The notes beneath the pieces are model-generated. The model had not been told where the DNA came from, made no database searches, and worked only from the letters and a program-made list of their open reading frames with translations. A stretch of DNA of 64,000 bases. Source: Kribbella flavida DSM 17836. GTDB lineage: Bacteria > Actinomycetota > Actinomycetes > Propionibacteriales > Kribbellaceae. Within the stretch, counting starts at the first letter, position 1, and every line of letters begins with the position of its first letter. The stretch covers positions 5,952,001 to 6,016,000 of the forward strand of contig NC_013729.1 in assembly GCF_000024345.1 (NCBI RefSeq), given 5' to 3'. Below are positions 1-64,000 of the stretch, in pieces. The position numbers and the translations under genes were made by a program.

Positions 1-1
1 C

Positions 2-220
2 GCCGTGGTCGGCTTCGACGACATCCCCTGGGCCGACCTGGTCGTCCCCAGCCTCACCACCGTCGCGCAGCCCACCTACGAGCTCGGCCGCACCGCCGGC
101 CTGCTGCTCAAGGACCGCATCGCCGCCCCCGGCCGCCCGCCGTCCACCGTCACCCTCCGCACCGAGCTCCACATCCGCGCCACGTCGGCCCCGAAGAAGC
201 CACCCCGCCCGAAGAAGTAG
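2..220 (+). CDS. LacI-family transcriptional regulator, C-terminal fragment
   Basis: Only the last 72 codons are in the window; the 5' part with the DNA-binding domain lies to the left. The text VGFDDIPWADLVVPSLTTV followed by a PTYELGRTAGLLLKDRI helix is the typical end of the periplasmic-binding-protein-like effector domain of LacI/GalR regulators, where a sugar-type ligand is sensed. The protein ends in a short Lys/Pro-rich tail (PKKPPRPKK). Such regulators usually repress a neighbouring sugar-uptake or glycoside-hydrolase operon, which would be outside the window. The family call is good; the ligand is unknown. Confidence 0.85.
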   Translation, partial: AVVGFDDIPWADLVVPSLTTVAQPTYELGRTAGLLLKDRIAAPGRPPSTVTLRTELHIRATSAPKKPPRPKK

Positions 221-228
221 CCGAACTG

Positions 229-1122
229 CTAGTGCGGAGGCGGTGGTGGGGTGTTGCCTTGGCGGATCCAGTGGAGGTAGTCGCGGGCGCTTGCTGTGGG
301 TGGTCGGAGGCGCAGCCCGGCAGCGACGGCACGGTTGTTGGCGAGCTGGAAGGTCCCGTCGTTGGAGCCGTCGTGGGGTAGGTGGAAGCGGTCCACCTCG
401 GGGGTCCAGTCGATCGGGAGGTCGGCTGGTACGACGGAGTGCCAGGCGTCCAGCAGGTCTGCCATCCGCCAGGTGGAGCTGACGGCGGTGAAGGGGCCGG
501 GCAGGCGGTTGATGGTGACCAGGAGGAGGAAGTCGGCCAGGTCGCGGGCGTCGATCCACTGGATGGGCTGGTCGGGGCGGGCAGCGCACTCGAGGGTGCC
601 GCCGGTGGCCAGGGCCTCGCCCCAGTTGCCGAAGTCGGGGTTGTAGGGGCCGACCACGAAGCCGGAGCGGACGGCCGCGGTGCGGTCGCCGTACCGGGTG
701 GTGAGGAGCTGCTCGGCGCGGACCTTCGACGGGCCGTACAGGTCCATCGTGAACACGTTCTCCGGTGCGTCCGGCGGCCAGGACAACAACGCGGCGTCCT
801 CGGTCTGGCCGGGCAGCACCTTGTCCGCGTAGACCGCGATCGAGGACATGAAGGTGTAGTGGCCGACCCGGTCCCTCAGCACCTCGGCGCTGCGGCGAAC
901 GTCGTGGACCAGCAGGCCGGACAGGTCGATCACGCCGTCCCACTCGGCACCGGCGAGGGCGTCCGGCGCTGCTCGCTCGCCGGTGATGCGGCGCACCTCG
1001 GGGAACAGGTGCGGGGCGGTTCGGCCGCGGTTGAAGAGGGTGACCTCGTGGCCGTCGCGCAGGGCTGCCTCGACGACGTGCCGGCCGAGGTTCTTCGTGC
1101 CACCGAGGATCAGGAGGTTCAT
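229..1122 (-). CDS. NAD-dependent epimerase/dehydratase family protein
   Basis: A 297-residue extended short-chain dehydrogenase. It starts [20 protein letters not shown], a Rossmann fold with a GGTxxxG dinucleotide-binding loop, and has a YGPSKVRAE stretch carrying the catalytic Tyr-x3-Lys. The family interconverts or reduces sugar nucleotides or related substrates; the substrate cannot be read here. The start is set at the ATG that overlaps the upstream gene's TGA (ATGA), which implies translational coupling to the phosphotransferase gene. A longer upstream frame exists but would overlap that gene entirely. It ends in a Pro/His-rich tail. Confidence 0.85.
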   Translation of the reverse strand: MNLLILGGTKNLGRHVVEAALRDGHEVTLFNRGRTAPHLFPEVRRITGERAAPDALAGAEWDGVIDLSGLLVHDVRRSAEVLRDRVGHYTFMSSIAVYADKVLPGQTEDAALLSWPPDAPENVFTMDLYGPSKVRAEQLLTTRYGDRTAAVRSGFVVGPYNPDFGNWGEALATGGTLECAARPDQPIQWIDARDLADFLLLVTINRLPGPFTAVSSTWRMADLLDAWHSVVPADLPIDWTPEVDRFHLPHDGSNDGTFQLANNRAVAAGLRLRPPTASARDYLHWIRQGNTPPPPPH

Positions 1123-1982
1123 CGGAGGTTGCCCAGCAGGTCTTCGAGCTCGGTCGCGAGAGGGGCGATCCAGTCGGTCGAGGAAGGGACGGTGTGCACA
1201 CCTTCCTCGACGACCCAGGACAGGGCCCGGAGAACGAAGGTACAACCGCCGAGCAGGGTCTGGTGGTGCACCAGCTCGGGGTCGGCGGCGGCGGCCTCGC
1301 AGTAGCGGTTGATCAACGGCTCGCGGTCGTGGCCTAGGGCAACGGCATCACGGAGCAGGGTGTAGAGGTCGGAGAGCTGCGGCGCGAGGTGGGCCAGCGG
1401 CCAGTCGACGGCGGTCCAGCGGGTGCCGTCGGTGACCAGGTTCTTCGGCACGAAGTCCCCGTGCACGACGGCCGCCGGTACGTCGCGGTGCAGGTCGGCC
1501 AGTGCGGGCCGCAACCGGGTCTCGATCGCGTCGCGCAGTCCCGCGGCCGGCGTACCGATCCGGTCCGCCAGCTCCAGCACCCGCTCCGGCCCGAAGTCGC
1601 TCTCCCCCGCGACCTGCGCCGAGCGGATCTGTGCCAGCAGGTCCACCGACGCCAGGAAACCCTCCGCGCTCGGCTCGAGCTCCAGCGTCACCCGCCCCAC
1701 GTCGGCCAGCACCAGCAGGACGGCGTCGTCGGTCCGCGCCAGGTCGATCAGCTCGGGCGCGGGCAGCCGGAGCGGCCGCACGAACCGCTCGTACGCCGTC
1801 CCCTCGCCGGCCTGGGCGTCGCTGCCGCGCTTGGCGATCACGCTGCGCAGCCCGTAGGACAGCCGCCACACCTCGGAGGATCCCCACTGCCGGAGCAGCT
1901 CCCCGGCCAGTTCTTCCCGATCGGGAGCCCCCGTGGACTTGAGCACAGCCGACTCGACGGCTTCGATCCACACCGGCAGCAC
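1119..1982 (-). CDS. Aminoglycoside phosphotransferase-family protein (APH/choline-kinase fold)
   Basis: A 287-residue kinase-like protein. The catalytic loop is [14 protein letters not shown] (HGD-x4-N) and the metal-binding segment is [19 protein letters not shown]. Members phosphorylate small hydroxylated metabolites or antibiotics; the substrate here is unknown. The GTG start at 1982 is chosen because AAAGGAG lies 8 nt upstream. It overlaps the downstream epimerase gene by four bases (ATGA), so the two form a small operon, which fits joint action on a sugar-like compound, though that is inference. It is divergent from dapD across about 100 bp. Confidence 0.82.
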
Positions 1983-2085
1983 AGCGAGAACTCCTTTCAC
2001 CTCGACAACACAGAAGTCAATCACGCTGTGTCCGCCTGGTGCGCACGGATTAGAACCGGTGGGCGGCGTCTGGCAGGCTTTGGGC

Positions 2086-3024
2086 ATGACTGAGACTGCC
2101 GCGCACGCCTGGGGCTTCGGCCTCGCCACCGTCACCGAGTCCGGCTCGGTGCTCGACGTCTGGTACCCGGCGCCCGAGCTGGGCACGGCACCGCAGGACG
2201 CCAAGGCGCCGGCCGAGCTGATCGCTGCCGAGGGCAACGACGACCTGCGCAAGGTGCGCCGCGAGGTGCTGCAGACCGAGATCGCGCTGGACGCGGCCCC
2301 GGCCGGTACGGCGGACGCCTACCTGCGGCTGCACCTGCTCTCGCACCGGCTGGTCCGCCCGCACGGTGTCAACCTGGACGGCATCTTCGCCGCCCTGCCG
2401 AACAACGCCTGGACGTCGCACGGCCCGGTCCCGGTCGACGAGGTGGAGCAGGTCCGGCTCCGGGCCCGCGCGGGCGGGCTGCACCTGTCGGTGACGAGCG
2501 TGGACAAGTTCCCGCGGATGACCGACTACGTCGTCCCGTCCGGGGTCCGGATCGGCGACGCGGACCGGGTCCGGCTGGGCGCGCACCTGGCCGAGGGCAC
2601 CACGGTCATGCACGAGGGCTTCGTGAACTTCAACGCCGGCACCCTCGGCACCTCGATGGTCGAGGGCCGGATCGTCGCCGGTGTGGTGGTGGACGACGGC
2701 AGTGACATCGGCGCCGGCGCGTCGATCATGGGCACCCTGTCCGGCGGCGGCAAGCAGGTGATCTCGATCGGCAAGCGCTGCCTGCTCGGCGCCAACGGCG
2801 GCATCGGCATCTCGCTCGGCGACGACTGCGTGGTGGAGGCGGGACTGTACGTCACCGCCGGCACCAAGGTGACGCTGCCCGACGGCAGCGTGGTGAAGGC
2901 GCGCGACCTGTCCGGCCAGCCCGGTCTGCTGTTCCTGCGCAACTCCGTCACCGGCGCCGTCGAGGCGCGCCCCCGGCAGGGCGAGGGCATCACGCTGAAC
3001 GAAGCCCTGCACGCCAACGCGTGA
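2086..3024 (+). CDS. dapD: 2,3,4,5-tetrahydropyridine-2,6-dicarboxylate N-succinyltransferase
   Basis: Catalyses the succinyl-CoA-dependent acylation of tetrahydrodipicolinate in the DAP/lysine pathway, which feeds peptidoglycan and lysine. The 312-residue length and the actinobacterial-type N-terminus ([16 protein letters not shown]) match the actinobacterial DapD subgroup. The C-terminal half has the hexapeptide repeats of a left-handed beta-helix ([19 protein letters not shown], then [21 protein letters not shown] and [21 protein letters not shown]). The ATG at 2086 is preceded by CAGGCT six bases upstream, a possible leaderless -10. The gene stands alone, divergent from the phosphotransferase. 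Confidence 0.95.
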
Positions 3025-3133
3025 CCACGGCCCGATCCGGCGCCGCTGCCAACCAAGTCGCGCTCCAGCACGTCAACCACACCGTGACCCAGCCCACGGA
3101 ACCCACGCCCCGACTCCGCACGTTGGGACCGGT

Positions 3134-4111
3134 ATGGCGGTGAATCGTGGTGCGGTCGTGGCGGTGGGTGCGTTCGCCGCGCTCGCGCTGGCCGTCGGGG
3201 CGGCCGTCTCCTGGATCGGCGGGCAGGGCATCGGGCCGCTGATCCCGCCGCGGGAGAAGTGCGAGGCGACGGTCAACGGGGTCACCGTCACGCTCGACCC
3301 GGAGCAGGCGGAGTCGGCCGCGGTGATCGCGGGGATCGCGGTCCGCCGCGGACTGCCGGCCCGCGCGGCGACGATCGCGCTGGCCACGGCGTACCAGGAG
3401 TCGGGGCTGCGCAACCTCGCGCACGGCGACCGGGACTCGCTCGGACTGTTCCAGCAGCGCCCGTCGCAGGGCTGGGGCACGCCCGCGCAGGTCCAGGACC
3501 CGCACTACGCGGCGGCGAAGTTCTACGACGCGCTGGTGAAGATCAAGAACTACCAGCAGCTGGCGGTGACGGTTGCGGCCGACCGGGTCCAGCGCAGCGC
3601 CTTCCCGAACGCGTACGCCGACCACGAGGACGATGCCCGGGTGCTGGCCTCGGCCTTGACCGGCCAGTCGAAGGGTGCCTTCAGCTGCACGGTGGACATG
3701 CCGTCCGGCGCGGTCGAGCCGATCGGTGCGAACGGCCTGACGCCGCGGGCGGAGGCGGTCCGGGCGGACCTGGCCAAGACCTTCGGCGGGCTGTCCACCG
3801 GTGGGTACGCGCCGGGCGGCATCCGCTCCGGCCACATGGAGGGCTCGGCGCACTACGACGGGCGGGCGGTCGACATCTTCGTCAAGCCGATCTCCGCCGC
3901 CAACACCACCCGCGGCTGGGCGCTCGCGCAGTACCTGGTCGCGCACGCGGACCGGCTGAAGATCCGCACGATCATCTTCAGCGACAAGATCTGGACGGCC
4001 GGCGGCCGGTCGGACAGCGGCTGGCGCGACTACGACGCGCCGGACCGCGCCGGGAACCGGGACACCCTGCGGCACCTGGACCACGTGCACGTCGACGTGG
4101 TGGAGGACTAG
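3134..4111 (+). CDS. Secreted/membrane-anchored cell-wall protein with lysozyme-like region
   Basis: A 325-residue protein with an N-terminal hydrophobic segment (about residues 7-30, AVVAVGAFAALALAVGAAVSWIG), so it is exported or anchored. The central part (about 60-130) reads like a transglycosylase-type helical domain: AATIALATAYQESGLRNLAHGDRDSLGLFQQRPSQGWG has the catalytic-type Glu in YQESG. The C-terminal 100 residues contain HYDGRAVDIF and HLDHVHVDV, which resemble the His/Asp-rich core of M15/VanY-like peptidases. A two-domain wall hydrolase or wall-associated protein is likely; activity is inferred. It has no operon partner. Confidence 0.65.
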   Translation: MAVNRGAVVAVGAFAALALAVGAAVSWIGGQGIGPLIPPREKCEATVNGVTVTLDPEQAESAAVIAGIAVRRGLPARAATIALATAYQESGLRNLAHGDRDSLGLFQQRPSQGWGTPAQVQDPHYAAAKFYDALVKIKNYQQLAVTVAADRVQRSAFPNAYADHEDDARVLASALTGQSKGAFSCTVDMPSGAVEPIGANGLTPRAEAVRADLAKTFGGLSTGGYAPGGIRSGHMEGSAHYDGRAVDIFVKPISAANTTRGWALAQYLVAHADRLKIRTIIFSDKIWTAGGRSDSGWRDYDAPDRAGNRDTLRHLDHVHVDVVED

Positions 4112-4190
4112 TCCGTCCGATGTGGCCGAAGCCGCGCCCGACGCGGACTGCGAACCGGCCCGGCCACCGACGCCGGGTGGGCGGTCGGTG

Positions 4191-4481
4191 ATGCCGGCCA
4201 GTTTCGCTGATGTACTCCGTGCTCACCCGTGGCTGCGTCGCCTGCCCGACGAGGTGCTGGCCCGGCTGCACGTCGCGGAGCTGCTTCCCGGCCACCCGGC
4301 GACCGAGCCGTTCGGCGCGTCGGTCGTCGCCTACGACACCACCGCGCCGCCGGACCCGTCCCGCGTCTCGCTCTGCTCGATCCTGCGACCGGCGCCGATC
4401 GACGAGCCCCGGCTGAGTCGGCTGACCGAGGCCGAGCGCCGCTGGCCGGGCATCGCCCTGGTCGAGTACGAGCAGCCCTAG
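4191..4481 (+). CDS. Hypothetical protein, about 97 residues
   Basis: Not recognised as a known family. The product begins MPASFADVLRAHPWLRRLPDEVLARLHVAELL and ends ERRWPGIALVEYEQP; it is soluble, without signal peptide or Cys/His motifs. Codon use is typical of the surrounding genes, which supports coding. A longer in-frame ATG at 4122 exists, but its extra 23 residues (MAEAAPDADCEPARPPTPGG...) are low-complexity; ribosome-binding sequence is weak for both, so the start is uncertain. Confidence 0.5.
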   Translation: MPASFADVLRAHPWLRRLPDEVLARLHVAELLPGHPATEPFGASVVAYDTTAPPDPSRVSLCSILRPAPIDEPRLSRLTEAERRWPGIALVEYEQP

Positions 4482-4592
4482 GCAGGTCCACGCCCGCCTG
4501 GCCGCCGGTCCGTCAGGCGCCGGCTCTGCCCGGACGCAGAACTGCGGTGCCCCGGACCGGCCGGGACACCGCAGGACGAGCCGAGGCTCAGG

Positions 4593-4919
4593 TCACTCGT
4601 CGTGCTCCTGCGGGGGCAGGGCCGCGATGAACGGGTGGTCCTTGTCGATCTTGCCGAGCTTCGAGGCGCCGCCGGGCGAGCCGAGGTCGTTGAAGAAGTC
4701 GACGTTGGCGGTGTAGTAGTCCTTCCACTGCTCCGGCGTGTCGTCCTCGTAGTAGATGGCCTCGACCGGGCAGACCGGCTCGCACGCACCACAGTCGACG
4801 CACTCGTCAGGGTGGATGTAGAGCATCCGGTTGCCCTCGTAGATGCAGTCGACCGGGCACTCCTCGACACACGCGAGGTCCTTGAGGTCAACACACGGCT
4901 GCGCGATGACGTAAGTCAC
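4593..4919 (-). CDS. fdxA: 7Fe ferredoxin
   Basis: A 108-residue electron carrier of the [3Fe-4S][4Fe-4S] type common in actinobacteria. The N-terminal cluster region is ACVEECPVDCIYEG and the second is CVDCGACEPVCPVEAIYYEDD, giving both Cys sets; the tail (DLGSPGGASKLGKIDKDHPF) is typical of the family. The GTG start (VTYVIAQPC...) has a strong AGGAGGAG five bases upstream; a longer frame would begin ten codons earlier with unrelated residues. It is divergent from the GNAT gene over about 135 bp, which contains a TAGTAT box at 5011-5016 that could serve either direction. Likely partners are P450s or oxidoreductases. Confidence 0.95.
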   Translation of the reverse strand: MTYVIAQPCVDLKDLACVEECPVDCIYEGNRMLYIHPDECVDCGACEPVCPVEAIYYEDDTPEQWKDYYTANVDFFNDLGSPGGASKLGKIDKDHPFIAALPPQEHDE

Positions 4920-5055
4920 TGGTACTCCTCCTATGGCCAGCAAGCGCAGCGGACTTGGAGATGCTGCGGTGCGCTAGTGCTCGGTTCTCAGTGCCATGCG
5001 GACACGACACTAGTATCACGGTAGTCCCTCGACCACTCTGCCAGGAGTCCGCATC

Positions 5056-5985
5056 GTGTCAGGCCTCAGCGCCCGTGATATCGGCCACCGTGTCGTGGTC
5101 CGCCACCGGTTGGGCGACGGGCAGGCGACCGACGTGATCGGGGTGCTGCAGGCGTTCGACCAGGAGACCCTGGCGGTCCGGCACGCCGACAGTACGCCGT
5201 ACCGGATCCAGCAGGCGGCGGTGGTCGCCGCCAAGCGGGTTCCGCCGATGCCGCTGCGGCCGGTGGACGTGGAGCAGCTGTTCCTGACCACTGCGCTCGG
5301 CCGTCCGGCGGTGGAGACCCAGTACGTCGGCCAGTGGCTGCTGCGGGCGTCCTCCGGCTGGACAGGTCGTGGCAACTCGCTGCTGCCGGCCGGAGACCCG
5401 GGCATGCCGGTCGAGGACGCCCTCAAGCACGCCGAGGCGTTCTACACCGAGCGGGGCTTGCCGCCGCTCGCTCTGGTGCGGCTGGAGAGCCCGGAGGCGG
5501 AGGAGCTGCAGCGGCTCGGCTGGACCGAGGCCCGGCCCGAGCAGGCCGACGTGCTGGTGATGCACACGACGCTCGACCACGTGAACGGCGTACCGGCGTA
5601 CGAGGTGGTGGTGACGGACAAGCCGGACGAGACCTGGTACGCGGCGGCCTTCGACGGGCCGGTGCCGGCTGCTGCGCCCGCAGTGATGGAGGGGGCGCAG
5701 CGGACCGCTTTCGCCTCGGTCTCGCTCGACGGGAAGGTCGTGGCGGTCGGCCGGGGGTCGATGACCGGCCACTGGGTGGGCGTGGACGCGGTCCGCGTCG
5801 ACTCGGCGTACCGGCGGCGCGGGCTGGCGACTGCTGTGCTGCAGGGCATCACCAGGTGGGCTGGACCGTTGGGAGGCCGTAGGAGCTACCTGGAGGTCGT
5901 TGAGGACAACGTGGCGGCCCTGACGACGTACACCAATCTCGGCTACGCCCTGGCGTACAAGTACCGCTACCTCACCAAGCACTGA
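5056..5985 (+). CDS. GNAT-family N-acetyltransferase
   Basis: A 309-residue two-part protein. Residues 1-60 (SARDIGHRVVVRHRLGDGQATDVIGVL) look like a small SH3-like beta domain; the C-terminal 100 residues carry the GNAT acetyl-CoA site (VGVDAVRVDSAYRRRGLATAVLQGI, with R-R-x-G-L-A) and the closing NVAALTTYTNLGYALAYKYRYL. This arrangement resembles the Cg3035/Rv0428c group, one member of which is reported as an N-acetylglutamate synthase; that specific function is an inference. The GTG at 5056 has CCAGGAG upstream. Confidence 0.82.
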   Translation: MSGLSARDIGHRVVVRHRLGDGQATDVIGVLQAFDQETLAVRHADSTPYRIQQAAVVAAKRVPPMPLRPVDVEQLFLTTALGRPAVETQYVGQWLLRASSGWTGRGNSLLPAGDPGMPVEDALKHAEAFYTERGLPPLALVRLESPEAEELQRLGWTEARPEQADVLVMHTTLDHVNGVPAYEVVVTDKPDETWYAAAFDGPVPAAAPAVMEGAQRTAFASVSLDGKVVAVGRGSMTGHWVGVDAVRVDSAYRRRGLATAVLQGITRWAGPLGGRRSYLEVVEDNVAALTTYTNLGYALAYKYRYLTKH

Positions 5986-5988
5986 CCG

Positions 5989-6648
5989 TCAGGGCGTCGG
6001 CAGCACGCTCAGCTCGGACAGGTACGCGTCCGGAGCAGCGTCCAGCGCCAGCAGCACGTAGCCAGCGAGCGTGGCGGGCTGGACGCAATGGTCCGGCTCG
6101 TACGGCGCCCCGAAGTCCGCCCGGACGGTCGCCAGCAACTCGGTCGCTGTCGGTCCGGGATAGATCGTGGTGACGCGCAACTTCTCCTCGCGGCGCAGGG
6201 AGTCGGCCAGTTCGGTCAACGCCTTCTTGCTGCCGACGTACGCGGACCACTGGGGAACCGCCCGCAGGCCCGGCGCCTGGTTGACGAACACCACTGCGCC
6301 TCGGGCGGCCCGTAGCGCAGGCAGGGCCAGGCGGGTGAGCTCAGCGGCCGCCGTGACGTTGACCGCGAACGTGCGCTGCCAGAGCTCGGCCGGACTGTCC
6401 GTGACTGCGGCTACGTCGGCCACCGCCGCACAGTGGACAACCGCGTCGAGGCGGTCGAGCGGTGGCAGGGCGGCTGCCAGGTCCGCGGGGCGGGACAGGT
6501 CCGCGGCGATCGGGACGAGGTCGGGGTGGTCGGGCAGGCGGTCGACGGCCCGGGCCACGGCGAGGACCCGGTCGCCTCGATCCAGCAAGGCGCGGACGAT
6601 CGCCGTACCGATTCCGCCGGTGCTGCCGGTCACGAGCACGCTACGCAT
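5989..6648 (-). CDS. Short-chain dehydrogenase/reductase
   Basis: A 219-residue classical SDR. It has the TGSTGGIG cofactor loop at residues 6-13, the VVHCAAVADV strand and the active-site YVGSKKALTELADSLRRE (Tyr-x3-Lys) with a downstream YPGPTATELLA. The substrate is unknown. The ATG at 6648 is chosen over an upstream start because the box TACGGT (6661-6656) sits seven bases before it, consistent with a leaderless transcript. It converges on the GNAT gene and is divergent from the PemK-like gene. Confidence 0.85.
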   Translation of the reverse strand: MRSVLVTGSTGGIGTAIVRALLDRGDRVLAVARAVDRLPDHPDLVPIAADLSRPADLAAALPPLDRLDAVVHCAAVADVAAVTDSPAELWQRTFAVNVTAAAELTRLALPALRAARGAVVFVNQAPGLRAVPQWSAYVGSKKALTELADSLRREEKLRVTTIYPGPTATELLATVRADFGAPYEPDHCVQPATLAGYVLLALDAAPDAYLSELSVLPTP

Positions 6649-6728
6649 GGGCGCCACCGTACGCCGCCCACTGGAAGTGGTGGCCACGGATCCGGGCGCG
6701 CGCGGCCGAGATGGCCTAGGGTCGGCGC

Positions 6729-7166
6729 ATGGCGGATCTGGTGGCCGAACGGCCGGAGTACCCGGGCGACTACGAGGGCACGGTGCGGGTCGAGTACACG
6801 CCGCACCCGGACGACGGGGTGGCGGATCCGGGCGAGGTGGTCTGGACCTGGGTGCCGTTCGAGGAGGACCACCAGCGGGGCAAGGACCGGCCGGTGCTGG
6901 TGGTCGGCTCGGACGGCACGTACCTGCTGGCGCTGATCCTGACCAGCAAGGACCACGACCGGGACGCCGCGGACGAGGCGCGCTGGGGCCGGGTCTGGCT
7001 GGACATCGGCAGTGGCGCCTGGGACAAGGCGGGCCGTCGCAGCGAGGTCCGGCTGGACCGGGTGCTGCGGATCGACCCGACCCAGGTACGGCGGGAGGGC
7101 GCGGCGATCGGCGAGCAGATCTTCGACCTCGTCGCCGCCGGGCTGCACCAGCTCCCCCGGGCCTGA
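6729..7166 (+). CDS. PemK/MazF-like family protein
   Basis: A 145-residue protein with the core GKDRPVLVVGSDGTYLLALILTSKDH, which matches the beta-barrel start (RPVLVV) and the T-S-K strand of PemK/MazF-type endoribonucleases. It carries a longer acidic N-terminal extension (about 45 residues) than plasmid toxins, and no antitoxin gene is adjacent on either side. It is therefore probably a chromosomal family member rather than half of an intact toxin-antitoxin pair. TAGGGT six bases before the ATG suggests a leaderless mRNA. Confidence 0.72.
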   Translation: MADLVAERPEYPGDYEGTVRVEYTPHPDDGVADPGEVVWTWVPFEEDHQRGKDRPVLVVGSDGTYLLALILTSKDHDRDAADEARWGRVWLDIGSGAWDKAGRRSEVRLDRVLRIDPTQVRREGAAIGEQIFDLVAAGLHQLPRA

Positions 7167-7212
7167 CCGGCCGGCCGCCTGCCGACCTCTCAGGCGGCGC
7201 TCGCCGGTCGCT

Positions 7213-8988
7213 TCAGCTCGGCGCGCGGGTGGTGCCGCTCGGCTTGGCCACGCCCGGGCTGGGCGGGGCGTCCGGGGTGTTCGGCGGCGGCGTGGTGCCC
7301 GGCTTCGGGCCGCAGCGGATGTCGTCGGCCGCGTTGTAGTTGGTGGTGAACGTCTCGGTCTTCACCCGCTGGCCGTTCTTCGCGAAGTACCGGTACACCT
7401 TGATGTCGAAGCCACCGGTCGGCGCCTGCGGACGGCAGCCGGCCTCCTGGCTGTAGACCAGGCCGGGCGCGCGGAAGTTGTACCGCGCGGACTGGCCGGC
7501 GGTGATGTCCCAGACCTTGGTGCCCCAGATCTTCACCGTGATGCTGCCCTGCGTCCCGGGCCTGGAGGCGGTGAACAGGGTCTGCACGTAGACGCCGTGA
7601 CCGGAGTCGTTGAGGAACTTCAGGTCCACCGACGGCCACGCCACGGTCGCCTCCCGGCCGGCCGGGTAGCGGTTGATGTAGACGCTGTGCGGCTTGTGCT
7701 CGACGTCCTTGAGGCCGGCGAAGAAGGCCGCGTTGAAGGTGGTGGTGGCCGACTGCGAGACGCCACCGCCGAGGTCCAGCTTGAACTTGCCGCCGTCGAT
7801 GATGTTGCCCTCGGTGAAGCCGTTCGCCTTGGTCCGCTCGCCGACGATCTTGTTCAGGCTGAACGTCTCGTTCGGCTTGAGCAGGGTGCCGTTGATCCGG
7901 CGGGCGGCGGTGCCGATGTTCACGTTGCGGTACTCCGCGTGCGGGAACCGGGTGGTGAACTGGCCCATCACCTCCTTGATCCCGAGCGCCTGCGCGGCCT
8001 CGGTGGTCAGGTCGGCCTTGGACTTCGCCAGACCCACCGCGACCTTGCGCTCACCCTCGGGCTTGGGCAGCACCGACAGGATCGCCGGCGCCACCTTGTC
8101 CCGGGCGACGACCTGGCCGTCGACCGCGGGCACGACCTGCGGCCGGCCGCCGACGATCTGGATGCCGGCGTCCTTGGGCGGCGTCTCCAGGCCCTTGAAC
8201 CGCTTCGCGAACAGCGGCTCGAGCTTCTTGATGTCCAGGCTCGGCGTGAACTTGCCGTCCTTGGCGACCAGCTTCAGCGCCGGCGCCAGCTCGGCCGGGG
8301 TCAGGTTGACGCCCTTGTCGCCGACGGTCAGCCGGATCGGCCCGGACATCGCCGGCTCGGCGTACTCCTTCATCGCCTTGCCGATCGCCTCGGTGCCGGC
8401 CTTCGGCTTGGTCACGCTGACCGGCAGGTCCTTCGGGTTGCCGTCGGACGGGTAGGCGGACACCACCGTGTCGGTCGCCTTGGTCTTGTCGAGCTGCAGC
8501 CCGTCAGCCGGCGCGTGCTGGACGGCCTTGGCGTCGGGGAAGGTGATCGTGCCCTCGGTGGCGGGCCGGTTGACCCGTCCCGCGAGCTTGTCGACGGCCG
8601 CCTTCAGCTTGCCCTCGTCCTTGACGACGACCGGCTCGACCGCGTCACCGCCGGTCATCACCTGCCACATCCGGGCCGGGTTCAGGCTGCGGCCCGCTCC
8701 GGCCGCCTCCACCGTGGCGTCGACGTCGAGGCTGAGCCCGGCGTCGGCCGGTGTCACCTCGTACGTCGTCTTGCCGGCCTTGACCTTGATCGGCAGGTTC
8801 AGCCGGTCCTTGATCCCGGCCTGCAGCTTCGCCTTGGCCTCCTGCTCGGACAGTCCACCCAGGGAGATCCCCAGAACCGTCGTGTCCCCCGGTACCTTGT
8901 CGCCGGTGAGCGCGAACGCCGCGCCGTACGCGACGACGAGCACCCCGAACCCCGCCGCGGCGATGACCGCGAGCTGCTTTCTCCCCAC
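7213..8988 (-). CDS. VanW-family protein with peptidoglycan-binding-like repeats
   Basis: A 591-residue envelope protein. The N-terminus is a membrane/signal segment (LAVIAAAGFGVLVVAYGAAFALTG). About residues 35-290 hold two repeats of the YoaR-type domain (VLGISLGGLSEQEAKAKLQAG and SLDIKKLEPLFAKRFKG). The C-terminal half is the VanW domain (FTTRFPHAEYRNVNIGTAARRINGTLLKPNETFSLNKIVGER with LGGGVSQSATT). The exact activity is unknown, although the domain occurs in glycopeptide-resistance clusters. It ends in a Pro/Thr-rich tail. GTG start with AGGAGG about ten bases upstream. Confidence 0.88.
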   Translation of the reverse strand: MGRKQLAVIAAAGFGVLVVAYGAAFALTGDKVPGDTTVLGISLGGLSEQEAKAKLQAGIKDRLNLPIKVKAGKTTYEVTPADAGLSLDVDATVEAAGAGRSLNPARMWQVMTGGDAVEPVVVKDEGKLKAAVDKLAGRVNRPATEGTITFPDAKAVQHAPADGLQLDKTKATDTVVSAYPSDGNPKDLPVSVTKPKAGTEAIGKAMKEYAEPAMSGPIRLTVGDKGVNLTPAELAPALKLVAKDGKFTPSLDIKKLEPLFAKRFKGLETPPKDAGIQIVGGRPQVVPAVDGQVVARDKVAPAILSVLPKPEGERKVAVGLAKSKADLTTEAAQALGIKEVMGQFTTRFPHAEYRNVNIGTAARRINGTLLKPNETFSLNKIVGERTKANGFTEGNIIDGGKFKLDLGGGVSQSATTTFNAAFFAGLKDVEHKPHSVYINRYPAGREATVAWPSVDLKFLNDSGHGVYVQTLFTASRPGTQGSITVKIWGTKVWDITAGQSARYNFRAPGLVYSQEAGCRPQAPTGGFDIKVYRYFAKNGQRVKTETFTTNYNAADDIRCGPKPGTTPPPNTPDAPPSPGVAKPSGTTRAPS

Positions 8989-9073
8989 CGGACAGAGTCC
9001 TCCTGCTCGAACCGAACGACAGACGCCACATCCTACGGGACGGCGGAAATCGCTCGGTCCGCCGGACCTGGCC

Positions 9074-9589
9074 TCAGCTGCCCCTGAGTTCCCGGTACTG
9101 CCCCGTGTAGTAGATCAGCGCCGCGGGGTCATCGGTCTCGCCGGTGCCCAGACTGAGCACCTCGCCGACCACGATCGTGTGGTCGCCGCCGTCGTAGGTG
9201 GCCCAGGTCCGGCACTCCAGCCAGGACAGCGCCCCGGCGATCACCGGGCAGCCGGTCTTCGGCCCGGCGACCGTCGGCACCCCGTCGAACTGGCTGTACA
9301 GGTGCCGGCCCGACCGGGCGAAGCGGTCCGCGATCGCGCGGTCGCCCGCGGCGAGCACCGAGACCGCCCAGTACCCGCACTCGAGCACGGCGTCGTGCAT
9401 CCGCACCCCTTTGTCCACGCAGACCAGGACGAGCGGCGGATCGAGGGACACCGAGGTGAACGCGTTGGCGGTCATCGCGTGCGCGACGCCGGCCTGCGAC
9501 GTACTCATGATCGTGATGCCGGACGCGAACCGCCCCATGGCCGCACGAAAGTCCCCCGGCGCCACGCTGCCACTGGGATCCGGGGTCAC
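9074..9589 (-). CDS. Flavin reductase-like FMN-binding protein
   Basis: A 171-residue split-barrel flavoprotein. It shows FRAAMGRFASGITIMST, the flavin-contacting AMTANAFTSVSLDPPLVLVCVDKG and the C-terminal GDHTIVVGEVLSL. Family members reduce FMN/FAD with NAD(P)H for a partner monooxygenase. No monooxygenase gene is adjacent, so the partner is unknown. The GTG at 9589 is preceded by TAGGCT with six bases between, indicating a leaderless transcript. Confidence 0.88.
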   Translation of the reverse strand: MTPDPSGSVAPGDFRAAMGRFASGITIMSTSQAGVAHAMTANAFTSVSLDPPLVLVCVDKGVRMHDAVLECGYWAVSVLAAGDRAIADRFARSGRHLYSQFDGVPTVAGPKTGCPVIAGALSWLECRTWATYDGGDHTIVVGEVLSLGTGETDDPAALIYYTGQYRELRGS

Positions 9590-9623
9590 TCCAGCAGCCT
9601 AGGTGCCGCTGATGGTTGACGCC

Positions 9624-12008
9624 TCAACTCACCGTGTGGGACCCGTCACGCCGTTCCAGCGAGGCGAGCAGCCGTTCCGCCTCCTCGGTGCCCGGCGCCA
9701 GGTGCGAGCGGTAGAGCGCCGCCGCCTTCTCCCACTCGGTCCGGGCCTCGTCCGGCCGGCCGAGGGCGACCAGCGTCTTGCCGCGGCGCATCCGGACGCT
9801 CGCCTCGCGGTCCCACAGCTCTTCGTCGATCGCCAGCCGCAGAGCCTCGTCCTGCCGCTCGAGCGCCTCAGCGGCCCGTCCTGTCTCGGTCAGTACCGCG
9901 CTCAGGTCGTCCAGGGCCTCGGCGACTCCGTTCGGCCGCTCGGCGACCTGGAACAGCTTCAGGCTGGCGGTCAGGCTGGCTTCGGCTTGTTCGTAGCGCC
10001 GGGCCGTGAGGTAGGACTCCCCGATCGACAGGCGACGCATGGCAGCGTGTGACGGCGGTACGTCGGGCAGCCGGTCCAGCTGCCGTACGGCCAGGTCGAA
10101 CTCCGCGTCCTGCATGGCGAGGTCGCCCGCCCGGCCGGCGATCATGCCGAGCAGCAGGTGGCACCAGGACTCCATCTGTTCGTCCGCCAGCTCCACCGTC
10201 AGCACCTGTGCCTCGCGAGCCAGGGACTCGGCCGCCTCCAGCTCACCGGTCTGCTCGAGCGCGTGGGACAGCTGGATCAGGCACTGGGTCTCGAAGCGCC
10301 GGTCGCCGAGTCGGCGGACCAACCCGAGCGCCCGGGTCAGCTGAGCGTGCCCCGCCGTGAAGTCGCCCAACTCGTTCAGCGCCAGCCCGAGATCGTAGGT
10401 CACCATCGCCGCGCCCAGCGGATCCTCGTGCTCGTCGACCACGTCCACCGCGACCAGGTTCACATCCCGCCACTCGCTCCACCGTTTGCGGTGGAGGCCG
10501 AACTCGTCGAACCCCACCGCGGCCCGGATCACCCGACGACGCTCGGCTGCCGTCCCGGCCGCCGCGGCCCGGATGGTCCGGACCAGACCGGAGCGCTCAC
10601 TGTCGAGGAGGTCGACGGCCTGCTGGAACTCGAGGTCCGCCGCGGCCGTCCACCAGCTCGGGTCCCGCCAACCCTCGGTCATGACGCTGGCGTGTCCGTC
10701 GGCCGTGGACACGCGCCACAGCAAGGCGACGTACTGGTCGAGCACGCGCAGGCGGACCGACTCGGCACCGTCGCGCGTCACCTGCTCGCGGCCGAAGGTA
10801 CGCACCAGGTCGTGCAGCCGGTACCGCTGCGGGCCGGGCGTCTCCAGCAAGCTGACGTCGACCAGGTGCTCCAGCGCCGCCTCTGCCTCACCGATCGGCT
10901 GGTTCAGTGCCGCTGCGGCGATGCGCAGGGCGAACTCGTCGCTCTCGATCTGCGAAATCAGCGGCAATGCCGCCGCGGCGGAGCGCTGCAGCGGGCGGTC
11001 GGCCGCGGCCAGCGCGTCGACCGACAACCGGATGGCGGCCCGTACTCCGGTGTCTTCCGCGGTGAGCAGCTCCAGCTTGCGCTGCTCGTCGGCAAGCCCG
11101 TCGGCCAGCTCTGCCAGACTCTGGCCGGGCCGTCCGGCCAGACGCCCACCAGCGATTCGCAGGGCCAGCGGCAACAGACCACAGAGTCGAGCGACCGTGC
11201 CCGCGAGTGCGAGGTCCTCGTCGACCTGATCCACTCCGACCTCGCGCAGCAGGTCGATCGCCTCGGCCTCGTCGAACAGGTCGAGCGGCAGGTGACGCGC
11301 GCCGGCGAGGCCGAGCAACCACGACCTGCTGGTGATCAGCACTGCCGAGCCGGGCGCACCGGGGAGCAGCGGTTCGACCTGCTCGGCGCTCGCGGCGTCG
11401 TCCAGGACGATCAGCATCCGTCGCCCGGCCAAACCGGAGCGGAACCTCGCCGCGGCGACCGCGACGTCACCAGGAATGCTGTCGCCGGCGGCGCCCAGCT
11501 CCTGCAGCAGCTGGACCAGCGCCTCGATCGCGGTGGTGGGCGCACTGCCCGCGTGCCCGCGCAGGTTCACGAACAGGGTCCCGTCCGGGAAGGCGTCCGC
11601 GACGAGGTGCGCGGCCCGCAGCGCGACGGCCGTCTTGCCGATACCGCCCATTCCGGCGACGACGACCGGTGGCGCCGCGGCCTGCTGGGACGACTCGGTG
11701 AGCACGGCCGTCAGCTCCGCCAGCACGCTCTGCCGGCCGATGAGGTCGTCGGGCCCGGCCGGCAACCGTCGGTTGCCGGCCGGTGGGCGTGCTGCGGTCG
11801 TCCGCAGCTGTTCCAGCTCCTCGGGCGTGATGGCCAGCGCGGCCGCCAGCAGCTCCAGCGTGGTCGGCCGCGGATGGCGCCGCCGGCCGTTCTCCAGCGA
11901 ACGGACCGCCTCGACGCTGACGCCGGCGCGCTCGGCCAGCGCTTCACGGGTCAGCTGCGCACGGCGGCGGAACTCGCGCAGCAACTCGCCGAGTGATGAA
12001 GTGGTCAC
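9624..12008 (-). CDS. XRE-NB-ARC-TPR regulatory ATPase (SARP/STAND-like), copy 1
   Basis: A 794-residue STAND-class regulator. Residues 1-70 are an XRE helix-turn-helix (LTREALAERAGVSVEAVRSLENG). Residues 90-350 are an NB-ARC ATPase with Walker A GMGGIGKTAVALRAAH, Walker B RMLIVLDDAA and a GSAVLITSRSW sensor motif. The remainder is TPR-rich (GDLAMQDAEFDLAVRQLDRL...). Such proteins act as signal-dependent transcriptional switches; the signal and targets are unknown. The GTG start has a perfect TATGAT six bases upstream. A paralogue of the same architecture lies 1.5 kb to the right, pointing the other way. Confidence 0.88.
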   Translation of the reverse strand: MTTSSLGELLREFRRRAQLTREALAERAGVSVEAVRSLENGRRRHPRPTTLELLAAALAITPEELEQLRTTAARPPAGNRRLPAGPDDLIGRQSVLAELTAVLTESSQQAAAPPVVVAGMGGIGKTAVALRAAHLVADAFPDGTLFVNLRGHAGSAPTTAIEALVQLLQELGAAGDSIPGDVAVAAARFRSGLAGRRMLIVLDDAASAEQVEPLLPGAPGSAVLITSRSWLLGLAGARHLPLDLFDEAEAIDLLREVGVDQVDEDLALAGTVARLCGLLPLALRIAGGRLAGRPGQSLAELADGLADEQRKLELLTAEDTGVRAAIRLSVDALAAADRPLQRSAAAALPLISQIESDEFALRIAAAALNQPIGEAEAALEHLVDVSLLETPGPQRYRLHDLVRTFGREQVTRDGAESVRLRVLDQYVALLWRVSTADGHASVMTEGWRDPSWWTAAADLEFQQAVDLLDSERSGLVRTIRAAAAGTAAERRRVIRAAVGFDEFGLHRKRWSEWRDVNLVAVDVVDEHEDPLGAAMVTYDLGLALNELGDFTAGHAQLTRALGLVRRLGDRRFETQCLIQLSHALEQTGELEAAESLAREAQVLTVELADEQMESWCHLLLGMIAGRAGDLAMQDAEFDLAVRQLDRLPDVPPSHAAMRRLSIGESYLTARRYEQAEASLTASLKLFQVAERPNGVAEALDDLSAVLTETGRAAEALERQDEALRLAIDEELWDREASVRMRRGKTLVALGRPDEARTEWEKAAALYRSHLAPGTEEAERLLASLERRDGSHTVS

Positions 12009-12048
12009 GCGCTGATCATACGAACCGGCGGCCCGGTCCGGCGCCGGC

Positions 12049-12960
12049 TCAGAGACCGGCGAACAGGTCGTGCTCGAGACCGTCGGAGCCGGGCGCCGCG
12101 GTGCCCTTGACCAGGCGGTAGAACTCGTCGCCGAAGATCTCGTTGCCGTCGTTGTTGGACAGGGCGAAGAACGGGCCGTCGACGGTGATCTGGGTGGCGT
12201 GCGCCTTCATCGCGTTCATCTTGCGGTCGAGGTAGCCGTCGGCCGGGATCACGCAGTCGATGAAGCGGTCGGGAGTGATCATCGGGCCGAGCGGGCCGTC
12301 GGGGTCCATGCCCTCGAAGGTGGTGTGGTCGCCGGACTCGCGCAGCCGGCGCAGGCTGGAGCGCATCGCCGTCTCCGAGATCGCGGTCCAGTAGATCTTC
12401 GGGATGTCCCAGGCCGGGCCCAGGTCCTCGCGGTACGAGCGGGCCGCGGCCAGCGCGGCGGCGTACGTGGCGACCCGGTGGGCCTGCACGTGGTCGGGGT
12501 GACCGTAGTTGCCGAACTCGTCGTAGGTGACCAGGACCTGCGGGCGGACCTCGCGGATGACCGTGACCAGGTCGTTCGCCGCGGTCACCAGGTCGGCCTG
12601 CCAGAAGCTGTCCGGCCGGGTGTCGGGCGGGACGGCGGCGTTGCCCTGCTCGTCGTAGATCATGCCGGTGTCGCGGTACCGGCCGGGGCCGCCGAGGAAG
12701 CGGTGGTCGGTGACGCCCAGCTCGTCCATGGCGGCGGCCAGCTCGCCGATCCGGTGCCGGCCCAGCTGGTCGCTCTGGTCGGCGGCCAGGTGCGCCAGCT
12801 CCGGCACCAGCACCTCCCCCTCCTCCCCGAGGGTGCAGGTGACCAGGGTGACGTGCGCGCCCTCGGCCACGTACCGGGCCATCGTCGCGCCGTTGTTGAT
12901 CGTCTCGTCGTCGGGATGCGCGTGCACCAGCAGCAGCCGGCGGTCAGGGAGCTCGCTCAT
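12049..12960 (-). CDS. mshB: N-acetyl-1-D-myo-inosityl-2-amino-2-deoxy-alpha-D-glucopyranoside deacetylase (MshB)
   Basis: A 303-residue PIG-L-type zinc deacetylase for the second step of mycothiol biosynthesis, removing acetyl from GlcNAc-Ins in the cytosol. The zinc/catalytic motif AHPDDE is at residues 14-19 and the second His pair is in [13 protein letters not shown]. The [17 protein letters not shown] and [17 protein letters not shown] segments are typical of MshB and help distinguish it from the conjugate amidase Mca. TAGGCT with six bases to the ATG suggests a leaderless mRNA. It shows the host is a mycothiol-producing actinobacterium. Confidence 0.92.
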
Positions 12961-13060
12961 GCGGTCAGCCTACGTCGGGGTCCGGACAGTTCCCGGAGCC
13001 GTCGTACGCCGCGGCCGGGGCACCCCACCGGATCCGGCCGGGCGCACCGGCGGCCGGAGC

Positions 13061-13357
13061 TCAGCCGAACCGGCGTACCAGCAGGCAGCCCGCCTGGAAG
13101 CGGGAGCGGGCGCCGAGGCCCGCGATCAGGGCGCTGATCTCGGACCGCACGGTCCGCAGCGACAGCCCCAGCTGCCGGGCGATGGCGGCGTCCTTGGCGC
13201 CGGTGGCCATCAGCCGGCCGATCATCACCTGCCGGTTGGTGAGCTCCTTCGCGGCGACGGGCGTCTGCCGGCGCGAGCCCAGCTCGTACACCTCACAGAC
13301 GACCTCGGGCGCGAAGTCCTCCAGCCGCACGACCGGGACTGCCTGGTAAACCGACAT
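13061..13357 (-). CDS. Stand-alone LuxR-type helix-turn-helix regulator
   Basis: A 98-residue protein that is little more than a DNA-binding domain: LTNRQVMIGRLMATGAKDAAIARQLGLSLRTVRSEISALIAGLGARSRFQAG matches the four-helix GerE/LuxR HTH. The first 40 residues (MSVYQAVPVVRLEDF...) are not recognised. The ATG at 13357 is preferred because GGAGGAG lies six bases upstream; another ATG two codons earlier abuts that ribosome-binding site. Its position between mshB and the second NB-ARC gene, divergent from the latter, hints at a shared regulatory region. Confidence 0.78.
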   Translation of the reverse strand: MSVYQAVPVVRLEDFAPEVVCEVYELGSRRQTPVAAKELTNRQVMIGRLMATGAKDAAIARQLGLSLRTVRSEISALIAGLGARSRFQAGCLLVRRFG

Positions 13358-13478
13358 CCGCATCTCCTCCCCCAGTTTGCTTCAGCGCGGCTCATTCTTC
13401 TGGCGGTCCAGACCGGTCACCAGGTACAACCCATACAGTTCACCCATACAAAGTGGCGATCGTGAGGGGTGACCGGAC

Positions 13479-15842
13479 GTGGAGTCGCAGTTCGCGGCCC
13501 TGCTGCGCCGGCACCGGACGGCGGCCCGCCTCACCCAGGACGAGCTGTCGGCCGTGTCCGGCATCAGCGTGCAGGCCATCAGCACCCTCGAGCGGGGCAC
13601 GCGCAGGTATCCGCAGCCGGCTACGGTGGCCGCGCTGGCGGATGCGCTCAAGCTGACGGGCGACCAGCGAGCCGCCCTGAGCGCTGCCGCGTCGCGCCGG
13701 GGCAAGACGGACCGGCCTGCACCGCCCGAGCCGTCCAGCGCGGTCTCTCCGCGGCAGTTGCCGTTCGCCAGCGGTGATTTCACCGGCCGCGTCCAGGAGC
13801 TGGCCGAGCTGAGCCGCTACCTGATCGACAGCCCGGCCGTCAGCGTCACTGCCATCACCGGCATGGGCGGTATCGGCAAGACAACGCTGGCCATCCACGT
13901 CGCGCACGAGGTCGCGGAGCACTTCCCGGACGGCCAGCTCTACCTGGATCTGCGCGGCTTCGGTCTGGGCCCGCCGCTGGAGCCGCTGGAAGCCCTCACC
14001 TACTTGCTGGAGGACCTGGGCGAGGTCCCGCCGGCCGACCTGCCCACTGCCGCGTCCAGGTTCCGTACTGCGCTCGCCGAGCGCCGGCTGGTGCTTCTGC
14101 TCGACAACGCGGCCGACCACGAGCAGGTGCGCCAACTGCTTCCCGGAGCCGGCGGCTGCGCCGTCGTCGTGACGAGCCGCCGCAGCATGGCGGGTCTCGG
14201 CTGCCGCCAGTACCACCTGGGCGAGCCGCCGTTGCACGAGTCCATCGAGATGCTGCGCCGCATCTCCGGCCGGGCCGACGCACCGGAGGACGAATGCGCC
14301 GAGGTGGTCCGGCAGTGCGGCGGCCTGCCGCTGGCGATCCGGATGGCGGGTGCCCGGCTCGCGTCGAGACCGTCCTGGCCGGTCGCGCACCTTGCCGATC
14401 GACTGGCCGACGGCCGGCGCCGGCTGGACGAACTGCAGCTCGACGACTCCGGCGTCCGGGCGACGCTGGTGCTGTCGATCGAGCAGCTGGCCGGCAGCGA
14501 CGACCCGATCGACGTCCAGGCCGTTTCCATGTTCGCCCTGCTCGGTCTGGCCGAGAGTCCGGACCTGACGGCCGAGCTGGCGGCGGCGCTCTCGGACAGC
14601 CCCGAGCCGGAGGCGGAGACCGTGCTGGAGCGGCTGGTGGACGTTCACCTGCTCACCACGCCGACTCCAGGGCGCTACCGGTTGCACGACCTGGTCCGAG
14701 TGGCCGCGCGGGAGTTCGCCGAGCAGACCCTGTCCGCGGAGGATCGGCTGGCTGCGACCACCCAGTGGATCACGCGGGTCCGCGCTGTCGTCTGGCGAGC
14801 CAGCGAGTACGCCGGCCATGGCGTCACCCGGACCAACTGGTTGGACGAGGAGTGGCTCAAGGGCGCCGACGACCTCCCCACCCAGGACGACGTACTCGGC
14901 TGGCTGGATACCGAGCGGAGCGGGCTGGTGCCGACGATCCAGCGCGCCACCATCGATCAGCCGGCGCTCGCCGTACAGGTGGCCGTCGGGCTCAACGCGT
15001 ACTACGCGTTGCGGCGGGCCTGGCTTGATTGGCTCCAGGTCAACGAGGCAGTACTGCGGTTGGTGAAGGGCGGACCGGACCGGATCGCCGAAGGCCTTGT
15101 TCTGCACGACCTCGGGGCAGCGCATGCCGAGCTGGACCAGTACCAGGAGGCAGTGGGTCCGCTGCGCCAAGCAGTGGACGCGGCGGACAAGTCAGGCGAC
15201 GGCAACCTCCAGGCACTCTGTCTGAGCAGCCTCAGTCACGTCCTGGAACGTACCGGGCGCACCGCCGACGGCATCCCGTACGCCGAACGCGCGCGCGAGA
15301 TCGGTCTGCGTCTGGGCATCCCGCCCCGCGCGGCCTGGGCCTGCCTGGCCCTCGGCATGCTCTACCTGAAGACCGGCGCCGCCGATGCCGCCCGCCGGCA
15401 CTTCGACGAGGCCCTGGGCCTGCTGGTCGAGCCGGGCCTGGAGCGCTACCGCGGGATGATCGCGCAGAACATCGGAGTGTCCTACCGCGAGGACGACCAG
15501 TACGAGCTGGCCGGTGCGAGCTTGCGCCAGAGTCTGGAGCTGTACCGACAGGCCGGAGCCGCCATCCAACAGGCAGAAGTGCTGAACGAGCTCGGCAAGC
15601 TCTGCCTCGCGCAGGGCCGGCTCGACGAGGCCGTTACCCACCAGAGCGAAGGTCTGGCCATCGCCGGTCAGTACGGCGACTGGCTGTGCGAGGCCGACAT
15701 CCGCAAGACCCTCGGCGAGGTCCGCCTGCTGCAAGGCCGGCTGCCCGAGGCCCGCCGCGAGTGGCGCATCGCCCTGTCCATCCGGGAACAGCACAACGCG
15801 CACGGCACCGCAGAACTGCGCGACCTGCTCAACCTTCCCTAG
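13479..15842 (+). CDS. XRE-NB-ARC-TPR regulatory ATPase, copy 2
   Basis: A 787-residue paralogue of the leftward regulator at 9.6-12 kb. It has an N-terminal XRE HTH (LTQDELSAVSGISVQAISTLERG), an NB-ARC domain with Walker A GMGGIGKTTLAIHVAHE, Walker B RLVLLLDNAAD and GCAVVVTSRR, a winged-helix stretch (RYRLHDLVRVAAREFAEQ) and C-terminal TPRs (QEAVGPLRQAVDAADKSGD, QALCLSSLSHVLERTGRTADG). GTG start with GAGGGGT eight bases upstream. Two direct repeats CCCATACA (13430 and 13443) in the upstream region could bind this protein or the divergent LuxR-type one. It overlaps the converging NUDIX gene by 14 bp. Confidence 0.88.
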   Translation: MESQFAALLRRHRTAARLTQDELSAVSGISVQAISTLERGTRRYPQPATVAALADALKLTGDQRAALSAAASRRGKTDRPAPPEPSSAVSPRQLPFASGDFTGRVQELAELSRYLIDSPAVSVTAITGMGGIGKTTLAIHVAHEVAEHFPDGQLYLDLRGFGLGPPLEPLEALTYLLEDLGEVPPADLPTAASRFRTALAERRLVLLLDNAADHEQVRQLLPGAGGCAVVVTSRRSMAGLGCRQYHLGEPPLHESIEMLRRISGRADAPEDECAEVVRQCGGLPLAIRMAGARLASRPSWPVAHLADRLADGRRRLDELQLDDSGVRATLVLSIEQLAGSDDPIDVQAVSMFALLGLAESPDLTAELAAALSDSPEPEAETVLERLVDVHLLTTPTPGRYRLHDLVRVAAREFAEQTLSAEDRLAATTQWITRVRAVVWRASEYAGHGVTRTNWLDEEWLKGADDLPTQDDVLGWLDTERSGLVPTIQRATIDQPALAVQVAVGLNAYYALRRAWLDWLQVNEAVLRLVKGGPDRIAEGLVLHDLGAAHAELDQYQEAVGPLRQAVDAADKSGDGNLQALCLSSLSHVLERTGRTADGIPYAERAREIGLRLGIPPRAAWACLALGMLYLKTGAADAARRHFDEALGLLVEPGLERYRGMIAQNIGVSYREDDQYELAGASLRQSLELYRQAGAAIQQAEVLNELGKLCLAQGRLDEAVTHQSEGLAIAGQYGDWLCEADIRKTLGEVRLLQGRLPEARREWRIALSIREQHNAHGTAELRDLLNLP

Positions 15843-16227
15843 GACCCGTCAACGCGGCGCGCAGCTCGGCCAGGAACGGCACGTCGGCGGGCAACCACCG
15901 CAGCGTGTGCAGGTCGGCCACCGGCACCCACCGGATCTCGCTGTGCTCCCGGACCACCGGCGCCACCGCGTCGTCGACCAGGTCGGCCAGGTAGACCCGC
16001 AGGACGTACTTGTCCCCGATGGGCTCCTCGTGCCCCAGCGACGCGCCGACCCGGATCCGCAGTCCGAGCTCCTCCTCGATCTCCCGCGCGGCCGCGACCT
16101 CGTCGCTCTCACCCGGCTCGACCTTGCCGCCGGGAAACTCCCAGCCGCCGTCCACCCCGGCACGCAGCGCCGCCAGCACCTGTCCGCGCCGTACGATCGC
16201 GACGCCGACGACGACCTGTCTGTCCAT
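15829..16227 (-). CDS. NUDIX hydrolase (MutT-like)
   Basis: A 132-residue NUDIX protein with the signature GGKVEPGESDEVAAAREIEEELGL (a complete Nudix box with Mg-binding REIEEE) and the MutT/CTP-pyrophosphohydrolase-like opening MDRQVVVGVAIVRRGQVLAALR. Probable nucleotide-pool cleaning, removing oxidised dNTPs such as 8-oxo-dGTP; the exact substrate is inferred. The ATG at 16227 is preceded by CAGAGT six bases upstream. Longer in-frame extensions lack a plausible start context. Confidence 0.85.
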   Translation of the reverse strand: MDRQVVVGVAIVRRGQVLAALRAGVDGGWEFPGGKVEPGESDEVAAAREIEEELGLRIRVGASLGHEEPIGDKYVLRVYLADLVDDAVAPVVREHSEIRWVPVADLHTLRWLPADVPFLAELRAALTGPREG

Positions 16228-16438
16228 GCGAGGACTCTGCCAGAACCGCCACCGTCCGCACGCACCGGGAAACCCGTGGTGGCGAAGGCGGGAACTGCCC
16301 AATACTCCACCCGGGCGCGGTCGGCAACTGAGGGCGCCCTAACTAGAAACACGCCGTACCGAGAGGTCTTCCGTTGTGCGCCGCGCGAAGGCAAAGTGTG
16401 CCCATACTTACGGCGACAAAACCATTACTGGAGTCGGT

Positions 16439-16732
16439 ATGGGCGACGGCAGCAGCAGTGTGACGGCCGTGCAACGCGCTCTCGAGGCGTTGCACGCAAG
16501 CGTCGGCAAGCTCAGCCAGGAGTACGGTGACACCCTCGGCATTCGCCGGTTGGTGTCCGACGTGGCCCGGTTGAGCGACGACCTGGCCGAGCTCGGCCCG
16601 CCCGACCCACGGCACAGACCCGGACCCGTTCCGGAGGAACTCGAGGAGATTCCCGACGTGGAGTATGACGCGTCCATGTGGACAGGCGCGGAGCACGAAG
16701 GCTTCGGAGCACCGGACCGGCGCGCCCCCTGA
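16439..16732 (+). CDS. Small acidic protein encoded first in the sdh operon
   Basis: A 97-residue protein of unknown function: MGDGSSSVTAVQRALEALHASVGKLSQEYGDTLGIRRLVSDVARLSDDLAELG, predicted largely helical, followed by a proline- and acid-rich tail (PVPEELEEIPDVEYD). GGAG six bases before the ATG sets the start. Its TGA overlaps the ATG of the Sdh membrane subunit (TGATG), so it is translationally coupled to respiration genes. It may be an assembly or regulatory partner of the complex, but this is only context. An upstream in-frame extension of 21 codons lacks support. Confidence 0.6.
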   Translation: MGDGSSSVTAVQRALEALHASVGKLSQEYGDTLGIRRLVSDVARLSDDLAELGPPDPRHRPGPVPEELEEIPDVEYDASMWTGAEHEGFGAPDRRAP

Positions 16733-17532
16733 TGGCACTTGGTATTCAGAGTCCCGGTCGTGCGTCGATCGGGCAGAAGACGCTGCGAACCGACCGCTGG
16801 TGGCTCGCGCCGCTGCGGATCGGCGTGATCCTGGCCTTTTTCGTCGTCTACGCGACGGTCCGGATCTTCATGAACAAGTGGTACTGGGTCGATCAGTACG
16901 AGTACCTCACCCCGCTGTACTCGCCGTGTGTCAGCGAGTCCTGCGTGCCGGGCTCCAGCCACCTGGGCACCTGGTTCCCCAAGTTCCCGGTGTTCCTGCC
17001 GCTCAGCATCATCACCTTCGCGGTGCTGGCCGGCTTCCGCGGCACCTGCTACTACTACCGCAAGGCCGGCTACCGCTCGCTGTTCTTCTCCCCGGCGGCC
17101 TGCGCCGTCCCGGAGCCGCACAAGAGCTACACCGGCGAGCGCAAGTTCCCGCTGGTCGCGCTGAACCTGCACCGGTACTTCTTCTACGGCGCGCTGGTCT
17201 TCGGCGTGCTCAACGTGTACGACGGCGTGCTGGCCTTCCACGGCAAGGACGGTGGCTTCGGCATCGGCCTGGGCACCCTGATCATCTGGGTCAATCTGGT
17301 CTTCCTGTGGCTGTACACGTTGTCGTGCCACGCCTGCCGGCACATCGTCGGCGGCCGGCTGAAGAACTTCTCCAAGCACCCGCTGCGCTACCGGTACTGG
17401 ACCTTCGTGTCGAAACTGAACCCCAAGCACGGCACGTTCGCGATGATCTCGCTGTTCACCGTGATCCTCACCGACTTCTACATCATGGCGTTGTCGGCCG
17501 GCTGGTTCTCCGACCTGCGCCTGTTCAACTGA
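16732..17532 (+). CDS. sdhC: Succinate dehydrogenase (Sdh1-type) membrane anchor/cytochrome b subunit
   Basis: A 266-residue integral membrane protein resembling the mycobacterial Sdh1 anchor (Rv0249c type). It has five hydrophobic helices, among them LRIGVILAFFVVYATVRIF, FPVFLPLSIITFAVLAGF, LHRYFFYGALVFGVLNVYDG and TLIIWVNLVFLWLYTLSCH, with histidines in RYFFYG/CHACRH positions suited to haem ligation. It anchors the flavoprotein and iron-sulfur subunits and passes electrons to menaquinone. Start overlaps the upstream small gene; sdhA follows after 34 bp. Confidence 0.85.
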   Translation: MALGIQSPGRASIGQKTLRTDRWWLAPLRIGVILAFFVVYATVRIFMNKWYWVDQYEYLTPLYSPCVSESCVPGSSHLGTWFPKFPVFLPLSIITFAVLAGFRGTCYYYRKAGYRSLFFSPAACAVPEPHKSYTGERKFPLVALNLHRYFFYGALVFGVLNVYDGVLAFHGKDGGFGIGLGTLIIWVNLVFLWLYTLSCHACRHIVGGRLKNFSKHPLRYRYWTFVSKLNPKHGTFAMISLFTVILTDFYIMALSAGWFSDLRLFN

Positions 17533-17566
17533 CGCAGCATCAACTGATTCGGGACTCTGCAGACTT

Positions 17567-19444
17567 ATGACTGAGCTGGAACGACACTCCTACGACGTCG
17601 TCGTGATCGGGGCCGGCGGCGCCGGCCTGCGCGCGGCGATCGAGGCCCGTGAGCAGGGCAAGCGCACCGCGATCGTGTGCAAGTCGCTGTTCGGCAAGGC
17701 CCACACCGTGATGGCCGAGGGCGGCTGCGCGGCGGCGATGGGCAACGCGAACTCCAACGACAACTGGCAGGTCCACTACCGCGACACGATGCGCGGCGGA
17801 AAGTTCCTGAACAACTGGCGGATGGCCGAGCTGCACGCCCAGGAGGCCCCGGACCGGGTCTGGGAGCTCGAGACGTACGGCGCGCTGTTCGACCGCACCG
17901 AGGACGGCCGGATCAGCCAGCGCAACTTCGGCGGTCACACCTACCCGCGGCTCGCCCACGTCGGCGACCGGACCGGGCTGGAGCTGATCCGCACGCTGCA
18001 GCAGAAGATCGTCTCCCTGCAGCAGGAGGACTTCCAGGCCACCGGCGACTACGAGGCCAACCTCAAGGTGTACGCCGAGTGTACGGTGACCGAGTTGCTG
18101 AAAGACGGCGACGCGATCTCCGGCGCCTTCGGCTACTGGCGCGAGTCCGGCCGGTTCATCCTGTTCGACGCGCCCGCGGTCGTGCTGGCCACCGGTGGCG
18201 TCGGCAAGTCCTTCAAGGTCACCTCGAACTCCTGGGAGTACACCGGTGACGGGCACGCGCTGGCGATGCGGGCCGGCGCGACCCTGATCAACATGGAGTT
18301 CATCCAGTTCCACCCGACCGGCATGGTCTGGCCGCCGTCGGTGAAGGGCATCCTGGTCACCGAGTCGGTCCGCGGCGACGGTGGCGTGCTGAAGAACTCC
18401 GAGGGCAAGCGGTTCATGTTCGACTACGTGCCGGACGTGTTCCGGGCGCAGTACGCGGACACCGAGGAAGAGGCCGACCGCTGGTACAAGGACGCCGACA
18501 ACAACCGGCGTCCGCCGGAGCTGCTGCCGCGCGACGAGGTCGCCCGGGCGATCAACTCCGAGGTCAAGGCCGGCCGCGGTACGCCGCACGGCGGGGTTTT
18601 CCTGGACGTGTCGTCCCGGCTGCCGGCCGAGGAGATCCAGCGCCGGCTGCCGTCGATGTACCACCAGTTCAAGGAGCTCGCGGACGTCGACATCACCGCG
18701 GAGCCGATGGAGGTCGGGCCGACCTGCCACTACGTGATGGGTGGCGTCGAGGTCGACCCGGACACCGCGTCGTCGATCGTTCCCGGGCTGTTCGCGGCCG
18801 GTGAGGTCGCCGGCGGCATGCACGGGTCGAACCGGCTGGGCGGCAACTCGCTGTCCGACCTGCTGGTCTTCGGCCGCCGGGCCGGGATGGGCGCGGCGCT
18901 GTACGTCGACTCGCTCGGCGCGAACCGGCCGAAGGTCGCCGAGACCGACGTCGACGCCGCGGCCGCCGAGGCGCTGGCGCCGTTCGAGCTGGAGGGCGGG
19001 GAGAACCCGTACACGATCCACACCGAGCTCCAGCAGGCGATGAACGACCTGGTCGGCATCATCCGCAAGGCCGACGAGATCGAGCAGGCGCTGGCGCGGC
19101 TGGCCGACTTCCGCGGTCGGATCGCGAAGATGACGGTCGAGGGCCACCGCCAGTTCAACCCGGGCTGGCACCTGGCGCTGGACCTGCGCAACATGCTGAC
19201 CGTGTCGGAGTGTGTGGCCAAGGCGGCGCTGCAGCGCGAGGAGTCCCGCGGCGGTCACACCCGCGACGACTTCCCGGGCATGAACGCCGACTGGCGCAAG
19301 GTGCTGCTGGTCTGCGCGCTGAACGCCGACGGCAGCGTCGACGTGAGCCGCAAGGACCAGGTCCCGATGCGCGAGGACCTGCTGGAACTGTTCGAGCTGG
19401 ACGAGCTGAAGAAGTACCTGACCGAGGAGGAGCTGCCCGCATGA
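17567..19444 (+). CDS. sdhA: Succinate dehydrogenase/fumarate reductase flavoprotein subunit
   Basis: A 625-residue FAD protein. It shows VVIGAGGAGLRAAIEAREQG for FAD binding, His46 in GKAHTVMAEGGCAAAMGN as the covalent FAD ligand, the substrate-site FIQFHPTGM and the Arg-rich HGSNRLGGNSLSDLLVFG. Oxidises succinate to fumarate at the inner face of the membrane. The C-terminal domain (ELQQAMNDLVGIIRKADEIEQAL, REESRGGHTRDDFP) is complete. It lies in operon with the membrane anchor and sdhB. The sequence is closest in style to the actinobacterial Sdh1 class. Confidence 0.96.
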   Translation: MTELERHSYDVVVIGAGGAGLRAAIEAREQGKRTAIVCKSLFGKAHTVMAEGGCAAAMGNANSNDNWQVHYRDTMRGGKFLNNWRMAELHAQEAPDRVWELETYGALFDRTEDGRISQRNFGGHTYPRLAHVGDRTGLELIRTLQQKIVSLQQEDFQATGDYEANLKVYAECTVTELLKDGDAISGAFGYWRESGRFILFDAPAVVLATGGVGKSFKVTSNSWEYTGDGHALAMRAGATLINMEFIQFHPTGMVWPPSVKGILVTESVRGDGGVLKNSEGKRFMFDYVPDVFRAQYADTEEEADRWYKDADNNRRPPELLPRDEVARAINSEVKAGRGTPHGGVFLDVSSRLPAEEIQRRLPSMYHQFKELADVDITAEPMEVGPTCHYVMGGVEVDPDTASSIVPGLFAAGEVAGGMHGSNRLGGNSLSDLLVFGRRAGMGAALYVDSLGANRPKVAETDVDAAAAEALAPFELEGGENPYTIHTELQQAMNDLVGIIRKADEIEQALARLADFRGRIAKMTVEGHRQFNPGWHLALDLRNMLTVSECVAKAALQREESRGGHTRDDFPGMNADWRKVLLVCALNADGSVDVSRKDQVPMREDLLELFELDELKKYLTEEELPA

Positions 19445-19538
19445 CTCTGCTTTTGGCCGCGCCTCCGGCACGACAGGTCGTGGGGCTTGAACTCCCGACC
19501 AGGCTCCTTCCACTCCTCAGTCCAGGCCGGGAGGCCTC

Positions 19539-20288
19539 ATGACCTACAAAGGCAAGTTCCGCGTGTGGCGGGGTGACGCCGAGGGCGGCGACCTGCAGGA
19601 CTACGAGGTCGAGGTCAACGAGGGTGAGGTCGTGCTCGACGTCATCCACCGTCTGCAGGCCACGCAGACGCCGGATCTCGCGGTCCGGTGGAACTGCAAG
19701 GCAGGCAAGTGCGGCTCGTGCAGCGCGGAGATCAACGGCCAGCCGAAGCTGATGTGCATGTGCCGGATGAACACGTTCGGCGAGGACGAGGTCGTCACGG
19801 TCACGCCGATGCGCACGTTCCCGGTGGTGCGCGACCTGGTCACCGACGTGTCGTACAACTACACCAAGGCCCGCGAGGTGCCGGCCTTCACCCCGCCGGC
19901 CGACCTGAAGCCCGGTGAGTACCGGATGCAGCAGGTCGACGTGGAGCGCTCGCAGGAGTTCCGCAAGTGCATCGAGTGCTTCCTGTGCCAGAACACCTGC
20001 CACGTGATCCGGGACCACGAGGAGAACAAGGAGTCCTTCTCCGGTCCGCGCTTCCTGATGCGGATCGCCGAGCTGGACATGCACCCGCTGGACGCGGCCG
20101 ACCGGCAGCAGGAGGCGCAGGAGCAGCACGGGCTGGGCTTCTGCAACATCACCAAGTGCTGCACCGAGGTGTGCCCCGAGCACATCAAGATCACCGACAA
20201 CGCGCTGATCCCGCTCAAGGAGCGCGTCGTCGACCGCAAGTACGACCCGGTGGTCTGGCTCGGCAACAAGATCCGCCGCCGTTCCTGA
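19539..20288 (+). CDS. sdhB: Succinate dehydrogenase/fumarate reductase iron-sulfur subunit
   Basis: A 249-residue electron-transfer subunit. The plant-type [2Fe-2S] site is NCKAGKCGSCSAEING ... LMCMCRM; the [4Fe-4S] site is KCIECFLCQNTC and the third cluster Cys set is CNITKCCTEVCPEHI. It connects the SdhA flavin to the membrane haem/quinone subunit. The 94-bp gap after sdhA holds no other convincing gene. It is the last gene of the operon, which closes with a strong hairpin terminator. Confidence 0.96.
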   Translation: MTYKGKFRVWRGDAEGGDLQDYEVEVNEGEVVLDVIHRLQATQTPDLAVRWNCKAGKCGSCSAEINGQPKLMCMCRMNTFGEDEVVTVTPMRTFPVVRDLVTDVSYNYTKAREVPAFTPPADLKPGEYRMQQVDVERSQEFRKCIECFLCQNTCHVIRDHEENKESFSGPRFLMRIAELDMHPLDAADRQQEAQEQHGLGFCNITKCCTEVCPEHIKITDNALIPLKERVVDRKYDPVVWLGNKIRRRS

Positions 20289-20318
20289 GGTCCCCGCCGG
20301 GACCGTGAACACCGTCGC

Positions 20319-20354
20319 GGGGCCGTGAACAGGTCAGAGCCTGTTCACGGCCCC
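20319..20354. terminator. Strong hairpin terminator after sdhB
   Basis: A perfect 15-bp inverted repeat (ggggccgtgaacagg and its complement) around a 6-base loop TCAGAG, followed by CCTTTCG. The surrounding bases repeat parts of the motif (gggaccgtgaac before, gtgcacggcccc after). It ends the sdh operon and insulates the next gene. Confidence 0.85.
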
Positions 20355-20457
20355 CTTTCGTTGTGCACGGCCCCGGCGGCGCTTCACCCGCACGGGGGAC
20401 ACAAATCACCTGCGCGGGTGAGACCCGGCGCACCGGCGGCGACCTAGGGTGCAGCAC

Positions 20458-22440
20458 ATGGATGTCGTGGTGATCGGGCTGATCAATCTCGCCCTGTTCA
20501 TGGTGATCTTCGTGCCGGTGTCGCAGCGGTTGCTCGGCGTACGGTTCGGGCTGGGGCGGCTGGCGCTGGGGTCGTTGCTCACGCTGTCCCTGGTCGGCCC
20601 GCTGATGAACGCACTGGCCGGGCCGCCGCCGTGGACCGGGTCGACCGGGGCGGCGATCGCCTTCGTCGCGCTGACCGCGATCTGCTCGATGCTGGCCGGG
20701 CTGATCTTCCTGGTCCTGTCCGAGGCCCTGGTCCCGACCGGATCGTTGCCCAGGGCCCGCGACCTGCGGCGCGACCTGGGCGGCCGGATCGCCCGGACCC
20801 GGCGCTACCTGCAGATCCTGCGCATCGCCGTACGCCGGGGGCTCGGTCCGTACCTGCGTGGCCGGCGCCGCCCCGGCGGGGAGAACGCGGCGGGTCAGGC
20901 CGACCTGGCCCGCTCGCTGCGGCTGGCCCTGGACGAGGCCGGTGTCACCTTCGTCAAGCTCGGTCAGGTGCTGTCCACCCGCAGCGACGTCATCCCGGCG
21001 TCGGTCGCGGCCGAGCTCAGCCGGCTCCAGGACCAGGTCTCGCCGGCGCCCTGGCCCGAGGTGGAGCAGCTGCTCACCGAGGAGCTGGGCGCTCCGCCGC
21101 GGCAGGTGTTCAGCGACTTCGGCACCGAGCCCCTCGCCGCCGCCTCGGTCGCGCAGGTCTACACCGCGCGGCTGGCCGGCACCGGGACGGACGTGGTCGT
21201 CAAGGTGCAGCGTCCCGGCATCACCGCACTGGTGGAACGCGACCTCGACATCGTCCGGCGGCTGGCCCGGATGCTGGAGCGCAACACCGACTGGGGCCGC
21301 TCGATGGGCGTCCGGGCGCTGGCGGAGGGCTTCGCCGACGCGATGCTGGAGGAGCTCGATTTCACCGTCGAGGCGAGCAACATGACCAGCGTGGCCGCCG
21401 GCCGGTCCGTCGCGGACAACGACCAGGTCGTGGTGCCGACGCTGCACCGGGAGTTGTCGACCCGGCGGGTGCTGACGATGCAGCGGCTGGACGGCGTACG
21501 GCTCGGGGATGCGGCCGAGGAGCTGGCCAGGCGTGGTCAGGACGGGCAACGGCTGGCCAAGGTGCTGTTCGACTGCCTGCTGGGTCAGGTCGCGATCGAC
21601 GGGGTCTTCCACGCCGACCCGCACCCCGGGAACTTCCTGCTGCTGGCCGACGGCAAGCTCGGCATGCTCGACCTCGGCTCGGTCGGCCGGCTCGACCCGT
21701 CCACCCGGGAGGCGCTGCAGCGGTTCCTGCTCGCCGTGGACCACGGCGACCCGGTGGCGGCGACGGACGCGCTGCTGGAGATCGTGGACCGGCCGGACGT
21801 GGTCGACGAGCAGGGGCTGGAGCGCGGTGTCGGCCAGTTCATGGCCCGGCACCTCGGCGCCGGCGCGGCGCTCGGACCGGCGATGTTCAACGACCTGTTC
21901 CGGATCATCACCGCGCACGGCCTCGGCGTTCCGCCGGAGGTGGCGGCGGTGTTCCGGGCGCTGGCGACGGTCGAGGGCACGATCTCGCGGCTCTCCCCCG
22001 GCTTCGACCTGATCGGTGCCTCCCGGCAGTTCGCCGCCGCGCACGTGCGGGACCGGCTCGCCCCTGACGCGCTGCGCCGGACGGCGACCGAGGAGCTGGC
22101 CACCCTGCTGCCGATGCTGCGCCGGCTGCCCCGCCGGATCGACCGGATCGCGGCGGCCGCGGAGTCCGGCCGGCTCGGCCTCAACGTGCGGCTGTTCGCC
22201 GACGAGCGCGACCGGCGGCACATCACCACACTGCTGCACCAGGCCCTGCTCGCGATCCTGGGCGCCACCGCCGGCGTGATGGCGGTCCTGCTGCTGGGCA
22301 CCCCCGGTGGACCGCGGGTCACCGAGTCGATGACGCTGTTCCAGCTGTTCGGCTACAACCTGCTGGTGATCTGCGCGGTCCTGGTGCTGAGGGTGCTGGT
22401 GCTGATCTTCCGCCTGCCGGACGCCCGGTCGCGCGGGTGA
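20458..22440 (+). CDS. ABC1/UbiB-family atypical kinase, membrane protein
   Basis: A 660-residue protein. Two or three N-terminal hydrophobic helices (VVVIGLINLALFMVIFVPVSQ; AIAFVALTAICSMLAGLIFLVL) and two C-terminal ones flank an ABC1 kinase core with the signature VTFVKLGQVLSTRSD (KxGQ), nucleotide-binding VVVKVQRPG, catalytic HADPHPGNFLL and MLDLGSVG. UbiB/AarF proteins support isoprenoid-quinone biosynthesis or lipid homeostasis; a menaquinone-related role next to sdh is plausible but inferred. The ATG at 20458 is preceded by TAGGGT with seven bases between; a GTG three codons earlier is the alternative. Confidence 0.9.
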   Translation: MDVVVIGLINLALFMVIFVPVSQRLLGVRFGLGRLALGSLLTLSLVGPLMNALAGPPPWTGSTGAAIAFVALTAICSMLAGLIFLVLSEALVPTGSLPRARDLRRDLGGRIARTRRYLQILRIAVRRGLGPYLRGRRRPGGENAAGQADLARSLRLALDEAGVTFVKLGQVLSTRSDVIPASVAAELSRLQDQVSPAPWPEVEQLLTEELGAPPRQVFSDFGTEPLAAASVAQVYTARLAGTGTDVVVKVQRPGITALVERDLDIVRRLARMLERNTDWGRSMGVRALAEGFADAMLEELDFTVEASNMTSVAAGRSVADNDQVVVPTLHRELSTRRVLTMQRLDGVRLGDAAEELARRGQDGQRLAKVLFDCLLGQVAIDGVFHADPHPGNFLLLADGKLGMLDLGSVGRLDPSTREALQRFLLAVDHGDPVAATDALLEIVDRPDVVDEQGLERGVGQFMARHLGAGAALGPAMFNDLFRIITAHGLGVPPEVAAVFRALATVEGTISRLSPGFDLIGASRQFAAAHVRDRLAPDALRRTATEELATLLPMLRRLPRRIDRIAAAAESGRLGLNVRLFADERDRRHITTLLHQALLAILGATAGVMAVLLLGTPGGPRVTESMTLFQLFGYNLLVICAVLVLRVLVLIFRLPDARSRG

Positions 22441-22442
22441 GG

Positions 22443-22473
22443 TTGACTTCAGGTTCGCTTGAACTCTGAGGAT
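22443..22473 (+). promoter_or_regulatory. MerR-type promoter/operator with 19-bp spacer
   Basis: TTGACT (22443-22448) and GAGGAT (22468-22473) are separated by 19 bp, longer than the normal 17, and the spacer holds an imperfect inverted repeat acttcaggttcgcttgaact (22446-22465). This is the arrangement distorted and activated by MerR/SoxR-like regulators. The ATG at 22481 would be the transcript's 5' end. Confidence 0.6.
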
Positions 22474-22480
22474 GTCTCGC

Positions 22481-23908
22481 ATGTCCTCTGACCAGGTTGT
22501 CGACGACCCTCCGCAGCGGCTGTTCGGGCGGGACCATCTGCCGTTGGTGCTCGGGGTGGTCGCCCTGGTGACGCTGGCCGCGTTCGAGAACCGGGCGGTC
22601 GGGACGGCGCTGCCGACGATGGTCCGGGAGTTCGACGCGCTCGGCAGTTTCGGCCTGGCCAACGCGGCGCCGAACGCGTCGTACCTGGTCTCGCTGGCGA
22701 TCGCCGGGCTCTGGGCGGACCGGCGGGGACCGCTGTTGGCACTGCGGGCGGGCGCGATCACCTTCGCGCTCGCCCAGCTCCTGGTCGGCGCCGCGCAGGC
22801 GATGCCGATGGTGATCGCCGGGCGACTGCTGAGCGGGTTCGCCGAAGGCCTGCTCGACGTCGCGCTGATGGTGCTGGTCGCCCGCGCCCTGCCCGCCGTA
22901 CTGCGACCGCGGATGTTCTCGTTGTTCGCGGCGATGTGGATCCTGCCCTCGGTGGCCGGGCCGTTCCTGACCGGGATCGTCACCGAGCACGTGGGCTGGC
23001 GCTGGGTCTTTCTCGGCGCCCTGGTCCTGCTCGTACCGAGCTGGCTGCTGCTGCGGCCCACCCTGCGGCTCCTCGCCCGGACCGAGGCGCCGGAGCGCGG
23101 TGAGCAGGACGCCGCCGAGCTGGCCGCCTGGCGTACGGCGCTGCCGTGGGCGTTCGCCGCGTCCGGGGCGTTGTTCGTGCTCAGCTGGTCGGGCGATCAG
23201 CTCGAGGCGCATCCGGCGATCGCCTGGGTCGCCATCCTGGTCAGCCTGCTGGTGCTCGGCGTAGCCGCCGTCCGGGTGATGCCGGCCGGTACCTTCACCG
23301 CCCGCCGCGGCCTTCCGGCGGTGGTCGCGGTTCGCGGGCTCGGCGGTGCGGCGTTCGCGGGCGCCGGCGCGTACCTGCCGCTGCTGCTCACGCTGCTGCA
23401 CGACTTCAGCCCGTCCCGCGCCGGCGTGACGCTGTCGATCACCGGCGTCAGCTGGGCCCTCGGTTCCTGGCTGCAGGGTCGCGAGCACGGCCTGCCCCGG
23501 CTGACGGTCCTGCGCATCGGCCTCACGCTGATGACCGCCGGCATCGCCGGTACGTCGCTGCTCGCCTGGGCGAGCGGGACCGCCTTCACCTGGGCCGGTC
23601 TGATCAGCTGGTCGGTCGCCGGGATCGGCATGGGACTGAACTCCTCCAGCGTCTCCGTGCTCACCCTCGACCTGTCCGACGCCACCAACGCCGGCCGCAA
23701 CAGCAGCGCCGCGCAGATGGCCGGCACGATGAGCATCGCGACCGTCTTCGCCGTCTACGGCACGTTGCTCGCGGTCAACGCCGACCACCCGGCGTCCTGG
23801 GTCTTCGGCGTCATCATCAGCACCAGCGCGGGCCTCGCCCTCGCCGCGCTGCTCACCTCCGCCCGGGTCAGCCCGCCGGAGATGACTCGGCGCACAGATT
23901 CTGCTTGA
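22481..23908 (+). CDS. MFS transporter (drug-efflux type)
   Basis: A 475-residue major facilitator with about 12-14 transmembrane helices, including LPLVLGVVALVTLAAFENRAVGTALPTMVREF, the loop-2/3 motif GLWADRRGPL and WRWVFLGALVLLVPSWLLL. The NRAVGTALPTM segment is typical of DHA2-like exporters. The substrate is unknown. The ATG at 22481 is chosen because it lies seven bases after the -10 box of a MerR-type promoter; an ATG three codons earlier overlaps that box. No MerR gene is next to it. Confidence 0.88.
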   Translation: MSSDQVVDDPPQRLFGRDHLPLVLGVVALVTLAAFENRAVGTALPTMVREFDALGSFGLANAAPNASYLVSLAIAGLWADRRGPLLALRAGAITFALAQLLVGAAQAMPMVIAGRLLSGFAEGLLDVALMVLVARALPAVLRPRMFSLFAAMWILPSVAGPFLTGIVTEHVGWRWVFLGALVLLVPSWLLLRPTLRLLARTEAPERGEQDAAELAAWRTALPWAFAASGALFVLSWSGDQLEAHPAIAWVAILVSLLVLGVAAVRVMPAGTFTARRGLPAVVAVRGLGGAAFAGAGAYLPLLLTLLHDFSPSRAGVTLSITGVSWALGSWLQGREHGLPRLTVLRIGLTLMTAGIAGTSLLAWASGTAFTWAGLISWSVAGIGMGLNSSSVSVLTLDLSDATNAGRNSSAAQMAGTMSIATVFAVYGTLLAVNADHPASWVFGVIISTSAGLALAALLTSARVSPPEMTRRTDSA

Positions 23909-23927
23909 CGAAATCCAACCAGCGGTA

Positions 23928-23947
23928 GCCGATCGAGCAGGATCGGC
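23928..23947. terminator. Possible terminator hairpin after the MFS gene
   Basis: A perfect 7-bp stem (gccgatc / gatcggc) with a six-base loop lies in the 78-bp gap after the transporter gene. No T-tract follows, so this is a weak call. Confidence 0.35.
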
Positions 23948-23986
23948 GGGTCGTTAGCCAACGCGCGGCCGGGGTACCGGCGGGCC

Positions 23987-24772
23987 ATGCCTACAGCGAT
24001 AGTCACCGGATCAGACAGTGGAATCGGCAAGGCGACGGCGGTCCTGCTGGCCGAGCGCGGCTTCGACGTCGGCGTCACCTGGCACAGTGACGAGAAAGGT
24101 GCCGAGGGCACCGCTGACGAGATCCGCGGCCACGGCCGGCGGGCCGAGGTGCGGCAGCTCGACCTGACCCAGCTGCCGGACGCGGCGGATGTCGTCGACG
24201 ACCTGGCGGAGACGCTCGGCGGGGTCGACGTCCTGATTGCCAACAGCGGGACCGGGACCAGCGAGCTCGCCGTCGACCTGTCCTTCGAGGACTGGCGCAA
24301 GGTGCTGTCGGTCGACCTCGACGGCGCGTTTCTCTGCCTGCAGCGCGCGGCGCGCCGGATGATCAGCCAGGGCCGCGGCGGCCGGCTGATCGCGGTCACC
24401 AGCGTGCACGAGCACCAGCCGCGGGTCGGCTCGGCGCCGTACGACGCGGCCAAGGGCGGGCTCGGCCTGCTGATGAAGACGCTGGCGCTGGAGCTCGGCG
24501 AGCACGGCATCACCGCGAACTCGGTCGCGCCGGGTGAGATCGCGACGCCGATGACCGGGCAGGAGGACGAGGACCCGCGGACCAAGGAACGCCCCGGTGT
24601 CCCGCTCGGGCGGCCCGGTGACGCGCGGGAGATCGCCGCGGTGATCGCGTTCCTGGCCTCGCCGGAGGCCTCGTACGTGACCGGGGCGAGCTTCGCGGCC
24701 GACGGCGGCATGCTCCAGATGGGCCCGATGGCCGGCAGCCACCTCCAGTCCCACGACTGGCGGCGCCCGTAA
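23987..24772 (+). CDS. SDR-family oxidoreductase
   Basis: A 261-residue classical SDR resembling 3-oxoacyl-ACP reductases and sugar dehydrogenases. Cofactor loop TGSDSGIGKATA at the N-terminus, IANSGTGTSE in place of NNAG, catalytic Ser in TSVHEHQPRVGSAPYDAAKGG with Tyr-x3-Lys, and the closing GASFAADGGMLQMGP. The substrate is unknown. Genes on both sides have different functions, so it is probably monocistronic. Confidence 0.86.
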   Translation: MPTAIVTGSDSGIGKATAVLLAERGFDVGVTWHSDEKGAEGTADEIRGHGRRAEVRQLDLTQLPDAADVVDDLAETLGGVDVLIANSGTGTSELAVDLSFEDWRKVLSVDLDGAFLCLQRAARRMISQGRGGRLIAVTSVHEHQPRVGSAPYDAAKGGLGLLMKTLALELGEHGITANSVAPGEIATPMTGQEDEDPRTKERPGVPLGRPGDAREIAAVIAFLASPEASYVTGASFAADGGMLQMGPMAGSHLQSHDWRRP

Positions 24773-24823
24773 CCGCACTTCCGTCGTACGGCGGCGGCGG
24801 TGACAGGCACTAGAGTGGACGGC

Positions 24824-25111
24824 ATGGCTGAGCTGCTGACCGACGACCAGATCGACGCGGCGATCCGCGATCACCTGCCGGCCTGGAAGGTGGCGGAGAA
24901 CGCGCTGGTTCGCAGCGTCGAGACGCCGACCTTCCTGGACGGCATCCGCCTGGTCGCCACCGTCGCCCAGCTGGCCGAGTCGATGAACCACCACCCGGAC
25001 ATCGACATCCGCTACACCACGATCACCTTTCGCGTGTCCAGCCACGAGGCCGGCGGCATCACCAACGACGACCTGGTGCTGGCCCGCCACATCGACACCG
25101 CTGCTGCCTGA
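24824..25111 (+). CDS. 4a-hydroxytetrahydrobiopterin dehydratase (PCD/DCoH)
   Basis: A 95-residue protein with the pterin-carbinolamine dehydratase core: LPAWKVAENALVRSVETPTFLDGIRLV followed by AQLAESMNHHPDIDIRYTTITFRVSSHEAGGIT, containing the catalytic HHPD. It recycles oxidised pterin cofactor after aromatic hydroxylation; no hydroxylase is nearby. TAGAGT seven bases before the ATG indicates a leaderless mRNA and rules out the earlier in-frame start. Confidence 0.93.
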   Translation: MAELLTDDQIDAAIRDHLPAWKVAENALVRSVETPTFLDGIRLVATVAQLAESMNHHPDIDIRYTTITFRVSSHEAGGITNDDLVLARHIDTAAA

Positions 25112-25189
25112 GCGCCCGGCCTGGTCCGGCCCTCGGAAACGAGGACCGGGCGCAGGCTGGCCGCGGTGAGGATCTGACATCCTGGGCGG

Positions 25190-26011
25190 GTGACGACTGC
25201 TGACGAGTACCGCCTGCTGGGTTTCAGTGCCGCCGACCGCGCCGACACCGAGAAGCTGGACGTCGACCCGGTCCTGGTGGCCGAGTTCGCGGAGCGGCTG
25301 CGCACGGCGATCGGGACCCCGGGCGAAGCCGAGCTGAAGGCGCCGGACGACCCGCTGGTCTCGCTGGCGGCCTTCCTGGAGACGCTGCCGGACATCCGCC
25401 GGTACCACCAGCAGCGCGGGATCAGCGACGAGATCAGCTGGGCCAGCCTCGCGGATCTCGGCCAGCAGCTGAGGGTGCACCGGCGGACCCACGGCAGCTT
25501 CGGGCTCGAGACGCACTGGTGGGTGACGACGTACTGGACCGGCGCCCTGTACGCGCTCGGGCGGCTGCAGTTCCTGATCCACCCGCTGCCCGGCTCGCAC
25601 CAGGTGCCCGGCGTCGAGCCGGGCGAGTGGGTGCTCGGCGTGCACATCCCGGAGACCGGTCCGCTGACTCCCGAGGCGGTCGACGACAGCTTCGCGCAGG
25701 CCCGCGAGTTCTTCCCGAAGCACTTCCCCGAGCGCCCCGTGCGGGCCGCCACGCTGGAGTCCTGGCTGATCGACCCCTACCTGCTCGACCACCTGCCGCA
25801 GGACTCGAACATGGTCCGCTTCGGCCGCCGCTTCACGCCGTACGGCGAACCGCGCGACTCCCAGGACAGCGCGATCTTCTTCACCTTCCGCAGCCACGAC
25901 CTGGCCAAGCTGGACGAGTTCCCGCAGGACACCGCGCTGCAGCGGCTGATCGTCGACCGGATCAGGTCCGGCGGCACCTGGCAGACCGCGTTCGGCTACC
26001 TGCGGCTCTAG
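25190..26011 (+). CDS. Acyltransferase-domain protein (NAT_N/GNAT-like C-terminal type)
   Basis: A 273-residue protein with two halves: an N-terminal helical part (VDPVLVAEFAERLRTAIGTPGEAELKAPDDPLVSLAAFLETLPDIRRY) and a GNAT-like C-terminal part marked by WVLGVHIPETGPLTPEAVDDSFAQAREFFPKHFPE and LDHLPQDSNMVRFGRRF. The same order is known in uncharacterised actinobacterial acyltransferases. Donor and substrate are unknown. The GTG start has the weak box CATCCT six bases upstream. Confidence 0.65.
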   Translation: MTTADEYRLLGFSAADRADTEKLDVDPVLVAEFAERLRTAIGTPGEAELKAPDDPLVSLAAFLETLPDIRRYHQQRGISDEISWASLADLGQQLRVHRRTHGSFGLETHWWVTTYWTGALYALGRLQFLIHPLPGSHQVPGVEPGEWVLGVHIPETGPLTPEAVDDSFAQAREFFPKHFPERPVRAATLESWLIDPYLLDHLPQDSNMVRFGRRFTPYGEPRDSQDSAIFFTFRSHDLAKLDEFPQDTALQRLIVDRIRSGGTWQTAFGYLRL

Positions 26012-26028
26012 GGCGAGCCGCGCCCTAG

Positions 26029-27189
26029 TCAGCCTTTCGGCGTGCCGTTCCTCGCGAGCCAGGCGACCAGTTCGGCGTTCGTGACGCAGCGGACGTCGGG
26101 CTCGGTGCAGGTCTGCTCGACGAAGGTCGTCAGGGCGTCGGAGTACACGCTGTTGTTCCACCGGTTGAAGTGGTTGCCGAGGAACAGCGGCGGGTTGCTG
26201 CCGGCGCGGGACCGGGCCAGCGCCTGCCGGTAGGTGGCGAGCACCTGCGCCTTCAACCGTGGCGCGTGCGCGACCGGCGCGTCGCGACCGTTGCTCTGGG
26301 CGTACCAGAGGTTGTAGTCCATCGTCAGCGTGCTCCTGCCGGTCCCAGCCAGCTCGACCGACTGCAGCGGGAAGTCCCACACACCGTCCCGCTTCCTCGG
26401 CCAGGAGATGAAGCCCGGCTCGGACGCGTCGTAGGTCATGCCGCGCTGCCGCATCACCTGCCGGTACGCCGCCCGGTCGCCCTCCAGGCAGGGGGTCCGC
26501 ATGCCCTTCACGGTGGCCGGGTCGAACGGCGCCGCGAGCGGCCGGCCCGCGGCCAGTGCCGGCCCGGTCCGTACCATCCGGTCGAACGCGGCGAACTCCG
26601 CCCTCCACTGCGGCGCGGACCAGCGCTGGATCCCGCCCTTGCCGCAGAAGTGCCCGTTCGCGTGGGTGCCGATCTCGTGCCCCTCGGCGATCGCCCGGCG
26701 CAGCACGGCGGCCCGCTTGACCGCCTTGTCCGGTTCGGCCCAGCCGATGTCGGACGCGCCGGGCCGCTGGTACGGCGGCCGGTAGTCGGTTCGCCGCGTC
26801 TGCGGGTACAGGTACGGGCCGGACAGGAAGAAGGTCATCCGGGCGTTCGCCCGCTTCGCCACCGTGCGCCAGTGCGACCAGAGCACGAGGTCTCCGGCGC
26901 CGTCGAAGGAGACGACCACGAACAGCGGCGGCTTGCCGTTCGGCAGCTTGGCCGGGAAGGTCCTGGTCACCGGGGCGGCGGCGGGCGGGCGGACAACCGG
27001 CCTCGGGGTGGCCGACGGGTGGGGTGTGGGCGTGGGTCGGGGCTTCGGCTCGGCGGTCGGTGCCGACGACGGCTGGGTGGGCGAACCCGCGGAACCCGCC
27101 GGCGCCACGTCCGCGCACGAGGACGCCAGGGCAGCCGCGAGCACGGCCGCGATCACCGGTCGTTCGAGTGCCCGCAGGGATTTCAGCAT
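26029..27189 (-). CDS. Lipoprotein with polysaccharide-deacetylase-like fold
   Basis: A 386-residue exported protein. The signal ends in a lipobox (AAALASSC, Cys at about residue 25), followed by a Pro/Thr-rich linker to about residue 75. The catalytic-like domain has VVVSFDGAGDLVLWSHW, EGHEIGTHANGHFCGKGG and a late LFLGNHFNRWNN, resembling NodB-type deacetylases with the first metal Asp pair reduced to one Asp (SFDGAG instead of TFDDGP). Activity may be altered or absent. It converges on the acyltransferase gene. Confidence 0.75.
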   Translation of the reverse strand: MLKSLRALERPVIAAVLAAALASSCADVAPAGSAGSPTQPSSAPTAEPKPRPTPTPHPSATPRPVVRPPAAAPVTRTFPAKLPNGKPPLFVVVSFDGAGDLVLWSHWRTVAKRANARMTFFLSGPYLYPQTRRTDYRPPYQRPGASDIGWAEPDKAVKRAAVLRRAIAEGHEIGTHANGHFCGKGGIQRWSAPQWRAEFAAFDRMVRTGPALAAGRPLAAPFDPATVKGMRTPCLEGDRAAYRQVMRQRGMTYDASEPGFISWPRKRDGVWDFPLQSVELAGTGRSTLTMDYNLWYAQSNGRDAPVAHAPRLKAQVLATYRQALARSRAGSNPPLFLGNHFNRWNNSVYSDALTTFVEQTCTEPDVRCVTNAELVAWLARNGTPKG

Positions 27190-27311
27190 GCCTCGACCAC
27201 GGCTCGGACCAGTCCCCAGCTCTGCGCCCGCGTCATGCCCCTACTGACGCACGGACCGGCGACCGAGTTGGCCCGGACACGCATTCCGCGCGGGAAGCGG
27301 GCGGAGGATCG

Positions 27312-27950
27312 TTACCCGGCCGCGACCTTCGCCTTGCGGCGCAGCACGATCCGGCGGGTGGTCTCGATCAGCAGGCCGATCACGAAGGCGAGGCTCAGAC
27401 TGAACCCGAGCGCCTTCAGCGAGTCGTGCGCGAACGCGTCGCCGCCGAGGTAGCCGAGCAGCGCGACGTAGGTGTAGGCCACCGTCACCCCGGCCGCCGT
27501 GAACAGCACGAACTTGCGGAACGAGTACGCCGTGGCGCCGGCGGTCAGCGTCGCCACCATCCGGGCGCCGGGGATGTAGCGGACCGTCATCAGGATCAGC
27601 CCGCCCCGGGTGTGCAGGGCGTGGCTGACTTTGTCGTACATCGCCTGCCGGGCGTCCCGGCGGCGCATCCACCGCCGCAGCGCCGGACCGGAACCGCGGC
27701 CCAGGAAGTAGCAGACGCACTCGCCGATCACCGAGCCCAGCATCGCCAGCACGATCACCAGCAGCAGGTTCTGGTGGCCGGCCGCGGCCGCCATGCCCGC
27801 GGTGACGACGAGGCCCTCGCTCGGGATCACCGGCAAGACGGCGTCGATCGCGGCGGCGAGGAAGAGGATCAGCAACAGCCAGTGCGAGGCCATCACGACG
27901 CTGAGCAGCTCCCGGGCGGCCTCCATCAACTGGGTCACGCCTTGAAGCAT
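27312..27950 (-). CDS. DedA-family membrane protein
   Basis: A 212-residue DedA/VTT-type membrane protein with 4-6 hydrophobic helices. Marks are AAIDAVLPVIPSEGLVVTAGMAAAAG (E in PSE), GSVIGECVCYFLGRGSG and the conserved RYIPGARMVATLTAGATAYSFRKFVLF (R-x3-G-x-R). DedA proteins are implicated in undecaprenyl-phosphate or phospholipid flipping and membrane homeostasis. The ATG start is chosen; a TTG five codons upstream is also in frame. Confidence 0.9.
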   Translation of the reverse strand: MLQGVTQLMEAARELLSVVMASHWLLLILFLAAAIDAVLPVIPSEGLVVTAGMAAAAGHQNLLLVIVLAMLGSVIGECVCYFLGRGSGPALRRWMRRRDARQAMYDKVSHALHTRGGLILMTVRYIPGARMVATLTAGATAYSFRKFVLFTAAGVTVAYTYVALLGYLGGDAFAHDSLKALGFSLSLAFVIGLLIETTRRIVLRRKAKVAAG

Positions 27951-28025
27951 GCCATCTGCTGTCAAAGTGTCCGGCAGCCCGACGTGGTCGTTCCGCCTGG
28001 TGCCCGCGAGGAATTCACCGGGAGT

Positions 28026-29210
28026 TCACAGCACGACGGGCAGTTCGGCGATGCCGTTCATCAGCAGGCCGGGAGTGCGGTACGGGTCCCGGTCCGGCTC
28101 GGCCGGCCGCAGGTCGGGAAACCGCTCGAACAGCATGCCCAGCGCGATCCGGCCCTCCAGCCGGGCCAGCGGCGCGCCGAGGCAGTGGTGAATGCCGTGA
28201 CCGAAGGCGAGGTGCTGGTTGTCCTTCCGGGTGATGTCCAACTCGGCCCCGGCACCGAACTTCGCGTCGTCGCGGTTGGCGGCGCTGAGCGCGAACACGA
28301 TCACCTCGCCGGTCTTGATCGTCCGGCCCGCGATCTCGATCGGCGCCGCCGCGACGTACGGGATCGCCGCCTGCAGCGGGCCGTCGTACCGGAGCAGTTC
28401 CTCGACGGCGGCCGGGAGCCGCTCGGGCTCGGCCTTGAGCAGGGCCAGCTGATCTGGATGGGTGAGCAGCGCGTGCACGCCGTTGGTGATCAGGCTGACG
28501 GTGGTTTCGTGGCCGGCGGCAAGCAGCAGGAAGACCATCGAGGTCAACTCGTCCGGGCTCAGCCGGTCACCGCCGTCGCGGGCGGCGATCAACGCGGTCA
28601 GCAGGTCGCCGGAGGGTGCGCTGACGCGACGGTCCTCGATCAGCTCGCGGATGAACTCCACCATCGCGAACGCCGACTCGATGTAGACCTCCGGCGAGTG
28701 TACCGACGCGTTCACCACCACCGACGACCAGCGGCGGAAGTCGTCCCGGCGGACCGGCGGGATGCCGAGCAGCTCGGAGATCACCGTGATCGGCAGGGGG
28801 TAGCTGTAGCTGTCGACCAGGTCGATCGGGCCGTCCGCCGCGGCCATCTCGTCCAGCAGTTCCGCGGCGATCTCGCGGATCCGCGGTTCCAGCAGCTCGA
28901 TCCGGCGCCGGGTGAACGCCGCCGACACCAGCTTGCGCAGCCGGGTGTGGTCGGGCGGGTTGGCGCCCAGCATGTGCCGATCCATCGAGTTCGCCAGGCT
29001 GTCGAAGACCTGGTCGCGGTGCGGCCCGTCCATCGGCGACCGGACCACGTCCGGGTGCGCGAGCAGCTCGCGGGCCTCCGCGTAGCCGGTGACCAGCCAG
29101 ACCGGTACGCCGGTGAACAGCACGACGTACTGCAAGGGTCCTCGGGCGGCCAGCTCGGCGAAGCCCTGGTAGCGCGCGGTTCCACTGGTCTCGGTGAAGG
29201 GCGAGGTCAC
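28026..29210 (-). CDS. Cytochrome P450
   Basis: A 394-residue soluble bacterial P450. I-helix AGHETTVSLI, K-helix ExxR in AAVEELLRYDGPLQAA, and haem-ligand loop AFGHGIHHCLGAPLARLEGRIAL with the proximal Cys. It resembles CYP107/CYP105-like enzymes, but the substrate is unknown. The GTG start follows TACTGT by six bases. It is divergent from an ArsR-AHSA1 pair that may control it through the palindrome at 29247-29262. FdxA in this window is one possible redox partner. Confidence 0.93.
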   Translation of the reverse strand: MTSPFTETSGTARYQGFAELAARGPLQYVVLFTGVPVWLVTGYAEARELLAHPDVVRSPMDGPHRDQVFDSLANSMDRHMLGANPPDHTRLRKLVSAAFTRRRIELLEPRIREIAAELLDEMAAADGPIDLVDSYSYPLPITVISELLGIPPVRRDDFRRWSSVVVNASVHSPEVYIESAFAMVEFIRELIEDRRVSAPSGDLLTALIAARDGGDRLSPDELTSMVFLLLAAGHETTVSLITNGVHALLTHPDQLALLKAEPERLPAAVEELLRYDGPLQAAIPYVAAAPIEIAGRTIKTGEVIVFALSAANRDDAKFGAGAELDITRKDNQHLAFGHGIHHCLGAPLARLEGRIALGMLFERFPDLRPAEPDRDPYRTPGLLMNGIAELPVVL

Positions 29211-29246
29211 CTCGCCACAGTACGGCGCGAGAGGTTGACCAAACAG

Positions 29247-29262
29247 TTCACCAAATGGTGAA
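29247..29262. promoter_or_regulatory. Palindromic operator between P450 and arsR-like gene
   Basis: TTCACC-AAAT-GGTGAA, a perfect 6-bp inverted repeat, lies between a TTGACC box (29235-29240) and a TGAAGT box (29259-29264) placed six bases before the ArsR-type ATG. Its position fits autorepression by the ArsR protein and possibly control of the divergent P450. Confidence 0.65.
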
Positions 29263-29270
29263 GTGTTGAG

Positions 29271-29588
29271 ATGCTGACGACGACGTTCGCCGCGCTGGCC
29301 GACCCGACCCGGCTGGCCGTGGTCACCCAGCTCAGCCGGGGCGAGGCGACGATGGGCGAGCTCGCGACACCGCACGCGCTCAGCCCGCCGGCGATGACCA
29401 AACACGTCGGCGTCCTGGTCGACGCCGGGCTGGTGACGCGGCGCAAGGTCGGCCGGACGGTCGTCTGCACGATCCGGCCGGAGGCGCTGTCCGAGGTCGA
29501 GGTCTGGCTGGGCGACCTCACGGCGTACTGGAACCGCACGGTCGACCGGCTGGCGGACCTTCTGGAGGGGAACGGCGATGAGCACTGA
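29271..29588 (+). CDS. ArsR-family transcriptional regulator
   Basis: A 105-residue winged-helix repressor. FAALADPTRLAVVTQLSRGEATMGELATPHALSPPAMTKHVGVLVDAGLVTRRKVGRTVVCTI is the standard HTH with beta-wing; it lacks the Cys metal-binding motif of SmtB/ArsR sensors, as is usual for the group paired with AHSA1 proteins. Its stop overlaps the start of the following AHSA1 gene by 11 bases. The upstream palindrome is its probable operator. Confidence 0.9.
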   Translation: MLTTTFAALADPTRLAVVTQLSRGEATMGELATPHALSPPAMTKHVGVLVDAGLVTRRKVGRTVVCTIRPEALSEVEVWLGDLTAYWNRTVDRLADLLEGNGDEH

Positions 29589-29994
29589 CATCCGGATCGA
29601 GCGGGTCCTCAAGGCACCGATCGAGGCCGTGTACGACGCCTGGACGCGGGCCGAGGTGCTGGCGTCGTGGTACTGCCCGAACCCGGCGCTCGCGCTGACG
29701 GTCGAGGCGGACGTCCGGGTCGGCGGGGCGTACGTGGTCGAGATGGGCCCGTACGTCGTCCGCGGCAACTACCTGGAGGTCGAACCGCCGCACCGGCTGG
29801 CGTTCAGCTGGAGCTGGGACACCGACGACGACGCTCCGTCGACGGTTCGGGTCGAGCTGACCGCGGTCGAGGACGGCACCCGGATGCTGCTCACCCACAC
29901 CGGCTTCGCCACCGCCGAGGACGCGACGAATCACCTGCAGAGCTGGGGTCCCGAGCTCGACCGGCTCGACGGTCTGCTCGCCCATCTGCCCTGA
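29578..29994 (+). CDS. SRPBCC/AHSA1-family protein
   Basis: A 138-residue START-like lipid/ligand-binding protein: IRIERVLKAPIEAVYDAWTRAEVLASWYCPNPALALTVEADVRVGG at the N-terminus and LTHTGFATAEDATNHLQSWGPELDRLDGLL at the end are the typical AHSA1 motifs. In many bacteria it is encoded directly after an ArsR-like regulator, as here with an 11-base overlap, and may bind a small hydrophobic ligand. Molecular role unknown. Confidence 0.88.
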   Translation: MSTDIRIERVLKAPIEAVYDAWTRAEVLASWYCPNPALALTVEADVRVGGAYVVEMGPYVVRGNYLEVEPPHRLAFSWSWDTDDDAPSTVRVELTAVEDGTRMLLTHTGFATAEDATNHLQSWGPELDRLDGLLAHLP

Positions 29995-30019
29995 CCCGGA
30001 CTTCCACGGGCGGCGCCGG

Positions 30020-31000
30020 CTACCGACGCTGCTGGAAGGCGCGCCGATAGCCGTTCGGCGATACGTGCACCTGCCTGACGAAGTGCTGGCGGAGATTGAT
30101 CGACGTGCCGAACCCGCACTGCCGGGCGATCTCCTCGATGCCCAGCGACGTCGTCTCCAGCAGTTCCTGGGCTCGCCGGACCCGTTGCCGGAGCAACCAC
30201 TGCAGCGGCGTCGTCCCGGTCTGCTCGCGGAACTTGCGGTTCAGCGTGCGCGGGCTGACGACCGCGTACCCGGCCATGTCGGCCAGGGTGATCGGTTCGC
30301 CGAGGCGGTCCCGGATCCAGCGCATCGTCGGCTCCAGCGATCCGCAGTCCGGACTCGGTTCGGGATGCACGATGAACTGCGCCTGCCCGCCGTCGCGCTG
30401 CGGCGGCATCACGATGTGGCGGGCCACTTCGGCCGCGACCGCGGAGCCGTAGTCGTTGCGCACCATGTGCAGGCACAGGTCCAGCCCCGTCGCCGCGCCG
30501 GCCGACGTGAGCACGTCGCCGTCGTCGACGAACAGCACGTTGGGGTCGACCAGGACCTGGGGGAACCGCGCTGCCAAGCTGTCGGCCGACGTCCAGTGGG
30601 TCGTCGCCACCCGCCCGTCCAGCAACCCGGCGGCGGCCAGGACCAGCGCGCCACCGCAGATCGACGCGATCCGGACACCGCGGGCATGGGCGTCCCGGAG
30701 CAACTCGACCACCGCGGGCGACGGGTTCTCCGACGTACCGCCGCCCGGTACGACGATCGTGTCGGCGCTGCGGGCGTCGTCCAGGTCGTTCGGCGCGGTC
30801 AGCTGGAACAGGTCGAGGCCACCCGGTCCCCGGACGGTGAGCCCGCTGCGCTCCCCACAGACCAGCACCTCGTACAGCCGTGCCCCGTACTGCGCACCGG
30901 GTGGCTTGTCGAGCGAGCGGGCGGTCCCGAAGACCTGCCCGGGAATCGCCAGGTCGAGCACGGCCGCCCGGTCGACGGCGAGGACGGCAACACGATGCAT
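30020..31000 (-). CDS. GlxA-family AraC-type regulator (DJ-1/PfpI + AraC HTH)
   Basis: A 326-residue regulator. Residues 1-175 are a DJ-1/PfpI-like domain (VAVLAVDRAAVLDLAIPGQVF, with the nucleophile-elbow region RIASICGGALVLAAAGLLDGR); residues about 225-320 hold two AraC HTH motifs (ITLADMAGYAVVSPRTLNRKFREQTGTTPLQWLLRQRVRRAQELL and IEEIARQCGFGTSINLRQHFVRQ). Effector unknown. The ATG at 31000 is supported by TAGGTT six bases upstream; a GTG two codons earlier is in frame. Confidence 0.9.
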   Translation of the reverse strand: MHRVAVLAVDRAAVLDLAIPGQVFGTARSLDKPPGAQYGARLYEVLVCGERSGLTVRGPGGLDLFQLTAPNDLDDARSADTIVVPGGGTSENPSPAVVELLRDAHARGVRIASICGGALVLAAAGLLDGRVATTHWTSADSLAARFPQVLVDPNVLFVDDGDVLTSAGAATGLDLCLHMVRNDYGSAVAAEVARHIVMPPQRDGGQAQFIVHPEPSPDCGSLEPTMRWIRDRLGEPITLADMAGYAVVSPRTLNRKFREQTGTTPLQWLLRQRVRRAQELLETTSLGIEEIARQCGFGTSINLRQHFVRQVHVSPNGYRRAFQQRR

Positions 31001-31070
31001 GGCCACAACCTATCGAACCACGGCATTCTTGCCACTGTCTCGGACCGCGCACGCGCACAACGATGAGCAC

Positions 31071-31217
31071 GTGCTGCTACGAATCCTGGTCTACGTCGTT
31101 GCTCTGTCCCTGTTCGTCCTGCTCGGCCGGCTCACCCACCGGCTGCTCCAGCCGCCGCGGACCGGCATACCGGAGCTCTGCGGCCGGCCCGGAAAAAGCT
31201 CGAGCCCCGGGCGGTGA
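31071..31217 (+). CDS. Possible small membrane protein
   Basis: A 48-codon frame beginning with GTG encodes one hydrophobic helix (LLRILVYVVALSLFVLLGRL) and a basic tail (THRLLQPPRTGIPELCGRPGKSS). It would be divergent from the GlxA-type regulator, and its TGA lies in the loop of the hairpin at 31202-31227. No family is recognised, and the call rests on the clean hydrophobic segment and the terminator alone. Confidence 0.35.
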   Translation: MLLRILVYVVALSLFVLLGRLTHRLLQPPRTGIPELCGRPGKSSSPGR

Positions 31218-31227
31218 CCCGGGGCTC
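31202..31227. terminator. Bidirectional hairpin terminator
   Basis: A perfect 10-bp stem gagccccggg / cccggggctc with a six-base loop, between the small membrane ORF and the DUF5302-like gene. AAAAA precedes it, so transcripts of the leftward strand would end in a U-tract. Confidence 0.7.
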
Positions 31228-31250
31228 AGATGGATGGATGGGCGGCGGAC

Positions 31251-31430
31251 TCAGCTGCCGGACTTGCGCCGGAACTGGCGCTTCTGCTTGTCGTTGTGCG
31301 CCTCGCCGACGCCTTCGTGCCGCGGCCCGCTGCCGGGGTGCGACTCGTGGTGCGCGTTCTTCTTGGCGAGTGCCTCACGGAACTTCTTCTGCAGCTCGTC
31401 CGACGCCGGCTTGCTGGACTTGTCGCTCAT
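31251..31430 (-). CDS. DUF5302-like small hydrophilic protein
   Basis: A 59-residue, highly charged protein: MSDKSSKPASDELQKKFREA, then LAKKNAHHESHPGSGPRHEG and a basic end KQKRQFRRKSGS. The DELQKKFREALAKK opening matches the small actinobacterial DUF5302 family, whose function is unknown. AGGAG lies six bases before the ATG, and a hairpin terminator follows the stop. No membrane segment or metal motif is present. Confidence 0.75.
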   Translation of the reverse strand: MSDKSSKPASDELQKKFREALAKKNAHHESHPGSGPRHEGVGEAHNDKQKRQFRRKSGS

Positions 31431-31517
31431 ACCGTCTCCTTAACAAACCATCGGGCGTACCCCTCTAGCTAACCAAGTGTGACCGCTCCCACGCCAGCCA
31501 ATATCGGCGCCCCCGCT

Positions 31518-31862
31518 CTAGACCGTCGCCAGCCACCGCCGCACCGCTTGGTACGCGCACACCACCGGCAGCGGATCCACCCACACCACCAAGTCCGCCC
31601 GCGGCAACCGGAGGTCGAACGTGCTTCCGTAGTTGCCGTCGACCACCCAAGTGTCCGCCGCGACCGCGTCGGCGACCCGCCGGCGCCACTCGGCCATCTC
31701 CGGCTGCACCCACCCCGGCCCCCAGAACAGGGGGTCGAGGTACACCACCGGCAGCCCCCACCGCTCCCCCAGCAACGCACTCAGCCGCGACTTGCCCGCA
31801 CCGGAGTTCCCGACCACCACGACCCGCTTCGGTCTCGCGGTCCACTCGGACTGACTGGTCAC
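31518..31862 (-). CDS. P-loop nucleoside-kinase-like protein, probably C-terminally truncated
   Basis: A 114-residue protein with Walker A VVVVGNSGAGKSRLSALLGERWGLPVVYLDPLFWGPGW and WVVDGNYGSTFDLRLPRADLVVWVDPLP, matching the AAA/adenylate-kinase-like 'topology modulation' group (FlaR-like). Those proteins are usually about 165-180 residues; this one stops after RRWLATV and lacks the C-terminal lid/helix region, and no continuation is seen in other frames. Its GTG overlaps the methyltransferase stop (GTGA), so it is translationally coupled. It may be a decayed gene. Confidence 0.62.
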   Translation of the reverse strand: MTSQSEWTARPKRVVVVGNSGAGKSRLSALLGERWGLPVVYLDPLFWGPGWVQPEMAEWRRRVADAVAADTWVVDGNYGSTFDLRLPRADLVVWVDPLPVVCAYQAVRRWLATV

Positions 31863-32584
31863 AGCTTCGTCGCCAGTACGACGAACTCCCGCCCCGGCCG
31901 GTCCGGCGCCTCACGGATGTCGTCGACCCGGAAACCGGCCGCCGCCAGGGAGTCCTCGAGCTCGCTCTGCGACCGGAACCGCAACGTCGAGTCGGAGGTC
32001 AGCGTCTCGCCGTCGGACGCGAACACGTAGCTGTGCCGGAACGACACGAACGGCAGGTCCACCGACACCAGGTCGCACCACGTCTCCACCTCGCCGATTC
32101 CGGGCAGGTCGACGACCCGGTGCGTGTGCTCGCGGGTCCACTCCAGCCAGCCCTGCCGCTCCGGCCGCCGCGTCTCGAAAACCAGCCGCCCACCCGGAAC
32201 CAGCGCCGCCCGTACGCCGGCCAGCGCCGCGGCCCACTGCTCGTCGGTGAGAAAGACCTGCGCCACGTTCGCCGTCATCGTCGCCAGCTCGACCTGGAGC
32301 GGCGGCAGGGTCGTCGCGTCGCCGTGCATCCACCGGACCCGGTCGGCGTACTCCTTGCTCTTGGCAACCTCCAGGGACGCCGCGGCCGGGTCGACGCCGA
32401 CCACCTCGATGCCACGCCCGGCCAGGAGGCAGGAGAACGTCCCGGTCCCGCACCCGACGTCCAGCACCGACCGCGCCCGCACCTCCTCGGCGATCGCGAG
32501 GTAGGCGAGCAGATCCGGCCGTTCCGGTTCCAACGGGTCGTAGATGCGCGCCAACCGCGGTTCCGCGAACAATGCATCGGCCAT
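31859..32584 (-). CDS. Class I SAM-dependent methyltransferase
   Basis: A 241-residue methyltransferase with motif I VLDVGCGTGTFSCLLAGRGIEVVGVDPAAASL, the acidic loop GVDPA, and motif RFVFET-like LVPGGRLVFETRRPERQGW. The substrate is unknown. TAGGAT six bases before the ATG suggests a leaderless mRNA. It overlaps the downstream P-loop gene by four bases, forming a two-gene unit. Confidence 0.88.
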   Translation of the reverse strand: MADALFAEPRLARIYDPLEPERPDLLAYLAIAEEVRARSVLDVGCGTGTFSCLLAGRGIEVVGVDPAAASLEVAKSKEYADRVRWMHGDATTLPPLQVELATMTANVAQVFLTDEQWAAALAGVRAALVPGGRLVFETRRPERQGWLEWTREHTHRVVDLPGIGEVETWCDLVSVDLPFVSFRHSYVFASDGETLTSDSTLRFRSQSELEDSLAAAGFRVDDIREAPDRPGREFVVLATKL

Positions 32585-32676
32585 CCGCCGATCCTAGGAC
32601 GCGTCACCGCCGCCCGGCATCCGGATTTGCGGCAAACGGGATGCGCCGGCGAGCGTCGCCACGGATACTGCAGGGC

Positions 32677-33569
32677 GTGCGCATGCATCCCGGTCAGTTG
32701 GAGATCACGACGTCGACGGTCGAAGCCCTGGTGCGCTCGCAGTTCCCGCAGTGGGCCGGTCAACCGGTCGTCGCGGTCCGGTCGCACGGCACGGTGAACG
32801 CGCTGTTCCGGATCGGCGACGACCTGGTGGCCCGTTTTCCGATCGAGCCGGGCGACCCGGTGGACCAGCTGAGCGAGATCGAGGCGGAGGTCGACGCTGC
32901 CCGCCGGCTACGCGCGGTGGCGCCGTGCCCGACGCCGGAGCCGGTCGCGATCGGCGACCCCGGCGAGGGGTTCCCGCTGCCGTGGTCGGTCTACCGCTGG
33001 CTTACGGGGACGATCGCGTCCGACGCCCAGGTCGCGGACTCGCCGTCGTACGCCGTCGACCTCGGCCGGTTCGTGCTCGCGCTGCGCGCCGTACCGACGC
33101 AGGATCGGACCTTCAGCCGGCCGGGACGTGGCGGGCTGCTCACCGCGCACGACGAGGACGTCGCCGACGGCCTCGACCGCAGCCGCGGGATGATCGATGT
33201 AGACCGCCTCGCCCGCGTGTGGGCCGACGTACGGACCATGCCGCGGACCGAACCCGATACTGGACGCACGGCGACCTGATGCCCGGCAACCTGCTCGCAC
33301 AGGGCGGCAGGCTGACCGGCGTGATCGACGTCGGCCAGTTCGACGTCGCCGACCCGGCCCTGGACCTGCAGCCGGCCTGGAACCTGTTCACCCCGGCCGC
33401 CCGTACGGCGTTCCGCGCGACCATCGGCAGCGACGACGACGAGTGGCAGCGCGGACGGGGCTGGGCGTTGGCGCAGGCGATCGGCTGCCTCTGGTACTAC
33501 CGCGAGACCAACCCGGTGATGTCCCGCACCGCCCACCACACCCTGACCGCATTGCTCACCGCCGACTGA
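32677..33569 (+). pseudogene. Aminoglycoside phosphotransferase-family gene with a frameshift
   Basis: The first part (about 190 codons: VRMHPGQLEITTSTVEALVRSQ ... RLARVWADVRTMPRTEPD) reads as the N-terminal lobe of an APH-fold kinase. The catalytic part RYWTHGDLMPGNLLAQGGRLTGVIDVGQFDVADPALDL continues only in another frame, so one base appears lost near 33240-33260, around CCGAACCCGAT. The downstream part is intact to a TGA at 33569. It is a young pseudogene or a sequencing error; no slippery motif suggests programmed shifting. The upstream box GATACT is seven bases before the GTG start. Confidence 0.8.
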
Positions 33570-34518
33570 CCCGCGAGAAACGCCTGCCCCAGTCCGCGGC
33601 CAGGTCCACGAGCTCCGGCGGACCGATCACCGTGAAGTCGGCGCCGAGCGCCCCGAGCGTGAACAGCGGGCCGTCGAGCGCGTCGGTCTCCATCGTCATC
33701 GTGCAACTGTCCGGCGTCCGCGCCCGGATCTCGGCCCAGCGACCGACGGACGCGCTGACGGTCTCGGCGGGAGCGTCGATCTCCACCTCGACGCGGTACC
33801 GTCCACCGGCCGCGCTACCGAGCACGTTCTCGCGGACGAACCCGGCGACGTCGGCGTACGGCGGAGTCCGCGGCGCGAACGGCGTACCGGTGCCTTCGGC
33901 GGTGAGGATGCGGTCGATCCGGAACGTGCGCCAGTCGCGCCGGTCGCGGTCGAAGCCGACCAGGTACCACCGGCGGCCGAGCGGCACGAGCTGGTACGGC
34001 TCGACGTCCCGCGACGAGCGGGTCCCGTCGATCGCCCGGTAGCCGAACCGGACGTGTTCCCGGTCGCGGCACCCCAGCGCCAGCGTCAGCAGGACGTCGT
34101 GATCGATCGAGGCGGCCAGGTCCGCGCTCCACGGCGCCGGCGTCGTGGCCGAGCGCACCGCGTCGAGCCGGGCCCGCAGCCGGCGCGGCATCACCTGGAC
34201 GATCTTGGTCAGCGCGCGAACGGCGGCCTCGCCACCCGCACCGGCGGCCAGGTGGGACTGAATCGCGACCGCCAGGGCCATCGCCTCGTCGTCGTCCACC
34301 ACCAGCGGCGGCAGCGCGGCCCCCGGAGCCAGCGCGTAACCACCGTCGACGCCGGGGTTGGCGTCGACCGGGTACCCGAGCTCGCGCAGCCGGTCGATGT
34401 CGCGCCGCAGCGTGCGCGCCGACACCCCGAGCCGCTCGGCCAGCAGCGGCCCTGGCCAGTAGCGCCGCGCCTGCAAGAGGGACAGCAGCCGCAGGGTCCG
34501 AGAACTGGTGTTCGCCAT
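33556..34518 (-). CDS. HTH/WYL-domain transcriptional regulator (YafY-like)
   Basis: A 320-residue regulator. N-terminal HTH: RTLRLLSLLQARRYWPGPLLAERLGVSARTLRRDIDRLRELGYPVDANPGVDGGYALAPG, then the WYL region (RFGYRAIDGTRSSRDVEPYQLVPLGRRWYLVGFDRDRRDWRTFRIDRI) and a C-terminal extension. These proteins often repress an adjacent, divergent small gene; here that is the VOC protein at 34607. The ATG follows GATACT by six bases, and the inverted repeat at 34527-34546 overlaps this promoter. It overlaps the end of the phosphotransferase pseudogene by 14 bp. Confidence 0.88.
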   Translation of the reverse strand: MANTSSRTLRLLSLLQARRYWPGPLLAERLGVSARTLRRDIDRLRELGYPVDANPGVDGGYALAPGAALPPLVVDDDEAMALAVAIQSHLAAGAGGEAAVRALTKIVQVMPRRLRARLDAVRSATTPAPWSADLAASIDHDVLLTLALGCRDREHVRFGYRAIDGTRSSRDVEPYQLVPLGRRWYLVGFDRDRRDWRTFRIDRILTAEGTGTPFAPRTPPYADVAGFVRENVLGSAAGGRYRVEVEIDAPAETVSASVGRWAEIRARTPDSCTMTMETDALDGPLFTLGALGADFTVIGPPELVDLAADWGRRFSRVSRR

Positions 34519-34526
34519 GACTGCAG

Positions 34527-34546
34527 TATCCGCTGGATCGCGGACA
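34527..34546. promoter_or_regulatory. Inverted-repeat operator for the WYL regulator/VOC pair
   Basis: TATCCGC-tggatc-GCGGACA: a 5-bp perfect core (TCCGC/GCGGA) with matching outer T/A, six bases apart, covering the -10 region of the leftward WYL gene and 61 bp upstream of the rightward VOC gene. It fits autoregulation plus control of the neighbour. Confidence 0.55.
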
Positions 34547-34606
34547 GGAAGTGGCCGCGATCGTCCGTACGGTGCTGCTGAATCCACCAACACCAAGGAG
34601 CAACCG

Positions 34607-35017
34607 ATGTCCGTCACCACCACCACGCACCTGAACTACCGCGGTCAGGCCCGCGACGCCCTCGCGTTCTACCAGTCCGTCTTCGGCGGCGAACTCGTTG
34701 CCATCAGCTACCAGGACGCCGGCGCCGTCGGTGACCCGTCCGAGGCCGGCCAGCTCATGTGGAGCCAGCTCCGCGGCGACAACGGCATCAACCTGATGGC
34801 GTACGACGTACCGGCGCGGCTGCCGTACGACCAAGGCGCGAACGCGGTCTTCGTCTCCGTGCGCGGCGCCGACGCCGAGGAGATCACGGCGTACTGGAAG
34901 TCGCTGGCCGACGGCGCGACGGTCGTCCAGGACCTCGCCCCGGCCGGCTGGTCCCCGCTCTACGGCATGCTCACGGACCGCTTCGGCGTCACCTGGGTCC
35001 TCGACGTCGTCGCCTGA
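34607..35017 (+). CDS. VOC-family (glyoxalase/PhnB-like) protein
   Basis: A 136-residue PhnB-like member: THLNYRGQARDALAFYQSVFGGELVAISYQDAG, GINLMAYDVP and the closing SPLYGMLTDRFGVTWVLDVVA are characteristic. Such proteins bind small ligands or metals; many lack known reactions. AAGGAG six bases before the ATG fixes the start. It is divergent from the WYL regulator, with a shared operator between them, suggesting it is a regulated target. Confidence 0.88.
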   Translation: MSVTTTTHLNYRGQARDALAFYQSVFGGELVAISYQDAGAVGDPSEAGQLMWSQLRGDNGINLMAYDVPARLPYDQGANAVFVSVRGADAEEITAYWKSLADGATVVQDLAPAGWSPLYGMLTDRFGVTWVLDVVA

Positions 35018-35107
35018 GACCCGCCGGGCGGGCCCGGGCCGGCAACCGCCGCGCCCGGGCCCGTTCCTCGCAGACTGAGATCGCACCGATCACGGACAGG
35101 GGCCGAT

Positions 35108-35513
35108 GTGGCCGAGACGACGGCGGCCGACGTGATGGCCGAGCTGGCCGAGCTCGAGGATCCGCGGGCCGCGAGGTGAACGAGAAGCACGATGACGACC
35201 ACGGCGTGAACCTCAGCAAGCTGCGCGCGCTCGCGCACGGCTGAAGACGCAGCACGACCTCGCACGCGAACTGTGGAAGACCGGCCTGCTCGACGTCATC
35301 GAGGCCGAGATGAAGAACGCCCCGGACCGCCTCCAGTGGGCGATGAACACCTGCCTCGCCCGGATCGGCATCGACCACGCCGACCACCGCGCCCGCGCCA
35401 TCACCATCGGCGAACGGCTCGGCGTCCTCAAGGACTATCCGGCTCCCCCGGGCTGCACGTCGCCGTACGCCCCCACCTGGATCGGCGAGATGGTCCGCCG
35501 CCAGGCCGGATGA
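35108..35513 (+). pseudogene. DNA alkylation repair protein (AlkD-like HEAT-repeat family), decayed
   Basis: Three frame-disjoint pieces together resemble an AlkD-like DNA glycosylase: VAETTAADVMAELAELEDPR, then (next frame) EVNEKHDDDHGVNLSKLRALA, then (third frame) LKTQHDLARELWKTG joined directly to LLDVIEAEMKNAPDRLQWAM and NTCLARIGIDHADHRARAI. Single-base losses near 35179 and 35237 break the frame, and the join around 35280 lacks the roughly 100-130 residues normally between these motifs. The end (PPGCTSPYAPTWIGEMVRRQ) is preserved. It cannot encode an active repair enzyme. Confidence 0.72.
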
Positions 35514-35546
35514 GGTCTCGGCGTGGACGTTCAACCGGAAGCGAAC

Positions 35547-36722
35547 TCAGGCCCCGCTGACGATCACCAGTTCGTTGCCTTCGGGATCGGCGATCCGCCG
35601 GCGGCCCTCCGACTCGTCGACGAGCCGGCCACCGGCCGCGACGGTCGCGGCAAGGCGCGACTGGACGAGGTCCGGCGGCACAGCCAGCTCGACATGGATG
35701 CGATTGCGCTGCCGGCGCCGCTCCGTCTCCGAAGCGTCGAGCTCTTGGAACACCAGCACCGGGGTCAGCCGCCGCGGATCGTGGATGTCGCTGGCCCCGG
35801 CTCGCCGGTCCTCGGCATATCCGAGGGCGGCGACCCAGAACGCGCGCACCGCGGCGACGTCGGCGGCATCGAGGAAGAGCTGAACGAAGCGCGGCAACCC
35901 CGGATCCGCCGTGGCCCCGAGTTCGCGGGCAGCGGTCTGGAGCTCTCCCGCAAGGTCGGTGAAGTCGAGCTCGAGGCCGTGGGCGTCTGCTTCCCACTGG
36001 TCCTTGCCGCTGTCGATGATCACGAGCCCGGGGCGCAGGTCGACCATCAGCGGGAAGCCAGTGTCTTCGGCCAACGCTGCCGCGGCGGCGGCCAGTTCAC
36101 GCTGCTGCATCGGCGAGGTCACGCGGTAGCACGCCATCGCGCTGAACACCGCCTGCCAGTCGGCTGTCCCGGTCCCCTCGCCGAGCGTCGCGCCCGGCAC
36201 CAGGTCGACCTCGTTGCCGTCGGGGTCGGCGTGGCAGACCCCGTACGGTCCGGAGGCCTCACCAGGACTCGCCTGCTCGACCGCCGCGGCCGGCCGCACC
36301 ACATCGAGGTGGATGCGGTTCCGCAACGGCCTCGGTTCCGTCGACTGCCGGATCCGGAGCGCGGGGTCGCGCCGCAACCGATCCACCAGAACGCCGTCCT
36401 CCCCCGGCCCGTAGTCGAGCACGCGCTGCCAGAACGGCCGCACCGCAGACGGGTTCGCGGATTCGAGCACCACGCTCAGCTGCTGCAGCACGGCAGGGTC
36501 AGCGGCCAGCTCCAGATCCCGCGCGGCGGCCGACACCGCCTCGGCGTGCTCGGCCGCGTCGAGGCGCACCCGCAGGCCCGTCGCCCGCAGGTCGACCACG
36601 CTCTGGGCCGACAGCTCCACGATGCGCCCGGCGAGCGCCGCCCCCGCAACCAGCGACGGTGCGTCGAACCACGCCGTCGCGACGCCATCGACAACTCGCC
36701 AATCCGTCCCGAAGTCCGTCAT
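35547..36722 (-). CDS. VOC-family protein with N-terminal PCD-like domain
   Basis: A 391-residue, three-part protein. Residues 1-90 (TDFGTDWRVVDGVATAWFDAPSLVAGAALAGRIVELSAQ) resemble a pterin-carbinolamine dehydratase fold but lack the catalytic HHPD motif. Two VOC domains follow (QLSVVLESANPSAVRPFWQRVLDYG ... HADPDGNEVDLVPG, and FVQLFLDAADVAAVRAFWVAALGYA ... IADPEGNELVIVSG). Function unknown. The ATG at 36722 is supported by TACGGT seven bases upstream; a GTG three codons earlier is in frame. Its promoter lies just left of the integrated element. Confidence 0.82.
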   Translation of the reverse strand: MTDFGTDWRVVDGVATAWFDAPSLVAGAALAGRIVELSAQSVVDLRATGLRVRLDAAEHAEAVSAAARDLELAADPAVLQQLSVVLESANPSAVRPFWQRVLDYGPGEDGVLVDRLRRDPALRIRQSTEPRPLRNRIHLDVVRPAAAVEQASPGEASGPYGVCHADPDGNEVDLVPGATLGEGTGTADWQAVFSAMACYRVTSPMQQRELAAAAAALAEDTGFPLMVDLRPGLVIIDSGKDQWEADAHGLELDFTDLAGELQTAARELGATADPGLPRFVQLFLDAADVAAVRAFWVAALGYAEDRRAGASDIHDPRRLTPVLVFQELDASETERRRQRNRIHVELAVPPDLVQSRLAATVAAGGRLVDESEGRRRIADPEGNELVIVSGA

Positions 36723-36806
36723 GCGCGCCACCGTACGCCTTTCGCCGGAAGATCTGCGTCCGGACAGCGATGATGTCCCGGGCCGGGCAGCAGCTACCGG
36801 TCGGCG

Positions 36807-36830
36807 TCACACGTTGAAGCGGAACTCCAC
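36807..36830 (-). other. Displaced native 3' end of ychF at attL
   Basis: Read on the minus strand, these 24 bases encode V-E-F-R-F-N-V and a TGA stop. GDVVEFRFNV is the usual ending of bacterial YchF. The real ychF gene, 12.5 kb to the right, now ends in a different tail, so this is the original ychF terminus cut off by integration of the mobile element. Confidence 0.9.
36815..36827. repeat. attL core of the integrated element
   Basis: The 13-bp sequence tgaagcggaactc occurs here and again at 49324-49336, the two points where ychF sequence meets element sequence. Identity stops on the left after the core's first base outward (acgt versus ggac) and is patchy on the right (cacc versus gacc). 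A short core of this type is expected for large serine integrases. Confidence 0.85.
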
Positions 36831-36853
36831 CCAGTTACGCTACGATCCAACAT

Positions 36854-38233
36854 GTGAGCGCAGCCCAGAAGCGAGCGGCCCTGTACCTCCGCATCAGTCT
36901 CGATGCTACCGGCGAGATGCTCGCCGTTGAGCGGCAGCGGGAGGACTGCTTGAAGCTCTGCCATGACCGAGGTTGGTCGGTCGTCGCAGAGTTTGTGGAC
37001 AACAGCATCAGTGCTAGCGACGCCCGGAAGAAGCGTCCCGGGTATGACGCTCTTGCCAGCGCTTACGATGCCGGTGGTTTCGACGCCTTGGTCTGCTGGG
37101 ACCTGGACCGCTTGACGCGGCAGCCACGGCAGCTTGAGGACTGGATCGACAGGGCTCGATCCGGCGGACTGGTCATCGTCACCGCGAATGGTGAAGCAGA
37201 CCTCTCAACAGACGGCGGGATGCTGTTCGCCCGCATCAAACTGGCTGTCGCGCGCGGAGAGGTTGACCGGAAAAGCGCCCGCCAGACACGTGCGCTTCAG
37301 CAGCGAGCAGACCTCGGCAAACCTCCGCTGGGTGTGCGCCTCACGGGATACACCAGCAAAGGTGTGGTAATCGAAGACGAGGCGAGAATTGTCCGGCGTA
37401 TCTTTCAAGAGTTCATCAATGGTGAATCCCTCAAGGGCATCGCAGGTCGATTGCAAGCCGACGGCATCGAGACACGTCGCGGCGGGCGCTGGAACTCATC
37501 ATCGATCGCAACAATTCTGCGCAACCCCCGTTATGCCGGATTGGCCATCTACAAAGGTCAGGCGACAGGAAAGCAGGGACAGTGGGAACCGCTGATCTCC
37601 GAAGACCAGTTCGCCTTGGTGCAATCCCGGTTGGCCGACCCTCGGCGCAAAACCAACAAGGTTGGCACCCATCGACGACACCTAGGCAGCGGACTATTCC
37701 TATGTTGCGTGTGTGGCTCAAGAATCTACGCTTGGTCGGGCGACCGCTACCGGTGCCCGAACACGTGCCTCGTTCGGTCCATCGCGCCGGTTGATCGATA
37801 CGTGAACGCGGTGATTAGGGCTCGTCTCGGCCTAACCGATGTTCTGGCGAGGATGCGGAAAGCACCTGCTGAATCTGCTGCACCACTGGAAGCCGAGGCC
37901 AGGGAACTACGAGCGCGGTTAGAGCGAATCGAAGGTGACTACGACGCCGGTCATATCGATGGCCGCCGCTATTCAGCAGCGACTGACAAGGTACGCATCG
38001 AACTGCAAGCAATAGAACGCAAGCTTGCAGTCATTAGCGGCGACGCTCCGCTAGTTGACCTGCTGAATCGACCTGACCCAGCCGCCGCATTCGACAACCT
38101 CACGTTGATGGCACAGAGGACTGTTCTAGACAGCCTCATGACCGTGGTCTTGCGGCCGGGGAAACACGGCAGCAGGACATTCGATCCCGCGACTGTACCC
38201 ATTCTTTGGAATGGCGCGACAACTCTCGCATGA
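36854..38233 (+). CDS. Large serine recombinase (integrase)
   Basis: A 459-residue site-specific recombinase that would catalyse attP x attB integration. Residues 1-150 are the resolvase domain with the catalytic Ser15 in RAALYLRISLD, plus ALVCWDLDRLTRQPRQLEDWID. The recombinase domain follows (LGVRLTGYTSKGVVIEDEARIVRRIFQEFINGESLKGIAGRLQADGIETRRGGRWNSSSIATILRNPRYAG), then a zinc ribbon (LFLCCVCGSRIYAWSGDRYRCPNTC) and a coiled coil (PLEAEARELRARLERIEGDYDAG). GTG start; TACGAT is seven bases upstream, so transcription may begin only 40 bp from the att core. Codon use is less GC-rich than host genes. Confidence 0.94.
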   Translation: MSAAQKRAALYLRISLDATGEMLAVERQREDCLKLCHDRGWSVVAEFVDNSISASDARKKRPGYDALASAYDAGGFDALVCWDLDRLTRQPRQLEDWIDRARSGGLVIVTANGEADLSTDGGMLFARIKLAVARGEVDRKSARQTRALQQRADLGKPPLGVRLTGYTSKGVVIEDEARIVRRIFQEFINGESLKGIAGRLQADGIETRRGGRWNSSSIATILRNPRYAGLAIYKGQATGKQGQWEPLISEDQFALVQSRLADPRRKTNKVGTHRRHLGSGLFLCCVCGSRIYAWSGDRYRCPNTCLVRSIAPVDRYVNAVIRARLGLTDVLARMRKAPAESAAPLEAEARELRARLERIEGDYDAGHIDGRRYSAATDKVRIELQAIERKLAVISGDAPLVDLLNRPDPAAAFDNLTLMAQRTVLDSLMTVVLRPGKHGSRTFDPATVPILWNGATTLA

Positions 38234-38283
38234 AATGGCTCAGGGTCCGGCTCCCTGCGGCGAGAGCTGAACCCTGAGCCATT
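38234..38283. terminator. Bidirectional terminator between integrase and transfer operon
   Basis: A perfect 13-bp inverted repeat (aatggctcagggt / accctgagccatt) with a 24-base loop starts directly after the integrase stop codon and ends 12 bp before the last gene of the converging leftward operon. Confidence 0.75.
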
Positions 38284-38294
38284 GCGTTGGTCGG

Positions 38295-38489
38295 TTAGGC
38301 GGCCACGCTGGCATCGCGTTCATGGCCGCTCGTCGTCAGCGAGGCAACCCGCAGCGGGCGAGCGTCGCTCACTGACGGAGGCGCAAGCACCGAGACGATG
38401 GTGTGTAGTTGTTGGTCAGTTAGGGGCGGAGCAGCAGCTACGACGGCAGCCACGTGGACGGCCAGCTCGTCGGCCGGAGATGGGCTCAC
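38295..38489 (-). CDS. Small AICE-type hypothetical protein
   Basis: A 64-residue protein: VSPSPADELAVHVAAVVAAAPPLTDQQLHTIVSVLAP with an alanine-rich helix of the 'LAxHVAxVVxxAPPLTxxQ' kind that is common at the end of AICE replication operons; function unknown. GTG start with GGAG about nine bases upstream. A longer in-frame stretch upstream runs through the repeat hairpin at 38529-38577 and is probably not translated. It is the last gene of the leftward operon. Confidence 0.6.
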   Translation of the reverse strand: MSPSPADELAVHVAAVVAAAPPLTDQQLHTIVSVLAPPSVSDARPLRVASLTTSGHERDASVAA

Positions 38490-38528
38490 AGTCCTCGGTC
38501 TCCTTGCTTGGTGTTGCCCCAGCCAGCA

Positions 38529-38577
38529 TGACAAAAATGACAGAAGTCGCGTTTTGTCATTTTTGTCATTTTTGTCG
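38529..38577. repeat. Hairpin and iteron-like repeat at the end of the helicase gene
   Basis: A perfect 14-bp inverted repeat (tgacaaaaatgaca / tgtcatttttgtca) with a 12-base loop, followed by a further 9-base copy, so that TGTCATTTT recurs in tandem with 9-bp period. It overlaps the helicase stop codon. It could end the helicase mRNA, or serve as an iteron for replication initiation; sequence alone does not decide. Confidence 0.7.
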
Positions 38578-40200
38578 GGGGCCTTGGAGGGCGGCGGGGT
38601 GAACGTCGTAGGCGATGGATGGTCGACCACGTCCGGGTTTGTTTTCTCGAAGCCGGATGTAGCCGTGATCGATGAGGACGCGAAGCGGGGCTTCGAGATC
38701 GGCAGCAGTGTTCAGGCCACTTCGGCCGTTCTTGGCTCGCAACAGGTCCCGACGGGTGAAGGTCTCTTGTCCGTGGTCGTTGATCCAGGCAAGGACCTCG
38801 CGGGCGTCGTCCAGGTCTGGCTCAGACCGCCCCATGAGGTCGTAGACCGCTAGAGCGTGGTCCAGGTAGTAGCGGCCGACGCGCTCGGCGGCGCGCATCG
38901 TGTCGGCTGTGATGGGGGCGGCGAAACCAGTGGTGAAGGTGTGGGCCAGGTGGAGGAGTGCAGCCAGCCGGACGACGGCACCGGCGAGCTTGGACGCCCA
39001 ATCGGTGATGGCTGCAAGTTGCCCGGTCGTCGGGTGGAGGCGAGGCTCAATCCAGTCCTGAAATTCGAGTAGGACCCGTCGGGCCTCGGGTGTGAGTTGC
39101 AAGTGGTGCGGACTGTCACGTTCGGCCAGAACCAAGACGAGAGCCTTGAGGGATTCGCGGTATGAGGATTCGATCGACTCCGGAACGGGTTCGGCTTGGT
39201 TGTTGCGCGTGCCAACCGTGTTAACCGGCAGGCTGTAGAGGATTCGGGCAATGACACCTCGGTCACGGAAACCGGGTTGCGCCGCTAGCCCTTGCAGCGT
39301 GCCGGGCTGGGTGGTGACTCCAAGCGTGAGAGCGGGCCGTTCAATCGACTCGGACTCCCGACCTTTGCGGTCAACCTGGATCGGGTCGCCAGCATGACCC
39401 TTCAGAAAGACTCCGAGATTGGGGGCCGCTGAGTAGCGGGTGCCTGTGAGGGTGGCGAATACGTCGCCTTCTGCCGACAAGACGGCGATCCGTCCGCCCT
39501 GCGCAGCCATAAGGGAAACGCACGCCTCCGGAGTCACGTCATCGGTCATCAGTTGCGGCAGCGCAGGAACGACGATCGCAGCCGCCTCCTTAGCCGCAGC
39601 AGTCGCATCAGCCAATGCCTCCTGCTGATTGGCGCTGGCGCGTTCGGCCTTCTTGGCAAGGTCTTCAGCACGAGCAGACGCGACGCGCGCAGCCAGCTCG
39701 GCTTCTACTCGTCGCTCAGCAGTGGTCTCCCGAAGCGTCTGCTCGGCATCGCTGAGCGGACCTGTCATCGCTCGGAACACCGGTGACTTGCGCGACCCCG
39801 GGGGCAGCGCGGTGACGGTGTAGAGGTTGATCTGTTCTAGCCAGGACCGATCGACCTGCACCAGCACCTTGCCACCGGCTGCCGTGGAGAGGCAGGCCAG
39901 GGCGACCGACCCAGCGAGATCAGCAGGCGTCTGGGTAGCTTCAGCCACAGCCGTGACGTGATCCGCCAGCCAGCCGGGAAAGACCTCAACCGGGAACGGT
40001 CGGAGCAGCCGGTCTGTCTTGAGGGGCACGGGAGCGCCATCCCACACCGGCCCTGCCTCGACGGCGGCCGGTCGCTCCATGGGCTCGTGATGCATGGGTG
40101 TGCGCTGAGGTCTGATCGGTGTAGGCGGCAGGGGTTCCCACGGGTCTTCGGGCGGCTCATCCAAGCCGATGAGCCAGTCAGGGAGCTGCTCGGCGCTCAT
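38566..40200 (-). CDS. DUF3987-family replicative helicase-like protein
   Basis: A 544-residue AAA-type protein. The DUF3987 core shows LAGSVALACLSTAAGGKVLVQVDRSWLEQINLYTVTALPPGSRKSPVF (Walker-A-like PPGSRKS), ISVLSAEGDVFATLTGTRY-type AVLSAEGDVFATLTGTRYS and a C-terminal helix-turn-helix region (HGQETFTRRDLLRAKNGRSG). A coiled Ala/Glu-rich insert spans about residues 170-215. Paired with prim-pol it would unwind and replicate the excised circular element. Start overlaps the prim-pol stop (ATGA). Confidence 0.85.
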   Translation of the reverse strand: MSAEQLPDWLIGLDEPPEDPWEPLPPTPIRPQRTPMHHEPMERPAAVEAGPVWDGAPVPLKTDRLLRPFPVEVFPGWLADHVTAVAEATQTPADLAGSVALACLSTAAGGKVLVQVDRSWLEQINLYTVTALPPGSRKSPVFRAMTGPLSDAEQTLRETTAERRVEAELAARVASARAEDLAKKAERASANQQEALADATAAAKEAAAIVVPALPQLMTDDVTPEACVSLMAAQGGRIAVLSAEGDVFATLTGTRYSAAPNLGVFLKGHAGDPIQVDRKGRESESIERPALTLGVTTQPGTLQGLAAQPGFRDRGVIARILYSLPVNTVGTRNNQAEPVPESIESSYRESLKALVLVLAERDSPHHLQLTPEARRVLLEFQDWIEPRLHPTTGQLAAITDWASKLAGAVVRLAALLHLAHTFTTGFAAPITADTMRAAERVGRYYLDHALAVYDLMGRSEPDLDDAREVLAWINDHGQETFTRRDLLRAKNGRSGLNTAADLEAPLRVLIDHGYIRLRENKPGRGRPSIAYDVHPAALQGPRQK

Positions 40201-41075
40201 GCTGCGGCGATCCCTTCGTCCCGAAATCCGCTGGTGATAGCCGCCTGGATGTCGCGTGGCGTTTGGGCGGCTTGATGTCCTACGTCAGTGAGGGCGGTGA
40301 TCGCGTCGGTGCGGTCGAGTGCACCGGCCGCAACCATCCGCGCAACGCCTCTGGCGGCCCCGTAGAGCGTCGTTCGGCGCTTGCCGGTGGGTGCGTTCCG
40401 TACGGCGTCCAGGTGAGCGCTGAGGAGCCTGTCGGGGTGGGAGATGCCCCCGCCCGCTGTGGTCGCGACTGGGGTTCGCGGGTGCGTGTGCGATTCGGCC
40501 GGCGTGGGCGCGGGCAGGCACGCGGTGACCAGAGCGGGGGGCATCTCCACCACGTCGTTGCCTGCGGTTCCCCAGCGGTACGGACGGTGGGTGCGGTGGT
40601 GGATCGAGGGCGGCAGGACGACGTAGCCGCCGTCTGCTTTGACGTCGATTCCGGGCCGGTTCGGCATCGGCCGCGAGGGCAGGTGCTGGCCGGGGTGGCG
40701 GTAGTACAGGTGCAGGCCACCGGAGCCGGTGTGCACGTGCCGGGTGCGCGGCACGAGCCCGGCCGTCATCAGGTCGGACAGGCTGGCGTCGCCACCGTGT
40801 GCGGGGTCCACGTCGATCACGGCCAGGCCGGACACGGCACCGGTCCTGACGGCGAGCTGGCCGCCCGGTACGGCGTTGATGATCGCGGCCAGGCGAGCCG
40901 GGTCGGTGGTGGCGGCGTAGAACCCGTGGCAGGTCAGGTGCCCACAGGTATCCGGGGCGTGGGCGTCTTTCGGGCAGTCCGCACAGTTGGCCACGGGGCG
41001 CTTAGAGCGTCCAAGCATGAACACCGGCCAACCGCGTCCGGCGGCGTCCAGTGCGGCGTTCAGCAGGTGCGTCAT
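40197..41075 (-). CDS. Bifunctional DNA primase/polymerase (prim-pol)
   Basis: A 292-residue archaeo-eukaryotic-primase-type protein. It begins HLLNAALDAAGRGWPVFMLGRSKRPV and has GLAVIDVDPAHGG (metal-binding D-x-D), HVHTGSGGLHLYYRHPGQ and DVKADGGYVVLPPSIH, all standard prim-pol motifs. With the DUF3987 protein it forms the RepPP-type replicon of AICEs. Cys residues near the N-terminus (NCADCPKDAHAPDTCGHLTCHG) form a probable zinc knuckle. AGAGGAC lies upstream of the ATG. Confidence 0.92.
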   Translation of the reverse strand: MTHLLNAALDAAGRGWPVFMLGRSKRPVANCADCPKDAHAPDTCGHLTCHGFYAATTDPARLAAIINAVPGGQLAVRTGAVSGLAVIDVDPAHGGDASLSDLMTAGLVPRTRHVHTGSGGLHLYYRHPGQHLPSRPMPNRPGIDVKADGGYVVLPPSIHHRTHRPYRWGTAGNDVVEMPPALVTACLPAPTPAESHTHPRTPVATTAGGGISHPDRLLSAHLDAVRNAPTGKRRTTLYGAARGVARMVAAGALDRTDAITALTDVGHQAAQTPRDIQAAITSGFRDEGIAAA

Positions 41076-41106
41076 GGGTGATGTCCTCTTAAGTGATAGA
41101 CGGGCG

Positions 41107-41535
41107 TCAGGCGGCGACGTAGCGGTCAGCGTCAGCGGTCATGCACAGGTGGCAGCGGCCGTCTGAGGTCGGGATGCAGTAGTCCAGGACTTGGCGGCAC
41201 TGTCCGCAGGTGCGGCGGGCTTGCATGGCCTTGTCCAGGGCGTTGAGCTGGGCGGGTGACGGGATGCGGGAGGGTCGGGCGAGGTCGAGCCGGTAGAGCC
41301 AGGCCCAGCGCTGGCCGTTGCGCCATACGAGCAGGGCGTAGGGCTCGTGGCCGCCTGGGCACATCCGCAGTGCGCGGAGCTGGCGGCGGGTGGCGAGTCC
41401 TGCGGGTGCCCAGCGGAACTTGAAGACCGGGGTGCCGTGCAGGTCCCAGCCGAGGGCTTGTTTGCCGTTCCACAGGGTGATGAATCGGGACGCGGCGGGG
41501 TGCAGGCTGGCCTTGTCCATCAGCCGCCCGGTCAC
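41107..41535 (-). CDS. RRQRL-motif-type zinc-binding protein
   Basis: A 142-residue protein with ATRRQLRALRMCPGGHEPYALLVWRNGQRWAWLYRLDLA and a C-terminal zinc-finger (RRTCGQCRQVLDYCIPTSDGRCHLC). It matches the small AICE/plasmid family named for its RRQRL motif (here RRQLRAL). Function unknown, probably DNA- or protein-binding in transfer or replication. GTG start overlaps the upstream gene's TGA (GTGA); an ATG five codons in is the alternative. Confidence 0.75.
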   Translation of the reverse strand: MTGRLMDKASLHPAASRFITLWNGKQALGWDLHGTPVFKFRWAPAGLATRRQLRALRMCPGGHEPYALLVWRNGQRWAWLYRLDLARPSRIPSPAQLNALDKAMQARRTCGQCRQVLDYCIPTSDGRCHLCMTADADRYVAA

Positions 41536-41903
41536 TTCTTGTCGCCTTTGCTGACGGTGTTGGTTCCGGCGCCCCGGGCGGCGCGGATGTAGTTGATGAC
41601 GTGGCGGCCGATCCGGACCCGCATGCCGGAGCCTTGGCAGCGCCCGCAGTACCGGTAGGCCTTGCCGAACGGCGATTTGTGCTTGCCCGCGCCGTTGCAG
41701 CGGCGGCAGCGGCCGAACGGCCAGATCAGGCAGGTGAGCAGGTAGAAGGCGATGACGCCGGTCACGATGAGTGTCACCGTGGCGGCTTGGGTGATGGTGT
41801 GGACGGTCACGGTCAGGTCGGCCGCCAGGGGCAGCGAGCCGCTACCCTGGCCGCTACTGTGGGTAGTGGCGGTGTGGGTAGAGGTAGCGAGGGTGCTGGA
41901 CAC
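41532..41903 (-). CDS. Membrane protein with DnaJ-type zinc motif
   Basis: A 123-residue protein with one hydrophobic helix (ATVTLIVTGVIAFYLLTCLIWPFG) followed by CRRCNGAGKHKSPFGKAYRYCGRCQGSG, a CxxCxGxG-type zinc-ribbon as in DnaJ, and a basic tail. The family recurs in AICE operons but its role is unknown; a membrane part of the transfer machinery is plausible. GTG start with GGAGGC upstream. It lies between the GGTAGCG array and the RRQRL-type gene. Confidence 0.68.
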   Translation of the reverse strand: MSSTLATSTHTATTHSSGQGSGSLPLAADLTVTVHTITQAATVTLIVTGVIAFYLLTCLIWPFGRCRRCNGAGKHKSPFGKAYRYCGRCQGSGMRVRIGRHVINYIRAARGAGTNTVSKGDKK

Positions 41904-42047
41904 GGAAAGCCTCCAGAGGGCTGTTTTTGGGCGTGAGGAGCCGGGGCCGCGACCCGCTACCTGCGGAGATACGGCCTGGTCAGGGTGGAGTTGTGGGGTA
42001 GCGGGACGGGTAGCGTTGCCGCTACCGGTAGCGCCTGGCGCGCTACC
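41840..42047. repeat. GGTAGCG/CGCTACC array, candidate clt (TraB recognition) locus
   Basis: Eight exact GGTAGCG or CGCTACC heptamers (starting 41840, 41883, 41955, 41997, 42009, 42020, 42027, 42041) and one CGCTAC (41852) lie in 208 bp, in both orientations, some as inverted pairs. By chance far fewer than one would be expected. The cluster borders the 3' end of the TraB-type gene. In Streptomyces conjugative plasmids, the clt locus with 8-bp TRS repeats bound by TraB lies in just such a position. Confidence 0.72.
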
Positions 42048-42077
42048 TCAGCCGTCCCGCCACTGCAGCCAGATTGG

Positions 42078-44321
42078 TTACGCTCCGTTGATGTTGTTGC
42101 GGCGCTCGATCGCGGCGCGGATGTCGTCGGCGCGGGCACCCTTGCGGTTCACGCCGTCGCGCTTGACGTCGCGGCTGGGGACCTTCAGCGCGCGGGCCTG
42201 TGCCGAGATCGCGTCGGGGGTGGTGCCGTCGTACTGCTCGGGCATCTGCTCGGCCAGCCGTCCGGCGATCGCCTCCCAGTGCGCGGCGGTGTCGGCACCG
42301 AGCACGGTGAGGATGTCGGCCAGCACGTCGCGGCTGGCCCGCTCGATCTGTTCCCCGGCCGCCTCGCCGGTCAACAGGTTCAGCGCCTCGCGCTGCTTGC
42401 GGGCGGCGGTCAGGATCTTGTCGGCGTCGGAGGCGTCGGCCAGGAACGTCCGCACGGTCGGGGTCGCATCCGTCGCGCCGTACAGGTAGCCGACGCCTTT
42501 GAACTTGTCCCCGACCGGCAGCGTGGAGGCGTCGTAGCCCTCGGAGTAGGCGTCGCCACCGAGCACGGCCATGGACACGTCGCGGTTGCCGCACTTGAGC
42601 GCGAATCGCACGGTGTGGTTGTCGCGGAACCGGTTGAACAGCCGCTGCACGTCACCGGCACCGACACCGGACGGCTTCTGCGAGCTGGACAGCAGCCAGA
42701 CACCGGCGCTGGGGCCGACGGCCTGGATCATCGACAGCTTGCGGGCGATCTGCTTGTTGACCTCCTGGTCCTCGGTCTCGAAGTACTTCTGGAACTCCTC
42801 CATCACCAGAATCCACACCCGCAGCTCGGGGTAGCGCGGGTCGCGGGCCAGCTCCTCGGTCAGCGTGCCGTTGGGGCACACCTCGACCGGCAGCGTGGTC
42901 AGCAGGTCGTTGACCTTGACGATGTGGTCGAGGACCTCGTCCAGGGCGGCCAGCAGGTGCCCGATCGGGTCGGAGTCGTTCACGTTCGGGACCTCACCGA
43001 AGATGATCCGGTGCGCGACCTTGCGGAACGCCAGCCAGTCCGGCGAGTTCTTGCCATCGGCAATGATCAGCTTCACGTGCGGGTCAAGGGCGGCGTGCAA
43101 GGCGATCAGGCGAGCCGAGAACGTCTTGCCCTTGCGGGGCTGCGCACCGACCAGCACCGAGAACCACGGCAGCGACAGCCACACCACGTTGCCGCGCTCG
43201 TCCAGGCCGAACCGGACCGGGTTCCACACCGAACGGCGCTTGCAGTCCAGCATGTCGGTACGCCCGGCCGGGATGCCCAGCGGGTCCACGTCAGCCACGA
43301 ACAGCTTGTGACGCCGCGACGATGAGTCGTCCGGGGACAGGAAAACCTGACGCTCGTGCACGTCCAGTCCCGACGCGATCTTCTCCCGGGCTTTCAGGGC
43401 GTCTGACCAGCCCAAACCCCACGGCAGATCGATCAGGACCTCGGTGCCGGTGTTGGACCGGTCCCGCGACATAGTGGACCCGAAGTTGACCTGCTTGTCG
43501 GTCTTGTCCGGGTTGCCCAAACCGGCCGCGTAGTAGGCACGCAACACGATGTCGGAGTTGAGCTTCCGGAACCGGGGCGCGACCACAGCGGTACCGACCA
43601 GAGTCTGACCAGCCGGGCGGCCGTAGTGCGCCAGCGCACCGACCGCACCGGCACCAGCAGCCAACAGAGCGGCCGTAGGAGCCATGTTCAGCGCGACCGG
43701 CGCACTAACGGCAAGGCCGATGTTCTGGGCCGCCAGAACGCCACCGCGCCACGCACGAGTTGCCTTGACCTGGCGGTGGATCTGGCTCCACTCCTTGAAG
43801 GCCTTTTCGTCAGCCGCCTTCTGGTGAAGGGTTTCCGCGCCCGGCACCCACCACCACCGGATCTGGTTACGGACCAGCCGCGTGAAGCCGCGCCCGGCGA
43901 ACCAGGCCAGCTTGATCCCGTACCAGGGCGAGCGGACCGCGTGGAACAGCGTCACGTGACCGGCCTGGGCCAGCGCCCGCGAGATCGTGCCGCGCAGGTT
44001 GCCCGGCAGCAGGTGCACCGGGATGATCGGCTGCCGCGCGCCTTCCTGGACCGGCACGGCCACACCGGGAACGTCCACCGGCACCAGGACCTTGCCGGTG
44101 GCCGGGTCGTCGTCGGTCAGGTCCTCGTCCAGAGCGACTTCGTAAGCGGTGTCCATCCGCTCGACGTCACCCGCCGACAGCGGGACCACCGCGCCGGCCG
44201 AATCGTCTCGGTCGCTGGCAGCGTCCCGGGTCGTGTCCTGCGGGGCGTCGTCGCGGCGGGCGCGGCGGGCCTCCAGGTCGATCGGCTCGGGCAGGTTCTC
44301 AGCGTGGTTCTCGGTCATCAC
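42078..44321 (-). CDS. traB: FtsK/SpoIIIE-type conjugative DNA translocase (TraB-like)
   Basis: A 747-residue ATPase that would pump double-stranded DNA between mycelial cells. It has membrane helices at about 195-240 (QNIGLAVSAPVALNMAPTAALLAAGAGAVGAL), Walker A GAQPRKGKTFSARLIALH, Walker B RVWILVMEEFQ, SSSQKPS sensor region and a C-terminal winged helix (EQYDGTTPDAISAQARALKVPSRDVKRDGVN), the part that binds TRS repeats in studied TraB proteins. The candidate TRS array lies 31 bp beyond its stop. Its start overlaps the Spd-like gene (ATGA). Confidence 0.92.
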   Translation of the reverse strand: MMTENHAENLPEPIDLEARRARRDDAPQDTTRDAASDRDDSAGAVVPLSAGDVERMDTAYEVALDEDLTDDDPATGKVLVPVDVPGVAVPVQEGARQPIIPVHLLPGNLRGTISRALAQAGHVTLFHAVRSPWYGIKLAWFAGRGFTRLVRNQIRWWWVPGAETLHQKAADEKAFKEWSQIHRQVKATRAWRGGVLAAQNIGLAVSAPVALNMAPTAALLAAGAGAVGALAHYGRPAGQTLVGTAVVAPRFRKLNSDIVLRAYYAAGLGNPDKTDKQVNFGSTMSRDRSNTGTEVLIDLPWGLGWSDALKAREKIASGLDVHERQVFLSPDDSSSRRHKLFVADVDPLGIPAGRTDMLDCKRRSVWNPVRFGLDERGNVVWLSLPWFSVLVGAQPRKGKTFSARLIALHAALDPHVKLIIADGKNSPDWLAFRKVAHRIIFGEVPNVNDSDPIGHLLAALDEVLDHIVKVNDLLTTLPVEVCPNGTLTEELARDPRYPELRVWILVMEEFQKYFETEDQEVNKQIARKLSMIQAVGPSAGVWLLSSSQKPSGVGAGDVQRLFNRFRDNHTVRFALKCGNRDVSMAVLGGDAYSEGYDASTLPVGDKFKGVGYLYGATDATPTVRTFLADASDADKILTAARKQREALNLLTGEAAGEQIERASRDVLADILTVLGADTAAHWEAIAGRLAEQMPEQYDGTTPDAISAQARALKVPSRDVKRDGVNRKGARADDIRAAIERRNNINGA

Positions 44322-45175
44322 TTGTCCCCGTTCTCGATCGCCGGGCGGGTGGTCTGCGGTGCGGTGTCAGGGGCGTGGATCAGGTGGGCCAGCGCGGCAC
44401 CCATGCCGAGCACGGCCACCGGCAGGCAGGCGACGACGGTGGTGATCTGCCAGGGCGCTTGAGTGACCCCGGCCGCCTCGAGCAGGTGGTAGGCAACCTG
44501 ACCCAGCGCGCCCAGCACGAGCGCGGACAGAGCGGACACCTTGGCGAACTTGCGTGCCTTGGCCGGGACCCGGCCGGACAGCCAGACCCGCAGCGCGAAC
44601 GCGGCGTAGGTCTCGACCCCGATCGGCAAGGTGATCGCGGAGTTGATGGTGAAGTTGTCCGCGATGCCGGGCAGCGGGTGGACCACGCCGAACCCGGTCA
44701 GCTCACCGAGACCGACCCAGCCGGACCAGACCGCGACGAACGCGGGCAGCGCCAGCAGCAGAACCGGCCAGGAACGGACCGGCTTGCCGTCGTCCAGGCC
44801 AGCCGCGGGGACTACCTCAGCCGGGCCGGTCTGGGCGGCCGAGGCCGGGTCCGTGTGCGGCGTGACCTGCGGAGATGCCCCCTCCTCCGGCGCGGGGGGC
44901 ATCCCCCCACGCTCGCCGTCAGGCGCGGACTGGTCCAGGCTCGGCACGGCGTGCAGGTGAGACTCAGCCGGGCTGTCGGTGGACTCCGGCGCGGCGGCCG
45001 GGGCGGGCTCGGTCAGCGCGTCCAGGACCGTACGGGCCTTGTCCGCGCCGATCCGGAACTCCTTCATTAGCCGGTTGCGGGACGGCAGCTTGCCCAGGTC
45101 GGTAGCGAGCTTGCGGGCGGCCGGGATCAGGTCCTCAGCCGGAACCGGGTAGGTGGTGCGAAGCGGGGTGCTCAT
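44318..45175 (-). CDS. Spd-like (DUF2637-type) membrane protein
   Basis: A 285-residue protein: a wHTH-like N-terminus (IPAARKLATDLGKLPSRNRLMKEFRIGADKARTVLDAL), a Pro/Ala/Glu-rich linker, then four transmembrane helices (VLLLALPAFVAVWSGWVGLGEL, TINSAITLPIGVETYAAFALRVWL, VSALSALVLGALGQVAYHLLEA, TTVVACLPVAVLGMGAALAHLI). The membrane half matches DUF2637/Spd proteins that aid intramycelial spread of Streptomyces plasmids. Chained by 4-base overlaps both to the preceding small gene and to traB. Confidence 0.8.
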   Translation of the reverse strand: MSTPLRTTYPVPAEDLIPAARKLATDLGKLPSRNRLMKEFRIGADKARTVLDALTEPAPAAAPESTDSPAESHLHAVPSLDQSAPDGERGGMPPAPEEGASPQVTPHTDPASAAQTGPAEVVPAAGLDDGKPVRSWPVLLLALPAFVAVWSGWVGLGELTGFGVVHPLPGIADNFTINSAITLPIGVETYAAFALRVWLSGRVPAKARKFAKVSALSALVLGALGQVAYHLLEAAGVTQAPWQITTVVACLPVAVLGMGAALAHLIHAPDTAPQTTRPAIENGDK

Positions 45176-45393
45176 CGCGAACCACCGCCGTGCAACTCGA
45201 CAGCGACCCAGGACCGAGCCTGCTGGAACGTCGGACGGACGGCGACGGGAACGCCGAACCGCCACACCACCCATGCCGACCCGAGCACAACGCGCGGGTG
45301 CGGCAGGTGCACGAGGTCGTAGCCCTCGACCTGCCAGTGGCCCGTATCGACGCAACGAGCTTCGAGCCCGCCGTGTTCACTGTGCGCGCTCAT
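45172..45393 (-). CDS. Small AICE hypothetical protein (73 residues)
   Basis: Not recognised. The product is MSAHSEHGGLEARCVDTGHW... and ends SWVAVELHGGGSR; hydrophilic start with a central hydrophobic stretch (VVLGSAWVVWRFGVPVAV). It overlaps both neighbours by four bases (ATGA), so it is almost certainly translated within the transfer operon. Confidence 0.62.
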   Translation of the reverse strand: MSAHSEHGGLEARCVDTGHWQVEGYDLVHLPHPRVVLGSAWVVWRFGVPVAVRPTFQQARSWVAVELHGGGSR

Positions 45394-45638
45394 GCCACGA
45401 CCTCCGAATCCGCGTTGTGGTCGGCCAGCTCGCGACTGACGGCCAGTACGCGGCGCTCGGCGCGGCGGACGCGGCGGCGGTCCAGAACCGACGGCGACGG
45501 ACCGGCGTTGTGGTAGGCGATCTGGGCGTCAAGCAGGTCCAGTTCGGCGGCGATCAACGGCCACTCCAGCTCGATCCCGGCCAGGTCAGCAGCGCTCGGC
45601 TCTTCGTCAGCGACGGCCGAAAGGTAGATGATGCTCAC
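45390..45638 (-). CDS. DUF6284-like protein, first gene of the transfer operon
   Basis: An 82-residue protein: VSIIYLSAVADEEPSAADLA then GIELEWPLIAAELDLLDAQI and RRRVRRAERRVLAVSRELAD. The EWPLIAAELDLLDAQI...RRAERRVLA pattern matches the small DUF6284 proteins frequent in actinobacterial plasmids. GTG start with GGAGGAG upstream; longer upstream extension would cross the operators. It starts the leftward operon controlled from the 45.73-45.78 kb region. Confidence 0.72.
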   Translation of the reverse strand: MSIIYLSAVADEEPSAADLAGIELEWPLIAAELDLLDAQIAYHNAGPSPSVLDRRRVRRAERRVLAVSRELADHNADSEVVA

Positions 45639-45734
45639 GGGTTGTGCTCCTCCATGCGATGGGCTTGTGCGACCCGAGACGCCTCGGTGGTGCCAGCCAC
45701 CGGGGCGTCGCTTTGCGGGACGATGAGCGCTGAA

Positions 45735-45776
45735 TACAGCACCCACGCTGTACAGCTTTACAGCGATTGCGCTGTA
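45735..45776. promoter_or_regulatory. Tandem TACAGC-N6-GCTGTA operators upstream of the transfer operon
   Basis: Two 18-bp sites of the form TACAGC-N6-GCTGTA (45735-45752 and 45759-45776) are 6 bp apart, centres 24 bp apart; a third half-site (TACAGC 45751-45756) overlaps the first. Half-sites begin every 12 bp. They lie about 100 bp upstream of the leftward operon, beside TTGCAA (45782-45777), a possible -35. They look like binding sites for a dimeric repressor. Confidence 0.7.
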
Positions 45777-45893
45777 TTGCAAGACTGGGTGCGTCGGCAT
45801 GTCTCAACTGTGCTGGGCCGCCGACCCGTGATGAACTGACCGGCGGTACGGGTTAGATCCAGTGAGTAGCGACGCGGAGGAGGTGACTGAGCG

Positions 45894-47009
45894 GTGGGTC
45901 GAGGGCAAACCCTCACTGGCTTGCAGGGTTCGGACGACGTGCCCGAGCTGGGTGTCGTATCCGGCTACCTGCTCAAGCTCATTCGCGGATCGCTCGGGTG
46001 CACCCAAGTGGAGCTAGCCGAGCGGCTCGGCGTGGATGACAACACGGTGCAGGGCTGGGAGAGCGGCAGGCGGCCACTGTCGGCGCTACGTGCTGTCGAC
46101 CTGAGCAGACTCTCTCAGCGGCTGACTCTGCTCGGTGCGCCAGCGGTTGCCACTAGTCTGCTAGCGACGGCAATCGAGGCTGACGGCTTCCTGACGACCG
46201 CGATTCGGGCAGGTAGCGCGGAAATACCAATCTGGGAGAATCCCCTAGCTAGCAGCGTTCACCGCCGCAGTTTCGTCGCGTTGGTTACGTGGCCATTTAC
46301 GGGCATCGTTCCGTCAACAGTTCGCCACCTGCCAATTCCGAAGGGCCGCGGTCCGGTTGCCGACAGACCGCAACTCTCAAGAGCGATGCAGCGGCTGTTC
46401 TTCGACCAAATGCTGACTTCTGCTGAGATCGCCGGTCATCAGGCGACTCTGCTTAGGCGGCAGGCCACTTACTTGCTGGCATTTGACGATCGAAAGGAAT
46501 CTGCACAGTGGCTCGCGAGGGAACATCGGCGCACAGCAGCACGTGCTATAGATGAGCGCGATTTGCCCTCCGGGATTTTAAGCCGCACAGCATCATTGGC
46601 AATTGCCAGACAAGGGGACTTGGATCCGGTTCGCCACTTCATTCAGGGAACACTTGCAGATAACAATCAAACCCTCGCCAGCCTCACCTACTGGGCGTAT
46701 TGGCTCGGTGAGATACCTGAGACCTTTAGCGATGACGGAGAAATGGTTGAGCTGGGAGCTCGATCCTGGTCAGGCCACCGTCTAATAGAACACCTAATTA
46801 CGCACCTAGACGATCCACGCAACGCCGAGATGAACATTCACAGCCTGCTTTGCCTCGTCATGGCCAGAAAGGAACTTCTTGAATCAGACGCCGATCTGCG
46901 CCAGCGGACCGCCCTCGCTATCGAGCGCGCGGACACCAACGAACTTGGCCGGCATGCACGAACTGAACTGGCAAACCTACGCTTCGCGACGCAACTCGCT
47001 GGGCGCTAA
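45894..47009 (+). CDS. XRE-family regulator with long C-terminal domain
   Basis: A 371-residue protein. Residues 20-75 are an XRE HTH (YLLKLIRGSLGCTQVELAERLGVDDNTVQGWESGRRPLSALRAVDLSRL); the rest is a helical domain with RAMQRLFFDQMLTSAEIAGHQATLLRRQATYLLAFD and AREHRRTAARAIDERDLPSGILSRTA, not assigned to a family. Proteins of this kind precede HD-domain genes in several AICEs and may control excision or transfer. Clearly more A/T-rich than host genes after about residue 100. GTG start with GGAGGAGG about ten bases upstream. The HD gene follows after 14 bp. Confidence 0.75.
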   Translation: MGRGQTLTGLQGSDDVPELGVVSGYLLKLIRGSLGCTQVELAERLGVDDNTVQGWESGRRPLSALRAVDLSRLSQRLTLLGAPAVATSLLATAIEADGFLTTAIRAGSAEIPIWENPLASSVHRRSFVALVTWPFTGIVPSTVRHLPIPKGRGPVADRPQLSRAMQRLFFDQMLTSAEIAGHQATLLRRQATYLLAFDDRKESAQWLAREHRRTAARAIDERDLPSGILSRTASLAIARQGDLDPVRHFIQGTLADNNQTLASLTYWAYWLGEIPETFSDDGEMVELGARSWSGHRLIEHLITHLDDPRNAEMNIHSLLCLVMARKELLESDADLRQRTALAIERADTNELGRHARTELANLRFATQLAGR

Positions 47010-47023
47010 CGAAGGGGTCGCGA

Positions 47024-47599
47024 ATGACTGAAGACAAGAGCCAGAAGGAAGCAGCGGCGATCGCTGCCTTCGCTTTCGAGATGGGGGTTTTGAAGCGGCA
47101 GCGGCGATCCGGCTGGTGGCACGCTGGGGTCCGCGACCCCGAGTCGATCGCCGAACACAGCCTACGAGTCGCGCAGCTTGCGGGCCTTATTGCCGCCGCC
47201 GAAGGTGGCGACCCTGCCAAGGCGGCATACATGGCCATCTGGCACGACTCGCAGGAGACGCGCATTGGTGATATTCCGCATAGCGCCCGCCCCTACGTAC
47301 AGGCAACCGGAAACGAAGCGATCACGGCGGACCAGGTCGCCGGTATGGCTGAGCCTTTGGCGAACTCAGTGATTCAGGCTGTCGAAGAGTACGAAGCAAA
47401 GACATCACTGGAAGCAATCTGTGCGCGCGATGCCGACAAACTGGAGTGTCTGATCCAGGCCGTCGAGTACCAGGACTTAGGCGTCAAGCGGGTGCAAAGC
47501 TGGATTGACTCATCCCGCGCAGCCCTGAAGACGCAAACCGCAATCCGCGTCGCAGATGCCGCACTGACCATTTCCCCGCTTAGCTGGCGAGAGAATTAA
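47024..47599 (+). CDS. HD-domain phosphohydrolase (YfbR/HDDC2-like)
   Basis: A 191-residue HD protein: FEMGVLKRQRRSGWWHAGVRDPESIAEHSLRVAQLAGLIA then YMAIWHDSQETRIGDIPHSARPYV and ARDADKLECLIQAVEYQDLGV, containing the H...HD...D metal set of 5'-nucleotidase-like HD enzymes. May hydrolyse a (deoxy)nucleotide; within the element it could tune nucleotide pools or signalling, which is inference. Follows the XRE gene in operon with GAAGGGG upstream; A/T-rich codon use. Confidence 0.82.
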   Translation: MTEDKSQKEAAAIAAFAFEMGVLKRQRRSGWWHAGVRDPESIAEHSLRVAQLAGLIAAAEGGDPAKAAYMAIWHDSQETRIGDIPHSARPYVQATGNEAITADQVAGMAEPLANSVIQAVEEYEAKTSLEAICARDADKLECLIQAVEYQDLGVKRVQSWIDSSRAALKTQTAIRVADAALTISPLSWREN

Positions 47600-47601
47600 T
47601 T

Positions 47602-47817
47602 ATGGACGCCGAGAAGCCCGACCTTCCAACCGACTGGTGGATGACTGAGGACGTCGCTACATTCCTCGGCATCTCGGAATCGACCGTGCGTTCGTACGTC
47701 GCAAGGAACCAGATTCCTGCGCCTGATCGGATGTTCGGTCGGTCGCCGGGCTGGAAGCCGAAGACAATCCAAGCATGGCACGCAACTCGACCACGAAAAT
47801 CAAGCACGAAGAATTGA
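47602..47817 (+). CDS. Excisionase/RDF-like helix-turn-helix protein
   Basis: A 71-residue MerR/HTH_17-type protein: DWWMTEDVATFLGISESTVRSYVARNQIPAPDRMFGRSPGWKPKTIQAWHATRPRK. Small proteins of this fold serve as excisionases or recombination directionality factors in actinobacterial elements. Its ATG lies two bases after the HD gene's stop, so it is the third gene of the XRE-HD unit. Its partner would be the serine integrase at the other end, adjacent once the element is circular. That role is inferred. Confidence 0.7.
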   Translation: MDAEKPDLPTDWWMTEDVATFLGISESTVRSYVARNQIPAPDRMFGRSPGWKPKTIQAWHATRPRKSSTKN

Positions 47818-47828
47818 CGTGGAGAGAT

Positions 47829-47866
47829 TCCCCGCCGTCGAGGGGAAAGACGATCGACGACGGGGA
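47829..47866. terminator. Bidirectional terminator at the end of the XRE-HD-HTH unit
   Basis: A 13-bp inverted repeat with one mismatch (tccccgccgtcga / tcgacgacgggga) and a 12-base loop, between the rightward HTH gene and the leftward cargo gene. Confidence 0.65.
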
Positions 47867-47889
47867 GCAAGGATTTCTGCTTTCCGTGA

Positions 47890-49281
47890 CTAGTCGTTGT
47901 CTCTTCCGGGTCTCGACCAGGTGAGATGTTCGCCATGCTGTTGCGCACACTCCAGGCGAACTTCTCCCTCGAACACGTGATTCACCCCACGAGCAGTGAC
48001 CCGCCATTGCGCAACGATCGTGTCGGTGTGATCGTCGGTCACCACCGCCAAGAGCTCGCCAGCGACCTCCCTGCTTTTCGGTCGCAAGTCCCCCACATCC
48101 CACGTCAGGATCATCCCGGCATCGCTCTCCTCGATGTCGAAACCGATCGGAATTGCTACCGGCGTGGCCGCAGTGAGCCGACCGAAGTTGGCGGCAGCGA
48201 ATCGACCAAAATCATAGGGGCTTAAACTTCCCCATTTCGCGGGAGGATCAGGCAGTAAAGTGAAGGGCTTGAAACCGCCGCCGTGGTCACAATACTCAGT
48301 ATCTGACGCCATTAACACGAGAACGCCGGGCGGGAAGTGAACCTGCATCCGCACCGCCACCAGGTACTGCTCTGATTCATTGCGAATTGCAAGTTTACCC
48401 CGAGCTAATTCATGCCTGAAGAATTCCGTGGCGACCGAGCGGCACCCCGCTAACGCCTCATCTCGCCATTCCTCCACCGCCTGCCGGAATTGATCCGGCG
48501 TGCGCTCGTCCTGCCTGCCGAGCATTGCATCCAGTTGGAAGCTGTACGGCAGCGCATTCTGCGAACGAGTTGACAACGGCTTAAGGAGTTCTTTTGCCTT
48601 CTGCTCGATATCAATCGATAGGAGATCTATGACCGACGCTGAATCGACTCGGTCGAATTTCTCTTCGTACTCAACGCTAATCTCGGCACCACGGCTCGGT
48701 GATCTATCACGCCGCCTCTCAAGATTGGCTAGATCATGGCTTGTTGCGGGCCGAGTCTTTCCAGGGACGCGGATGAACACATCACCGTCTCGCACGGTGA
48801 GGTTCCCATCCACATCGGAGTATTCCTTCCGGCAAGCGTGGATTCGATCTCCCCATTGCGGCGGGTCCACAATCACAGCCATCACCAGCCCGGTCGGATG
48901 GTCGATGAACATGTAATCCCATTTAGGCCCGTCATCCCCGAGGTAGGGCTGAAGCGCATCATGCAGGACGGCTCCATCAACGCGCTCTGCACCGACCACG
49001 CGCTCCGCACCAGCTGGCGCCTGACCATCCAGTCCAACTAGAACCACGCCGTAGCCGCCGAGATGTTTAGCGGCAGCATCTGGCATTCGATTTGCGAGTC
49101 CCAGGATCGGCCGCGCCAGCGTCACGGCGGAACGCTTACGTTCCGATTTAGCAGCAAGCGGAAGCGTGCCCTTGAGTTCGAACCAGTCGACCTCAGAGAG
49201 ATCCCCGAGCGTCCGTGCGTGATCGATAAGCGCAAACCAACTCGCATTGCCCGCCGGTAGACGGCTGAAGTCAACTTCCAC
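47890..49281 (-). CDS. AlbA_2/Schlafen-like hypothetical protein (cargo)
   Basis: A 463-residue protein of unknown function. The N-terminal 160 residues (LSEVDWFELKGTLPLAAKSERKRSAVTLARPILGLANRMPDAAAKHLGGYGVVLVGLDGQ) have the E-W-x-E-x-K and A-N-...-G-G-x-x-V-x-G-V layout of AlbA_2/Schlafen-type domains, found in several nucleic-acid-acting and defence proteins. The rest is not recognised. It is A/T-richer than host genes. Its GTG lies only 13 bp after the stop of ychF, same strand, leaving no room for its own promoter in the integrated state; ychF transcription probably reads into it. Confidence 0.6.
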   Translation of the reverse strand: MEVDFSRLPAGNASWFALIDHARTLGDLSEVDWFELKGTLPLAAKSERKRSAVTLARPILGLANRMPDAAAKHLGGYGVVLVGLDGQAPAGAERVVGAERVDGAVLHDALQPYLGDDGPKWDYMFIDHPTGLVMAVIVDPPQWGDRIHACRKEYSDVDGNLTVRDGDVFIRVPGKTRPATSHDLANLERRRDRSPSRGAEISVEYEEKFDRVDSASVIDLLSIDIEQKAKELLKPLSTRSQNALPYSFQLDAMLGRQDERTPDQFRQAVEEWRDEALAGCRSVATEFFRHELARGKLAIRNESEQYLVAVRMQVHFPPGVLVLMASDTEYCDHGGGFKPFTLLPDPPAKWGSLSPYDFGRFAAANFGRLTAATPVAIPIGFDIEESDAGMILTWDVGDLRPKSREVAGELLAVVTDDHTDTIVAQWRVTARGVNHVFEGEVRLECAQQHGEHLTWSRPGRDND

Positions 49282-49294
49282 CCGCGTGCCCCGC

Positions 49295-50392
49295 TCAGTT
49301 CTTCTTCGCGCCAGACGTTGGACTGAAGCGGAACTCGACCACGTCGCCGTCGGCCATGACGTAGTCCTTGCCTTCCATCCGGACCTTGCCGGCGGACTTG
49401 GCGGCGGCCATCGAGCCGGCTTCGACCAGGTCGTCGAAGGAGACGATCTCGGCCTTGATGAAGCCGCGCTGGAAGTCGGTGTGGATGACGCCGGCGGCCT
49501 CGGGGGCGGTGGCGCCCTTCTTGATCGTCCAGGCGCGCGACTCCTTCGGCCCCGCGGTCAGGTAGGTCTGCAGGCCGAGGGTCTCGAAGCCGACCCGGGC
49601 CAGCACGTCCAGGCCGGGCTCCTCGACGCCCATCTCGGCGAGCATCTCGCGGGCCTCGTCCTCGTCGCCCAGCTCGACCAGCTCGGCCTCGAACTTGGCG
49701 TCCAGGAAGATCGCCTCGGCCGGCGCGACCAGGTCGCGCATCTGCTGCTTGAGCGACTCGTCGGCCAGCTCGTCGGCGTCGCAGTTGAAGACGAACAGGT
49801 ACGGCTTGGCCGTCATCAGCATCAGCTCGCGGATCGCGTCGCGGTCCACCGTCGTCGCGATGATCGGCGTACCGGCCTCGAGGTGCTTCTGCGCCTCGCG
49901 CACCGCCTCCAGGACCGCGACGCTCTCCTTCTTCAGCCGGGCTTCCTTCTCCAGCCGCGGGATCGCCTTCTCGACGGTCTGCAGGTCGGCCAGGATCAGC
50001 TCGGTCTGGATGGTGGAGATGTCGTCGGCCGGCGAGACCTTGCCGTCGACGTGGGTGACGTCGTCGTCGCGGAACACCCGGGTGACCTGGCAGATCGCGT
50101 CCGACTCGCGGATGTGGCTGAGGAACTTGTTGCCCAGCCCCTCACCCTCCGAGGCGCCGCGCACGATGCCGGCGATGTCGACGAACTGCACGGTGGCCGG
50201 CAGCTGCTTGGCGGAGCCGAAGATCTCGGCCAGCGTGCCCAGCCGCGCGTCCGGCACCCCCACCACGCCGACGTTGGGCTCGATCGTCGCGAACGGGTAG
50301 TTCGCCGCGAGCACGTTGTTCTTGGTCAGCGCGTTGAAGAGCGTGGACTTGCCCGCGTTGGGGAGCCCGACGATTCCGATGGAGAGTGCCAC
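49295..50392 (-). CDS. ychF: Redox/ribosome-associated GTPase YchF (OBG family), 3' end replaced by the element
   Basis: A 365-residue GTPase. G1 is GIVGLPNAGKSTLFNALT, switch region NYPFATIEPNVGVV, G3 DIAGIVRGASEGEGLGNKFL; the C-terminal TGS domain has FETLGLQTYLTAGPKESRAWTIKKGATAPEAAGVIHTDFQRGFIKAEI. YchF normally ends ...VVEFRFNV; here it reads VVEFRFSPTSGAKKN, because the last codons come from the integrated element. The lost native end sits at 36807-36830. The protein should still fold. GTG start (VALSIGIVGLP) with TACCCT eight bases before it. Confidence 0.95.
   Translation of the reverse strand: MALSIGIVGLPNAGKSTLFNALTKNNVLAANYPFATIEPNVGVVGVPDARLGTLAEIFGSAKQLPATVQFVDIAGIVRGASEGEGLGNKFLSHIRESDAICQVTRVFRDDDVTHVDGKVSPADDISTIQTELILADLQTVEKAIPRLEKEARLKKESVAVLEAVREAQKHLEAGTPIIATTVDRDAIRELMLMTAKPYLFVFNCDADELADESLKQQMRDLVAPAEAIFLDAKFEAELVELGDEDEAREMLAEMGVEEPGLDVLARVGFETLGLQTYLTAGPKESRAWTIKKGATAPEAAGVIHTDFQRGFIKAEIVSFDDLVEAGSMAAAKSAGKVRMEGKDYVMADGDVVEFRFSPTSGAKKN
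49324..49336. repeat. attR core within the ychF 3' end
   Basis: Second copy of tgaagcggaactc. On the minus strand it encodes E-F-R-F of YchF. To its left the sequence is of element origin and encodes the new tail and stop. Confidence 0.85.
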
Positions 50393-50487
50393 GGACGCCA
50401 AGGGTACGCGCCCGTCCCGGCTCGCCCCAATCCGCGCAGGCTCGGCCCTCGGACGAACCACCCGCGGACCTGCGGCGTCTCCCCACT

Positions 50488-51429
50488 GTGACGACAGGAA
50501 AAAGGGCCGAGACTTCGTCACGCGTCGTGTCCGCGTGCTCGCAGCTTCTGCGGTTCGGCTGGCTGCAGGTGGTGTCCTGCCTGTTCCCCTTCGCGCTGTT
50601 CGTGGGGCTCGCCGTCGCGCAGTACGCCGACCTCCCGATCCCCCGGTACGACGCTCTGCTGGTCTACTGCCTCGCCCTGACCGCGCTCTTCAGGGTGGTC
50701 GGGCTGGAGACGTGGCGGGAGGTCGCGGTGATCTTCGGCTTCCACCTCGTCGGGCTGGCGCTGGAGCTGTTCAAGGTGCAGGTCGGGTCCTGGCAGTACC
50801 CGGGCGACGCGGTCACCAAGATCGCCGGCGTGCCGCTGTTCGCCGGGTTCATGTACGCCGCGGTCGGCAGCTACCTCTGCCAGGCCTGGCGGCGGTTCGA
50901 CCTGCGGGTGAGCGGCTACCGGCCGGTGGCGACGACGCTGCTCGCGGTCGCGGTCTACGCGAACTTCTTCACCCACCACTGGATCGTCGACCTGCGGGTG
51001 CCGATCGCGATCGCGCTGCTGCTGACGCTACGGCGTACGTGGGTGTTCTACTCGGTCGGCCGGCGGCGGTACCGGATGCCGCTCGCGGTCTCGTTCGTGC
51101 TGATCGGCTTCTTCCTCTGGCTGGCCGAGAACGCCGGCACCTTTCTCGACGCGTGGAACTACCCCGACCAGGTCGACGTCTGGCAGCTCGTGCATCCGGC
51201 GAAGTTCGGCGCCTGGGCGTTGCTGGTCAGCATGAGCTTCGTACTGGTGGCGAGCGTGAAGTCGTTGGAGGGCAAGCTCTACCACCGCGGCGCGGTCGCC
51301 ACCGTCAGCACGCCGCAGGCGACCCGGCCGACCGCGGCCGACGCCGCGCAGCTGGCTGACGCGAAAGCGACCGAGATCTCTCTGCAACACGGAAAAGTCA
51401 ACCGGGGCAGGGATCCGGGCGTCTCCTGA
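50488..51429 (+). CDS. DUF817-family membrane protein
   Basis: A 313-residue integral membrane protein with about eight helices, among them VSCLFPFALFVGLAVAQYADL and LLVYCLALTALFRVVGLETW. The sequence FGFHLVGLALELFKVQVGSWQYPG followed by AGVPLFAGFMYAAVGSYLCQAWRRF is typical of DUF817 proteins, whose function is unknown. A hydrophilic tail of about 50 residues follows. The GTG at 50488 is chosen; others are possible. It is divergent from ychF. Confidence 0.8.
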   Translation: MTTGKRAETSSRVVSACSQLLRFGWLQVVSCLFPFALFVGLAVAQYADLPIPRYDALLVYCLALTALFRVVGLETWREVAVIFGFHLVGLALELFKVQVGSWQYPGDAVTKIAGVPLFAGFMYAAVGSYLCQAWRRFDLRVSGYRPVATTLLAVAVYANFFTHHWIVDLRVPIAIALLLTLRRTWVFYSVGRRRYRMPLAVSFVLIGFFLWLAENAGTFLDAWNYPDQVDVWQLVHPAKFGAWALLVSMSFVLVASVKSLEGKLYHRGAVATVSTPQATRPTAADAAQLADAKATEISLQHGKVNRGRDPGVS

Positions 51430-51486
51430 GTGACGCTCCTTGAGGGGGAGCCGCTGGGGAATCCGCCTGATCTGCAAGGGAGCACC

Positions 51487-52263
51487 ATGTCCCGAAAGCT
51501 TGCCGCTGCCATCGGCACGGCCACCGCCGTCCTCCTGCTGGCCGGCGGCCTGGTCGCCGTCACGCTGGGACGTTCCGCTCCACCGAAGCCGGTCGTCGCC
51601 TCGAGCAGTACGCCGTCCTCGGCGGCGCCGGCCACCACCCCGACCACGTCGCCGGTGTCCACGCACACCCCGGGCCGCAGGTCCGGCGAACCGGTCGCCG
51701 ACCCGACCGCGGCGCTCGTCGCGGGGAACCGGAACGTGCTCTTCCTCAGCTTCGACGACGGCCCGGACCCGGTCTGGACGCCGAGGATCCTGCAGGTCCT
51801 GCGCAAGCACGGCGCGCACGCCACGTTCTTCCAGCTCGGCACGATGCAGGCGCAGTACCCGGCCTTGCGCGCGCAGATCCTTGCCGAGGGCAACACGATC
51901 GGCAGCCACTCGATCAGTCACCCGCAGCTGACCGCGCTGTCGGCGGCCCGGCGGCACCACGAAATCTTCGGCGGCCCGCGCTCGAAGTGCTTCCGCCCGC
52001 CGTACGGCGCGACGAACCCGAAGGTCCGCGCCGAGATCAAGGCTGCGGGCATGGCCGAGGTGCTCTGGGACATCGACCCACGCGACTGGGCCAAGCCCGG
52101 CGCCACGAAGATCGTGAACAACATCCTCCACCACGCCCACCGGCACAACATCATCCTGCTGCACGACGGCGGCGGCGTCCGCGCGCAGACCGTTGCCGCG
52201 CTCGACAGGGTGCTGCCACTGCTCAAGGCCCGCGGCTTCAGCTTCCCCGCGATGAACTGCTGA
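51487..52263 (+). CDS. Secreted polysaccharide deacetylase (CE4/NodB)
   Basis: A 258-residue exported protein. Signal/anchor helix LAAAIGTATAVLLLAGGLVAVTLG, a Ser/Thr/Pro linker to about residue 75, then a NodB domain: FLSFDDGPDPVWTPRILQVL (metal Asp pair), TIGSHSISHPQLTALS (His-x3-His), CFRPPYGATNP, DIDPRDWAKPG and ILLHDGGG. All CE4 motifs are present, so activity on peptidoglycan or chitin-like polymers is likely. GGAG six bases before the ATG; an upstream in-frame start lacks this. Confidence 0.92.
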   Translation: MSRKLAAAIGTATAVLLLAGGLVAVTLGRSAPPKPVVASSSTPSSAAPATTPTTSPVSTHTPGRRSGEPVADPTAALVAGNRNVLFLSFDDGPDPVWTPRILQVLRKHGAHATFFQLGTMQAQYPALRAQILAEGNTIGSHSISHPQLTALSAARRHHEIFGGPRSKCFRPPYGATNPKVRAEIKAAGMAEVLWDIDPRDWAKPGATKIVNNILHHAHRHNIILLHDGGGVRAQTVAALDRVLPLLKARGFSFPAMNC

Positions 52264-52300
52264 CAGGAAATTGTCGGCGTTCTATGTCACTGTCGGTGCC

Positions 52301-53530
52301 ATGACCGGTACGACGCTGTTGTTGGTGCTGCTCTTCCTCGTCATCGGGCTCGCGCTCGGGGCTGGGTTCGGGGTGCTCTGGTCGCGCGGGCGCGACGGTG
52401 CCGCGCTGGCCAGGATCACCGCCGAGCGCGACGCCGCGGAGGATCGCGTGGTGGAGCTGACCCAGGAGCGGCACACGGTCGGTCAGCAGATGTCCGGCCA
52501 GGCCGTCGTCAAGGAGGCGCTGGACCGGTTGCATGCCCAGCTCAACCAGTTGGAGAAAGGCCGCGCAGCCTGGCAGTCGCAGCTCCACCAGCAGGTCAAC
52601 GAGGTGCGGATGAGCGGTGAGGCGCTGCGACGGGAGACCGCCTCGCTGTCGACCGCGCTGCGCAAGCCACAGGTCCGCGGCCGCTGGGGCGAGCTGCACC
52701 TGCGCCGGACCGTCGAGCTGGCCGGCATGGTCGCGCACTGCGACTTCACCGAGCAGACCTCGACAGCGACCGACGACGGCATGCTGCGGCCCGACCTGGT
52801 GGTCCGGCTTGCCGAGGGCAAGAACCTGGTCGTGGACTCAAAGGTCCCGCTGGCCGCGTTCCTGGAGGCGGCCGAGAGCGACGACGCCGACTTCCGCGAG
52901 GAGCGCCTGCGCGCCCACGCCCGGCACCTGCGCACGCACGTCGACCAACTGTCGGCGAAGTCGTACTGGGCGCGGCTCCCGTCCACCCCCGAGTTCGTCA
53001 TCCTCTTCGTTCCCGGCGAGTCGTTCCTCTCCGCCGCCCTGGATGTCGAGCCGTCCCTGCTCGAGTACGCCGCCGAGCGCCGGGTCATCCTGGCGACACC
53101 GACCACGCTGATCGCGACCTTGCGCGCCGCGGCGTACGCGTGGAACCAGTCGGCGCTCACCGAGTCGGCCCAACAGGTGTTCGAGCTCGGCCGCGAGCTC
53201 TACGAACGGCTCAGCACGATGGGCGACCACCTCGGCCGGGTCGGCCGGTCGCTCACCTCGGCGGTCGACGCGTACAACCGGACGGTCGGCTCGTTCGAGA
53301 GCCGGGTCTTCACCACCGCCCGCAAGCTGCGCGACCTGCACGTCACCGAGGCGGAGCTGGCGGCGATGGAAACCATCGAGGCCTCCGTCCGGCCACTCGC
53401 CGCGCCCGAGTTGCTGGCCCTCGACGAACCGGACGACGCAACCCGCCGCTGGATCCCGACCCCGCCGGTCGACCGGAGCCGGCCCGACGGTCCTGCCCCG
53501 CTGCCCGGCTTCGACGCGCAGACCGGCTGA
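52301..53530 (+). CDS. rmuC: DNA recombination protein RmuC
   Basis: A 409-residue RmuC homologue: N-terminal membrane helix (TLLLVLLFLVIGLALGAGFGVLW), coiled coil to about residue 125, then the conserved nuclease-like core VRGRWGELHLRRTVELAGMVAHCDFTEQ, RPDLVVRLAEGKNLVVDSKVPLAAF, AKSYWARLPSTPEFVILFVPGESFLSAAL and VILATPTTLIATLRAAAYAW. RmuC is linked to recombination control and, in some bacteria, defence against foreign DNA. The ATG at 52301 gives the family's normal N-terminus. Confidence 0.93.
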   Translation: MTGTTLLLVLLFLVIGLALGAGFGVLWSRGRDGAALARITAERDAAEDRVVELTQERHTVGQQMSGQAVVKEALDRLHAQLNQLEKGRAAWQSQLHQQVNEVRMSGEALRRETASLSTALRKPQVRGRWGELHLRRTVELAGMVAHCDFTEQTSTATDDGMLRPDLVVRLAEGKNLVVDSKVPLAAFLEAAESDDADFREERLRAHARHLRTHVDQLSAKSYWARLPSTPEFVILFVPGESFLSAALDVEPSLLEYAAERRVILATPTTLIATLRAAAYAWNQSALTESAQQVFELGRELYERLSTMGDHLGRVGRSLTSAVDAYNRTVGSFESRVFTTARKLRDLHVTEAELAAMETIEASVRPLAAPELLALDEPDDATRRWIPTPPVDRSRPDGPAPLPGFDAQTG

Positions 53531-53625
53531 CCCGCCGACGGGCCGACCCGGGCGGCAGGCAGACCCGGGCGACGGGCCAACTCGGGCGGCGGGCCGACTG
53601 GGCAACCCGGCAGATCCGGGTCAGG
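53529..53625. repeat. Degenerate 17-bp tandem repeats
   Basis: Five to six imperfect copies of a 17-base unit (gacccgggcgacgggcc) run directly from the rmuC stop codon. Units diverge at several positions. The rest of the gap before the LacI-type operator shows nothing else. No function is evident. Confidence 0.6.
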
Positions 53626-53699
53626 TTTTTCGAGACTCTTCGTGCCGCTCCGACCACGACGCGCTACGGCAGCGTCGGGAATCCGCCGCGCCTCCGGCA

Positions 53700-53741
53700 T
53701 TGACAACGGTGGTCCGCTGTCCAACGATGAGAGCGCTCTCA
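53700..53741 (+). promoter_or_regulatory. Promoter with LacI-type operator before the GH64 gene
   Basis: TTGACA (53700-53705), a 17-bp spacer and AACGAT (53723-53728) form a sigma-A-like promoter; a perfect 14-bp palindrome TGAGAGCGCTCTCA (53728-53741) begins at the -10's last base. This is the classic TGRGAGCGCTCYCA operator of actinobacterial LacI-type sugar regulators such as CebR, so the glucanase is probably induced by its degradation product. The leader is long (about 155 bases). Confidence 0.8.
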
Positions 53742-53895
53742 CCCATCCGGTGATCCACCGTCCCTCATCGGATGAGCCGTGAGCACCGGTGATTTCCACC
53801 GTGGTCCGCCCTGCTGCGCCCTGGTAACGCAGCGCCGGCGTGGACCGGCCGGTGCTCCACCTTCTCTCGCATGGGACAGACCTGAGGAGGAGTTT

Positions 53896-55086
53896 GTGCG
53901 CATCAAACCGAAGCTGCTCGCGGTGCTCGCCGCCGCGGCCACCGTCGCCGCCGGGCTGACCGCCACCGTCTCGGCCCCCGCCGAAGCGGTTCCGGCGACC
54001 ATTCCGCTGAAGATCACCAACAACTCCGGCCGCGGCGAGCCGGTCTACATCTACAACCTGGGCACCAACCTCGCGACCGGCCAGCAGGGCTGGGCCGATG
54101 CCAACGGAACCTTCCACCCCTGGCCGGCCGGCGGCAACCCGCCGACGCCGGCACCGGACGCCTCGATCGCCGGGCCTGCGAACGGCCAGTCGATCACGCT
54201 CCGGATGCCGAAGTTCTCCGGCCGGGTCTACTTCTCCTACGGCCAGAAGCTGGTCTTCAAGCTGACCACCGGCGGCCTGGTCCAGCCCGCGGTGCAGAAC
54301 CCGAGCGACCCGAACCGCAACATCTTGTTCAACTGGACCGAGTACACGCTGAACGACTCCGGCCTGTGGATCAACAGCACCCAGGTCGACATGTTCTCCG
54401 CCCCGTACGCCGTCGGCGTGCAGCGCGCCGACGGGACCACGAAGGTCACCGGCCACCTCAAGCCCGGCGGGTACAACGGCTTCTTCACCGCCCTGCGCGG
54501 CCAGCCCGGCGGCTGGGCCAACCTGATCCAGACAGCACCCAACGGTACGGTCCTGCGCGCCCTCGCCCCGTCGTACGGCGTGGAGATCGGCGCGTTGCCG
54601 GCCACGGTGATGGACGACTACGTGAACCGGGTCTGGTCGAAGTACAGCACGCAGACGCTGACCGTGACGCCGTTCACCGACCAGCCGAACATCAAGTACT
54701 TCGGCCGGGTGTCGGGCAACGTCATGAACTTCACCAACAGCTCCGGCCAGGTGGTGACGTCGTTCCAGAAGCCGAACTCGGCCAGCATCTTCGGCTGCGC
54801 CGGCCTGCTCGACGCCCCGAACGACCTGGTCCGCGGCCCGATCTCGCGCACACTCTGCGCCGGGTTCAACCGCTCGACGCTGCTGACCAACCCCAACCAG
54901 CCCGACAGCAGCAACGTCGACTTCTACAAGGACGTCGTCACCAACCACTACTCGCGCAAGATCCACGCGCAGATGGCCGACGGCAAGGCGTACGGCTTCG
55001 CGTTCGACGACGTCGGCGCGCACGAGTCCCTGGTCCACGACGGCAACCCGCAGCAGGCCTACATCACGCTCGACCCGTTCAACTGA
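53896..55086 (+). CDS. Secreted beta-1,3-glucanase, glycoside hydrolase family 64
   Basis: A 396-residue secreted enzyme. Signal peptide VRIKPKLLAVLAAAATVAAGLTATVSAPAEA, cleavage about residue 31. The GH64 thaumatin-like fold appears in PLKITNNSGRGEPVYIYNLG, FNWTEYTLNDSGLWINSTQVDMFSAP (catalytic Glu and Asp), GYNGFFTALRGQPGGW and YGFAFDDVGAHESLVHDGNPQQAYITLDPF. GH64 enzymes release laminaripentaose from beta-1,3-glucan such as fungal cell wall. GTG start with GAGGAGGAG six bases upstream. Controlled by a LacI-type operator; ends with a terminator. Confidence 0.92.
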   Translation: MRIKPKLLAVLAAAATVAAGLTATVSAPAEAVPATIPLKITNNSGRGEPVYIYNLGTNLATGQQGWADANGTFHPWPAGGNPPTPAPDASIAGPANGQSITLRMPKFSGRVYFSYGQKLVFKLTTGGLVQPAVQNPSDPNRNILFNWTEYTLNDSGLWINSTQVDMFSAPYAVGVQRADGTTKVTGHLKPGGYNGFFTALRGQPGGWANLIQTAPNGTVLRALAPSYGVEIGALPATVMDDYVNRVWSKYSTQTLTVTPFTDQPNIKYFGRVSGNVMNFTNSSGQVVTSFQKPNSASIFGCAGLLDAPNDLVRGPISRTLCAGFNRSTLLTNPNQPDSSNVDFYKDVVTNHYSRKIHAQMADGKAYGFAFDDVGAHESLVHDGNPQQAYITLDPFN

Positions 55087-55101
55087 CCCGCCTCTGCGCT
55101 T

Positions 55102-55143
55102 CCCCGGGCCCTCGCCGCAGCTGCCGTGGCGGGGGGCCCGGGG
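55102..55143 (+). terminator. Hairpin terminator after the GH64 gene
   Basis: A perfect 10-bp outer stem (ccccgggccc / gggcccgggg) extended inward by tcgcc/ggcgg-like pairing, 15 bp after the glucanase stop codon. Confidence 0.75.
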
Positions 55144-55316
55144 TCGTTCTCGTCTCGACCTCCGCGGGGCCTGCTCCCCCGACATCGATCACGAGTTGAA
55201 CTCGTTCGGAGATCGGCTCAACCTTTCGGCCCGGCTCGGGCATCACACTGCCGACCAGGTCGGTCGACGGTGCCGGCGTGTCACGGGTACCGCCAGGGGG
55301 TGAGGGGAAGCCGCGG

Positions 55317-55862
55317 ATGGATCCAGGACTGGACGAGGAGTTCGCCGAGTTCGTGAACGGGCGGTTCACCGCGCTGCAGCGGTTCGGCTACCTGCTCACC
55401 GGTGAGTGGCACCTCGCCGAGGACCTGGTGCAGACCTCGCTGACCAAGGTCTGGTTCCACCGCAAGTCCCTGCGCAGCGGCAACGCGCTGGAGAGCTACA
55501 CCCGCACGGTGATGGTGAACACGAGCACCCAGTGGTGGCGCCGCAAGTGGAAGGGCGAAACCCCCACCGAAACCCTACCCGAACCGGCCGCTCCGTCGGA
55601 GTTCGGCACCGTGGACGACCGCGACCAGCTGCTGCGCGCGCTGGCCACCCTGCCGCGGCGGACCCGCGCCGCGCTCGTCCTGCGCTTCTTCGAGGACCTG
55701 CCCGACGCCGAGATCGCGAAGGTGATGGGCTGCTCCGTCGGCACGGTGAAGAGCACCGTCTCCCGCGGTCTGGCCAAGCTGCGCGAGCACCACCTGCTGA
55801 CCGAGACCAATTCCCCGACCCCTGCCCCCCGCCCGACTGGAGGGCTGACCTGTGACCGATGA
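55317..55862 (+). CDS. SigE-family ECF RNA polymerase sigma factor
   Basis: A 181-residue ECF sigma factor. Region 2: FAEFVNGRFTALQRFGYLLTGEWHLAEDLVQTSLTKVWFH; region 4: RALATLPRRTRAALVLRFFEDLPDAEIAKVMGCSVGTVKSTVSRGLAKLREH. This is the SigE-type group common in Streptomyces-related actinobacteria. GAGGGGAAG precedes the ATG at 55317. Its last 11 bases overlap the start of the next gene, a membrane protein likely to act as its partner. Confidence 0.93.
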   Translation: MDPGLDEEFAEFVNGRFTALQRFGYLLTGEWHLAEDLVQTSLTKVWFHRKSLRSGNALESYTRTVMVNTSTQWWRRKWKGETPTETLPEPAAPSEFGTVDDRDQLLRALATLPRRTRAALVLRFFEDLPDAEIAKVMGCSVGTVKSTVSRGLAKLREHHLLTETNSPTPAPRPTGGLTCDR

Positions 55863-56700
55863 GCTGAGGGACAAGTTCCGCGCGCTGGTCGCGGACGCGC
55901 CACCGCCGACCGGCGTACCGAGCGACGCCGTCTTCGCGCGGATCCGGACCGTACGCCGCCGACGGGCCACCGGCGCCGTCGCCGGCCTCACGACCGCGGC
56001 CGTCGCCGCGATCGCCTTTGCCGCCGGCAACGTGACCGGCGTCGATTCCGCCCCACCGGTCACCCACACCCCGAACGGCCCGGCGCCCGTGGTCACGGTG
56101 ACGCGCACCCAGACCGCGACCTCGGCTCCGACCGTGCCGAGACCGTCGATCTCGGTCTCCGCAGCGCCACTGGGCCCCAGCGAGACGGCCCGTAGCACCC
56201 CACCGCCGAGCGGTACCCCGAAGCCGCCGCCGGTGGTCGACCCGACGCCCCCGCCGTCGTCGACGACGACAACGGCGACGACCAGCGCGCCCGAGCCCAA
56301 GCCCAAGACCAGGGTGAGGTTCTGGTTCTACCCGAAGGTCGAGGGCCTGACCGTGACGCTGTTCGTCGACGCCGCGGGCGTGGTGCTGGAACCGGTCCCC
56401 GAAGAGGGCGGCGAGCTCGGATCGAGCGCGTTCCACGACAACCTGTTCAACGGCATCTACTGGTGGGGCGACGGCACCGTCCAGGAAGAGGACAAAGACG
56501 CGGGCATCAGCTGCACCGGCGCGAAGAAGGTTGTCGACCACAAGGGCATCGAGCAGATCGGCACCCCGCACACCTACAAGAAACCCGGCCTCTACGGGAT
56601 CGCGTACCGCGTCACCTACTGCACGCCGGACGGGCCACGGCAGTACACCCATGTGCAGGACGTACCGGTTCCCGGACCGTCGGCTTCACCGTCGCCGTAG
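55852..56700 (+). CDS. Membrane protein coupled to the ECF sigma factor (possible anti-sigma/sensor)
   Basis: A 282-residue protein: cytoplasmic N-terminus (TDELRDKFRALVADAPPPTGVPSDAVFARIRTVRRRRA), one transmembrane helix (TGAVAGLTTAAVAAIAFAAGNV), then a long Pro/Thr/Ser-rich extracytoplasmic linker (to about 145) and a beta-rich C-terminal domain with two Cys (DAGISCTGAKK...YRVTYCTPDG). The 11-base overlap with the sigma gene argues for a functional pair. It lacks an HxxxCxxC zinc-anti-sigma motif, so a different mode of control is possible. Confidence 0.72.
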   Translation: MTDELRDKFRALVADAPPPTGVPSDAVFARIRTVRRRRATGAVAGLTTAAVAAIAFAAGNVTGVDSAPPVTHTPNGPAPVVTVTRTQTATSAPTVPRPSISVSAAPLGPSETARSTPPPSGTPKPPPVVDPTPPPSSTTTTATTSAPEPKPKTRVRFWFYPKVEGLTVTLFVDAAGVVLEPVPEEGGELGSSAFHDNLFNGIYWWGDGTVQEEDKDAGISCTGAKKVVDHKGIEQIGTPHTYKKPGLYGIAYRVTYCTPDGPRQYTHVQDVPVPGPSASPSP

Positions 56701-56763
56701 CGGCCGCACAGGGAGGCGTCCGGGCAGCGCTGGCCCGGGCGCAGGCGGTACGCCGTACCGGGC

Positions 56764-57786
56764 TCAGGCGTGGTCGGAAGTGCCGGTGGTGGGCAGGCCG
56801 GCGGCCTTGAGGTCGGTGCGGAGCTCGCGGGGCAGGGCGAAGGTGAGGCTCTCCTCCGCGGTGGTGACCTCCTGGACCTCGCCGTAGCCGCGGGCGGCCA
56901 GCCAGTCGAGCACGTCGCGGACGAGGATCTCCGGCACGCTCGCGCCGCTGGTGACGCCGACCGAGTCGACACCCTCCAGCCAGGCCTCGTCGATCTCGTC
57001 GGCGTAGTCGACCAGGTAGCCGGCCTTGGCGCCGTGCTCGACGGCGACCTCGACCAGGCGGACCGAGTTCGACGAGTTGCGGGAGCCGACGACGATCATC
57101 AGGTCGGCGTCCGCGGCGAGCTTCTTGACCGCGGCCTGGCGGTTCTGGGTGGCGTAGCAGATGTCGTCGCTCGGCGGGTCCTGCAGGTGCGGGAACCGCT
57201 CGCGCAGCCGGCGCACCGTCTCCATCGTCTCGTCGACCGACAGCGTGGTCTGGGACAGCCAGACCACCTTCTCCGGGTCGCGGACCTCGACGTTCGGCAC
57301 GTCGCCCGGGCCGTCCACCAGGTGGATGTGCTCGGGCGCCTCGCCGCTCGTGCCGATGACCTCCTCGTGGCCCTCGTGGCCGATCAGCAGGATGTCGTAG
57401 TCGGTGGCGGCGAACCGCTTGGCCTCGTGGTGCACCTTGGTGACCAGCGGGCAGGTCGCGTCGATCGTCTTCAGCTGCCGCGCGGCGGCCTCCTGGTGCA
57501 CCACCGGCGCGACGCCGTGCGCGGAGAAGATCACCGTCTCGCCCTCGGGCACCTCGTCGGTCTCGTCGACGAAGATCGCGCCGCGGGCCTGCAGGGTCTG
57601 CACGACGTGCTTGTTGTGCACGATCTCCTTGCGCACGTAGACCGGCGGGCCGTACAGGTCGAGCGCCTTCTCGACCGCGACCACCGCCCGGTCCACGCCG
57701 GCGCAGTACCCGCGCGGGGCCGCGAGCAGCACCCGCTTGGTCTTCAGCGCGGTGGGCGTACCGATGGTCTCAGGCTGGGCAGTCAC
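56764..57786 (-). CDS. ispH: 4-hydroxy-3-methylbut-2-enyl diphosphate reductase
   Basis: A 340-residue [4Fe-4S] enzyme for the last step of the MEP pathway, giving IPP and DMAPP. Cluster Cys residues lie in [27 protein letters not shown] and [13 protein letters not shown]; substrate-site [19 protein letters not shown] and GASVPEILV are intact. GTG start at 57786; TACGAT six bases upstream marks a leaderless promoter and rules out an 18-codon longer start. It is monocistronic and convergent with the sigma/membrane pair. Confidence 0.96.
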
Positions 57787-57906
57787 GCCCCCATCGTACG
57801 GGGCGCCGCCGGCTCGTCCCGAGCCCGTGGCGCAGCTCACCCGGCCACTTTCCGCGCGACCGCGCGATGCCGCGTCAGTGGGCCGTGACGCAGATCACCC
57901 GCCGCG

Positions 57907-57982
57907 TGGTACCAGGGGCCGGGCTCGAACCGGCGACCGCGCCCTTATGAAAGGCGTGCGCTACCCGCTGCGCCACCCTGGT
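57907..57982 (-). tRNA. tRNA with CAT anticodon (tRNA-Met, or tRNA-Ile2)
   Basis: Minus strand, cloverleaf complete: acceptor ACCAGGG/CCCTGGT, D-stem GCGC/GCGC, anticodon stem with one G-U pair around loop TTCATAA, five-base variable loop, T-stem GCCGG/CCGGC with TTCGAGC, discriminator A and encoded CCA (57909-57907). The CAT anticodon means Met unless the C is lysidine-modified to read Ile AUA; the acceptor and anticodon stems do not settle this. It lacks the C1 mismatch of initiator tRNA. Confidence 0.88.
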
Positions 57983-58016
57983 GGAGGCGGACACTTGCCG
58001 GAGGCAAGAAAGTCGA

Positions 58017-58045
58017 GGAGCCGCCCGCCCTGTCCGGGCGGCTCC
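58017..58045. terminator. GC-rich hairpin upstream of the tRNA gene
   Basis: A perfect 11-bp stem (ggagccgcccg / cgggcggctcc) with a seven-base loop. It stands 35 bp before the tRNA's 5' end; no protein gene is seen within 330 bp to the right, so what it terminates is unclear. Confidence 0.5.
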
Positions 58046-58165
58046 CCTAGGAGGTGTTCACTGCACTCAGGATGCGAGCCCGAAATCCGGTTGCGCAAAG
58101 GAATTTCAGTACGTCACGGCGTCGCCGACCCACGCCACAGCCGCCCTCCCGCCCCGCACTCCGAT

Positions 58166-58238
58166 GGGTTGACCCACCGGATGCAGGGTTGGCCCTCCAG
58201 GATGTCACGGGCCAACCCTGCATCCGATGGGCCAACCC
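58166..58238. repeat. Long imperfect inverted repeat, unknown function
   Basis: Two 30-base arms (28 of 30 pairing) around a 13-base loop; the inner 18 bp (cggatgcagggttggccc) pair perfectly. Each arm holds two copies of a GGGTTGRCCC-like unit. It lies in the otherwise empty 340-bp gap between the tRNA region and xseA. Confidence 0.75.
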
Positions 58239-58384
58239 GTCAGAGCGGCCGGGCGTGGACCGGGCCTGATGGTTGCGGTGGAGTGGTGGGATATCGGGGG
58301 CACGGGGTGCCGGCTGACCCTGGGTCCCGCCCCGACGCGTACGGCGCGCACGAGAATGTCCGGGCGGGGTCGTAGGGTCTGGGG

Positions 58385-59605
58385 GTGGCATTGGAGACCT
58401 CGCCGGACGCCCCGGCCGCCGTGCGGACGATCGCGAACGGGATCGCCGGCTGGATCAACCAGCTCGGCGCCGTCTGGGTCGAAGGGCAGCTGACGGACGT
58501 GTCGATCGGGCGCGGTACGACGACCGTGTTCGGCACGTTGCGCGACACCGACGCCGACATCTCACTGCGGTTCACCTGCAACCGCCGGGTGTTCGAGGCG
58601 GTCGACCCGCCGGTCACCGACGGCTCCCGCGTGGTGGTGAACGCGAAACCCAACTTCTTCGCCCGCCGCGGCACCCTCGCCCTCGCGGTCACCGAGATCC
58701 GGCACGTCGGCATCGGCGAGCTGCTGGCCCGGATCGAGCGGCTGAAGCAGCTGCTCGGCGCCGAAGGCCTGTTCGCGGCGCACCGCAAGAAGCGGCTGCC
58801 GTTCCTGCCGCACACGATCGGCCTGATCTGCGGCCGCGACTCGGCCGCCGAACGCGACGTGCTGGAGAACGCGAAGCGCCGCTGGCCGGCCGTCGCGTTC
58901 CGGATCGAGTACGCCTCGGTGCAGGGCCCGGCCGCGGCCGGCGAGGTGATGACCGCGCTGCGCAAGCTGGACGGCGACGACTCGGTCGAGGTGATCGTGA
59001 TCGCCCGCGGCGGCGGCTCGCTGGAGGACCTGCTGCCGTTCTCCGACGAGGGCCTGCTGCGCGCCGTCTCCCAGGCCCGGACGCCGGTGGTCAGCGCGAT
59101 CGGGCACGAGCCGGACTCCCCGCTGCTCGACCTGGTCGCCGACCTGCGCGCCTCGACCCCGACCGACGCGGCGAAGCGGATCGTGCCCGACGTGCGTGAG
59201 GAGCTCGACGGCGTACGGCTGCTGCGGGACCGGGGGCTGCGCGCGATCACCAGTTGGCTGGACCGCGAGGCGCACGCGCTGGCGGCGATTCGCAGCCGTC
59301 CCGCACTGGCCGCGCCCGCGACCGACCTGCAACGGCGCTCGGACGAGATCGCCGCCCTGGTGGACCGCAACCGGCGGACCCTGACCCACCGGCTCGACCG
59401 AGCCGGCGACGACCTCGCGCACCGGCTGGCGAGTGTGCGTGCCCTGTCCCCCAAGGCGACGCTCGAGCGCGGGTACTCCGTGCTCCAGCTCGCCGACGGC
59501 ACCGCGGTCCGCGAGCTGGACCAGGTGTCGGCCGGCGACCTCCTGCACGCGCGGGTGAGCGACGGCCGGTTCGACGTGGAAGTGACCTCGAAGGAGAGCA
59601 AGTGA
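58385..59605 (+). CDS. xseA: Exodeoxyribonuclease VII large subunit
   Basis: A 406-residue nuclease subunit. N-terminal OB-fold ([43 protein letters not shown]), then the catalytic domain with [87 protein letters not shown], and a coiled C-terminal part ending [24 protein letters not shown]. Degrades single-stranded DNA with XseB. GTG start six bases after TAGGGT; overlaps xseB by GTGA. Confidence 0.96.
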
Positions 59606-59826
59606 GCGACCCCCGACCGGAGATCTCCTACGAGCAGGCCCGCGAGGAGCTGGTCGACGTGGTCCGCAAGCTGGAGGCGGGCGGCACCACCCTCGAAGAG
59701 TCGCTCGCCCTCTGGGAACGCGGCGAGGAGCTCGCCGCCACCTGCCAGCAGTGGCTCGACGGCGCCCGCCGCCGCCTCGCCGAGGCCCAGGCAGCCCACA
59801 GCTCCGACGAGAAGAAGCCCGGCTGA
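59602..59826 (+). CDS. xseB: Exodeoxyribonuclease VII small subunit
   Basis: A 74-residue helical protein: [56 protein letters not shown] matches XseB over its whole length. It assembles with XseA. Its GTG overlaps the xseA stop, and GGAGAG lies upstream. A longer frame beginning in xseA is not used. Confidence 0.95.
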
Positions 59827-59880
59827 GCCGAGGTGCGTCGCACCGTGGCGTGCGCCGTGCGCGGCTGATCCACGGGTTGT

Positions 59881-60309
59881 TCAGTCGATGAGCTGGGCGA
59901 TCTCCCAGAGGTTGCCCGCCGGGTCGGCGAACGCCGCGGTACGCCTGCCCCAGGGCCGGTCCATCGGGCCGTTGAGCAGCGCGATGCCGTGACCCCGCAG
60001 CTCGGCGGCTGCCGCGTCCACGTCGTCGACTCTGATGGTGTGGAGCGCACGCGCACCACAGGTCGGCGTACCGACAGCAGCGGGCTGGATCACGGCAGGC
60101 GCGTTGTCGACCGTGAGCAGGTTGATCATCAGGTTGCGGAGCTTGAGTACGGCGGAGTCGGCATCCTCGTAGACGACGTCGAGGCCGAGGACGCCGGTGT
60201 AGAAATCCTTGCAGGCCGCAACGTCCTCGACGAAGAACGTGATGACCTCGAGCTCGTCCAGGCTGTTGGTCGCGGGCTGGTCGGCGGGCGTCGGTTGGGG
60301 ATCGGTCAT
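59881..60309 (-). CDS. VOC-family protein (glyoxalase-like)
   Basis: A 142-residue single VOC domain: LEVITFFVEDVAACKDFYTGVLGLDVVYEDADSAVLKL and PMDRPWGRRTAAFADPAGNLWEIAQ. Ligand unknown. The ATG at 60309 has GGAGT four to eight bases upstream; an earlier in-frame start lacks this. It lies directly downstream (38 bp) of the TetR-type gene on the same strand, so the two may be cotranscribed. Confidence 0.86.
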   Translation of the reverse strand: MTDPQPTPADQPATNSLDELEVITFFVEDVAACKDFYTGVLGLDVVYEDADSAVLKLRNLMINLLTVDNAPAVIQPAAVGTPTCGARALHTIRVDDVDAAAAELRGHGIALLNGPMDRPWGRRTAAFADPAGNLWEIAQLID

Positions 60310-60346
60310 GGTCACTCCTGATTCGGTGGGTGAGTCTGCCTTCACC

Positions 60347-60976
60347 TCACGGTGAGGCGAGCAGGTCCGTCGCGGCCCGGCGCAGCCCGGCGCGGAGGCG
60401 GGCCAGCGGGAAACCCTCGGTGCGCAAGGCGTTGTGGAGGTCGGCGGCCAGCGGGGCGAGGATGAAGTGGGCGGCGTACTCGGCGTCGAGATCGGGACGG
60501 GCCTGCTCGATCAGCAGCGCCAGGTGGCGGTGCCACAGGTGGTACGAGCCGATGCGGTAGCGGGCGCCGTCCGAGGCGTTCTCGCTGTCCATGAAGAGCT
60601 CGACGTGGCGGTCGAGCAGGTCCAGGTAGGCGTCGAGAAACGCGGCGACCCGTTCGGCGGGCGGCGCGCCGGGGCCCAGCGGCGGCGGCCCGGACAGCAG
60701 CTTGGCCTGCAGTTCGCGCTCGCGTTCGTCCAGCAGGGCGACCGCCAGGCCGGCTCGGTCACCGAAGCGGCGGAAGACCGTGCCCTTGCCGACTCCGGCG
60801 GCAGCGGCGATCGCGTCGAGCGACACGTTCTTCACGCCGTGCTCGGCGAAGAGGCGGTCCGCGGCCTCCAGCACCTTCAGGCGGTTCCGGCGCGCGTCGG
60901 CGCGCTCCGGCCGCGGCTCTCCCAGCAGGGGCAACGCCCGTTGCGAAGCGGACCGTGGTCCGGTACGGTCGTTCAT
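60347..60976 (-). CDS. TetR-family transcriptional regulator
   Basis: A 209-residue repressor with an N-terminal TetR HTH (RLKVLEAADRLFAEHGVKNVSLDAIAAAAGVGKGTVFRRFGDRAGLAVALL) after a 30-residue Arg-rich extension, and a helical ligand domain. It is divergent from the flavodoxin/SMR pair. TACAGT seven bases before its ATG lies inside the palindrome CGGACT-GT-AGTCCG, so it probably represses itself and the neighbours. Confidence 0.9.
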   Translation of the reverse strand: MNDRTGPRSASQRALPLLGEPRPERADARRNRLKVLEAADRLFAEHGVKNVSLDAIAAAAGVGKGTVFRRFGDRAGLAVALLDERERELQAKLLSGPPPLGPGAPPAERVAAFLDAYLDLLDRHVELFMDSENASDGARYRIGSYHLWHRHLALLIEQARPDLDAEYAAHFILAPLAADLHNALRTEGFPLARLRAGLRRAATDLLASP

Positions 60977-60980
60977 AAGA

Positions 60981-60994
60981 CGGACTGTAGTCCG
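60981..60994. promoter_or_regulatory. TetR-type operator between the regulator and flavodoxin genes
   Basis: CGGACT-GT-AGTCCG, a perfect 14-bp palindrome four bases from the TetR start codon and 24 bases before the flavodoxin start; it contains the leftward -10 box TACAGT. Confidence 0.75.
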
Positions 60995-61017
60995 CTAAGC
61001 CGACTGGAGGAAGCACC

Positions 61018-61617
61018 ATGAGTACTCGCCCCGCCCGCATCGCCGTCGCCTACCACTCCGGTTACGGCCACACCGCGCGCCAGGCCGAGGCCGTCGCGGC
61101 GGGCGCGTCCGCCGTACCCGGAGCCGTCGCCGAGCTGCTGCCACTGGACGAACTGACCGACGAACTGTGGGACCGGCTGGCCGCAGCGGACGCGATCGTC
61201 TTCGGCGCCCCGACCTACATGGGCAGCCCGAGCGCGGTCTTCAAGGCGTTCGCCGAGGCCAGCGCCGCGGTGTGGGCCGACGACCTCGGCTGGCGGGACA
61301 AGATCGCCGCCGGGTTCACCAACTCCAAGGCGATGTCCGGCGACAAGCTGAACAGCCTGGTGGACTTCGCCGTGCTCGCCGCGCAGCACGGCATGATCTG
61401 GGTCGGCCTGGACGCCTACCCGGGCTGGTCGAAGTCGACGGCGAGCATCGAGGACCTCAACCGGCTGGGCAGCTGGCTGGGTGCGATGGCGCAGTCCGAC
61501 TCGGACCTGTCCGCGGAGAAGGCGCCGCCGGAGACCGATCTGCGCACCGCGGCGGCCCTGGGCGCCCGGGTCGCGACGGTGACGACCCGGCACCTGCGCG
61601 GAGCGCTTGCCGCCTGA
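61018..61617 (+). CDS. Flavodoxin/WrbA-like NAD(P)H-dependent oxidoreductase
   Basis: A 199-residue FMN protein. IAVAYHSGYGHTARQAEAVAAGA is the phosphate-binding loop, ADAIVFGAPTYMGSPSAVFKAFAEA contacts the flavin ring, and AAGFTNSKAMSGDKLNSL plus GAMAQSDSD complete the fold. It likely performs two-electron quinone or electrophile reduction. GGAGG seven bases before the ATG. The downstream SMR gene overlaps by TGATG; both are probably under the divergent TetR protein. Confidence 0.9.
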   Translation: MSTRPARIAVAYHSGYGHTARQAEAVAAGASAVPGAVAELLPLDELTDELWDRLAAADAIVFGAPTYMGSPSAVFKAFAEASAAVWADDLGWRDKIAAGFTNSKAMSGDKLNSLVDFAVLAAQHGMIWVGLDAYPGWSKSTASIEDLNRLGSWLGAMAQSDSDLSAEKAPPETDLRTAAALGARVATVTTRHLRGALAA

Positions 61618-61937
61618 TGGCCTGGATCATCCTGCTGGCCGCCGCCGCCTTCGAGATCGCGTTCGCCCTGAGCCTGAAACCGAGCGAGGGGTTCAGCCGG
61701 TTCTGGCCCTCCGTGGGGGTGCTCGCCTTCGGCGTCACCTCGGTCCTGCTGCTGGCCAAGACCCTCGACCGGCTGCCGGTGGGTACGGCGTACGCCGTGT
61801 GGACCGGGATCGGTTCGGTCGGTGTCGTCACCCTCGGCATCGTGCTCTTCGGCGAGCCGCTGACCTTCACCCGACTGGCCTGCATCACGTTGATCATCGC
61901 CGGCGTGCTCGGCCTGCACCTGTCCAGCGCCCACTAA
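61617..61937 (+). CDS. SMR-family transporter, SugE/Gdx (guanidinium exporter) type
   Basis: A 106-residue, four-helix membrane protein. AWIILLAAAAFEIAFALSLKPSEGFSRFWPS has the essential membrane Glu (about residue 13), and PVGTAYAVWTGIGSVGVVTLGIVLFGEPLT matches the SugE/Gdx subgroup rather than EmrE. Studied Gdx proteins export guanidinium; some export quaternary ammonium compounds. Its ATG overlaps the flavodoxin stop. TetR rather than a guanidine riboswitch controls it here, as far as can be seen. Confidence 0.88.
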   Translation: MAWIILLAAAAFEIAFALSLKPSEGFSRFWPSVGVLAFGVTSVLLLAKTLDRLPVGTAYAVWTGIGSVGVVTLGIVLFGEPLTFTRLACITLIIAGVLGLHLSSAH

Positions 61938-62026
61938 TTGAGCCGCGCTACGACCATCGGCCCTTGTATCGTGCCGAACTCCTACCGCTGGCAGGGATTC
62001 GGCGGCTTCCACCGAGAGGCAAGGCG

Positions 62027-62875
62027 ATGCAGGCACCCCAGGTCCAGCGCGCGGTGGCCGCGGCCCTCGCGATCGCGTCGTCAGCCGGTCTGCCGGCCGA
62101 CGACGCGATCGTGCTCAACAACTCGAACAAGCTCACGCTGCGGCTGCTGCCGTGCGACGTGCTGGCCCGGGTGGCACCGGCGGCCGAGCAGGTCGCGGAG
62201 TTCGAGCTCGAGCTGGCTCGACGCCTCGGCGAAACCGGAAGCCCGGTGGCCGCTCTGGACCCTCGGGTGGAACCGCGGGCCTATCAGCGTGACGGTTTTG
62301 TGGTCACGCTGTGGACCTACTACGAACCCATCACGCCTGAGGTCGCACCCGCTGATTACGCCACGGCGATCGAGCGGCTGCACGCCGGCATGCGCAGGTT
62401 CGACGTGCCGACTCCGCACTTCACGGATCGAGTCGCCGGCGCCCAGCAACTCCTGGCCCACCGGGAGTCCACGCCGGAGCTGGCCGAGGCGGACCGCGAG
62501 CTTCTCAGCGCGGCGCTACGACGGAGCACCCAGGCAATCGCCGAGCGCCAGCCGGCCGAGCAGCTGCTGCACGGCGAGCCGCACCCGGGCAACCTGATCG
62601 CCACGCAGCACGGGCCACTGTTCATCGACCTCGAGACCTGCTGCCGCGGGCCGGTCGAGTTCGATCTGGCCCATGCGCCGGAAGAGGTCAGCGAGCGCTA
62701 CCCGGGAGCCGACCCGGAGTTGCTGCGGCAGTGCCGGATCCTTGTCCTGGCGATGATCGTCGCGTGGCGCTGGGACCGAGGCGACCAACTCCCGAACGGG
62801 CGGCAGCTCGGCACGGACTGGCTAAACGAACTTCGGGCCACGCTCGATCCCGAGGCGACGGACACCGTCAGCTGA
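62027..62875 (+). CDS. Aminoglycoside phosphotransferase-family protein
   Basis: A 282-residue APH-fold kinase: KLTLRLLPCDVLARVAPAAEQVAEFELELARRLGETGSPVA in the N-lobe, catalytic EQLLHGEPHPGNLIATQHGPLFIDLETCCRGPVEFDLAH (HGE rather than the usual HGD), and a helical C-terminus. Substrate unknown. The start has GAGAGG about 11 bases upstream. It stands alone after the SMR gene, 89 bp away. Confidence 0.83.
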   Translation: MQAPQVQRAVAAALAIASSAGLPADDAIVLNNSNKLTLRLLPCDVLARVAPAAEQVAEFELELARRLGETGSPVAALDPRVEPRAYQRDGFVVTLWTYYEPITPEVAPADYATAIERLHAGMRRFDVPTPHFTDRVAGAQQLLAHRESTPELAEADRELLSAALRRSTQAIAERQPAEQLLHGEPHPGNLIATQHGPLFIDLETCCRGPVEFDLAHAPEEVSERYPGADPELLRQCRILVLAMIVAWRWDRGDQLPNGRQLGTDWLNELRATLDPEATDTVS

Positions 62876-62884
62876 TCGCGGAGC

Positions 62885-63532
62885 TCAGCCGGAGCTGCGG
62901 GCGCGGCGGTAGCGGGTGGGGATGGCGGCGGGTGGGACCAGGGGGTTGGCGGGGCCGGCGGCGTAGTGGCCGAGGAGGTGCTGGTAGTCGTCCCAGGTGC
63001 CGATCATGGGCGGACGGTTGCCGATGGCATCTACGTCGGTGACGGGGTGACGGCCGGACTCGATCAGTGTCCACAGGTCCTGGTCGCTGCGCAGCGTTCG
63101 CAACGAGCCGAACGTCTCCCGCCGGAACCAGCACGGGTAACCGCGGCCGTCGTCGTACCGGGTGACGCCGATCGAGGCGGCGGACTCGGCGACCAGGGAC
63201 CAGACCGCGGCCGAGGTGATCCCGGGCTGGTCGTCCCGCAGTACGACGAGCCCGTCGGTCCGCCGGTCGACGGCGTCCAGCGCCGGCACGATCGAGGAGC
63301 TGCCGGTGTCGGCGTGCGGCGACTCGACCACGCGTACGCCGTCCAGGGCGACCCGGTCCCGGACCTGGTCAGCGGCGGCGCCCAGCGTCACCACCAGCTG
63401 GTCGAAGCCGCAGTCCCGGGCAGTGTCGAGCGTGGCGCCGAGCAGGGTCTCACCCCGGTACGCGAGCAACTGGCGCGGGACGCCGAGCCGCGGCGACCCT
63501 TCGGCGGCGAGCACCAGCCCGGTGACGAACAC
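62885..63532 (-). CDS. MobA-like nucleotidyltransferase
   Basis: A 215-residue GT-A-fold protein resembling molybdenum-cofactor cytidylyltransferases: VTGLVLAAEGSPRLGVPRQLLAYRGETLLGATLDTA, then VVLRDDQPGITSAAVWSLV and CWFRRETFGSLRTLRSDQDLWTLIESG. The usual AAGGSxRxG loop reads AAEGSPRLG. It may transfer CMP/GMP to molybdopterin or act on another substrate. No other molybdenum-cofactor gene is in the window. GTG start with GGAG about ten bases upstream. Confidence 0.75.
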   Translation of the reverse strand: MFVTGLVLAAEGSPRLGVPRQLLAYRGETLLGATLDTARDCGFDQLVVTLGAAADQVRDRVALDGVRVVESPHADTGSSSIVPALDAVDRRTDGLVVLRDDQPGITSAAVWSLVAESAASIGVTRYDDGRGYPCWFRRETFGSLRTLRSDQDLWTLIESGRHPVTDVDAIGNRPPMIGTWDDYQHLLGHYAAGPANPLVPPAAIPTRYRRARSSG

Positions 63533-63681
63533 GCGGGATCAGCTCCTGACCTGGACCGTGCGAGTCACACCAGGCTCCTTCGCCGACGCCGATTCTCGAT
63601 CGAACCGCGAAGACGCTGCGCTGTCAACCGTGCACAACGGCAACCCTGCAAGGGAAATCGCGCTCGACCGGCCGGGCGTGA

Positions 63682-64000
63682 TCAGCGCAGGGTTGCAGCA
63701 AACGTTTCAAGGGCAGGGTATCCGGCGTCGCCGACCACGATCGTGGTGATGCCGGAACCGACCCGGACCAGGGCGTGCTCACCCTCCCGCTCGAGCAGCG
63801 TACGCCGCTGCCAGACGACGCCGCCGACGGTCGAGGTGCCGTCGTCCTCGGTCTTGCCGAGCTCGTCGTTCTGGAACCCGCGGGTGGTCACGTTGGACTG
63901 CTCCAGCCCGACGTACTTGCGCTGGTCGGTGACGGTGCCGAGGTGCCAGGTGATCGGGCTCTGCTGCGGCGCCCGGAACTCCACGTTCGTCGCGGTCCAG
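63682..64000 (-). CDS. DUF4245-like protein, C-terminal fragment
   Basis: The visible 105 residues (WTATNVEFRAPQQSPITWHLGTVTDQRKYVGLEQSNVTTRGFQNDEL ... REGEHALVRVGSGITTIVVGDAGYPALETFAATLR) match the C-terminal part of DUF4245 membrane-anchored proteins of actinobacteria (function unknown). The frame runs off the right edge of the window, where the N-terminal membrane segment should be. A GTG at 63984 is in frame but internal. Confidence 0.7.
   Translation of the reverse strand, partial: WTATNVEFRAPQQSPITWHLGTVTDQRKYVGLEQSNVTTRGFQNDELGKTEDDGTSTVGGVVWQRRTLLEREGEHALVRVGSGITTIVVGDAGYPALETFAATLR

Follow-up and report, generated by a model that had tools for sequence, protein, structure and literature searches.

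The window, by which we mean the whole 64,000-nucleotide stretch of DNA analyzed here, carries at 42078–44321, on the minus strand, a traB-like gene coding for a 747-aa DNA translocase of the FtsK/SpoIIIE type (PHROG FtsK/SpoIIIE-like, E 3.6e-17). The protein is 32% identical to TraB of pSVH1 across 342 aa of the motor (E 2e-32), and it matched no family of Pfam or NCBIfam at E ≤ 0.001. On the same strand follow the next gene, whose translation is a small membrane protein with CxxC motifs (41532–41903), a gene for an RRQRL-motif zinc-binding protein (41107–41535; NF041638, 3.8e-38), and a replication module (38566–41075) in which family and PHROG matches identify a Prim-Pol (40197–41075) and a DUF3987 helicase (38566–40200). 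On the other side of traB, a DUF6284 gene and a gene for a 345-aa protein lie between it and the gene of an HTH regulator (45894–47009, plus strand). A serine recombinase (36854–38233, plus strand; PF00239 and PF07508), the integrase, occupies the left end of the element, and a repeat comparison gave a candidate attL beside it, the 13-bp direct repeat TGAAGCGGAACTC at 36815–36827 (plus strand). The identical 13 bp are found again at 49324–49336 (plus strand) as a candidate attR, inside the 3′ end of a gene (49295–50521) which, from its protein sequence, we take to be ychF-like. A match of 13 bp is weak by itself, as one of 12 bp arose in the same comparison; the same 13-bp pair also flanks a related element in another genome (G009). 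An integrase, a replication protein, and TraB are thus found within one element, between direct repeats at 36815 and 49324 that are candidate att sites, and the locus is probably an integrated AICE (actinomycete integrative and conjugative element), some 12.5 kb long.

The GGTAGCG array downstream of traB

The first-pass annotation had described, beside traB, eight exact copies of GGTAGCG or its complement CGCTACC within 208 bp, in both orientations, plus a six-base copy, and had proposed that this array is the TRS/clt of the element. Our recount of the window sequence gave the same copies: the exact ones start at 41840, 41883, 41955, 41997, 42009, 42020, 42027, and 42041, and the six-base copy is CGCTAC(T), equivalent to AGTAGCG, at 41852–41858. 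A near-copy that had been missed, CGCGACC (GGTCGCG), lies at 41948–41954 and abuts the copy at 41955, bringing the candidate clt/TRS array (41840–42047, no strand assigned) to ten sites in total. A gap of 30 bp separates it from the stop codon of traB (42078–42080), and at its far end the exact copies at 41840 and 41883 and the six-base copy fall within the first codons of the next gene. The five sites nearest to traB form a block (41997–42047, no strand assigned) whose spacing we compared across loci; read from traB, it consists of a site, 7 nt, an inverted site, 0 nt, a site, 4 nt, an inverted site, 5 nt, and a further inverted site. Beyond this block, on the minus strand, the exact copy at 41955 and the near-copy make a tandem pair, GGTAGCG-GGTCGCG (41948–41961), which lies downstream of a conserved stretch, TGACCAGGCCGTATCTCCGCA. 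A second conserved element, of the TGA[CT]C[AT]G[GC] type (41962–41982, minus strand), separates the two halves of the array. A cross-locus count found it in 81 of 113 loci vs. 8 of 113 control stretches taken inside traB, and it may serve as a promoter or as another binding site. An element of this type is also present in pSVH1, as TGACCTGC.

Throughout the 7.58 Mb of the source genome GGTAGCG occurs 942 times, which corresponds to 0.026 copies expected per 208 bp, and the Poisson probability of at least eight in such a stretch is about 5e-18. The window as a whole contains 25 copies, vs. 7.9 ± 2.7 in shuffled sequences. The motif is therefore not equally dense elsewhere in the chromosome, a finding that the first-pass annotation had said would speak against its proposal. 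Single pairs of the word, on the other hand, are not special. The head-to-head arrangement GGTAGCG-N0-30-CGCTACC is found seven times in the genome (three times in the array, once at a second TraB element, and as three lone pairs elsewhere), and a backwards control of the pattern gave five matches per strand. Direct pairs 2–15 nt apart are found five times (three in the array, one at the second TraB element, one elsewhere), vs. 17 matches of the backwards control, whose word is itself 2.8 times commoner than GGTAGCG (2679 vs. 942). The case for the array rests on the cluster and on its conservation. The second TraB element (locus L010, C1:3587306–3589492) encodes a TraB 73% identical to the one in the window, and its array has five exact copies plus partial ones.

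Conservation of the array

Related elements with near-identical TraB C-termini but without the motif, which had also been named as grounds for giving up the proposal, were not found: all 18 loci of the same genus with a TraB at least 70% identical (L010–L025, L039, and L040) keep the array, with 5–10 exact copies of GGTAGCG within 500 nt after traB. Two further loci of the genus (L026 and L027), with TraB about 30% identical, have zero copies. Loci of Actinophytocola, Kibdelosporangium, Fodinicola, Actinopolymorpha, Kineosporia, and Actinomadura have 4–10. GGTAGCG is absent from L050, L061, and L065 and occurs once or twice in L053, L054, and L058; these loci are poor in it because their word differs. 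In L047 and L066 the sequence is truncated or interrupted ahead of the array. The register of the five-site block is found across loci, with 7, 0–1, 4, and 5–6 nt between successive sites. Its central part, a site followed after 4 nt by an inverted site, is present in 44 of 53 loci whose word is GGTAGCG and in 12 of 15 whose word is GGTCGCG, and all five sites are in register in 20 of the 53 and 9 of the 15, respectively. In L230, an array of the word GGTAACG has the same spacing, with one site degenerate. The geometry of the array is thus largely conserved among related traB loci, in several actinobacterial families.

Looking beyond chromosomes, we found no relative in phage records at E 1e-20 and four matches in plasmid records. 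Among the three of these plasmids that were read, that of Streptomyces NBC_00562 has TAGC-containing repeats after traB, no such repeats were seen in the Pseudonocardia alni plasmid, and the S. decoyicus plasmid was ambiguous. Viral contigs of IMG/VR also carry TraB genes (L102–L105 and L248–L255), several of them with an array, and are possibly AICEs catalogued as viruses. The idea that elements residing in one cell always differ in their word was dropped, since two elements of one class reside together both in the source genome and in G817.

The replication module does not share this conservation, and here a different role for the repeats has to be weighed. Some plasmid origins are iteron arrays, that of pWTY27 for example according to the accessible text of PMC3583192, and the repeats in the window lie about 1 kb from the Prim-Pol; they could then be an origin bound by the replication initiator of the element, the Prim-Pol or the helicase. 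However, the repeats do not stay with the replication initiator. Across GGTAGCG loci the relatives of the window's Prim-Pol are 56–89% identical, about 30% identical, or missing at E 1e-4, and the DUF3987 helicase and RRQRL genes are present in some loci and absent from others, so that the replication module varies but the array remains. Moreover, two elements described below (L184 and L185) have traB and a portion of the next gene in common, beyond which their DNA is unrelated, and the word tracks residues of TraB. We consider an iteron-type origin very unlikely.

Covariation of the repeat with the TraB wing

To compare words, we retained 113 distinct loci, having dropped those with less than 250 nt downstream of traB or with both an identical C-terminus and an identical downstream stretch. 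With a threshold of at least four copies of a word, 53 loci were labeled GGTAGCG, 15 GGTCGCG, 5 GCTAGCG, 3 TGTAGCG, and 1 GGTAACG; the 36 loci with no label include remote FtsK-like genes. In many relatives the word shifts in the same register, to GGTCGCG, GGTAACG, TGTAGCG, or GGTAGGG. These shifts bear on the idea that the inverted pairs act as hairpins in a transcript. Two head-to-head pairs do lie side by side in the window, and their loops would be 7 and 4 nt long, but unpaired single sites switch word together with the paired ones, the loops vary, and the word tracks protein residues; we give next to no credence to an RNA structure. Three GGTCGCG arrays (L158, L159, and L185) retain one GGTAGCG, in the second position of the tandem pair. 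The GGTAGCG array of the window holds its GGTCGCG at this same place.

A scan of the TraB alignment columns in a first set of 68 loci (the 53 GGTAGCG and 15 GGTCGCG loci) ranked residue 725 first and residue 724 second in separating the two words. Valine, threonine, or asparagine at 725 goes with A at base 4 of the word, and alanine or serine with C. The residue carries 0.69 of the 0.76 bits of information in the label in this set, and 0.88 of 0.95 bits (93%) in a set of 109 labeled loci. When labels were simulated on a TraB tree built without the C-terminus, retaining only those that came close to the observed label in their numbers of C rows and of changes, none of 1000 reached the value of residue 725, either for the 68 loci (best 0.80 vs. 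0.91) or for the 109 (best 0.84 vs. 0.93). The word label needs at least nine changes on the tree, and well-supported branches force six for the GGTCGCG group. A sign test on phylogenetically independent pairs gave about five pairs in the same direction, none opposite, and one tie in the first set (median p 0.0625), and four, none, and one in the 109-locus set (median p 0.125), i.e., it points in the right direction with too few pairs for significance.

The same comparison speaks to a possible function in partition. Streptomyces plasmids carry spdA palindromes with a role in stability, as stated in the accessible part of PMC4170104, and the array might likewise serve partition or stability, with an Spd/ParB-like protein binding to it. 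Yet the neighboring membrane zinc protein does not track the word: in the 97 of 109 loci with a recognizable zinc part in the next gene, its best column reaches 0.45 of H, vs. 0.97 for residue 725 of TraB in the same 97 rows. In the Actinomadura set, moreover, the membrane zinc gene is replaced by another small gene. The column-by-column scan covered TraB and this zinc part, and on its outcome we judge a partition site highly improbable.

The rule linking residue 725 to base 4 was fixed before the arrays of new loci were inspected, and we applied it to 52 distinct held-out loci (57 minus five duplicates), most of them from the family that includes Phytohabitans and the others from viral contigs. 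When the whole phylum was searched for held-out loci, 2 of 391 genomes gave matches, namely the source genome and one that was already known. Thirteen of the 52 could not be scored (L230, L232, L234, L250, L251, L253–L256, and L271–L274), and the remaining 39 were tallied by eye. The rule was right in 37 of these, comprising 12 of 12 loci with V or T and 25 of 25 with A; L219, where GGTAGCG and TGTAGCG tie with four copies each, was scored by comparing just the two heptamers that the rule names. The 25 GGTCGCG loci all have one wing type (K/R-ALKG) and are mutually related, so that they should not be counted as 25 separate confirmations. The rule failed in L224 and L235, where the wing is RSPKG, with S at the decisive position, and the word is still GGTAGCG. 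Over all 109 labeled loci, 98 of the 100 in which the rule speaks agree with it; three others have P (two with C, one with A), and six are without a parsed wing. Besides the two RSPKG loci, L064 is an exception with an EPRKG wing and GGTAGCG, and two arrays are mixed (L168, five against four; L049, four against three). The rule fails in the context of GGTAACG, as L065 and L271, the latter with three copies of GGTAACG and below the scoring threshold, have A at the wing position and yet A at base 4.

Other positions of the word may be linked to the wing as well. Base 5 is A in all four scored loci with P, A, or V at residue 718 vs. none of 113 with N, D, S, or G, although the word sets for this count were chosen after viewing the arrays, and seven further rows, all with G at base 5, lack a parsed residue. 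The GGTAAC-type arrays of L230, L271, L065, L140, and L150 go with A, V, or P at 718 instead of N, D, S, or G. Two loci with GGTAGGG arrays (L232 and L256) have the wings VNKNG and VNNQG, without the usual K/R-G. The links of residue 718 to base 5 and of the wing to base 6 were drawn from these sequences after the fact and in few loci, and are suggestive only. More distant words were also seen. In two viral contigs (L251 and L253) the array stands at the same position with the word GGAAC, often GCGGAAC, and the wings are ASLWG and ASSLWG. Remote TraB genes (L083, L085, L087, L088, and L089 of family f22, as well as L072 and L093) are directly followed by arrays of a CTAGC type, a candidate clt of the f22 group. 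We take f22 to be Streptomycetaceae because the TraB of a named Streptomyces plasmid is 56% identical to that of L085.

A natural swap is seen in one genome (G406), which carries two elements, L184 with GGTAGCG and L185 with GGTCGCG. In 60-nt windows, their traB genes are 92–100% identical from about −1000 to −160 (85% in the first window), and 82 and 88% identical in the part coding for the winged helix-turn-helix (wHTH); this comparison leaves aside the 5′ part of traB, which lies beyond the contig ends. Of the amino-acid differences between the proteins, 3 fall within the first 304 of 351 shared residues and 17 within the final 47. Identity drops to 30–77% in the array region, and the next gene is 88–100% identical across about 180 nt, with unrelated DNA beyond. 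Within the shared stretch, then, the change of the array was accompanied by that of the wHTH and by few others; the DNA past the next gene, being unrelated, could hold another binder.

To place these residues in the protein, we used an AlphaFold model of the C-terminus of TraB (a piece of 112 residues), which predicts a winged helix with a mean pLDDT of 94–97 for the blocks that span positions 31 to 100 of the piece. In the model the wing hairpin comprises residues 717–730, approximately, and residues 724–725 open the second wing strand, after the turn. The recognition helix contains the residues S.Q.R, conserved among 59 aligned rows. A Foldseek search of the PDB with the model found nothing at E ≤ 0.001 (best E 0.045); the best structural match has a middling Z of 6.3, and most of the matches listed are winged-helix proteins. 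When PDB sequences were searched with a profile of the C-terminus, no match stood out from chance (best E 0.026). That TraB ends in a winged helix is thus a prediction of the model. A translocase whose C-terminal winged helix reads a short G-rich word is familiar from the FtsK gamma domain and KOPS, and this likeness would extend to TraB and GGTAGCG. KOPS sites are dispersed and polar, whereas the array in the window is compact and has sites in both orientations, and no FtsK gamma chain was among the 50 structural matches listed.

Discussion

The closest point of comparison is pSVH1, whose TraB recognition sequence is GACCCGGA. As a positive control, GACCCGGA was among the top 8-mers of the plasmid: five copies, four one way and one reversed, follow the stop codon of traB within ~115 nt, and two more lie elsewhere. 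The repeats of pSVH1 therefore stand at the same place relative to traB as the array in the window, next to the related motor mentioned above. The word is another one, however, and mostly in direct repeats, instead of dyad pairs in a fixed register; and specificity in pSVH1 is ascribed to helix alpha3, whereas in the AICE family it is the wing that tracks the word. More generally, the C-terminal wHTH of TraB recognizes 8-bp motifs, according to the parts of PMC3583192 (which cites Vogelmann 2011) and PMC4170104 that are accessible. Two other clt loci have short repeats of 7–9 bp, namely TGACACC, four times in pWTY27, and CCGCACA[CG][CG], nine times in pJV1; those of pWTY27 stand at the end of the tra gene and were footprinted with TraA (PMC3583192). 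These are plasmids with other words, and the accessible text describes neither a family-wide geometry nor word switching.

The position of the array is also what might be expected of an operator through which TraB or a regulator of the element controls the next gene or operon, with the transfer function located elsewhere. The sites span the region between the genes and reach the start of the next coding sequence, and the second conserved element sits between them. Against this, ten sites are many, the repeats of pSVH1 occupy the same place, and in pWTY27 the stretch at the tra end was not only footprinted but required for transfer (PMC3583192, accessible text). We find it unlikely that the array is an operator alone; the two roles are not exclusive, and TraB bound to clt may repress too.

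We conclude that the array is very probably the clt of the AICE, where the C-terminal winged helix of TraB would bind for the transfer of double-stranded DNA. Several copies of a short word stand beside a tra gene, the adjoining gene codes for a TraB translocase of the FtsK/SpoIIIE type, and the word goes with the C-terminus of TraB, with L064, L224, L235, L065, and L271 as exceptions. A different word is usually matched by one or two altered residues in the wing. Conservation of the array, its covariation with the wing, and the position of the pSVH1 repeats all favor the first-pass proposal that GGTAGCG is the TRS of this element, as far as sequence comparison can tell. By analogy with the known plasmid systems, TraB would be a membrane-anchored dsDNA translocase that binds the GGTAGCG sites through its C-terminal winged helix. 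Several sites, partly in head-to-head pairs, would load a TraB multimer onto the excised element, which would then be pumped into the recipient as double-stranded DNA. The recognition helix (S.Q.R) may read the constant part of the word, while residue 725 of the wing (V/T/N vs. A/S) would go with A vs. C at base 4, and residue 718 (N/D/S/G vs. A/V/P) with G vs. A at base 5.

The element resembles pSAM2, SLP1, and other AICEs in its integrase, Prim-Pol replication, TraB, and flanking repeats. The accessible text of PMC9513070 describes no clt motif for pSAM2, and in the accessible text of PMC3218068 and PMC6722414 AICE Tra proteins are said in general to bind a clt, with no motif given. In a literature search that covered few subscription journals, we recognized no clt motif of an AICE. 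This kind of locus is known, and as far as we have seen, the conserved dyad register, the change of word in place, and the link to wing residues are apparently undescribed. Tentatively, and as a real possibility rather than an expectation, we propose a wing code of AICE TraB proteins, to some degree dependent on context (residue 725 for base 4, 718 for base 5, and the K/R before the wing glycine for base 6), together with re-addressing by exchange of a small cassette that would be made up of the array and the ~45 codons at the end of traB. If this is true, elements residing in the same cell with otherwise near-identical pumps could transfer independently.

In actinobacteria, AICEs count as a main route by which genes spread. 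The array marks a definite locus across many genera, for which natural variants exist and specificity residues are predicted. With it, the orthogonality of elements, the mobilization of the chromosome at clt-like sites, and the reprogramming of a conjugation pump for double-stranded DNA would become directly testable.
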